32,378 nt of DNA, taken from the NCBI GenBank assembly GCA_016868785.1, contig VGFS01000026.1, positions 1-32,378 on the forward strand, written 5' to 3'. The first letter of the stretch is position 1; every line of letters starts with the position of its first letter. The stretch comes from Bacteroidota bacterium. GTDB taxonomy: Bacteria; Bacteroidota; Bacteroidia; NS11-12g; UBA955. The translations under genes were made by a program, and so were the position numbers. Shown here one piece after another: positions 1-32,378 of this stretch. Under the pieces are notes generated by a model, which worked only from the letters and a program-made list of their open reading frames with translations, did no database searches and had not been told where the DNA came from.

Positions 1-104
1 TTTTGTCGCATCGACATAGCCTCAGATTCGCATCGCTGCACAATTTCTTCCGGCGACATCATCCCGTAACGCAAACTGAAGAAAGAGTGAAAATGCACAA
101 TCAT
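1..104 (-). CDS. dnaE: DNA polymerase III alpha subunit (DnaE-type), N-terminal fragment
   Basis: Only the first 34 codons lie in the window; the gene runs off the left edge. The ATG is at 104-102 on the minus strand. The peptide begins MIVHFHSFFSLRYG and continues with SPEEIVQRCES. This matches the start of the PHP domain of the DnaE-type replicative or error-prone polymerase found in Bacteroidota, where an H-x-H/S-x-x-S-L-x-x-G motif is followed by a helix containing EE-(L/I)-V. In the full protein the PHP domain precedes the polymerase catalytic core. No Shine-Dalgarno sequence is visible. The assignment rests on a short segment; another PHP-domain protein is the main alternative. Confidence 0.55.
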   Translation of the reverse strand, partial: MIVHFHSFFSLRYGMMSPEEIVQRCESEAMSMRQ

Positions 105-180
105 GGCCCTGAAATACTATAAATGATTAAAAAATTGACAATTATTTGACAACAAAATAGCCAATTAAATCGACTAAGCC

Positions 181-212
181 AAAAAAAGGCGCAGATTCCT
201 GCGCCTTTTTTT
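181..212. terminator. bidirectional intrinsic terminator
   Basis: A perfect 14-bp inverted repeat (arms 181-194 and 199-212, loop ATTC) has a GC core of GGCGCAG/CTGCGCC, flanked by seven A on the left and seven T on the right. It therefore has a T-tract in either direction. It lies beyond the stop of the minus-strand small T9SS gene (241), so it most probably ends that transcript, and it insulates the dnaE start at 104. Confidence 0.85.
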
Positions 213-240
213 GATCATGTATTGTAATGCGCTGAGCGCC

Positions 241-507
241 TTACTGTTTCACAAATTTCAATGCCCCGCCTTTGCCATCGCACAACAAATAAACGCCTGA
301 CGATAGGACGCTGACATCGATCCTGCACAACTCATCGCCCAGAACAGCCATCCGTTTCAAGACCTTGCCCTGCAAATCGCAGATCTGTACCGCTTGCCTG
401 CCTCCCTGAACAAAACGCACGTCCAAGAAATCCATACAAGGATTGGGAGAAATGCTACCCAAAGCGGTAATCTGATCCTCTACACCCAAAATTCCAAAAG
501 CCACCAT
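241..507 (-). CDS. small T9SS-sorted secreted protein (start uncertain)
   Basis: The first ATG gives 88 aa. The segment ISPNPCMDFLDVRF through the end at VYLLCDGKGGALKFVKQ is a T9SS type A C-terminal sorting domain (PNP motif, a QICDLQGKVL strand, a final VYLL strand and a terminal K). From this ATG there is no signal peptide. The frame stays open to 666, however, and the extra codons encode a hydrophobic stretch (FFAVGLFVILLFVGFFPAADK) that looks exactly like a signal peptide. The real protein was therefore probably about 140 aa, but no in-frame ATG, GTG or TTG lies upstream. Either an unusual start is used or the 5' end is damaged. A terminator follows at 181-212. No function beyond secretion can be proposed. 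Confidence 0.6.
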   Translation of the reverse strand: MVAFGILGVEDQITALGSISPNPCMDFLDVRFVQGGRQAVQICDLQGKVLKRMAVLGDELCRIDVSVLSSGVYLLCDGKGGALKFVKQ

Positions 508-666
508 GTTGGAATTGATTAAAGTGCTGGCGATGCCGATATCTACCTCGGATTTACCGTCTCGCAGCTCAAAGGCACCAAAAATGATTGGTTTATCCGC
601 CGCAGGAAAGAAGCCAACGAACAGAAGGATAACAAAAAGCCCGACTGCGAAAAAATGTAGTAAACG
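508..666 (-). other. in-frame signal-peptide-like extension lacking a start codon
   Basis: Reading the minus strand from the stop at 669-667, the frame of the 88-aa ORF is open and encodes a hydrophobic segment of about 18 residues, then AADKPIIFGAFELRDGKSEVD, then joins the annotated ATG at 507. Codons include CTG but no ATG, GTG or TTG. The segment starts right after the hairpin that follows the 702-3296 gene, leaving little room for a promoter. This is seen directly; whether it is translated is not known. Confidence 0.5.
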
Positions 667-700
667 CTAAAGTTTTGGCGATAGCCAGTCTTGTTTAGCG
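665..700 (-). terminator. probable terminator of the 702-3296 gene
   Basis: Arms CGCTAAA (665-671) and TTTAGCG (694-700) enclose a second stem TGGC/GCCA (676-679 and 684-687). On the minus strand the structure begins one base after the TAA at 704-702, and a run of six T follows about 12 bases past it. The lower stem is AT-containing and interrupted, so this is moderate evidence only. Confidence 0.4.
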
Positions 701-701
701 G

Positions 702-3296
702 TTATTCTGCGCAAAGCAATGACGACTGTCCTACCACCTCATCGCCCAAATAGAACCTCAACCGGTACAATCCCGCGGCACCCTCAAATAGGAATCCATT
801 GCCGGAGAGCATCGCACGGTTGAACTGAAATACGGGTCGGCCAGAAGCGTCGGTGATTTCAAAGCGCGACCACATGACATCAGACTGAACCTGTATCCAC
901 TGTCCTTTCGAAACGGGGTTTGGGTACAAGGATAACTGATTGGCTTTTAATTGGATGGATTTCAACTCTCCCAGTACAATGTCTTGGTATGTCTGCGAGA
1001 AGCAACTATCGCCAAGCTGTGTGAGGTCGTGAAAAACCCGAATGGTTTGGTTGCTAAAGGCAGAGAGATTATGCGTTGGTTTGGTGACGGTGGAGACCCA
1101 TCCCGGTGCAACTTGAATGTACCACATGTGATTACCGGTGGTGTCTAAGGGTGTAAAGCTGTACAACGCACCTTGGTTGCTTACCGTGAAATTGGCATTG
1201 GGCTTGGGATTGATTTGAATGCGCGCCTTGGCTGAATTTGCCAAACAACCTTTGGCGGTGCTTCCCTGAACCCACAGCGTATCGCCATTCTTCACCTGCA
1301 CATTGGTTATCTCATCGAACGGGTTTTGTATTTGTTTGACTTTCTTACCATTTTGAACGACCCAAGCATATTTTACCGAGTTGGTATCGCAAAAATTTGA
1401 AAACCAAACGCTGCTTCCGCAAATTACAATGGGGGATAGGGTGTCCAAATTGTGTTTTATTTGGTTTGTCTGAATCGATTCAGCCACCCAACTCAAACTT
1501 TTCTGGGTGGTGCCACACACTATTTGCGCCGAATCCAATACCGCTACATTCACTTTGCCGTTCAACGCGGTGATATTAATTGGGAGTTTTGCGGTTTGTC
1601 CTTTGGCCACACCATTTATCCAGGTGTGATAACGCGCAGGCAAGTTGCCAATGTTCATGGTGGCCTGACTTCCTACACACAAGGGGGCGTTTGACCAAGC
1701 AAGAGAATAATCAATGGGTGTGCATGATTTGGTGGTGGCAGTAAATCGCCCAACCGGACTAATCCCACAGTCGTTGTTGATCGTGCATCGAACCCACAGC
1801 GAAACGGGTGATTTATCGGACCGGGTAGCCACAGACACCGAGGTGTCAATGCCATTGTTGCCCGATAATGTCCACGTTTTTCCGGAGTCTTTGCTGTAAC
1901 TGTAAGCCAATGCCAGTGGGTTGGCTTTCCAACGAAATACCACTTGGGTTAATTGCGAATCGATGCCCACGAGTTGGGGTGCAAGCGATGAATCAACCAC
2001 CGCGTAGCTGAGTGATACAGGTACGCTCACACAACCATTGATGCCCTTGATCCAAAATCGCTCTTTGGGGTTGCTGCTGCGGGCAGTCGTTTTGATGAGG
2101 GTATCGCCAGAAAAAGGTCCAGACGCACCAATTACAGAAACCGAATCGCCCTTAGACAAGACCGCTTTCCAGGTAACGATACTATTTGCGCAATACGCCG
2201 ATTTGGGCTGATACAAACTTACGTTGGCAATGGGTTTGGGGTTGACCAAAATTTTAATGGGGTCTGTAAGTGTAGAGCATCCTTCTACGCTTTTGGCTAA
2301 ATTGAAGTAAGAGCCTGTATCCTTCAAGAAGATGGTGGTTTTGGTGCTATTGTTGTGAATCCACTTTTGCTTGTACAATGTGGCGTTCAAGGCGGATACT
2401 GTCACTTTCAAAGAATCCCCTCCGCAAATGGTGCTGGTTCCCTTTGGGGTGGTGCTGGCCTTTGGCGGCGACGTATAGGTGATAATGTTGAGTGTAACGG
2501 TGTTTGATTTTCCGTAGGCGTTGGTGACAGAAAATAGAATGGTGTGTTTGCCGGCGGTGAGCGTAAGGGTTGGGCTTTGTGCCGTTGATAAGCGGGTATT
2601 GGCGCCGGTGGCGGGTTTTTCCTCCCACAAAAACGAAGAGGGTGAATTGGTGGCGCTGCCCTCGAACTTGGTGCCGTTGGTGCAGGAGACCGGGTCGGCA
2701 ACTTTCGCCGATGCAACGGGCAACAGGGTTGAGGGGGTTATGGTGAAGTCCTTTTTATAAATGTAATCGCCATTGGTGCTGCCGTTGCTGTTGGTTGAAT
2801 TCAGGTTAATAAAGAATTTCACCTTGCCAACATTGGTTGCAGGGGCTTTCCATTTGAAGGTCCAAGCGGTGCTGTCGGTGCCCACATTCGATGATCCTGT
2901 GGTTGTCTGTCCGATGTAATACCTTGTTTTTCCACCGATGGAAGTGGAGCTGGTACTGGTTCTGCTGTCGGCCGTTGAAAAAGTTCCAGCAGCGGCATTG
3001 GTGGTATCGAGGGCGGTTAACTGAAAGCCAAATTTTGAAATACTGGTTTCCGCGTAGGTGATTGTAATGGTATAGGTGGAATCGGGGAGGTAGCCGGTGC
3101 TGGGGATGTTGCTTTTCATGCGGATGCGATTCCATTGGGTTCCAGAGGATACGAGGCTGTACGATGCGTGACAGCTGGTGCAATTGCCTTCGGAGATGGC
3201 GCCAGTGTAGCCGGGATTAGAGCCGTTGGTGTAGGATATCACGTCGCGAATGAGGGCAACGCTGAGAATCAAGAACAAGTATTTGATGTATTTCAT
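702..3296 (-). CDS. choice-of-anchor V domain / Ig-like repeat protein with T9SS sorting domain
   Basis: An 864-aa secreted protein. I start it at the ATG at 3296 because this gives a normal signal peptide (MKYIKYLFLILSVALI); the open frame continues upstream but its residues look non-coding. Residues about 27-190 form a choice-of-anchor V (reeler-like) domain with the typical NCTSCHA motif just after the signal peptide and a FGFQLTALD strand. A PKD/Ig-like segment (PSSFLWEEK ... GKHTILFSVTNAYGKSNTVTL) follows at about 205-275. A long run of Ig-like segments with paired cysteines then leads to a T9SS type A tail (LSLYPNPVSKGQWIQVQSD ... AGLYRLRFYLGDEVV). The protein is probably anchored on or released from the cell surface; its ligand is unknown. 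It is divergent from the TolC gene. Confidence 0.82.
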   Translation of the reverse strand: MKYIKYLFLILSVALIRDVISYTNGSNPGYTGAISEGNCTSCHASYSLVSSGTQWNRIRMKSNIPSTGYLPDSTYTITITYAETSISKFGFQLTALDTTNAAAGTFSTADSRTSTSSTSIGGKTRYYIGQTTTGSSNVGTDSTAWTFKWKAPATNVGKVKFFINLNSTNSNGSTNGDYIYKKDFTITPSTLLPVASAKVADPVSCTNGTKFEGSATNSPSSFLWEEKPATGANTRLSTAQSPTLTLTAGKHTILFSVTNAYGKSNTVTLNIITYTSPPKASTTPKGTSTICGGDSLKVTVSALNATLYKQKWIHNNSTKTTIFLKDTGSYFNLAKSVEGCSTLTDPIKILVNPKPIANVSLYQPKSAYCANSIVTWKAVLSKGDSVSVIGASGPFSGDTLIKTTARSSNPKERFWIKGINGCVSVPVSLSYAVVDSSLAPQLVGIDSQLTQVVFRWKANPLALAYSYSKDSGKTWTLSGNNGIDTSVSVATRSDKSPVSLWVRCTINNDCGISPVGRFTATTKSCTPIDYSLAWSNAPLCVGSQATMNIGNLPARYHTWINGVAKGQTAKLPINITALNGKVNVAVLDSAQIVCGTTQKSLSWVAESIQTNQIKHNLDTLSPIVICGSSVWFSNFCDTNSVKYAWVVQNGKKVKQIQNPFDEITNVQVKNGDTLWVQGSTAKGCLANSAKARIQINPKPNANFTVSNQGALYSFTPLDTTGNHMWYIQVAPGWVSTVTKPTHNLSAFSNQTIRVFHDLTQLGDSCFSQTYQDIVLGELKSIQLKANQLSLYPNPVSKGQWIQVQSDVMWSRFEITDASGRPVFQFNRAMLSGNGFLFEGAAGLYRLRFYLGDEVVGQSSLLCAE

Positions 3297-3315
3297 GGGG
3301 CGATGGTGGTTAGAG

Positions 3316-3323
3316 CAAAAATA
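3316..3323 (-). promoter_or_regulatory. candidate -7 element of the 702-3296 gene
   Basis: On the minus strand this reads TATTTTTG, a match to the Bacteroidota -7 consensus TAnnTTTG. It lies 20 bases upstream of the ATG at 3296. No clear -33 TTTG was found at the expected distance. Confidence 0.4.
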
Positions 3324-3466
3324 GGCGGTTTTCGTTGCTCGGTTGGTTTGGATTTTGTTAAAGTTGAAAATGAAACAAATAAACGGGTGGATGGTTGTAT
3401 CGAAAGTCATGGTTATTTTAAATCTGATGGGATTGGTAGTTTGTCGTTCCGTTCCCGTGAATGGTC

Positions 3467-3489
3467 GATGCGGCCCGCAGGGCCGCATC
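3467..3489. repeat. perfect 10-bp inverted repeat, 3-base loop
   Basis: Arms GATGCGGCCC (3467-3476) and GGGCCGCATC (3480-3489), loop GCA. It ends 9 bases before the TATCTTTG element of the efflux operon, where a -33 contact would be expected. It could be an operator, a hairpin in a read-through transcript, or one of the structural hairpins also seen at 7801, 12593 and 16339. Confidence 0.8.
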
Positions 3490-3497
3490 AATATCAC

Positions 3498-3505
3498 TAT
3501 CTTTG
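3498..3505 (+). promoter_or_regulatory. -7 element (TATCTTTG) of the efflux operon
   Basis: An exact match to TAnnTTTG. Transcription would be expected to start about 5-8 bases downstream, close to the ATG at 3511, which implies a very short or absent leader. There is no good -33 element; the GC palindrome occupies that position. Confidence 0.5.
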
Positions 3506-3510
3506 CATTT

Positions 3511-4965
3511 ATGAATCAATGGATTGCTGTAAGTTTGCTGATTTTGGGTGTCTCAGCCCCCTTGCAAGGACAATCGGTGCGCTACAATTTAGAGCAATGC
3601 ATCGAGCAAGCGCTCAAGCAAAATATCGATGTGCAGCTCTCCATGCTGACGGAATCTCAAGCCGAATTGTCGATGAATCAAGCCAAAAGCGGATTTGCCC
3701 CCGATTTGAGTGCATCGGCCGGACAGTTTTATCAATCCGGACGTAGTATCGACCGATTTACCAACCAATTTGTGCAGTCTACCATTGGGTCGAACAATTT
3801 TCAATTGCAAGGTTCGGTGTTGATTTATGGTGGTGGACAAACCCAGAATAATTTCAAACAGGCCAAAAGCAATTGGTTGGCTTCGCAGGCTGATCTAGAT
3901 GCGGTGAAGCTATCGGTTATCCTCCAAGTTTCAGGTGCCTATGTGCAGTGTTTACAATCACAAGAAGCGGAGAATTCCGCGCAAAACGCGGCCTCGGCGA
4001 GTCAGGCGCAATTGGAGCGCGGACAAATATTGTTTGATGCAGGCGGAAGCAATCGCGGGGTGTTGTTGGGATTGAAAGCCCAGCATGCCAATGATTTGGC
4101 GACATTAACCGCGGCCCAAAACAACAAGAATGTGGCCCTGCAAAACCTCAAACAGTTGATCCGGTTGCCCCAAAACCAAGTGCTGGAGCCCGTGACAGAG
4201 TCGCTGGGAAACATAGAAGCACCATTCCCATACAGTGCGCAGCAATTGGTAGATTCGATCTTGTACAAACGCCCCGATTACAGAGCGGCCAAATATCGTT
4301 TGGCTTCTGCAGAGTTTGGTTTGAGGTCTGCCAAAGGCGCCTTGCTACCCACATTGAGTTTGGGTGGTAATTTGAATACTGTGTATTCAGACAATGCCAA
4401 AAATGTGGATGGGGTTAACCTCGCCGGTTTTTCACCCATTGGGCGGGTTCAAGGTACCAACGAAATTGTGGAAGCCCCCAAATTTGATTACCAAATGAGT
4501 ACCATTGATTTCGGAGAGCAGGTAAAGAATAACTTCGGTCAATCGCTTGGCGTGAATTTAAATGTGCCCATCTATTCGGGGATGCAGCGACAGAACCAAG
4601 TGAAATCGGCCGATGTCACTGTCATGCGCGCAAAATTGAATTTGGATCGCATCGAACAGACCGTTCAAAATGAAGTACTGTCGGCCTACAACAACTACCA
4701 AAATGCGGAAAAGCGATATGCTGCCAACAAAGAAAGCCACGAATTGCAAAAGCAAAATGAGCAATATGTGAAACAGCGATTGGATGCCGGTGCGGCTTCT
4801 TTTTTTGAATACCAAGTGGCGTATGCCAATGCACAGTCGGCCTATCAGAATTTTATCTCCGCCAAATATGAGCGTGCTTTTCGCCGAATTGTATTGGAAT
4901 TCTATCTTTCTCCCAACGTAAATCCCAACGCGGTAGCGCCTGAAATGCCATCGCTCGATAAATAA
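3511..4965 (+). CDS. tolC: TolC-family outer membrane efflux protein
   Basis: 484 aa with signal peptide MNQWIAVSLLILGVSAPLQGQS. It then has the OEP architecture: YNLEQCIEQALKQNIDVQLSMLTESQAELSMNQAKSGFAPDLSASAG in the first half, and a second OEP repeat with RPDYRAAKYRLASAEFGLRSAKGALLPTLSLGG at about residues 265-300. Long Ala/Gln/Asn-rich helices form the periplasmic tunnel. The ATG at 3511 was chosen because upstream in-frame codons do not resemble the family. The product forms the trimeric outer membrane channel of a tripartite export system and works with the adaptor encoded 22 bp downstream. The exported substrate is unknown because no inner membrane pump lies next to the pair. Confidence 0.92.
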   Translation: MNQWIAVSLLILGVSAPLQGQSVRYNLEQCIEQALKQNIDVQLSMLTESQAELSMNQAKSGFAPDLSASAGQFYQSGRSIDRFTNQFVQSTIGSNNFQLQGSVLIYGGGQTQNNFKQAKSNWLASQADLDAVKLSVILQVSGAYVQCLQSQEAENSAQNAASASQAQLERGQILFDAGGSNRGVLLGLKAQHANDLATLTAAQNNKNVALQNLKQLIRLPQNQVLEPVTESLGNIEAPFPYSAQQLVDSILYKRPDYRAAKYRLASAEFGLRSAKGALLPTLSLGGNLNTVYSDNAKNVDGVNLAGFSPIGRVQGTNEIVEAPKFDYQMSTIDFGEQVKNNFGQSLGVNLNVPIYSGMQRQNQVKSADVTVMRAKLNLDRIEQTVQNEVLSAYNNYQNAEKRYAANKESHELQKQNEQYVKQRLDAGAASFFEYQVAYANAQSAYQNFISAKYERAFRRIVLEFYLSPNVNPNAVAPEMPSLDK

Positions 4966-4987
4966 TTACATCGCAAAGAATCAACCC

Positions 4988-6262
4988 ATGACAAAAAAAC
5001 GCATACTCTGGATTTCTCTCTCGGCTTTGGTCGTGCTCATCATTTTTGCCGCAGTATTCAAAGGCGGTAAGAAGGATTTAGAAGTAGAAACGGCCAAGGT
5101 AGAATCGCGCACCATCACAGAAATCGTGAGTGTTACCGGCAAAATTCAGCCAGAAAGTGAAGTGAAAATCAGTGCCGATGTGAGTGGTGAGATCATTGAT
5201 ATGTTGGTGCATGAGGGGGACAGTGTAACGAAAGGACAACTGCTATTGCGCATCAATCCCGAATTGTACGAAACAGCGATGTCGCAGTTGAAAGCCAACC
5301 TCGACAATGCAAAAGCGGCATTTGCCGGTGCTGAAGCGCAGAGTATCAAAGCGAAATCGTCTTTTGATCAGGCCAATACGAACTTCAAACGTCAGCGCAA
5401 ATTGTACGATCAGAAGGTCATCAGCGACCAAGAATGGGAAAATGCCCAGTTGCAATACGAAGTAGCCAAAGCCGATTTTGAAGCAGCAGGCAAATCGGTG
5501 TTGGGCAGCAAATACAATGTGCAGAGTGTGGCCGCGCGATTGGAAGAGGGGAAGCGCAACCTGGGCCGAACCAGCATTTACGCGCCGGCATCGGGCATCG
5601 TGACCCATTTAACCTCTGAAAAAGGCGAGCGTGTGGTGGGTACAGCGCAAATGGCGGGTACCGAGATCATGCGAATTTCCAACATGCAAATGATGGAAGT
5701 ACAGGTGAATGTGAACGAAAACGACATCGTAAGGATTCATCGCGGGGATAGTGCCGATATCAAAGTGGATGCATACGACGGTCGGGTATTTAAGGGTGTG
5801 GTTACAGAAATTGCAAACTCTGCCGTGTTCAACACCGCCCAAAATATGAGCGATCAAGTAACCAATTTCGTGGTGAAGATTCGGTTGGTGCCATTGAGTT
5901 ACCAAGATTTGATGAAAGAGGGTGAATTCCCTTTTTTGCCTGGGATGACCGCCGGTGTGGATATTCAAACGAAGTCGAAAAGCGGGGTAGTGTCGGTGCC
6001 CATTTCTTCAGTGACCACGCGCAATCCTACGGTGGGTAAAGACGGAGACAAGGTTGCAGAGGCCAAAACGGGCGTGCAAACTTGGGTTTTCCTCTACAAT
6101 GGTGGCAAAGCCAAAGCCGTTGAAGTAAAAACAGGGGTGCAAGACTTGGATTTTTATGAAGTGGTGAGCGGTTTGAAGGTAGGCGATGAAGTAGTGTCGG
6201 GCCCGAGTATGTCTATCGCGAAGACCTTAAATGATGGCGATAAGCTGAAGAAGAAAAAATAA
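4988..6262 (+). CDS. macA: HlyD/MacA-like periplasmic adaptor (membrane fusion protein)
   Basis: 424 aa. An N-terminal membrane anchor (about residues 6-25, ILWISLSALVVLIIFAAVF) is followed by a split biotinyl-lipoyl domain (GKIQPESEVKISADVSGEI ... VHEGDSVTKGQLLLRINP, and later TSIYAPASGIVTHL). An alpha-helical hairpin (about 85-180) and a beta-barrel plus membrane-proximal domain (GMTAGVDIQT ... VPISSVTTRNP) complete it. This matches MacA-type adaptors that link an ABC transporter such as MacB to a TolC channel. It is co-directional with the upstream TolC gene (22-bp gap, probably one transcript). The usual ABC permease/ATPase does not follow; a riboswitch-controlled operon begins instead. 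The macA symbol reflects family resemblance, not a proven substrate. Confidence 0.9.
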   Translation: MTKKRILWISLSALVVLIIFAAVFKGGKKDLEVETAKVESRTITEIVSVTGKIQPESEVKISADVSGEIIDMLVHEGDSVTKGQLLLRINPELYETAMSQLKANLDNAKAAFAGAEAQSIKAKSSFDQANTNFKRQRKLYDQKVISDQEWENAQLQYEVAKADFEAAGKSVLGSKYNVQSVAARLEEGKRNLGRTSIYAPASGIVTHLTSEKGERVVGTAQMAGTEIMRISNMQMMEVQVNVNENDIVRIHRGDSADIKVDAYDGRVFKGVVTEIANSAVFNTAQNMSDQVTNFVVKIRLVPLSYQDLMKEGEFPFLPGMTAGVDIQTKSKSGVVSVPISSVTTRNPTVGKDGDKVAEAKTGVQTWVFLYNGGKAKAVEVKTGVQDLDFYEVVSGLKVGDEVVSGPSMSIAKTLNDGDKLKKKK

Positions 6263-6264
6263 TT

Positions 6265-6308
6265 TTACACAAAATGTCCACCTGGGGGTGGGAACTCTTA
6301 CACAAAAT
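6265..6308. repeat. 11-bp direct repeats flanking a small hairpin
   Basis: TTACACAAAAT occurs at 6265-6275 and again at 6298-6308, start points 33 bp apart (about three helical turns). Between them a stem CCACC/GGTGG (6278-6282 and 6287-6291) could end the efflux transcript, although no T-tract follows. The right copy ends just before the TAGTTTTG element of the B12 operon. Confidence 0.45.
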
Positions 6309-6310
6309 TG

Positions 6311-6318
6311 TAGTTTTG
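6311..6318 (+). promoter_or_regulatory. -7 element (TAGTTTTG) of the B12 operon
   Basis: Matches TAnnTTTG and sits immediately before the first paired base of the cobalamin riboswitch at 6320, the geometry expected when the aptamer begins at the transcript 5' end. No strong -33 TTTG was seen. Confidence 0.5.
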
Positions 6319-6319
6319 C

Positions 6320-6516
6320 GGTGTTGCTAGGTTCGACGGTGGATGGCAAATCCATTTCGATGAAAAGGGAACTTCGGTGAAATACCGAGACTGTACCCGC
6401 AGCTGTAACTCCATGTCAATCAAACGGTTGATGTATTTTTTGGGCCTCTAATGCCACTGTTTAAAGACGGGAAGGCGCCCAAGAAGGAGAAGTCAGAAGA
6501 CCTGCCTGGAAACACC
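6320..6516 (+). ncRNA. cobalamin (B12) riboswitch
   Basis: The aptamer core is clear: AAAAGGGAACTTCGGTGAAA, then TACCGAGACTGTACCCGC and AGCTGTAA, then GCCACTG with TTAAAGACGGGAAGGC, and the B12 box AGTCAGAAGACCTGCC at 6491-6506. GGTGTT at 6320-6325 can close the P1 stem with AACACC at 6511-6516. The family senses adenosylcobalamin or related cobalamins and lowers expression of downstream uptake genes when the vitamin is plentiful. It precedes the BtuB-like receptor, which agrees with this role. Confidence 0.93.
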
Positions 6517-6553
6517 ATTGCACGCTTTCGGGAATAAAGGCGCGGCGAGGACA

Positions 6554-6572
6554 GGAGGGCTTTCCCTTTTTT
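6554..6572 (+). terminator. possible expression-platform terminator of the riboswitch
   Basis: Stem AGGG/CCCT (6556-6559 and 6564-6567), extendable by two G-U pairs, with loop CTTT, runs straight into six T (6567-6572). It lies between the aptamer and the receptor ATG, where a ligand-controlled terminator would sit. The stem is short, so control at translation remains possible. Confidence 0.4.
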
Positions 6573-6600
6573 ACTCACCCATATTCCAGAATTCGTGTCC

Positions 6601-8553
6601 ATGAATGCCATGTTTGTCTTGGGTTGGATATCGATATTGGGCGCATTCAGCGCTTTAACGCCAGAGGGTGATACTTTGCAGCGCGCGGTGTTTTCTGATG
6701 AAGAGCCATACGATACCGTTTACATTCGTACACAGCGGATTGATTTTGCCACAGTTGGTCGAGTGGTGAGGAGTTTTTCCTCAGGCGACAACGACCAATT
6801 GCTCACGTCAGTGATGCAAGATGGTGGGGTGTTTTTCAAGCAATATGGGGTAACGGGTATCAGCACCATTTCTCGTAGGGGTGCGGATGCCAACCAGACA
6901 CAAATCAATTGGAATGGATTGCCGGTGAATAATCCCATGTTGGGGATGAGTGATTTTAATACGCTAATGAGTTGGGGCTGTGGGGAGATGTTTTTGGTTG
7001 AGGGGGGCAATTCTGCCGTGGTGGGCAGTGGCAGCATGGGTGGTACCTTGTTTATGCGCAATGGTTTGCATTTTCTGAATGCGGTTTCACCGAAGACCAC
7101 CGAGACACAATCTAAGTTATTGGGTACAGTAGGGTCGTTTGGAGAGCGAAATTTGGCTGTTGATGTACAGGTTAGCAGTCGCGACAAATATTTTTCTGTA
7201 AGTACTGCGAGTTATCATCACCGTAATGCCTTTGTATTTGAGGATTTAGGTTTGGAATTGCCTAGGCGAAAAATGGATAATGCCATGCGGTCGCAGCAGA
7301 TGATGCGCTTGGTGACGGGCATGAAAACGGGGAGAGGTCAATGGCGGGGGGTGTTGGAATGGGCTGGGATGTCGAGGCAATTGGGCTTAGCGATGGGTTC
7401 TTTGCAACCTTTGGGGAAGCAGTTGGATTTGAATTTGCGTGGTTTGATAGAGCATCAGGTATCGATGGGTAGCGGTTTTTCATTGTTGCAGCGGTTGGGC
7501 GGGGTGATGGATCAGATTGATTATTACAGTACGCCGGATGATACCATGGGGAGTTTGAGCAGGGGGAATACGTTGCATTATCAGAATGAATTGTATTACA
7601 GTAAACGGAGTTTGCGGGTATTGTTGGGGACCGATTTTCAATATCAATCGGCCCATACGGAATATTACTTGGGTTGGTCGAGAAGATCATTGCCCGCCTC
7701 TTTGCTGGGCGTTTATTGGTCGCACCGAAAATGGTCGGCCATGGGCAATGCGCGCTACGAATGGAACGAGCGCATGCCCACGGCCGGGATGTCGCTCCAG
7801 TTCCAGGCCAGCCGTAGGCTGGCCTGGAAATCCAATGTGCATACATCGTTCCGACGTCCAACCCTCAACGACCTTTTCTGGGTGAGTGGGGCAGCATTGT
7901 CCCCCCTGAAGTCGGAAAGAGGCTGGGGCTCAGAAATGGGCTGCCTCTACCAATCCAACACGAGCCATTGGCGCAAATGGCAACTTGTTCAAGTAAAAGC
8001 TGAACTAACTGCCTACTACCGCGAACTTGATTATCCCATCCTGTGGGTGCCCGCCGGAGCGGTGTGGCGTGCCACCAACCTGTCCGGCGGTGGCAAATAC
8101 GCCGGAGCCCAACTTTCGGTCGTGGCGCAATTTGCCCTGCTTCAATCTTCGTTCGTCCTGCAAGCCAACCTTGACCGCGTGCGAGCCAGAGTAAAACAAT
8201 TCCAAAATGCGCCCGAATACCAACAGATTTTCGTACCCCCATACAATGGTAACTTTTCGTTGAATTGGCACCGTCCCAAGCACCATCTGGCGGTAAACGG
8301 CCAGTGGGTAGGACTACGTTACATTCAGACCGATAATTTGGCCTATCTACCTCCATACACCCTATGGAATGCGCAATGGCGTCGGATCGCCCTGTTGAAT
8401 CAGAAAGGCATCGCCCTAGACTTAGGCCTGCAATGCCAAAATATTATGGGAACCCGCTACCAAAGTATGCCCGGAAGACCCATGCCCGGCCGATCCGTGC
8501 AGTTGACCCTTTGGATTAAACATCAAACCAACCCCAAAAAAATAAAATCATGA
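6601..8553 (+). CDS. btuB: TonB-dependent outer membrane receptor for cobalamin (BtuB-like)
   Basis: About 650 aa. The plug domain includes LLTSVMQDGGVFFKQYG, TISRRGADANQTQINWNG, PVNNPMLGMSDFNTL and a GSGSMGGTLFMRN end (about residues 55-155), followed by a beta-barrel. The upstream cobalamin riboswitch makes vitamin B12 the likely substrate. The ATG at 6601 is preferred; an in-frame GTG lies at 6595. The N terminus (MNAMFVLGWISILGAFS) is a weak signal peptide with no early basic residue. The stop overlaps the next start by 4 nt (ATGA), so the operon is translationally coupled. Base composition flips inside the gene: G-rich up to about 7680, C-rich after about 7980, with strong inverted repeats at 7742-7829. 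The C terminus carries about 12 residues beyond the usual final barrel strand. Confidence 0.88.
   Translation: MNAMFVLGWISILGAFSALTPEGDTLQRAVFSDEEPYDTVYIRTQRIDFATVGRVVRSFSSGDNDQLLTSVMQDGGVFFKQYGVTGISTISRRGADANQTQINWNGLPVNNPMLGMSDFNTLMSWGCGEMFLVEGGNSAVVGSGSMGGTLFMRNGLHFLNAVSPKTTETQSKLLGTVGSFGERNLAVDVQVSSRDKYFSVSTASYHHRNAFVFEDLGLELPRRKMDNAMRSQQMMRLVTGMKTGRGQWRGVLEWAGMSRQLGLAMGSLQPLGKQLDLNLRGLIEHQVSMGSGFSLLQRLGGVMDQIDYYSTPDDTMGSLSRGNTLHYQNELYYSKRSLRVLLGTDFQYQSAHTEYYLGWSRRSLPASLLGVYWSHRKWSAMGNARYEWNERMPTAGMSLQFQASRRLAWKSNVHTSFRRPTLNDLFWVSGAALSPLKSERGWGSEMGCLYQSNTSHWRKWQLVQVKAELTAYYRELDYPILWVPAGAVWRATNLSGGGKYAGAQLSVVAQFALLQSSFVLQANLDRVRARVKQFQNAPEYQQIFVPPYNGNFSLNWHRPKHHLAVNGQWVGLRYIQTDNLAYLPPYTLWNAQWRRIALLNQKGIALDLGLQCQNIMGTRYQSMPGRPMPGRSVQLTLWIKHQTNPKKIKS
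7742..7780. repeat. 11-bp inverted repeat with one bulged base, inside btuB
   Basis: TGGGC (7742-7746), a bulged A, and ATGCGC (7748-7753) pair with GCGCAT (7770-7775) and GCCCA (7776-7780). The loop is 16 bases. It precedes the perfect hairpin at 7801 by 20 bases. Confidence 0.65.
7801..7829. repeat. perfect 13-bp inverted repeat, 3-base loop, inside btuB
   Basis: Arms TTCCAGGCCAGCC (7801-7813) and GGCTGGCCTGGAA (7817-7829), loop GTA. It encodes part of a barrel strand (FQASRRLAWKS) that fits the normal receptor pattern, so it is not an obvious insertion. A perfect 13-bp arm with one fixed loop size is expected about 0.0005 times in a window this long under equal base use. Confidence 0.85.
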
Positions 8554-9569
8554 AAAAAAACTCAATCATCTTGTTCCTTGGCCTAACATTCGTTGGCGCC
8601 GCAAAAAGTCAGTTTCGTACCGAAGGATTTGAGGATCTAGCGCTAGATTCCGGTCGTGTAATTAACGGTAGTAAGGGCGAAAAAGCATTTAACTTCACCA
8701 AACTGTCAACCGGTTATTCCCTGAAAATGCCCATCCAATACGATACATCGTGGGGTGGTTATTGGTCGGGCGGATGGGCCATCTCCAAGCAAATAGATGG
8801 GTCATTGGGTGCGTCAGACTTCATGAAACACCTGTATTGTGCAAAAACTGGTTTTGGCTCAGAGAAAAATTCAGCAGGTAAGTATGTAGGTAAAGCCTTT
8901 GCCGTAGGAATGAATGGGGCCTATTTTATACAAAATTCTACCTCAAACGAAGGTTTGTATCAAATTGATGTAACCAATTCAACCTATGCCTATAACTCCA
9001 TGAAAAATGGCGATAATTTCGCCAAGAAATTTGGTGGCGCTACTGGCAATGACGCCGATAGTTTTGTGTTGAACATCAAATTTTTCGTGGATACCCTATA
9101 CGTAAAAAGTAAGCGCATAGTTTTGGCTGATTTTCGCTTTGCCGACAACTCAAAGGACTACATATTAGATACTTGGCAACGCGTGAATTTACCAACGTAT
9201 TTTCCTGAAGGATTTGTGGATAGCATTTCCTTTGAGTTGGAAAGTTCCGACAACGGTCAGTTTGGCATGAACACCCCCGGATTTTTCTGTGTTGATGGGG
9301 TATCCTATGGACATTGGTTGGGTGTGAAAAAAATGAATACCTTGCAAGCAAAAGTGTTCCCCAATCCTGCCGTAGATCGGATAGAAATTCAAACACAAAG
9401 CAAAGCCTCTAAATTAGAAGTGATGGATATGACCGGCAGAATCATCGAAATCCAATCGGGTGATTCGCGCAGTACCCCCTTGAACATAAATAAATACAGC
9501 AAAGGGGCTTATCAAGTGAGGGTGACGACGGCTGTTGGACAAGAAACGGCGACCTTCGTAAAACAGTAA
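8550..9569 (+). CDS. DUF4465 protein with T9SS sorting domain, probable surface B12-binding partner (BtuH-like)
   Basis: 339 aa: signal peptide MKKNSIILFLGLTFVGAAKS, then a DUF4465-type domain from FRTEGFEDLALDSGRV to about residue 255. Features include the WGGYWSGGWAISKQ segment, FVLNIKFFVDTLYVKSKRIVLADFRFADNSKDYILDTWQRVNL, and an SISFELESSDNGQFGMNTPGFFCVDG strand. A T9SS type A tail follows (LQAKVFPNPAVDRIEIQ ... YQVRVTTAVG). Genes of this family recur in Bacteroidota B12 loci, and a surface B12-binding class called BtuH is, as I recall, of this type; that link is from memory. The gene overlaps btuB by 4 nt. Unlike the lipoprotein form of gut Bacteroides, this copy would be delivered by T9SS. 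Confidence 0.8.
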   Translation: MKKNSIILFLGLTFVGAAKSQFRTEGFEDLALDSGRVINGSKGEKAFNFTKLSTGYSLKMPIQYDTSWGGYWSGGWAISKQIDGSLGASDFMKHLYCAKTGFGSEKNSAGKYVGKAFAVGMNGAYFIQNSTSNEGLYQIDVTNSTYAYNSMKNGDNFAKKFGGATGNDADSFVLNIKFFVDTLYVKSKRIVLADFRFADNSKDYILDTWQRVNLPTYFPEGFVDSISFELESSDNGQFGMNTPGFFCVDGVSYGHWLGVKKMNTLQAKVFPNPAVDRIEIQTQSKASKLEVMDMTGRIIEIQSGDSRSTPLNINKYSKGAYQVRVTTAVGQETATFVKQ

Positions 9570-9608
9570 TTTGATCGATAAAACGGTAAAAACAACGAGC
9601 ATATCCAC

Positions 9609-10700
9609 ATGAAATTTCTAAACCACTCACTCATCAGTCAGATGCCGCTCTTTCGGATAACACAAAACCATCGATCTGCGTTTTTGCTGGTGGTCTTAAT
9701 GCCCCTTCTCATCGTTTTGAATGGCTGCGAAGACCAAACAATAGAACCGCCTTTGGTTGCCCCGATGGGTGATGAGCGAGTGGCTGTACTTTGTGAAGGG
9801 AATTTCATGTGGGGAAATGCCAAACTCGATATCATCTCAACAGATACGGCCGGTACACGAATTTGGAACAATGCTTATGAATCGGTCAACAACAAGCCCG
9901 TGGGTGATGTGTTGCAAAGCGGCATTGTTGCGGGTAATAACTTGTTTTTGAGCGTCAATAACAGCGGCAAAGTGCTAGGACTCGATCCCAAGTCGTTGAA
10001 GCAGACCAAGTCGAATACGGGTTTAAAATCGCCCCGGAACCTGTTGTTGGTGGGCGATAAACTCTGGGTGAGTGATTTGTATGCCAACAAAATTAGTGTG
10101 CTGGATACGGCCAACCTAAAAACGCTGAAGGAGATTGCCATGCCCGGATGGACAGAAACCATGGTTTGGTGGGGAGGATACGTTGCGGTGGCTGCATACA
10201 AAGGCGAAGTGTTGTTGGTGGATCCCAGTACCCATGTGGTGGCCCAGACACTGCCAGTGGATTCGGGTGCGCTGCAATTGGCCGTGGATGCCGCAATGCA
10301 GCTTTGGGTAGGCTGCTCCCACAACGGAAAAGCCAGTTTAACGGCATTTGCGATGGGACAAATTAACACAATTCAGGTGTCGCGATGGGAGATGAAAGGC
10401 GATGTTGGAAGCATTCAAACCTCCCGCAATGGGGGTACATTGTTTGTGTCGCGCAGCAACAAAATATGGAATTTCAAGGCCGACGCGCAATCTGAGGCCA
10501 ACATGTCGGTGCTGCTGGATCCGGCTTTCAAGCAACTCTACGGCTATTACTACGACCCGAAAGCCAATGTATTGTATTGTGCAGATGCCAAGGACTATGT
10601 GAGCAATGGTTCTGTATTGCGATATCCATTGGATGATCCGTCGAAAAAAGTACTGTTGAGCACGGGCGTGAATCCCTCGGGGTTCGTGCGATTGCCCTAG
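9609..10700 (+). CDS. btuG: BtuG-like beta-propeller lipoprotein
   Basis: 363 aa. A lipoprotein signal ends at the lipobox VLNGC (Cys40 from this ATG; an internal Met12 would give a more usual signal length). The rest is a YncE/DUF5074-like beta-propeller: repeated strands such as LFLSVNNSGKVLGLDPKSLK, LWVSDLYANKISVLDTANLK and VAVAAYKGEVLLVDPSTH. In Bacteroides thetaiotaomicron BtuG is a surface lipoprotein that binds cobalamin very tightly and caps the BtuB barrel. Position third in a riboswitch-controlled operon after btuB, 39 bp behind the DUF4465 gene, supports the same role here. No inner membrane BtuCDF importer is in the window. The symbol rests on fold plus context. Confidence 0.75.
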   Translation: MKFLNHSLISQMPLFRITQNHRSAFLLVVLMPLLIVLNGCEDQTIEPPLVAPMGDERVAVLCEGNFMWGNAKLDIISTDTAGTRIWNNAYESVNNKPVGDVLQSGIVAGNNLFLSVNNSGKVLGLDPKSLKQTKSNTGLKSPRNLLLVGDKLWVSDLYANKISVLDTANLKTLKEIAMPGWTETMVWWGGYVAVAAYKGEVLLVDPSTHVVAQTLPVDSGALQLAVDAAMQLWVGCSHNGKASLTAFAMGQINTIQVSRWEMKGDVGSIQTSRNGGTLFVSRSNKIWNFKADAQSEANMSVLLDPAFKQLYGYYYDPKANVLYCADAKDYVSNGSVLRYPLDDPSKKVLLSTGVNPSGFVRLP

Positions 10701-10719
10701 GATAGTTTTACTATCTTTG
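10701..10719 (+). promoter_or_regulatory. short hairpin overlapping the TATCTTTG -7 element of the lptF-like gene
   Basis: GATAGT/ACTATC (10701-10706 and 10710-10715, loop TTT) immediately follows the btuG stop at 10700. Its right arm shares bases with TATCTTTG at 10712-10719, a TAnnTTTG match 11 bases before the next ATG. A TTG at 10692-10694 is a weak -33 candidate. The site may both end the B12 transcript and start the next one. Confidence 0.45.
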
Positions 10720-10729
10720 GGGTCGCAAA

Positions 10730-12229
10730 ATGAAGGGGAATTTTCTGAAGTTGAAGAAGGTAGACATCCTGCTGTTGCGGTCTTACGTGGGACCGTTTGC
10801 GGTGACGTTCTTCCTCAGCATGTTCCTGTTTTTGATGCAATTTCTGTGGAAATACATCGATGAGTTGGTGGGGAAGGGCATTTCAAACGACATTTTGGCC
10901 CAGCTGATATTTTATTCGCTGGCCGATTTGGTGCCGATGGCGATGCCGCTAACCATCATGGTTGCCGGACTGATGACCTTCGGGAATTTGAGTGAGAGTT
11001 TTGAGTTGGTGGCGATGAAGAGCAACGGAATTTCGCTGTTGCGGGCGCTGCGGCCCATCTTTATTTTGATGTGTTGCTTGGCGGTGATGAACTTCTTGTT
11101 TTTGAATTATGTGATTCCCAAAGCCAAGCTAGAGCAGGCGGGGTTGATGATTGATGTGCGACAGAAAAAGCCCACCTTCAATTTGGCGGAGGGCGTGTTT
11201 TATCACAACATTGAGGGGTTTGCCATTAGGGTTGGAAAGAAAGAAGCTGACAATCAAACCGTAAGGGATGTATTGATATATGAGTACAAAAAGGACGACA
11301 GCAAGCGCTTGAATGTGTTGCGGGCGGAGTGGGGAACCATGATCTTGAGTCCGGATCAAACGGTGTTGAATTTCACCTTGCACAATGGGGTGCGGTACGA
11401 GGAGATGACCAATGCGCCGGAATATCGCAAAACCCATCCTTTCAATCAGATGTATTTTGAGAAACAGCGGATGCAAATTGATTTGTCGAGCTTGGATTTT
11501 ACCTTCTCGGACAGGGATTTGATTGCCTCTGACTATCGTTTGCAAAACGTGTCGCAACTGTTAAAGGTCATCGATACGTTTCATTTGAAATGTGCTTCAT
11601 TGCGCGACGACAATTCCAAGTATTTGGGAAAATACATTCACGCACCAGGGGTGATGACACAGGATACGGGTTTGCAACAATATCGCAGGAATGCGGCGGT
11701 GTTTGAGGGTTTGAAGGAAACGCAGATTATCAAGAATTTTCCGCAGGCCCAGCGCGCCACCATTGTTGCAGCGGCGTTGAATCATGCCAGATCTGTGAAG
11801 GGCACAGAAGAGGGCTTGTTTACCAGTTTGGATTTTGAAGAGACGGATGTGGATTTATACCGGAGCGAATTGCACAAGAAGTTTGCTTTTTCAATTTTGG
11901 TGATTTTGTTGTTTTTGATTTCGGCGCCGTTGGGGGCGATCATTCGAAAAGGCGGGATTGGGATGCCACTGGTGATTTCGGTGATATTGTTTGTGTTGTT
12001 TTACGCGGTGAATTTGACGGGAGAGAAAATGGGGAAAGAGGGCATCGTGCCGGTTTGGATAGGGAGTTGGATGAGTTCGATGTTGTTGTTGCCGATTGGG
12101 TTGGTGATCACATACCGGGCGAGTATTGACAAGAGTTTTCAGGGCAGCAATCCGATGATGAATGCGTTCAAGGGGTGGAGGTCTCGGTGGTTGTTGAGGA
12201 GGAAAAAATCGGATAATTCTGCAACCTGA
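10730..12229 (+). CDS. LptF/LptG family permease (YjgP/YjgQ)
   Basis: 499 aa. The N terminus VDILLLRSYVGPFAVTFFLSMFLFLMQFLW is the first transmembrane helix of the YjgP/YjgQ family. PMAMPLTIMVAGLMTFGNLSESFELVAMKSNGISLLRALRP (about residues 70-115) is the conserved ABC coupling region. A periplasmic beta-jellyroll domain (about 130-370) and three C-terminal helices (FAFSILVILLFLISAPLGAIIRKGGIG onward) complete it. With LptB it would extract lipopolysaccharide from the inner membrane for transport to the cell surface. Family members in this phylum cannot safely be split into LptF and LptG by eye, so no symbol is given. The stop overlaps the next start by one base (TGATG), which couples it to the glycosyltransferase. 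The coding strand is strongly G-rich. Confidence 0.9.
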   Translation: MKGNFLKLKKVDILLLRSYVGPFAVTFFLSMFLFLMQFLWKYIDELVGKGISNDILAQLIFYSLADLVPMAMPLTIMVAGLMTFGNLSESFELVAMKSNGISLLRALRPIFILMCCLAVMNFLFLNYVIPKAKLEQAGLMIDVRQKKPTFNLAEGVFYHNIEGFAIRVGKKEADNQTVRDVLIYEYKKDDSKRLNVLRAEWGTMILSPDQTVLNFTLHNGVRYEEMTNAPEYRKTHPFNQMYFEKQRMQIDLSSLDFTFSDRDLIASDYRLQNVSQLLKVIDTFHLKCASLRDDNSKYLGKYIHAPGVMTQDTGLQQYRRNAAVFEGLKETQIIKNFPQAQRATIVAAALNHARSVKGTEEGLFTSLDFEETDVDLYRSELHKKFAFSILVILLFLISAPLGAIIRKGGIGMPLVISVILFVLFYAVNLTGEKMGKEGIVPVWIGSWMSSMLLLPIGLVITYRASIDKSFQGSNPMMNAFKGWRSRWLLRRKKSDNSAT

Positions 12230-13464
12230 TGAAATTGTTGGTGATTGGTAACCGGGTGCCTTGGCCTTTGCATGATGGTGGTGCGATTGCCACTCATGGG
12301 ATGCTGAGGTCGTTGTCAGAAAACGGGGCTGAGGTCCATTTTTTTACATTCAATACAAAAAAACACTTTGCGGAAAACGCCATCATTGAAAAGTATTTTG
12401 GGTTTTGTAAGGTGTATTTACATCCGTTGGATGCGGGGATAAAGGCGGGTAGGGCCTTTTGGAATTTGATTTTTGGTGGGAGTTACCACATGGAGCGATA
12501 CGATGATCCCAAGGCGGCGATTGCTTTGGGTGAATTGATGGAATCTGAGGGGTTTGATGCCATTTTGGTTGAGGGATTGTATTCGGTGCCAGTGTACCTG
12601 CGGGCGGTTTCCGCCCGCAGGTACAGTACGCCCGCGGCGTACCGCGCCCACAATTTGGAATACCAAATTTGGGCGCGCCTGGCTACCGCCACTGCCAACC
12701 CCTTAAAGAAATGGTACCTCAAACTCCAAGCTAACCGATTGCAACAATTCGAACACCGCGCTTGGTTGCAGTTCTCCGCCATCGTGCCCATCGTAAAAAC
12801 AGATGCCCTGGCCATAGAACAATATTTGACCGCCCAGCCGGCACTTTCGACTGTTCAGACCTCCCGCAAAATTCAATTGCATACCTATCAACCCGGTATC
12901 GCCATAGAAAGGCCCTTCGCTTTCGTACACAACCCCCTGTCGCTCTTTCACATCGGCTCCATGGAATGGCAAGCCAATGAACAGGGCGTCCTCTGGTTTC
13001 TACAAAAAGTATGGCCCCTGCTGCTGGTGAAATATCCCCAAGCACAGTTTCATTTGGCCGGGAAAGGTTTGTCGAAAACCGACCCCCGATTCTTCCAAAC
13101 CGGTATTGTCAACCATGGAGAAGTGCCCGATGCCGAAGATTATATGCACCAACACGGCATCATGGTCGTGCCCATTCAAGCGGGTTCTGGCATTCGCATC
13201 AAAACCCTGGAGGCCATGGCCCTCGGCGTTCCTGTAGTGTCTACCTCCGTGGGAGCCCAAGGAATGGCTGTTACCCATGCCCGTGAACTTATGCTCGCCG
13301 ATGAACCCGCCCAATTCGCCCAAGCCATCGCATATTTGATGGGAAATCCCGCAGTGGCTCAGCAATTAACCATAGAAGCCCGCACCTATGTGGAACAATA
13401 TCACAATCTCAAACGCAATACCGCTGATTTGCTTGGTTTTTTACGGGGCATCACCCACCTTTGA
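12229..13464 (+). CDS. GT4-family glycosyltransferase
   Basis: 411 aa. The N-terminal Rossmann domain starts MKLLVIGNRVPWPLHDGGAIAT and contains YRAHNLEYQIWARLA. The C-terminal domain has LFHIGSMEWQANEQGVLWFL, FHLAGKGL, HGEVPDAEDYMHQHGIMVVPIQAGSGIRIKTLEAMALGVPVVST (the E-x7-E-type nucleotide-sugar site) and a closing helix. This is a GT-B fold retaining glycosyltransferase of the GT4 class. Coupling to an LPS export permease suggests a role in cell-envelope glycan synthesis, but donor and acceptor are unknown. Three abutting hairpins lie at 12593-12677, and composition flips there from G-rich (about 64 G to 26 C in 12421-12600) to C-rich (about 35 G to 60 C in 12661-12840). The reading frame is intact throughout. 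It converges on the GNAT gene with a 6-bp gap. Confidence 0.88.
   Translation: MKLLVIGNRVPWPLHDGGAIATHGMLRSLSENGAEVHFFTFNTKKHFAENAIIEKYFGFCKVYLHPLDAGIKAGRAFWNLIFGGSYHMERYDDPKAAIALGELMESEGFDAILVEGLYSVPVYLRAVSARRYSTPAAYRAHNLEYQIWARLATATANPLKKWYLKLQANRLQQFEHRAWLQFSAIVPIVKTDALAIEQYLTAQPALSTVQTSRKIQLHTYQPGIAIERPFAFVHNPLSLFHIGSMEWQANEQGVLWFLQKVWPLLLVKYPQAQFHLAGKGLSKTDPRFFQTGIVNHGEVPDAEDYMHQHGIMVVPIQAGSGIRIKTLEAMALGVPVVSTSVGAQGMAVTHARELMLADEPAQFAQAIAYLMGNPAVAQQLTIEARTYVEQYHNLKRNTADLLGFLRGITHL
12593..12625. repeat. perfect 15-bp inverted repeat, 3-base loop (hairpin 1 of 3)
   Basis: Arms TGTACCTGCGGGCGG (12593-12607) and CCGCCCGCAGGTACA (12611-12625), loop TTT. It encodes VPVYLRAVSARRYST in the glycosyltransferase. 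It is one of the most stable predicted stems in the window. Confidence 0.9.
12626..12642. repeat. perfect 7-bp inverted repeat, 3-base loop (hairpin 2 of 3)
   Basis: Arms GTACGCC (12626-12632) and GGCGTAC (12636-12642), loop CGC. It begins at the base following hairpin 1. Confidence 0.8.
12643..12677. repeat. 15-bp inverted repeat with one bulge, tetraloop (hairpin 3 of 3)
   Basis: CGCGCCCA (12643-12650) pairs with TGGGCGCG (12670-12677) and AATTTGG (12652-12658) with CCAAATT (12663-12669). C12651 is bulged and the loop is AATA. It abuts hairpin 2 and encodes the conserved RAHNLEYQIWA motif, so it arose within conserved coding sequence. Confidence 0.85.
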
Positions 13465-13470
13465 GGTATG

Positions 13471-13908
13471 TTAAGCGGATGGGTAGGTCATTTTGAAGTG
13501 GGGGATGCCCGCCTCAAAAAAACGTTCGCCCTGGGCCACGAAACCGTGCTTTTCATAAAATCCTAGGGCATGTTCTTGTGCGTGAAGGTAGATTTGGCCG
13601 CGAGAGAAATTGAATTCGGGCGTAAGTGTATCCAAACAATGGTTGAGTAGGGCCGCGCCCGCACCGCTGCCGCGGTGCTCTTTCAGTACCGCAAAACGCT
13701 CCAGTTTGATGCCATAATCGGTGGTCCGAAACCGACAAGTGCCCACCGCCAATCCCTGGTTGGTGCACAAGAAATGCTGACTGCTGCCCTCGTGCTCATC
13801 GTATTCTTCGTCGGGCGGACAGTCCTGCTCAATCACAAAGACAATCCGGCGAATATCAAAAGCTTTGGCCATATCTTGGGGGTTTGTGATGGGGGTTACC
13901 TGTATCAT
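13471..13908 (-). CDS. GNAT family N-acetyltransferase
   Basis: 145 aa from the ATG at 13908, which gives MIQVTPITNPQDMAKAFDIRRIVFVIEQ. The acetyl-CoA binding region is LERFAVLKEHRGSGAGAALLNHCLDTL (about residues 75-100), containing the R-G-x-G-A/x-G loop, followed by IYLHAQEHALGFYEKHGFVAQGERFFEAGIPHFKMTYP. The layout resembles ElaA/YjcF-like acetyltransferases with the early FVIEQ and later AQ-x-x-A-x-x-F-Y-x-x-x-G-F motifs. The substrate is unknown. It is divergent from fba with a 48-bp gap holding overlapping promoter elements, and convergent with the glycosyltransferase. Confidence 0.85.
   Translation of the reverse strand: MIQVTPITNPQDMAKAFDIRRIVFVIEQDCPPDEEYDEHEGSSQHFLCTNQGLAVGTCRFRTTDYGIKLERFAVLKEHRGSGAGAALLNHCLDTLTPEFNFSRGQIYLHAQEHALGFYEKHGFVAQGERFFEAGIPHFKMTYPSA
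13661..13678. repeat. perfect 7-bp inverted repeat, 4-base loop, inside the GNAT gene
   Basis: GCACCGC (13661-13667) and GCGGTGC (13672-13678), loop TGCC. On the + strand G exceeds C to the left and C exceeds G to the right, as at the longer hairpins, though the effect is weaker here. Confidence 0.55.
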
Positions 13909-13920
13909 GGGAAAAAAGGT

Positions 13921-13939
13921 TAAATTTGCATCAAACTTA
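13921..13939. promoter_or_regulatory. face-to-face -7 elements of fba (+) and the GNAT gene (-)
   Basis: TAAATTTG at 13921-13928 faces fba. On the minus strand TAAGTTTG occupies 13939-13932 and faces the acetyltransferase gene. Both match TAnnTTTG. Expected start sites, 5-8 bases downstream of each, would lie within or next to the opposing element, so the two promoters should interfere with each other. Confidence 0.45.
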
Positions 13940-13956
13940 ATACAAAAAGATACGCA

Positions 13957-15015
13957 ATGGCTCAATCTCAAATTCAATCCTTGCTCGGTTCTCAAGCAGA
14001 ATTCTTGTTGAATCACAACTGTAAAACCATCGATCAGTCTATGATACATGCACCTGGTGCTGACTTCGTAGACCGCATTTTTGCACAATCAAACCGCAAC
14101 CCACAGGTGTTGAAGAGTTTGCAACAGTTGTACGGCAATGGTCGTATGGCAAACACCGGATATTTGAGCATTTTGCCCGTAGACCAAGGTATTGAGCACA
14201 GTGCAGGCGCCTCTTTCGCTCCAAACCCCATCTATTTCGATTCAGAAAACATCATCAAGTTGGCCATCGAAGGTGGTTGCAATGCCGTTGCTTCTACCTA
14301 TGGTGTGTTGGCAATGCATGCCCGCAAATACGCCCACAGAATTCCTTTCATCGTGAAAATCAACCACAATGAATTTTTGAGCTACCCCAACAAATTCGAC
14401 CAAATCATGTTCGGTTCTGTAGAGGATGCTTGGAACATGGGCGCTACCGCCGTAGGTGCTACCATCTATTTCGGAAGTCCCGAAAGCGGTCGCCAAATCA
14501 TCGAAGTAGCCCAGGCTTTCGAGCGTGCCCACGAGTTGGGAATGGCCACCATTTTGTGGTGCTACACCCGTAACAACGGTTTCAAAGTGGATGGTGTTGA
14601 TTACCATGCCAGTGCCGATTTGAGCGGACAAGCCAATCATTTGGGTGTGACCATCCAAGCCGATATCATCAAGCAAAAGTTGCCCGTGAACAATGGCGGT
14701 TACAATGCCACTAAACATGGCAAAACCCATCCAAAAGTATATTCTGAATTGTCGTCTGATCACCCCATCGACCTTACCCGTTACCAATTGGCCAATTGCT
14801 ACATGGGCAGAGCCGGTTTGATTAACTCAGGTGGAGAATCGAAAGGACAAGGCGATATGGAAGAAGCTGTATTCACAGCCGTTGTAAACAAACGTGCCGG
14901 TGGATCTGGTTTGATCTTGGGTCGCAAAGCATTCCAAAAACCCATGAATGAAGGTATCCAATTGTTGAATACTGTTCAAGATGTGTATTTGGATAGCAGC
15001 ATCACTTTGGCTTAA
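13957..15015 (+). CDS. fbaB: class I fructose-bisphosphate aldolase (DhnA/FbaB type)
   Basis: 352 aa of the DhnA-type class I aldolase family: [24 protein letters not shown], a [30 protein letters not shown] strand/helix pair, [20 protein letters not shown], and the late phosphate-binding segment [15 protein letters not shown] with [15 protein letters not shown]. The enzyme interconverts fructose 1,6-bisphosphate with dihydroxyacetone phosphate and glyceraldehyde 3-phosphate through a lysine Schiff base, with no metal. C-ending codons with few rare ones suggest high expression. accD follows after 9 bp, so glycolysis and fatty acid synthesis genes may share a transcript. Confidence 0.93.
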
Positions 15016-15024
15016 CTTGCTTCC

Positions 15025-15927
15025 ATGAATCTCGATTTCGAAGACGACGACGATCTCGCCGGCAACGGTCCAAAATGGTATCAGCGTACGTGGAGCGGTA
15101 TCCTTACCAAAACCAAGGATAAAAAGCCCACGCCCGATGGTCTTTGGGAAAAATGCAAGCGCTGCAAAGAAGTGGCGCCAACCAAAGATTGGATTGTGAA
15201 CCATTACGTTTGCGGGGCCTGTGGCTACCACGAGCGTGTGGGTTCGATGGAGTATTTCGATATTCTTTTCGATGACAACGAGTTCACCGAAATCAATGCA
15301 AACCTCAGCAGCGGTGACCCCTTGAAGTTTACAGATTCGGCGCCATACACAGATCGGGTGGTTGTTGCTCAACGTAAAACCGGTTTGAAAGATGCCGTAC
15401 GAACCGCCCATGGAAAAATCAACGGTCAGCCGCTCATGGTTGCCTGCATGGATTTTAATTTTATTGGCGGATCTATGGGTAGTGTGGTGGGAGAGAAGAT
15501 TGCCCGAGCCATCGACTATTCATTGGCCACCCGTAGCCCGTTCATGATGATCTCTAAATCGGGGGGAGCACGTATGATGGAAGCCGCCTTTTCATTGATG
15601 CAGATGGCCAAAACAAGTGCAAAATTAGCCCTCTTAGACCGCGCAGGCATTCCTTATATCTCTTTGTTGACCAACCCAACCACAGGGGGTGTAACCGCCT
15701 CGTTTGCGATGCTGGGCGATGTCAATATCGCTGAACCCGAAGCCCTGATAGGCTTTGCCGGTCCACGCGTTATCAGAGAAACCATCGGTCGCGATTTGCC
15801 CAAAGGATTCCAAAGCTCAGAATTTTTGGTAGAGCATGGCTTCTTGGATTTTATCGTAAATCGGAAAGAATTGAAAAAGAAAGTATCCACTTTGCTTCAA
15901 ATCATTTGGAGCCAAAAACAAAACTAG
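15025..15927 (+). CDS. accD: acetyl-CoA carboxylase carboxyltransferase subunit beta
   Basis: 300 aa. An N-terminal zinc ribbon has Cys44, Cys47, Cys63 and Cys66 (CKRC ... CGAC), followed by the crotonase-like carboxyltransferase domain. Diagnostic segments are GQPLMVACMDFNFIGGSMGSVVGEKI, ISKSGGARMMEAAFSLMQMAKTSA, SLLTNPTTGGVTASFAMLGDVNIAEPEALIGFAGPRVI and LPKGFQSSEFLVEHGFLD. With AccA it transfers carboxylate from biotin on AccB to acetyl-CoA, giving malonyl-CoA. An acidic N-terminal run (FEDDDDL) precedes the ribbon. It lies 9 bp after fbaB and 6 bp before gcvH. Confidence 0.96.
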   Translation: MNLDFEDDDDLAGNGPKWYQRTWSGILTKTKDKKPTPDGLWEKCKRCKEVAPTKDWIVNHYVCGACGYHERVGSMEYFDILFDDNEFTEINANLSSGDPLKFTDSAPYTDRVVVAQRKTGLKDAVRTAHGKINGQPLMVACMDFNFIGGSMGSVVGEKIARAIDYSLATRSPFMMISKSGGARMMEAAFSLMQMAKTSAKLALLDRAGIPYISLLTNPTTGGVTASFAMLGDVNIAEPEALIGFAGPRVIRETIGRDLPKGFQSSEFLVEHGFLDFIVNRKELKKKVSTLLQIIWSQKQN

Positions 15928-15933
15928 CACACT

Positions 15934-16311
15934 ATGAACTTCCCAGATAATTTAAAGTACACCAAAGACCATGAATGGGTTATGGTGGATGGCGATTTAG
16001 CCACAATTGGAATCACCGACTTCGCTCAAAGTGAATTGGGCGACATCGTATTTGTTGACATTTCTTCTCAAGGGGATACATTGTCGGCCCATGAGGTATT
16101 TGGAACCGTAGAAGCTGTGAAAACAGTGAGCGATTTGTACATGCCTGTGAGCGGTGAAGTGATTGAGGTTAACAGCGGTTTGGATTCAGCCCCTGAGTCT
16201 GTAAACGGCGATCCTTATGGTGATGGTTGGATGGTGAAAGTAAAAATGAGTAAACCTTCAGAAGTAGACGGCTTGATGAGTCACGCCGATTACACTGCCA
16301 TGGTGGGGTAA
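15934..16311 (+). CDS. gcvH: glycine cleavage system H protein
   Basis: 125 aa, the normal length. The lipoyl attachment motif is [22 protein letters not shown] with Lys63 as the expected lipoylated residue. [10 protein letters not shown] at the start and [16 protein letters not shown] near the end are also family hallmarks. The lipoyl arm shuttles the aminomethyl group between the P, T and L proteins of glycine cleavage. It sits between accD and a VanZ-like gene with 6-bp gaps, so it is probably translated from one polycistronic message. Confidence 0.96.
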
Positions 16312-16317
16312 TTTCCA

Positions 16318-16743
16318 ATGCAATTATTGAAATTTGTCAATCAGTACAAGAAAACCATAGGTTTTCTTGTACTGATTTTTGTTTTATGTCTTTCTCCCTC
16401 ACTCGCAGTAAGCAAAAAACTGGGGTGGACAATCTCCTTCGGATTCGATAAATGGGTCCATGCAGGATTGTATTTTATCCTGTTTCTTATCTGGAGCACG
16501 GAATCTAAACAGTTCCACAAATCGGTCGTTTATTTTGTGTTGGCCGCTACAGTCGTTGGAGCAGGGATTGAATTTCTTCAACACATCTTACCGTTTCACC
16601 GTTCTGCGGAACTCGCAGATTTTTTTGCCGACATCTCTGGCGTCCTCTTTGGCTATTTCGTAGTTGCGCAAAACAGGTTGAAAAAGCAACCCATGCGTAA
16701 AAGGGGATTGTCACCATTCGGGGGACGTAACGATCGATTCTAG
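16318..16743 (+). CDS. VanZ-like membrane protein
   Basis: 141 aa with four likely membrane segments: about residues 14-28, 46-60, 70-86 and 105-120. The VanZ pattern is visible as GFDKWVHAGLYFILFLIW, VGAGIEFLQHILPFHRSAELADFFADISGVLFGYF. Function is poorly known; VanZ itself gives low-level teicoplanin resistance, and small VanZ-like proteins next to gcvH are common in this phylum from my general knowledge. A perfect 18-bp hairpin lies only 21 bases into the gene, and a terminator-like hairpin with seven T lies at 16603-16626. The C-terminal tail is basic. Confidence 0.85.
   Translation: MQLLKFVNQYKKTIGFLVLIFVLCLSPSLAVSKKLGWTISFGFDKWVHAGLYFILFLIWSTESKQFHKSVVYFVLAATVVGAGIEFLQHILPFHRSAELADFFADISGVLFGYFVVAQNRLKKQPMRKRGLSPFGGRNDRF
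16339..16377. repeat. perfect 18-bp inverted repeat, 3-base loop, in the start of the VanZ-like gene
   Basis: Arms AATCAGTACAAGAAAACC (16339-16356) and GGTTTTCTTGTACTGATT (16360-16377), loop ATA. It encodes NQYKKTIGFLVLI, the end of the cytoplasmic N terminus and the start of the first membrane helix. Under equal base use an 18-bp perfect arm with one loop size is expected about 5e-7 times in this window. Confidence 0.92.
16603..16626 (+). terminator. terminator-like hairpin inside the VanZ-like gene
   Basis: TCTGCG (16603-16608) pairs with CGCAGA (16614-16619), loop GAACT, followed directly by seven T (16620-16626). It would fit an intrinsic terminator but lies within codons for SAELADFF, so it may cause partial termination or be coincidental. 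Confidence 0.35.
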
Positions 16744-16753
16744 TAAACTGACC

Positions 16754-17500
16754 TTATTGCGTGGAAATACCCTTCACGTAATCTTCAATGATTCGGATTT
16801 CCGATGACAGTCCGCTACCGTAAAATCCTGAAAAATCTGTTGCTGAAATGTTTTTGCTGTAAAACGACAAATACTGGCTGGCCAATGGCAGGTATGACCA
16901 ATGCCAAGCCTCAGGTTCATAGCCCGTTAAACGCCCCGTAGACCGTGGTGAATAAACCTCGCAAAATCCATATTCCTTGGCGTGTTTTCTGAGCCAACTC
17001 AGTTCTGTCAATCCCCGGCCCGTTCTGAAATAAGCGGGCTCCAGAGAATTGATGTCGATATCCGTACCCCAATGATGCCTGCTGCTCCCCGGCATGCTAC
17101 TGTACAACAATATCTGCTTGGCATTGGCTGCGCCCGTTCCAAAACGACTTACGTTGGCCGACCATTTGCGTTCCCAGATGGCCTTTTGCTCCCAAAAATT
17201 GCGCGTTCCAGAAATGATCTTTAAGTCAACGCCGGCTGTCATGGCCGACCTCCGCATGCGCTGAAACGATTCAATTACCTCTTTTTGTAAATACATGGGT
17301 TTGCTGCAAATCATGGGGGGCACTGCCGAAAATCTGAAATGCGTGTTTGCCATGAATTTGCCCATGACAAAATTTTTGCTAATCAGTGTGTCGAGACTAC
17401 CGTCCACCTGAAAAGCCACAGGTTTGTTGGGCTTACCCATAAACCCCCAGGTGAAAATGGCAGAAATGCCCAAAATCCATCCCAAACTGCCGCGATTCAT
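16754..17500 (-). CDS. VanY-type D-alanyl-D-alanine carboxypeptidase (peptidase M15B)
   Basis: 248 aa. An N-terminal membrane or signal segment (SLGWILGISAIFTWGFMG) is followed by the M15 catalytic fold. IISGTRNFWEQKAIWERKW precedes the zinc motif S140-x-H142-x2-G145-x3-D149 (SSRHHWGTDID), and E197/H200 in EPEAWHWSY supply the catalytic Glu and third ligand. Such enzymes remove the terminal D-Ala from peptidoglycan stem peptides in the periplasm. The gene converges on the VanZ-like gene (10-bp gap) and diverges from the BNR-repeat gene 49 bp away. It is not part of a glycopeptide resistance cluster: no VanH, VanA or VanX homologue is present. Confidence 0.88.
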   Translation of the reverse strand: MNRGSLGWILGISAIFTWGFMGKPNKPVAFQVDGSLDTLISKNFVMGKFMANTHFRFSAVPPMICSKPMYLQKEVIESFQRMRRSAMTAGVDLKIISGTRNFWEQKAIWERKWSANVSRFGTGAANAKQILLYSSMPGSSRHHWGTDIDINSLEPAYFRTGRGLTELSWLRKHAKEYGFCEVYSPRSTGRLTGYEPEAWHWSYLPLASQYLSFYSKNISATDFSGFYGSGLSSEIRIIEDYVKGISTQ

Positions 17501-17549
17501 GGGAACAAAGTAACAACATTTTCATTAGTGGGCTGTAAATTCGTAAAGG

Positions 17550-20330
17550 ATGATAGTACAACTTTTACGTCGGACTGCTTTGCTTAGTCTATTTACAGTG
17601 GGATCGGGTATCGCCCTGAAATCTCAGCAATCAGCCATGGAACATGGGGCTACCGCTCGCTGGCAATGGGAACAAAAGCGCTTGGCGGATCCAGAAACGG
17701 GTCAGATCCCCCTCGATATTCGGGCAAGAGAAATCAATTTCGTGGCTACCCTGCCCAAGAGTACCGATGTAAACCCCATCGCGCGCACCTCCAGTGGATG
17801 GCAGCATCGCGGTCCCTATTTCATTGGGGGTAGAACCCGTGCCATTGGCATAGATGTGGCCGATACCCAAAGAATTTTGGCCGGTTCTGTCTCTGGCGGA
17901 ATGTGGCTTACCACCAATGGCGGGAAATCGTGGAATGCCGTGCAAAAAACCAATGAACTGCGTTCGGCAACCTGTTTGGTGCAAGATGTTAGACCCAATC
18001 ATCAACACATTTGGTACATGGGTACGGGTGAGGCTTACGGACAAAGTGCGGGTGCCCGTGGCGCATATTATTTGGGTGACGGGTTGTTCGTGTCGGAAGA
18101 TTCTGGAAAAAGTTGGTCGCCCATCAGCAGTACCGCTGCCGGTAACCCCAATTCGTTTTCCACCGGTTGGCAATTGGTGTGGAACATCGCCATGGATGCT
18201 TCGGCCCACGATACCTTGCAAGAGTTGTATGCTGCCACGTACAATCAAGTACAGCGCAGTTTCAATGGGGGTAAAACCTGGACCAACCTTCTTCCTGGCG
18301 GGTATTTTACCGATGTGGCGGTGAGTTCTAAGGGCGTGGTGTATGCTACTTCGAGTTCGGAAGGACAAAAGAAAGGCATGTTTCGCGGCGATAACGACGG
18401 TGCGCTGGTGAACATCAATCCGCCATTTTTGGGTGCAACGTATAAACGCATCGTGATTGGCATCGATCCCAACAATGAAAATGTGGTGTATTTTCTGCTC
18501 AATACCGACAAATTTGGCAAATCATTGGCCAATTTCCGGGGCGAAGTAGAGTGGAACGCCCTGTATCGCTATACCTATTTGGGGGGCGATGGCAGCGGGG
18601 ATTCGGGGGTTTGGGAAGACCTTTCTGCCAATTTGCCCAGTGGCTCGGCCTTTGATCGATGGAATGTGCAAGGAAGCTACGATATGCTGGTGAAAGTACG
18701 TCCGGGCGATTCAAAACAGGTCTTCATCGGTGGGACGAATTTGTACAGTTCAACTTCGGCATTTTCAGACTCCACACATACCCAAAAGATTGGCGGGTAT
18801 AAACTCAACGCCCAATGGCCCGATGTGGGGGTATATCCCAACCATCACCCAGATCAGCACAACTTGGTGTTTTATCCCAACGATGGTCGTAAGTTCATCA
18901 ATGCCAACGATGGAGGGGTGTTTCGCTCAACCAACATCAATGCCGTGCCCTTTGTTTGGGAATCGTTGAACAATGGCTACCTCACCACGCAGTTTTACAC
19001 GGTGGCATTGGATCATGCAACCCCTGAAAGTCCCATTTTGGTGGCTGGTGCCCAGGATAACAATCAGTTAATGACCGTTTCTGGAGCGTCGAATGCCCGA
19101 TGGACCGACCCTTATTTTGGCGATGGGTCTTATTGTGCGATAGAAGATGGGGCCAAACTGTTCTATTTCTCCAAACAGCTAGGCAAGATGATCAAGGCCA
19201 CGGTAGATGCCAACGGAAATCGTACGGCCTACGCAAGAATTGATCCAGTGGGCGGGTCTAAGTATTTGTTTATCAATCCGTATGTGTTGGATCCGGTCGA
19301 TAACAATGTGATCTATTTGGCGGGTGGAAAATACTTGTGGCGGAACAATCAACTCAGGAGCATTCCGTTGATCAATAACAACGACAGTATCACCCAAGGG
19401 TGGGTAAGGGGGACTGATTCGGTTGTGATTCGCAATGAATTTGTGTCTGCCTTGGGTGTGAGTGTTAAACCTGCCCATCGGTTGTATTATGGAACCACTT
19501 TGAAGCGTTTGTACCGCGTAGACAGCGCCCATTTGAGTGTGAATTTGAAACCAAAAGACATTACCGCGAGTATATTTCCCTCTGCCTACATCAGTTGTGT
19601 GGCGGTGGATCCGAGGAATGCCGATAAACTGATGGTTTCGTTCAGTAACTACAATGTGTACAGCGTGTTCTCGTCAGAAGATGGCGGTAAAACCTGGGCC
19701 AAAGCAGCTGGGAATTTGGAGCAGTTTGGCACGGGTTTGGGCGATGGTCCTTCGGTTCGATGGATTTCGATTTTGCCCGTAGACGATGGTACGGTGTATT
19801 TGGCGGCCACCAGTGCAGGTTTCTTTGCAACCGATACCTTGCAGGGATTGAATACCAAATGGGTACAGCAAGCCAGCGGAGAAATTGGAAACATGGTCTG
19901 TGATATGTTCGATGTAAGGGCAAGCGATGGTACAGTGGCACTGGCTACCCATGGTAACGGGATTTATACCGCCCATATCGTGAGGAAAGGCGATATTTTA
20001 AATGCCGAAGCTATCAACAAAAATGCCAGCATCAAGGCTAATGTATACCCGAATCCTGCCCAAAATCAGGTGAAAATTGTGGGAATTTACGACTTTCAAG
20101 AAAAAAATGTTACACAAAATAGTGCATGGCCAGGGGGTGTGATTTCTTTGGTAGATCCCTTGGGAAGGGTGGTGAAAGAGCATCGGTTAGAAGCCGCGAA
20201 CTTGTTGCCTAACAAGGGTTTTGAAGTGATGATGTCGCTGGAAAATGTGCCCGCCGGTTGTTACTATGTAAAGGTGAAAGTGGGCAAAGCGTTGAAAACC
20301 TTGCCGCTTTTCGTGATTTCTAAAATCTAA
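17550..20330 (+). CDS. BNR/Asp-box repeat (VPS10-like) T9SS-sorted protein
   Basis: 926 aa with signal peptide RRTALLSLFTVGSGIALKS. Asp-box turns typical of sialidase/VPS10 propellers appear as TTNGGKSW (121-128), SEDSGKSW, SFNGGKTW and SEDGGKTW, together with LAGSVSGGMWLT, WYMGTGEAYG and VLVAGAQDNNQ. These resemble the large secreted WD40/YVTN/BNR proteins common in Bacteroidota. The end is a T9SS type A domain (NVYPNPAQNQVKIVG ... CYYVKVKVGKALKTL). No catalytic sialidase arginine triad is evident by eye, so an enzymatic role cannot be claimed; a binding or adhesive role is equally possible. Start and stop fit a single-gene transcript between a divergent peptidase and the desaturase gene. 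Confidence 0.85.
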   Translation: MIVQLLRRTALLSLFTVGSGIALKSQQSAMEHGATARWQWEQKRLADPETGQIPLDIRAREINFVATLPKSTDVNPIARTSSGWQHRGPYFIGGRTRAIGIDVADTQRILAGSVSGGMWLTTNGGKSWNAVQKTNELRSATCLVQDVRPNHQHIWYMGTGEAYGQSAGARGAYYLGDGLFVSEDSGKSWSPISSTAAGNPNSFSTGWQLVWNIAMDASAHDTLQELYAATYNQVQRSFNGGKTWTNLLPGGYFTDVAVSSKGVVYATSSSEGQKKGMFRGDNDGALVNINPPFLGATYKRIVIGIDPNNENVVYFLLNTDKFGKSLANFRGEVEWNALYRYTYLGGDGSGDSGVWEDLSANLPSGSAFDRWNVQGSYDMLVKVRPGDSKQVFIGGTNLYSSTSAFSDSTHTQKIGGYKLNAQWPDVGVYPNHHPDQHNLVFYPNDGRKFINANDGGVFRSTNINAVPFVWESLNNGYLTTQFYTVALDHATPESPILVAGAQDNNQLMTVSGASNARWTDPYFGDGSYCAIEDGAKLFYFSKQLGKMIKATVDANGNRTAYARIDPVGGSKYLFINPYVLDPVDNNVIYLAGGKYLWRNNQLRSIPLINNNDSITQGWVRGTDSVVIRNEFVSALGVSVKPAHRLYYGTTLKRLYRVDSAHLSVNLKPKDITASIFPSAYISCVAVDPRNADKLMVSFSNYNVYSVFSSEDGGKTWAKAAGNLEQFGTGLGDGPSVRWISILPVDDGTVYLAATSAGFFATDTLQGLNTKWVQQASGEIGNMVCDMFDVRASDGTVALATHGNGIYTAHIVRKGDILNAEAINKNASIKANVYPNPAQNQVKIVGIYDFQEKNVTQNSAWPGGVISLVDPLGRVVKEHRLEAANLLPNKGFEVMMSLENVPAGCYYVKVKVGKALKTLPLFVISKI

Positions 20331-20347
20331 ACTATTTGTTCAGTTGT

Positions 20348-20355
20348 TATATTTG
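20348..20355 (+). promoter_or_regulatory. -7 element (TATATTTG) of the desaturase gene
   Basis: Exact match to TAnnTTTG, 9 bases before the ATG at 20365, again implying a very short leader. No -33 TTTG at the usual spacing. Confidence 0.45.
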
Positions 20356-20364
20356 TGAATACTC

Positions 20365-21432
20365 ATGAATCAGATCCGTTTCGAAGGTAGAAATGCCCAA
20401 TTTTTTTCTATGTTGCGTGCAAGAATTGACGCATACTTCAAAGACAATAATATTAAGTCCTCAGGCAATTGGAAACTATACAGTAAAACCATCATTTTGG
20501 GCCTGACCCTTGTCGCTTTGTATGTTACGTTGGTTTTCTATACGCCAACAACCGCCATTGCGCTGGGATTGTGTGCTCTGTTGGGGATAAACTTCGCTAC
20601 CATCGGTTTTAACGTGATGCACGACGGGGCACATGGCAGTTATTCAAGCAAGCCATGGGTAAACAAAATAATGGCGCACAGCCTCAATTTGATGGGTGGT
20701 AATGCGTTTTTCTGGAATCAGAAACACAACGTGGCTCACCACTCATTCACCAACATTGAAGGGGCCGATGAAGACATCGACATCAGTCCTTACATGCGGG
20801 TGAATAATTTCCAACCCAAATATTGGTTCCACCGCTTTCAGCATATTTACGGATTGTTGTTGTATTGTGTGACCTATTTGATGTGGATTTTCTACCAGGA
20901 CTTTGTAAAGTACTTTACTGGTAAAGTAGGGGATCGTGACATGAAGGTGAAATTCACCGTCGTGGATCACTTGACATTTTGGGTGACCAAATTGGGATAC
21001 ATTGCTTTATTTATTGGTTTCCCCATGTATTACGTAGGATTGACGCCCACGTTGGTAGGTTATACCGTGGTGAGCATGACAACGGGTTTTGTGATTGCTG
21101 TGGTTTTCCAATTAGCACACGTGATTGAGGATGTTACTTTCGTAGCGAAAACCTCTCCAATTACTTCTGTAGAGGCTGATTGGGCTACCCACCAGATTCA
21201 AACAACGGCCAATTTTGGAACAAAGAGCAAATTTTTGGGCTGGATGTTGGGCGGATTGAATTTTCAAGTGGAACATCATTTGTTTCCAAAAATTTCACAC
21301 ATCCATTACCCCAAGTTGAACCAGATTGTGCGCGAAACCTGCGAGGAATTTAAAATCACTTACAAAGAATTCCCCACCATGCTCAGCGCCATTTACTCTC
21401 ATTTGCTTCATTTGAAGCACATCGGAGCGTAA
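20365..21432 (+). CDS. membrane fatty acid (acyl-CoA) desaturase
   Basis: 355 aa integral membrane di-iron desaturase. Three histidine boxes are visible: HDGAH (86-90), HNVAHH (121-126) and QVEHH (301-305). The Q in place of the first His of the last box is characteristic of front-end and linoleoyl-CoA-type desaturases; no cytochrome b5 domain is fused. Hydrophobic segments flank the boxes (LGLTLVALYVTLVFY, LLLYCVTYLMWIFY, LGYIALFIGFPMYYVGL). The enzyme would introduce a double bond into a membrane lipid acyl chain, perhaps to adjust fluidity. Overlapping palindromes at 20905-20928 are in coding sequence. The following unknown gene begins 6 bp after the stop. Confidence 0.92.
   Translation: MNQIRFEGRNAQFFSMLRARIDAYFKDNNIKSSGNWKLYSKTIILGLTLVALYVTLVFYTPTTAIALGLCALLGINFATIGFNVMHDGAHGSYSSKPWVNKIMAHSLNLMGGNAFFWNQKHNVAHHSFTNIEGADEDIDISPYMRVNNFQPKYWFHRFQHIYGLLLYCVTYLMWIFYQDFVKYFTGKVGDRDMKVKFTVVDHLTFWVTKLGYIALFIGFPMYYVGLTPTLVGYTVVSMTTGFVIAVVFQLAHVIEDVTFVAKTSPITSVEADWATHQIQTTANFGTKSKFLGWMLGGLNFQVEHHLFPKISHIHYPKLNQIVRETCEEFKITYKEFPTMLSAIYSHLLHLKHIGA
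20905..20928. repeat. overlapping palindromes in the desaturase gene
   Basis: GTAAAGTACTTTAC at 20905-20918 is a perfect 14-bp palindrome. TACTTTAC (20911-20918) also pairs with GTAAAGTA (20921-20928) across a 2-base loop. The octamer GTAAAGTA thus occurs twice around its own complement. Confidence 0.5.
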
Positions 21433-21438
21433 TTGCCC

Positions 21439-22173
21439 ATGAAAAGCGCCTACGGTCCATTTTCAATCAAAGTCAGCGCACTGCGCAGCGATTACGCTGT
21501 TGTGGTTAATGCCCAAGGGGCATCACTAAAGACGCACCTTCAAGGAGAATACAAGCCTTGGCCTACCGCCATCGCTCAATTGCTGGCAGATGACTTGAAC
21601 GCGTTACCCCCGCAAGCCGATCTCCGAGAAAGTTTGGTTTATTGTCTGCTGAGCACGTTTTGTGAAGAGGAAAATCCCCAATTTGCCCTTTTCGTTGAAG
21701 ACGATTTGCAGTGGGATGGGGCTTATCGCTTGTCGGACGACGATGAAATTGCCGCGCTTCAGTATGAAAGTATTGCGCCGTTGGTGAAGTTGCTGAAAGA
21801 CGATTGGGTAACCTTGGCAGAAAATACCTGTCAAAGTATTCAAGAGATGCGTGAACAAGACATAGATTTTGTTCCAGGTGAAATTGTGAATCGCTTTTTG
21901 GAATTCACCCGCGATTACAATCAATATCAAAAATATACCGTTGAATTACTCCAAAGTATTTTTGGTGGCATTCACTTGTCCATGATTCTCCTTTGGGTGT
22001 CGCGCAAAATTTCCTCCGAAGATTTGATGAAATCCTCATTGTTCTTAAGCTGTAGCAAAGAAGATTTGGAGAGTAGGAAGTATAGCAAGGCGGAGCGACA
22101 AGATATTGAGTCGTTCTCGGTGAAATTGGATGCTTTGCGACAAGCGTTATACTTGTTGCGATCACAAGATTAA
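21439..22173 (+). CDS. conserved-looking hypothetical protein
   Basis: 244 aa from the ATG at 21439; an in-frame TTG at 21433 would add two residues. I do not recognise the family. There is no signal peptide or membrane segment. The N-terminal third has beta-like strands (YGPFSIKVSALRSDYAVVVNAQGASLKTHL) and a PWPTAIAQLLADDLNALP helix. The middle is acidic (FVEDDLQWDGAYRLSDDDEIAALQYES) and the C-terminal half is helical, with a possible coiled segment near SKAERQDIESFSVKLDALRQALYLL. The gene is 6 bp downstream of the desaturase gene and co-directional, so it is likely cotranscribed. A cytoplasmic role is likely. A loose resemblance to ATP12-like chaperones was considered and not accepted. Confidence 0.7.
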   Translation: MKSAYGPFSIKVSALRSDYAVVVNAQGASLKTHLQGEYKPWPTAIAQLLADDLNALPPQADLRESLVYCLLSTFCEEENPQFALFVEDDLQWDGAYRLSDDDEIAALQYESIAPLVKLLKDDWVTLAENTCQSIQEMREQDIDFVPGEIVNRFLEFTRDYNQYQKYTVELLQSIFGGIHLSMILLWVSRKISSEDLMKSSLFLSCSKEDLESRKYSKAERQDIESFSVKLDALRQALYLLRSQD

Positions 22174-22200
22174 GGCTCTACAAACTAAGGCTCTACAACC
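22171..22200. repeat. 15-bp tandem duplication at convergent stop codons
   Basis: TAAGGCTCTACAAAC (22171-22185) is followed by TAAGGCTCTACAACC (22186-22200), 14 of 15 identical. The first copy supplies the TAA of the + gene. The stop of the minus gene (22187-22185) spans the junction and the second copy encodes its last residues. Confidence 0.75.
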
Positions 22201-23660
22201 ACCGTTGCCGTACTCATGCCGCTTTGGGTTTCAATGCGCACAAAATACACCATTAATCCTGCTTGCTTTTGCTGTGCAAACTGACTGAAGTTCAAGTTGA
22301 TTTCTCTGCTTTTTCCGGTCAACGACTCTGTAAAAACCAATTGTCCAGCAGTATTGAATACAACTACGCGTTCAATGTTGTCTTCCGCAGTGATTGTCGC
22401 TGTGCCTTTAGTAGGGTTAGGGTAGCAGTTTACCGTCGATTTTTTGGGTTGAGCGATGTGTTTTGTGCCAGCGAAATATTGGTCTAACCATAAGTCTTCC
22501 AGGTAAATTTGGCTGCTGGGATTGCTGGCGTTTTGGAAGGTAGAATCCGTCAAGAAAACGCCCACAGTGGCTTTGGTGGGGGTAAGGGTGAAGCGAGAAT
22601 CCCAAACGATGTTCTCTGCGAACAACATGTAATTGCCCGGAACGGTTGTTTTTGAGTCTTGCGAAAACATCCCGGAACCAACCAATGTGTCGGCATGAAA
22701 GAAATTTACCATTACAGTGGCTCTATCGCCCCCAGTGAGCGCCCCTTTCCAATAGCCCCTGATGCTATTGTAGCGCTGATTTACGGCAAATGATGGCGTA
22801 ACCATGTCTGCAACACTTAAGTTGGTGTCGTGCGTAACCATCCAAGAAGGGATAATCTCTGTACCCGTGGCGGTGTTAATGGTTCTTTGCTTCAACAAAG
22901 CGGCAAACCCCGAACGCGCATCGGTGGAACTTAAAATGTACTCTTGCAAGCCATTCATTTTGCCCACTTTTTCTTCGTATGCATCCAAGGATGTCAGCCA
23001 TTGATTGGGTTTGCGCACCAACAAATTGCCCCATGATTCGATGTTCAAGTTTCCATTCGATGATGTTTGTCCGCCAGGAAAAGAAATGTCGTAAATGGAA
23101 ATGCTACCGTTACTGTTGGGCGCGAGGCGCCTCAAACTAGTGGAAATGTAAACGAATCCAGAATCTGCCGCCAAACCCGCCGTTGGGTGAGAGTAGGTCA
23201 GTGGGACAGTAATGCTATTTTCTCCTGCACCAGAGCCATCAGGCAACAGGTAAAACTCTTGCAACACCATGGGAATAGGATCGGTTCCTTTTGTGAAGCC
23301 CACAATAACCATCGCAGTATCGTTGCCCAATTTCTCACTGTTGTAGTTGATTTTGATGCTGGTGGGTGTGCCAGAAATACTAAATCCACCCGTTAGAGGG
23401 TCAGGGTATTTCGATCCCACATTCATTGCAAAACTCACGGTTTTGGATGTGATGTCATTGCTCAATCGAAACCCAGCCACGTTACCTAAGGTTTTGGAAA
23501 TGTCTTTCGATGTAATACCAATCATCATCCATTGGTTGGGTACCTCATAGGTTTGGGTATTCCAATTGTTGAATCCCGCATTGGGGATGGGGTTTTGGGC
23601 CAGGGCGATGTTGGCCAAACTTGCAAATATGGTAACGAGGGAGTAGTTTTTTTTAGTCAT
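22185..23660 (-). CDS. secreted protein with two repeated beta-rich domains and T9SS tail
   Basis: 491 aa. A signal peptide (SLVTIFASLANIALAQ) precedes two related domains. The first starts near residue 24 (IPNAGFNNWNTQTYEVPNQWMMIG ... GFRLS) and contains SIKINYNSEKLGNDTAMVIVGF. The second starts near 200 (LNIESWGNLLVRKPNQWLTSL ... SGFAALLKQ) and contains RGYWKGALTGGDRATVMVNFF. Both carry the layout W-x(n)-PNQW, a residue run ending in SGFA/GFRL, and a long A-x-V-x-V-x-F strand, typical of carbohydrate-binding-like jelly-rolls in Bacteroidota surface proteins. A T9SS type A tail follows (NCYPNPTKGTATITAEDNIERVVVFN). Ligand unknown. The next gene on this strand upstream also encodes a T9SS protein. 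Confidence 0.8.
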   Translation of the reverse strand: MTKKNYSLVTIFASLANIALAQNPIPNAGFNNWNTQTYEVPNQWMMIGITSKDISKTLGNVAGFRLSNDITSKTVSFAMNVGSKYPDPLTGGFSISGTPTSIKINYNSEKLGNDTAMVIVGFTKGTDPIPMVLQEFYLLPDGSGAGENSITVPLTYSHPTAGLAADSGFVYISTSLRRLAPNSNGSISIYDISFPGGQTSSNGNLNIESWGNLLVRKPNQWLTSLDAYEEKVGKMNGLQEYILSSTDARSGFAALLKQRTINTATGTEIIPSWMVTHDTNLSVADMVTPSFAVNQRYNSIRGYWKGALTGGDRATVMVNFFHADTLVGSGMFSQDSKTTVPGNYMLFAENIVWDSRFTLTPTKATVGVFLTDSTFQNASNPSSQIYLEDLWLDQYFAGTKHIAQPKKSTVNCYPNPTKGTATITAEDNIERVVVFNTAGQLVFTESLTGKSREINLNFSQFAQQKQAGLMVYFVRIETQSGMSTATVVVEP

Positions 23661-23712
23661 TGGGCTTGTTTGCGATCAAATTTTAAGAATAAGAAACTAT
23701 TGATTCAGCACA

Positions 23713-23753
23713 AAGCCCCTGAAAATTTGTGTTTTCACAACATTCAGGGGCTT
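23713..23753 (-). terminator. stem-loop after the PKD gene, possible terminator
   Basis: AAGCCCCTGAA (23713-23723) and TTCAGGGGCTT (23743-23753) form a perfect 11-bp stem with an inner TTGTG/CACAA stem. On the minus strand it starts 15 bases past the PKD gene stop at 23769. There is no T-tract, so it may instead protect the mRNA 3' end. Confidence 0.5.
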
Positions 23754-23768
23754 AGAAAAAGTGTTTAA

Positions 23769-25619
23769 TTAATGAGCGATGACCATTGAAATGGTCTGTG
23801 TGCCATTCGCGTTTTTCAATACCACGCGGTAGTTTCCTTCGCTCCAGTTAGCAGTCTCAACATAAGTGAGTTTGTCGCCTTTGCCATTTGTAACTACCTG
23901 TCCAGTGGTGTTGTAAACCGTATACTCGGTACCACCAGTCAAGTCTAAATAGAAACCTTGGTCTGACGGGTTGGGGTAAGCGCTGCCTTGCAATCCTTGA
24001 ATCGATGTTTTTCCGCGGGTCTTCAATACTTTCACAGTGTAGCAATACACATTTGAGCAATTACTAACAGTATCATATGCGGTTAAGCAAACCACATAGG
24101 TTCCTGAAGAAGCAAACTGGTGCAATGGGGTTTTGTCGTTGCTACTTGTGCTATCTCCAAAGTTCCATGAATAGGCATGGGCACCTGTGCTTGTATTCTT
24201 CACATACATTTTTCCGTTGGCAGAAACACTATCCACATGGAAGCCGGCCTTGGCCTTGCAACAGTCTACCTTCACGGATGCGCAAATCAAAGTGTCACAA
24301 CCTTTGCAAGAATCGTAATACTTGATACACACATTATAAGTGCCATTGGCAGTAAATGTATGCGTGGCTACTCTAGAATTGTAAGTTTTGGATGCTCCAC
24401 TATTACCGATAACGATGGTGTATTTGATGCAGTTTCCGCCATTCAAGTTCAAGTTTTTGCCTTCGAATACATAGGTATTACAACCCGTTTTGTTGCTGTA
24501 CGATAAGTTAGCACCATGGGCCGCCCAATTGCATTTGGTAACAGTGCCCGAACCAATTGTAACAACAATCTTTCTGCAGATATAGACAAAACACTTCTTT
24601 TTGGTATCGTAAATCTTCAAACACACTTCATAAGTGCCTGATTTCTTGTAAATATGCACGGCATTCTTTCCTGTTGAAGTGGTGCCATCGCCCCAGTTCC
24701 AATAGTACGTAGTTCCACTGCCTGTGTTGGATGTAGCGAAAAACTTCCAAGTGGTATCGTTCGTTTTCTTCCAAGTCATCCCGCCGATGATGCCGCAAGG
24801 GTTACCAACCGTCACAGTTTTGCAAATCTTGATTTTGCACTTGCCGGTTTTGTCGGTGATGGTCAAACAAACTGTGTAAGTACCTGCTTTGGCATATTCA
24901 TGGTAAGGATCGATGCCCTTGCCAGTTTTGCCATCGCCGAAATCCCATGAGTACGTATGTCCTGTGTTGCTGCTCGCTTTGAATCGGAACTTTCCACCTG
25001 TATTTACGAAGCTAAATTCACCTTTCAATTCACATGGCTTGCCACAGCTTACTTTGATTTCTTTGCAGAAAGTGGCTGTACAAGTTTTACCTGTTGAATC
25101 AGTCCAAGTGGCAGTAACGCAAACTTTGTAAACGCCTTCCGACAAATAACTCTTTACTGGATCAATGCCAGTGCCGGTTGTTTTATCGCCAAAGTTCCAA
25201 GTATACTTGGTGCCAGTTTGGTTGGAAGAAGCTTTGAATTTCACCTTCTTGCAATCATTTGTGAAACTGAACTCTGTCGTCAGCTTGCAATCGCAACTCA
25301 CTACAGTAATGGTTTTACAAATGGTTGTGTCAAATTTGGTGCAAGTGTTGTATAATTTACCACAGATGGTGTAGGTTCCCGCAGCAGGAAAATTATAAGT
25401 TGTCTTGGGTCCATAGGCATAGGTTGTTGAACCATTCCCAGTAATAAACCATTTGAATTGTGCACAGGAGTCATTCAACAATGTTCCCTCAGCTGTAAAA
25501 GATCCTTTCAAACACTGACTGCTCACGCCTGTGGCCAATCGAACTTTGGTTTGCGCATTGGCTGAAATCGAGATTGTTCCGATCAAAACCAACGCCAAAA
25601 ATTGTATGAGTTTTTTCAT
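23769..25619 (-). CDS. cysteine-rich multi-PKD domain protein with T9SS tail
   Basis: 616 aa. Signal peptide KKLIQFLALVLIGTISISANAQ, then about six PKD repeats (roughly residues 25-112, 113-195, 196-275, 276-355, 356-455, 456-540), with YTWNFGD, YSWDFGD, YYWNWGD and YSWNFGD turns. A T9SS type A tail follows (SAYPNPSDQGFYLDLTGGTEYTVYNTTGQ). Nearly every repeat ends with the same cysteine pattern: VC after GTY, a second Cys about 9-12 residues on, then x4-C and a K or R (for example YTVCLTITDKTGKCKIKIC). Extra Cys pairs join neighbours (SCDC, SCGKPC, DCC). This suggests a disulfide ladder in an extracellular stalk. No catalytic domain is seen. High Thr, Lys and Cys content stands out from the neighbouring genes. 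Confidence 0.85.
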   Translation of the reverse strand: MKKLIQFLALVLIGTISISANAQTKVRLATGVSSQCLKGSFTAEGTLLNDSCAQFKWFITGNGSTTYAYGPKTTYNFPAAGTYTICGKLYNTCTKFDTTICKTITVVSCDCKLTTEFSFTNDCKKVKFKASSNQTGTKYTWNFGDKTTGTGIDPVKSYLSEGVYKVCVTATWTDSTGKTCTATFCKEIKVSCGKPCELKGEFSFVNTGGKFRFKASSNTGHTYSWDFGDGKTGKGIDPYHEYAKAGTYTVCLTITDKTGKCKIKICKTVTVGNPCGIIGGMTWKKTNDTTWKFFATSNTGSGTTYYWNWGDGTTSTGKNAVHIYKKSGTYEVCLKIYDTKKKCFVYICRKIVVTIGSGTVTKCNWAAHGANLSYSNKTGCNTYVFEGKNLNLNGGNCIKYTIVIGNSGASKTYNSRVATHTFTANGTYNVCIKYYDSCKGCDTLICASVKVDCCKAKAGFHVDSVSANGKMYVKNTSTGAHAYSWNFGDSTSSNDKTPLHQFASSGTYVVCLTAYDTVSNCSNVYCYTVKVLKTRGKTSIQGLQGSAYPNPSDQGFYLDLTGGTEYTVYNTTGQVVTNGKGDKLTYVETANWSEGNYRVVLKNANGTQTISMVIAH

Positions 25620-25777
25620 AGTAAATTGCTATTTCAAAAAAATTGACCAAAAAGTTCCACAAAACGTTGTCTCTAAAGTCGATTCTTGTTTAATTTTCGA
25701 GGTTTGTGACAAAGTTGTGACCTATCCCCAAGTTGTTCATCACCCGAATCACAACAAAGACAAAGGATTGTGTTTTG
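25620..25777. other. intergenic region upstream of the PKD gene
   Basis: 158 bp between the PKD gene start and the DUF6702 gene end, both on the minus strand. It is AT-rich near the PKD start. I see no exact TAnnTTTG element on the minus strand and no strong terminator. Confidence 0.4.
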
Positions 25778-26317
25778 TCATCGTAGCTTAAAAGTGCGAC
25801 ACGCCTCCGGATTCGTGATTTTCCAATGCTGCTTTACCGTGCCGTAGTTGACATGCAAAAAATGAGTCTGAGTTTCCACGGTTTCATACAATGCACGGTT
25901 ACAAATGGTTAAGGATTGTGACCTGCCCTTGAATGTTGTTTCCAAATAACACCAAACGCCCTCTTCTTCAATGTCGTATCCCAACATCAGCAAGGGCAAA
26001 TAGGTATTTCCCCATTTAACTTTAACATGGGACATCAAGTAGTTCTTCAGCAAGGCCAAGTTTTGGGGTGATTTCACCGTTAAATTGATCTTTTGTCCGG
26101 TTTGGTGAAAAATTACATCCTGTACATCGTCTACAAACAATTTACAACTCACGCCAATGTGCTTAGCTTTGGGGTCGATGTTTACTTCCGTCACGCCCAC
26201 ATAATAGGGGTGCATCGCTGTAATCAATACGAAAAATAGGGCCAGCAAACTGTGCAACAAAACACGCGTTGGATTCCCCAAAAGCCATCGGTTTCCGCGT
26301 GCATTCGATGTGGACAT
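25778..26317 (-). CDS. DUF6702 family protein
   Basis: 179 aa from the ATG at 26317; an in-frame GTG at 26365 would add 16 residues. The hydrophobic segment RVLLHSLLALFFVLITA is followed by MHPYYVGVTEVNIDPKAKHIGVSCKLFVDDVQDVI. This HP-x-Y/F-x-V-x-V-T-E-(I/V)-x-(Y/I)-(N/D) opening and K-(L/I)-F-x-D-D-(L/V) motif define the DUF6702 family, which is frequent in Bacteroidota beside HupE/UreJ and M1 peptidase genes. Function is unknown; a periplasmic or membrane-anchored location is likely. Here it is on the opposite strand to its usual partners, divergent from the HupE-like gene by 68 bp. Confidence 0.8.
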   Translation of the reverse strand: MSTSNARGNRWLLGNPTRVLLHSLLALFFVLITAMHPYYVGVTEVNIDPKAKHIGVSCKLFVDDVQDVIFHQTGQKINLTVKSPQNLALLKNYLMSHVKVKWGNTYLPLLMLGYDIEEEGVWCYLETTFKGRSQSLTICNRALYETVETQTHFLHVNYGTVKQHWKITNPEACRTFKLR

Positions 26318-26369
26318 TAATCCAACATTTTTCCGATTCAACCCAAACTTTTGCGTTCTTTGCACGTCT

Positions 26370-26377
26370 CAAAGGTA
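26370..26377 (-). promoter_or_regulatory. candidate -7 element of the DUF6702 gene
   Basis: Minus strand TACCTTTG matches TAnnTTTG. The predicted start near 26363 would leave a leader of about 45 bases before the ATG at 26317, or none before the alternative GTG at 26365. It lies only 9 bases from the ATG of the opposite gene. Confidence 0.4.
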
Positions 26378-26385
26378 CTCAACGC

Positions 26386-26973
26386 ATGGAAGATTTTTCA
26401 TTTTGGATGGAAATGGGTTATTCGCACATCCTCGATTGGCAAGGTTACGATCACATGCTCTTTCTTTTGGCGCTGTGTTGTGTGTATACCCTGAGCGATA
26501 AGCGCTGGATTTGGTTGGTGTCGGCGTTTACCATCGGACATGCAATCTCGTTGGCATTGAGTGTGTTGGGGTTTGTGCGATTGCCATCGTCGTTGATTGA
26601 GGCGATGATCCCCGCAACCATCGCATTCTCTTGTGTTCAGCACCTTTGGCCTTTAGTCAATCGCGGCAAGCAGGTTTTGACCCAATCATCCATTTTGCCC
26701 ACGGTGTTGGTTTTTGGCCTGATACACGGACTTGGCTTTTCTAATTTTTTGCGGTCGATGCTGGGCAGTGAAACGTCCATCGCATTTCCGTTATTCTCCT
26801 TCCATGTTGGGTTGGAACTAGGACAGGTTCTCATCATTTTGGCGGTCCTTTCGATAACCACGTTCATGGATCGATACTTGCACATCGAACAGCCCAAACG
26901 CATCGCCCTGTTGGCAACCCCCGTGTTGTTGGTGTCGCTCTGGATGCTGATCAACCGCCTACCTTTACACTAG
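26386..26973 (+). CDS. HupE/UreJ-like membrane protein
   Basis: 195 aa, start ATG at 26386. About six membrane segments, with family hallmarks GYSHILDWQGYDHMLFLLALCCVYTL (His and Asp in the first helices), FTIGHAISLALSVLG, and VFGLIHGLGFSNFL plus FSFHVGLELGQVLIIL. Residues H in G-H-A-I-S and H-G-L-G-F, with N/E in GLELGQ, are the conserved polar set of HupE/UreJ_2 proteins, some of which move nickel or cobalt across the membrane. Metal specificity here is not shown. Divergent from DUF6702 and upstream of the M1 peptidase gene. A + strand GTTCTTTG at 26355-26362 is a poor -7 match. Confidence 0.85.
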   Translation: MEDFSFWMEMGYSHILDWQGYDHMLFLLALCCVYTLSDKRWIWLVSAFTIGHAISLALSVLGFVRLPSSLIEAMIPATIAFSCVQHLWPLVNRGKQVLTQSSILPTVLVFGLIHGLGFSNFLRSMLGSETSIAFPLFSFHVGLELGQVLIILAVLSITTFMDRYLHIEQPKRIALLATPVLLVSLWMLINRLPLH

Positions 26974-27039
26974 TTTCTTGTGTTCCTAACGAATGATGTT
27001 GACCTGCGCTACTGGTGCGGGCATGTCGGGGGATTTCCT

Positions 27040-27047
27040 TATTTTTG
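27040..27047 (+). promoter_or_regulatory. -7 element (TATTTTTG) of the M1 peptidase gene
   Basis: Matches TAnnTTTG and lies 43 bases before the preferred ATG at 27090 (19 before the alternative at 27066). Confidence 0.4.
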
Positions 27048-27089
27048 TTGACTTTGACCCTTGTCATGAACATCCGCACATCGATCCAA

Positions 27090-29570
27090 ATGAAATTTTT
27101 ATTGGCTGCAACAGCCCTCATGGTGTCAGCCATTGCACCCAGCATCGCCCAGAATCTTCAGAACAACCCAACGTCTAACCACGGCAATAAATTTGAACAA
27201 TTGGGTACCATTTTGCCCGATGCCAATACGTATCGCACGGCTTCTGGGGCACCTGGACATCAATATTGGCAGCAGCGTGCGGATTATCAGATTCAGGCAA
27301 CATTGGACGAGAAAAAGCAGTACCTGCACGGCGAGGAAACCATCACCTATTTCAACAATTCGCCGGATGCCCTCACGTATTTGTGGCTGCAGCTTGATGA
27401 AAATGAGCACAACCCTAACGGGGAAAATAACAATTTCAACGAAAGCGGAAAGAGTTTGCCCTTAACCCCCTCACAAATTGACGGGTTGGATGTGAAAACG
27501 CGTTTGGCGGGCTACGGCGTGAATATTTTGAGTGTTACGGATGCATCGGGTAACGCCTTGCCCTATACCATCAACCAGACCATGATGCGCGTGGATTTGT
27601 CCAAGCCACTTAACAGCAAACAGAAATATGTGTTCAAAGTGAAGTGGAACTACAAAATACCGGAGCGCATGAAAATTGGGGGTAGAGGCGGTTACGAATA
27701 TTTCCCCAAAGACGGAAACCACATCTTCACCATTTCTCAATGGTACCCCAGAATGTGTGTCTACAGCGATTACCAAGGGTGGAACCACAAGCAGTTTACC
27801 GGTAGGGGAGAGTTTAGTTTGATTTTTGGCAATTTTGATGTGAAAATGACCGTTCCGGCCGACCACGTAATCGCGGCCACCGGTGAATGTCACAACTACA
27901 GCGAAGTGCTTACATCGGAACAGCTGAAGCGCTGGAATCAGGTGCTAAAGACCCCCGAACCATCGGCCACCACCGTGTTGGAGCCTACTGAGATTGTTAC
28001 ATTGGAAGAGGCCAAATACCGCGAGCAACACCGCGATACCCTTCAAACCAAAACTTGGCACTACAAAGCCACCAATGTGCGCGACTTCGCCTGGGGCTCA
28101 TCGCGCAAGTTCGTTTGGGATGCCATGCCCGAATTCGTGCAAGGCAAGCGCATTCAATGCATGAGCTATTACGGAAAAGAAGCCTACGGACTCTATCGTA
28201 AATATTCTACCAAAGTGGTGGCCCATACCATCAAAACCTACAGCAAATACACCACACCCTATCAATACCCCGTGGCCATCAGCGTAGAGGCATCGAGCGG
28301 AATGGAATACCCCATGATCTGTTTCAACTACGGCAGAACCGATGAAGATGGTACCTACAGCTCACGCACCAAGTACGGCATGATTGGGGTGATTATTCAC
28401 GAGGTGGGACACAATTTCTTCCCCATGATCATCAATTCCGATGAGCGCAACTGGTCGTGGATGGACGAAGGGTTGAACACCTTTGTGCAGTTTTTGACAG
28501 AGCAAGAGTTCGACAATAACTATCCCTCGCAGCGCGGACCGGCCCACAAAATTGTGGACTACATGAAAATGCCCAAAGAGCAATTGGAGCCCATCATGAC
28601 TAACTCTGAAAACATCATTAACTTTGGTCCAAACGCCTACGCCAAACCTGCTACAGGCCTGAACATCTTGCGCGAGACCATCATGGGTCGTGAACTGTTC
28701 GACTACGCCTTCAAAGAATATTGCAACCGTTGGGCCTACAAGCATCCAGCCCCTGCTGATTTCTTCCGCACCATGGAAGATGCCTCTGGGGTGGATTTGG
28801 ATTGGTTTTGGCGCGCTTGGTTTTTCGATATTCAACCCGTAGATATCTCGATGGACTCGGTGTTGGCCTACCGCCCATATTCTCCTGAGAGCATGCCTGT
28901 TAAACTCGATTCTACCTTGCGTGTGGGTCGCGGTCGCGGACTGGGCATGGGTAATGGGAAAGGACGTAATCGCATCGCCAACCTACCCGCTGCAGAATTT
29001 CAACACGTGAGCAAATTGCGCAACAAAGCCGCGGGTATTCAGTTTGCCGTGGACAGAGATACTTCACTGCGTGATTTTTATTATTACTACAATCCCGCAA
29101 AGGATACGGTGGGCAATGCCGCCAGAGCGGCGATGGCCGCGCAAGGACAGCCTAAGCAGGAGAGTGTAGTGCGAGACCTGTACAAGGATTTCACCCTGCT
29201 ATCGCCCCAAGAGATGAAGGCCTATGAAAATGCCTATTTGTATGAAATTACCTTCAGCAACAAAGGCGGATTCGTGATGCCCATCATTCTACAATGGAAT
29301 TATACCGATGGTACCTCTGAAGTGGAGTATATCCATGCGTATATCTGGCGCAAAAACGAACAAAAGGTGACCAAAAACTTCCTCAAACGCAAAGAAGTGG
29401 CAAGCATCGTGTTGGATCCGTTTAAGGAAACATCAGACATCGACGAAAGCAATCATACCTGGCCTCGTACCGCAGAACCTACGCGATTTGAACTCTTCAA
29501 GAACAAACCTGTGCCCGCGAACGAACAAGTGGAAATGACCCCCATGAAGCGCGCATTGCGCAATAAATAA
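27090..29570 (+). CDS. M1 family zinc metallopeptidase
   Basis: 826 aa from the ATG at 27090, which gives a compact signal peptide (MKFLLAATALMVSAIAPSIAQ); ATGs at 27066 and 27015 are possible alternatives. The N-terminal M1 beta domain includes ADYQIQATLDEKKQYLHGEETITYFNNSPDALTYLWLQL. The gluzincin site is HEVGH at 437-441 with Glu460 in MDEGLNTF, matching HExxH-x18-E, and the HEVGH is preceded by GMIGVIIHEVGHNFFPM. An exopeptidase GAMEN motif is represented by SSGMEYPM. It is probably a periplasmic or secreted aminopeptidase-like enzyme that degrades peptides. A GRGRGLGMGNGKGRN low-complexity stretch separates the helical C-terminal part. No T9SS tail. Confidence 0.9.
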   Translation: MKFLLAATALMVSAIAPSIAQNLQNNPTSNHGNKFEQLGTILPDANTYRTASGAPGHQYWQQRADYQIQATLDEKKQYLHGEETITYFNNSPDALTYLWLQLDENEHNPNGENNNFNESGKSLPLTPSQIDGLDVKTRLAGYGVNILSVTDASGNALPYTINQTMMRVDLSKPLNSKQKYVFKVKWNYKIPERMKIGGRGGYEYFPKDGNHIFTISQWYPRMCVYSDYQGWNHKQFTGRGEFSLIFGNFDVKMTVPADHVIAATGECHNYSEVLTSEQLKRWNQVLKTPEPSATTVLEPTEIVTLEEAKYREQHRDTLQTKTWHYKATNVRDFAWGSSRKFVWDAMPEFVQGKRIQCMSYYGKEAYGLYRKYSTKVVAHTIKTYSKYTTPYQYPVAISVEASSGMEYPMICFNYGRTDEDGTYSSRTKYGMIGVIIHEVGHNFFPMIINSDERNWSWMDEGLNTFVQFLTEQEFDNNYPSQRGPAHKIVDYMKMPKEQLEPIMTNSENIINFGPNAYAKPATGLNILRETIMGRELFDYAFKEYCNRWAYKHPAPADFFRTMEDASGVDLDWFWRAWFFDIQPVDISMDSVLAYRPYSPESMPVKLDSTLRVGRGRGLGMGNGKGRNRIANLPAAEFQHVSKLRNKAAGIQFAVDRDTSLRDFYYYYNPAKDTVGNAARAAMAAQGQPKQESVVRDLYKDFTLLSPQEMKAYENAYLYEITFSNKGGFVMPIILQWNYTDGTSEVEYIHAYIWRKNEQKVTKNFLKRKEVASIVLDPFKETSDIDESNHTWPRTAEPTRFELFKNKPVPANEQVEMTPMKRALRNK

Positions 29571-29607
29571 GGTTAAAGCCTGCTGGCGAACCTTACCGCC
29601 TGCCAGC
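29569..29607. terminator. interleaved stems between convergent genes
   Basis: AAGGTT (29569-29574) can pair with AACCTT (29589-29594), and GCTGGC (29582-29587) with GCCAGC (29602-29607). The order gives a pseudoknot-like or mutually exclusive arrangement across the 22-bp gap between the peptidase and acs stops. No T-tract, so termination is only suggested by position. Confidence 0.3.
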
Positions 29608-31506
29608 GATAATTTCATCGACCACCGCGGGATCCAGCAAGGTGGTTGTATCGCCCAGCGAAGCCAATTCTCCCTCCGCGATTTTGCGCAGAATTCTGCG
29701 CATGATCTTTCCAGAACGGGTTTTGGGTAGCCCCGAAACCACCTGAATTTTATCGGCCTTGGCTATCGCCCCAATGGTCTTGCTCACCACCTCGTTGATG
29801 CCCTTGGCCAACGACTCTCGGTCAGTAGTATCGCCTTGGTAAATCACATAAGCGTAAATGCCTTGTCCTTTAATATCGTGCGGATATCCCACAATGGCAC
29901 TTTCTACCACGCCGGGATACAAATTGATGGCGTTTTCCACCTCTGCGGTGCCTATGCGGTGCCCACTGACGTTGAGTACATCGTCGACCCGACCTGTGAT
30001 TCGATAAAATCCATTTTCATCGCGCAGAGCCCCATCGCCGGTGAAGTACAAACCTGGATAAGTGCTGAAATAGGTTTGCTTGCAGCGTTCGTGATCGCCC
30101 CAAGTGGTGCGCAAAATGCCGGGCCAAGGACGACGGATGCACAAATTTCCCGACACGTTATTCCCAAAAATTTCATGGCCTTGCTCATCCACCAACAACG
30201 GCTCAACCCCCGGAAGTGGTAGGGTAGCGTAGGTGGGTTTGCTCGGGGTGGCGCCAGCCAAATTGGTGATAAGTACGCCCCCGGTTTCGGTTTGCCACCA
30301 GGTGTCTACAATTTCGCAGCGACCTTTTCCGACTTTTTCGTGATACCAATACCAAGCTTCTGCGTTGATGGGTTCTCCCACGGTTCCCAACACTTTGAGC
30401 GATGGCATAGCATGCTTTTCAACCCACTCGTCGCCCGCGCCAATGAGACTGCGGATGGCGGTTGGAGCGGTATAGAGAATGTCGACCCGATGCTTTTCAA
30501 CCACCTCCCAAAAACGATTGGGACTTGGGTACGTTGGGGTGCCTTCGAACATCAACGTGGTTGCGCCGGCGCTCAGAGGTCCGTAAAGGATATAGCTGTG
30601 ACCGGTAATCCATCCAATGTCGGCCGTGCAAAAATGAATCCACCCGGGTTGGTATTGGAAGGCTTGTGTGAAGGTGTAATGGGTCCATACCATATAGCCC
30701 GCGCAGGTGTGAACCACGCCTTTGGGCTTGCCGGTGCTGCCGCTGGTATATAAAATAAACAAGGGGTCCTCGGCTTCCATGATTTCTGCAGGGACAGCGA
30801 TGGCTTGATTAATGTCAACCGCTGCGATGGCATCTGACCACAAAATGTCGCGGCCAGAAAGCAGCGAAATGGTGGTGTTTGTGCGTTGGTAAACCCAAAC
30901 TTTTTTCACGGAGGTACATTGCGTTAAGGCCTCATCGATCACAGTTTTCAGGGCGATGTCTTTGGCTCCGCGGAAGGCACCGTCACAGGTAATGATGGCC
31001 ACGGCTTGGGCATCGTTTACGCGGTCTGATACACTTTGGGCGCTGAAGCCGCCGAAAATCACGGAATGTATGGCGCCGATGCGGGCGCAGGCCAAAACGG
31101 CAATGGCCAATTCGGGTACCATGCCCATGTAAATGCACACGCGATCGCCTTTGGCAATGCCCTCGTTGCGCAGGGCCTGGGCGAAAATGCAAACCGCTTC
31201 GTGTAATTCGCGGTAAGTATAAGTTTTGCTGGGTTCTTGCGGGTTGTTCGATTCCCAAATCAATGCGGGGTCGTTGCCGCGATCCGGTAAATGTCGATCC
31301 AAGCAATTCTCGGTAATGTTCAGTTGCGCACCGTCGAACCAACGCACACTGGGAGTTTCAAAATTCCAATCCAATACTTTGTCCCATTTGCGTTTCCAAG
31401 TGAATTGATCGGCGATCTCACCCCAAAAGGCTTCAGGGTTTTCGAGGCTCTGCAGATAAGCCAGGTTGCGTGATTCTAGGTTGTTCATCAATGATGGCAT
31501 CGACAT
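29593..31506 (-). CDS. acs: acetate--CoA ligase (acetyl-CoA synthetase)
   Basis: 637 aa, the normal length. ANL-superfamily motifs: FILYTSGSTGKPKGVVHT (about residue 250), FCTADIGWITGHSYILYGPL, YTAPTAIRSL, VGEPINAEAWYWYHEKVG, DTWWQTETGG, and YFTGDGALRDENGFYRITGRVDDVLNVSGHRIGTAEVE. PKTRSGKIMRR near residue 600 holds the lysine that is acetylated and that shifts between half-reactions. The enzyme activates acetate to acetyl-AMP and then acetyl-CoA in the cytoplasm. On the + strand the composition changes within the gene from C-rich (3' part) to G-rich (5' part) around 30450 without an evident hairpin. An internal ATG at 31488 (MNNLESR) is a possible alternative start. Confidence 0.96.
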   Translation of the reverse strand: MSMPSLMNNLESRNLAYLQSLENPEAFWGEIADQFTWKRKWDKVLDWNFETPSVRWFDGAQLNITENCLDRHLPDRGNDPALIWESNNPQEPSKTYTYRELHEAVCIFAQALRNEGIAKGDRVCIYMGMVPELAIAVLACARIGAIHSVIFGGFSAQSVSDRVNDAQAVAIITCDGAFRGAKDIALKTVIDEALTQCTSVKKVWVYQRTNTTISLLSGRDILWSDAIAAVDINQAIAVPAEIMEAEDPLFILYTSGSTGKPKGVVHTCAGYMVWTHYTFTQAFQYQPGWIHFCTADIGWITGHSYILYGPLSAGATTLMFEGTPTYPSPNRFWEVVEKHRVDILYTAPTAIRSLIGAGDEWVEKHAMPSLKVLGTVGEPINAEAWYWYHEKVGKGRCEIVDTWWQTETGGVLITNLAGATPSKPTYATLPLPGVEPLLVDEQGHEIFGNNVSGNLCIRRPWPGILRTTWGDHERCKQTYFSTYPGLYFTGDGALRDENGFYRITGRVDDVLNVSGHRIGTAEVENAINLYPGVVESAIVGYPHDIKGQGIYAYVIYQGDTTDRESLAKGINEVVSKTIGAIAKADKIQVVSGLPKTRSGKIMRRILRKIAEGELASLGDTTTLLDPAVVDEIIAGRR

Positions 31507-31761
31507 GATTCAAATTTGCGAAATAGTTAATGATAAATTTGCAAAAAGCAGGGGCGATGTGACTTTTTTTAGTTAAATTACTTGTTCCAACGATTATTTT
31601 AAAATTGCGTAACTTTATACATCTTTCGCATTATGATGGGTTTGACTCGAAAATTGTTGATTGTTTACGCGGGAATTACAAAAATTCTCGGAATAGGACC
31701 GAATCGTGAATTTTGAACCGTTTAATCGCCAGGGGAAATAACATCGGGGGCTGACGATACA
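31507..31761. other. divergent intergenic region with a 27-codon ORF
   Basis: 255 bp between acs and the helicase gene. An AT-rich stretch (31560-31625) may hold promoters, though no exact TAnnTTTG element was found. ATG at 31633 opens a 27-residue frame (MMGLTRKLLIVYAGITKILG and seven more residues) ending with TGA at 31716. No other structure is evident. Confidence 0.4.
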
Positions 31762-32378
31762 TTGACTACCTTTACAGTATTGGAAGCATTTATTAAACTC
31801 GGCATCGCGCCAGAAATCATCGAAGCGCTATCGGCCCAAGGGTATTCACAACCCACCCCTATACAAGAACAGGCCATTCCGGCAGCCCTGAATCACCAAG
31901 ATGTTTTGGGAACGGCCCAAACCGGAACGGGAAAAACAGCGGCGTTCTCTATTCCCATCATCCAGCATTTGATGCGCGACGCTGGGAAAAATCGAGGCAT
32001 TAAGGCGTTGATACTGACACCAACCCGTGAGTTGGCCCTACAAATTGATGAAAGCGTAGAAGCGTATGGGGCCAATTTGCGCTTGAAACATGCCGTGATT
32101 TTTGGGGGTGTAGGACAGCAACCCCAAGTGGATGCCATCAAGCGTGGCGTGGATATCATAACGGCAACGCCCGGACGGTTATTGGATTTAATGCAACAAG
32201 GCTACATCGATTTGCGAAATGTGCAATTTTTTGTGCTGGACGAGGCCGATCGGATGCTCGATATGGGTTTCATTCACGATGTGAAAAAGGTGATTGCGAA
32301 GTTGCCCAGGGACCGACAAACCCTCTTCTTTTCGGCGACCATGCCTTCGGATGTGGTGAAGTTGAGTCAGAATATTTT
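31762..32378 (+). CDS. rhlE: DEAD-box RNA helicase (RhlE-like), 5' part
   Basis: 205 codons are present and the gene runs off the right edge. The start is taken as TTG at 31762 (LTTFTVLEAFIKLGIAPEIIEAL), since the frame is closed by a TAA at 31723-31725 and no ATG precedes the conserved region. Motifs in order: Q motif (GYSQPTPIQEQAIPAAL), motif I AQTGTGKTA, Ia PTRELALQ, GG near FGGVGQ, Ib TPGRLLDL, II DEAD as VLDEADRMLDMGF, and III SATM. The protein unwinds structured RNA using ATP. The RhlE/SrmB-like group is favoured by GYIDLRNVQFFVLDEADRMLDMGF, but DEAD-box subgroups cannot be separated with certainty from half a protein. Confidence 0.93.
   Translation, partial: MTTFTVLEAFIKLGIAPEIIEALSAQGYSQPTPIQEQAIPAALNHQDVLGTAQTGTGKTAAFSIPIIQHLMRDAGKNRGIKALILTPTRELALQIDESVEAYGANLRLKHAVIFGGVGQQPQVDAIKRGVDIITATPGRLLDLMQQGYIDLRNVQFFVLDEADRMLDMGFIHDVKKVIAKLPRDRQTLFFSATMPSDVVKLSQNI

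Follow-up and report, generated by a model that had tools for sequence, protein, structure and literature searches.

What places three abutting hairpins inside an intact, translated gene, and what keeps them there? The question is raised by positions 12593-12677 of the 32,378-nt stretch of DNA analyzed here (the window), where a preliminary description had located an array of inverted repeats in a glycosyltransferase gene. We recovered all three hairpins with the positions, stems, and loops described (Table 1). The description had put the chance expectation of such a perfect 15-bp stem at about 3e-5 per window; for hairpins with a 15-bp stem and a 3-nt loop we obtained 3.06e-5. Its hand counts (64 G and 26 C at 12421-12600, 35 G and 60 C at 12661-12840) were exact, and the switch in composition is indeed locked to the array: the cumulative GC skew over 10731-14000 was maximal at 12607, where the left arm of hairpin 1 ends. 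The best explanation of the array appears to be a DNA-level coding palindrome able to form hairpins or a predicted cruciform whose base is four-way. Among the intragenic palindromes that make up a set in one uncultured Bacteroidota genus, it is the strongest.

Table 1. Coordinates of the array, its host gene and flanks, and two further hairpins in the window.
Feature	Coordinates	Strand	Description
Second coding palindrome, same kind	7801-7829	+	13-bp stem, c(GTA)g loop; lies within the TonB-receptor-like gene (6595-8553), close to a further drop in skew
Left flank	11600-12583		G-rich on + strand; skew about +0.35 to +0.49 beside array
Host gene	12229-13464	+	group 1 glycosyltransferase, 411 aa, intact (ORF; Pfam)
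Closing stem, left half	12584-12592	+	CGGTGCCAG; from fold
Hairpin 1	12593-12625	+	15 bp perfect, TTT loop; encodes VYLRAVSARRY
Hairpin 2	12626-12642	+	7 bp, CGC loop
Hairpin 3	12643-12677	+	15 bp, one bulged C (12651), AATA loop; encodes RAHNLEYQIWAR
Closing stem, right half	12679-12688	+	CTGGCTACCG; T12684 unpaired; from fold
Right flank	12689-13490		C-rich on + strand; skew about -0.2 to -0.3 beside array
Terminator-like hairpin	16339-16377	+	18 bp perfect, T-rich tail; start of VanZ-like gene, just after gcvH-like gene

Besides the three hairpins, the fold contains a closing stem, absent from the preliminary description; together they make a four-way junction in which nearly every base is paired. 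For 12580-12690 the energy of the RNA fold was -77.8 kcal/mol, compared to a mean of -42.1 kcal/mol for 200 dinucleotide shuffles (z = -9.8) and a mean of -34.8 with a minimum of -56.7 kcal/mol for 2000 synonymous-codon shuffles of the gene (z = -7.8). None of the 2000 reached the array energy, so that the array withstood a refutation test set in the preliminary description, and it is beyond chance. With DNA parameters both strands adopted the same fold, at about -53 kcal/mol. The array had no Rfam match up to E=1 and is not a known structured RNA family; no riboswitch identity was found for it, and a tRNA search of the window returned none.

The host gene matched the Pfam families Glyco_trans_1_4 (E=1.1e-23) and Glycos_transf_1 (4.3e-8) and was present in 57 of 58 relatives; the named ones are metagenome-assembled Bacteroidota and Flavobacteriales. 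The amino-acid identity of the glycosyltransferase was 81% in the congener G009, 80% in G002, 79% in G012, and 71% in G003. For residues 118-153, which the array encodes, the synonymous identity of matching codons in the same four was 34/35, 33/34, 26/31, and 23/26, compared to about 55-60% outside these residues, where most other blocks lay near 40-70%.

Alignment of close relatives showed that they retain the pairing of the array: 99.1% of the cells were paired, six pairs had changed on both sides versus one on one side only, and none of 500 shuffles equaled the alignment on any pairing measure. Hairpin 1 had both-side changes at five pairs and one-sided changes at none. In G003, the most distant of the four congeners, its arms differ (TGTATGTTGAGGCGG... 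against TGTACCTGCGGGCGG...) and are still fully paired. Hairpin 3 had one both-side change, from G-C to U-A, also in G003. The arms of hairpin 2 were invariant in five species, with TGC or AGT as the loop in relatives, and the seven pairs of the closing stem counted in five species were 100% paired, with one U-A to U-G change. Since the arms of hairpin 1 differ and yet pair fully in G003, and since nearly all cells are paired, it is the pairing that is maintained, while the protein sequence follows. Between the same anchors, deeper members of the genus (L008-L012, L014, L023, L026) have a longer, variable, and unrelated stretch of 165-345 nt without hairpins, compared to 108-111 nt in the array bearers.

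Strong covariation, synonymous conservation in the array, and a very stable fold would also be in line with an element selected at the RNA level (in ribosome pausing, mRNA stability, or mRNA processing) whose DNA symmetry is a by-product. Such an element, however, leaves unexplained why G-U or one-sided intermediates are almost absent, and the wider set of coding palindromes argues against it further.

We took a genome sample of 1.09 Mb (about 51% of the draft genome, as stretches). With gene calls from a simple scorer and hairpin classes defined after looking at the data, perfect 12-bp stems with loops of 3-5 occurred 19 times in coding sequence, compared to 0.5 expected from synonymous shuffles. 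With one mismatch there were 20 versus 6.4 expected, and with two mismatches 101 versus 103.6. Stem perfection is all-or-none: the excess is seen at zero or one mismatch and not at two, which again is not what selection on mRNA structure would lead one to expect. In E. coli we found one such coding hairpin in 250 kb.

DNA mini-hairpins are exceptionally stable when their loop is c(GNA)g. Among coding stems of at least 10 bp, 12 of 16 triloops were GNA or TNC (GNA on either strand), compared to 19% in short-stem controls. In 9 cases the mRNA strand carried the GNA loop and in 17 the template strand did, a distribution at odds with an mRNA element. We keep the role in mRNA processing or pausing that the preliminary description had proposed as a rival, though an unlikely one. 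On the other side, hairpin 1 of the array carries TTT and not GNA, and this counts against the DNA-level explanation that we prefer.

The palindrome in the TonB-receptor-like gene was absent from the preliminary description. Its 13-bp arms were identical in six species, and the N of GNA alone varied (GTA, GCA, GAA). Directly upstream of this gene, at 6312-6523, is a cobalamin riboswitch (90.1 bits). Close to a skew drop there is also a 10-bp hairpin with a c(GCA)g loop (3467-3489); it falls either within the minus-strand gene 702-3497 or immediately upstream of it, the true start of that gene being uncertain. Elsewhere in the genome, the gene G000:C7:33202-34671 (L073) has two separate coding palindromes (C7:34308-34330 and 34462-34484); its counterpart in G012, with 83% amino-acid identity, has neither of them and no skew flip. 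Coding palindromes were gained and lost between species and were absent in deeper genus members.

Joint change of the two arms is seen most clearly in the gene C6:20523-21800 and its orthologs (L217-L220). At the same position, four species have four different sets of arms, and the protein differs accordingly. The hairpins, of 15-17 bp, are each perfect or near-perfect, and both-side changes were found at 8 of 17 pairs with one-sided changes at none. Concerted change of this kind suggests templated copying between arms, and the template switching listed in the preliminary description is a good candidate for the origin of the array. For six hairpins compared with hairpin-less orthologs, the 3' arm was the less similar one in four, and the trend was opposite or neutral in two; the donor arm was not uniform across the six.

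Perfect inverted repeats with these properties have a precedent in the mitochondrial genes of Nematomorpha, where template switching was proposed (PMC6649704). As in Nematomorpha, the repeats lie in intact genes with both arms coding and no inserted element; the arms are kept identical, perfection is all-or-none, and palindromes are gained and lost between species. Judged by its sequence, the array itself combines perfect arms in an intact coding gene, concerted arm change, and gain and loss. Unlike the nematomorph repeats, those described here are on a bacterial chromosome and have arms of 8-18 bp, compared to up to 284 bp. The GNA loops and some strongly conserved arms are further differences, as may be the inward G skew and GC rise of the flanks. 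Quasi-palindrome template-switch mutations in E. coli (PMC7202029) and S. cerevisiae (PMC8604942) likewise arise by self-templated copying at a local scale, through which inverted repeats become perfect and several adjacent amino acids may be altered. Those, however, are single events, whereas the perfected arms here persist genus-wide with a kilobase-scale composition signature.

These precedents, the joint change of arms, and the more altered 3' arm in four of six hairpins would all suit a purely mutational product, in which template switching makes and homogenizes the arms, no function or break point exists, and the skew has another cause. The arms, however, evolve too slowly for this. For the six hairpins, the synonymous identity of the arms was 173/195 (89%) versus roughly 56% for the remainder of these genes, while unbiased conversion should not slow the arms. 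The frozen arms therefore look like an added constraint that neutral arm conversion alone leaves unexplained, and a selective reason is needed. Since several palindromes are conserved at synonymous sites, selection probably keeps them, the array most of all. We regard the purely mutational account as unlikely, somewhat more so than the RNA-level one; the flanks speak against both.

For the skew test we used coding hairpins with a stem of at least 10 bp, or of 8-9 bp with a GNA loop. GC skew was higher on the left than on the right at 32 of 32 coding hairpins in the sample, whatever the gene strand. The mean left-minus-right (L-R) difference was 0.234, compared to a null of -0.009 +/- 0.020 matched for distance from gene start, and the same direction was seen in G012 (7/7) and G014 (9/10). 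Raw skew drops at intergenic terminators too, E. coli included (16/19); therefore, the classes were separated at fourfold-degenerate sites, comparing terminators with 27 interior coding hairpins without T tracts. The interior hairpins had an inward gain of G to the left and right alike, whichever way the gene was oriented, while the intergenic terminators of the same genome had none. Pooled over the 27, the inward G gain was +0.10 to +0.12 and the GC gain about +0.09 within 300 bases, both fading over about 1-2 kb; the baseline-corrected inward bias was positive in 22 of 27. A two-sided flip of composition that is independent of gene orientation is not predicted by an RNA-level element.

We also observed that the flank signature follows the presence of the palindrome. 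In five of five ortholog groups, whose species are related and not independent events, palindrome bearers had a larger L-R than non-bearers: about 0.62 versus 0.18 for the glycosyltransferase, 0.45 versus -0.15 for TonB, 0.37 versus 0.03 for C7, 0.19 versus 0.04 for C6b, and -0.14 versus -0.24 for C6a. In the first of these groups L007 was counted as a bearer; it carries the array, and its automatic assignment to the class without is an artefact of a 2-nt loop. At hairpin C6:21652 the skew effect was weak. A purely mutational product does not account for this link.

The skew drop does resemble that at terminators, and a bidirectional or antisense terminator inside the gene, harmless to the translated sense mRNA, has to be weighed. 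Of the hairpins at most 400 nt from a gene start, 17 of 18 follow a co-directional gene, and those within about 100 nt of the called start often have a T tract; these gene-start hairpins are mostly terminators of the upstream gene. The 18-bp hairpin of Table 1, too, probably terminates the upstream gcvH-like gene rather than belonging to the palindrome set; among relatives, covariation is seen in its outer arms (CAGTACAAG/CTTGTACTG against AAGTACAAG/CTTGTACTT). The array and the TonB palindrome are of the interior class. Like an intrinsic terminator, the array is a G+C-rich hairpin; unlike one, it has no T-rich tract on either strand and lies within a translated gene. No terminator-like site was found on either strand of 12100-13600, and the TonB hairpin has no T tract on either side. 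Given also that same-genome terminators have no inward G bias and that the average coding strand has an excess of C rather than of G at fourfold sites, the bidirectional terminator of the preliminary description is not supported, and any intragenic terminator is improbable.

Composition could instead have come first, with a prior G-to-C switch raising the odds of chance quasi-palindromes on which the hairpins merely sit. Hairpin-less glycosyltransferase orthologs already have a mild drop (L-R 0.10-0.28), but hairpin-less TonB orthologs trend the opposite way on average, and we estimate the boost in chance pairing at about 1.7-fold per 10 bp versus a 38-fold excess. This order of events is very improbable. 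Simple cytosine deamination on 3' overhangs was a poor fit, for G rises and T does not. A replication terminus, with its single genome-scale skew switch, was rejected as well: the skew instead drops locally at many places and returns within about 1-2 kb. A search of the flanks for a Chi-like motif yielded general G-run enrichment only and no discrete motif.

Dispersed palindromic elements were also considered. REP/BIME and Rickettsia palindromic elements are likewise small palindromes scattered in a genome, the latter in frame inside genes; the palindromes here, unlike them, have no common sequence family and no insertion. Distant homologs align with the host gene without net insertion, which upholds the earlier view that the array is not an inserted element, and a search of its own genome returned the locus alone. 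A Rickettsia-type in-frame insertion was rejected on both counts, and REP/BIME because near-identical copies are lacking in the genome and the array is inside an intact gene.

Palindromes used in E. coli experiments are far longer than the stems here, and we know of no cleavage of 8-18 bp stems. Two E. coli reports describe palindrome-induced double-strand breaks cut by SbcCD (PMC3315005, PMC4125073). The likeness is in a hairpin as the proposed break point with two 3' ends facing it, and SbcCD-like genes occur in the clade. Adjacent SbcD-like and SbcC-like ORFs were seen in the palindrome bearers G002 (C153), G009 (C96), and G012 (C36); the SbcD-like match of the window genome (G000:C57:110-385) is at a contig end, and no clear match was found in G008 and G013. 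Loss of SbcCD as the cause of palindrome accumulation was not supported, since SbcCD-like matches exist in several bearers and are missing in some deeper members. G006 carries the TonB palindrome without a clear SbcD match; therefore, the presence of SbcCD does not track the palindromes.

Taken together, the observed structure, covariation, constraint, loop bias, and flank signature with its tie to the presence of the palindrome are most consistent with self-templated arm rewriting combined with palindromes acting as recurrent points of break or stall and repair, a reading to which we tentatively assign a probability of roughly 0.4. Template switching and a break or stall are what we infer from these observations, as would be any advantage that the cell gains. 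A polymerase would stall or fold back at a small quasi-palindrome and copy one arm from the other, a step with support in the data, to give a perfect hairpin and a locally altered protein; later rounds of templated copying would re-match the arms, so that they change together. The palindrome may then be a site where forks repeatedly stall or the hairpin is cleaved and where 3' ends arrive from both sides, and their resynthesis or recombination could leave inward G and raised GC in the flanks. A stronger form is unlikely: that the genus holds several dozen selected coding palindromes as fixed points of break or recombination initiation, a bacterial counterpart of meiotic hotspots, with the inward G-rich, GC-raised flanks as the long-term footprint of the break points.

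Since a perfect palindrome in a gene restricts the protein and makes the DNA less stable, such palindromes are normally rare. A bacterial lineage that amasses and conserves them, with jointly evolving arms and a composition signature to either side, would record sites of template switching or of the meeting of DNA ends, and genome sequence would by itself permit the study of self-templated mutation and repair. Moreover, covariation within coding sequence need not imply a functional RNA. If the break-point reading is true, the palindromes would be fixed recombination points in a bacterial chromosome.
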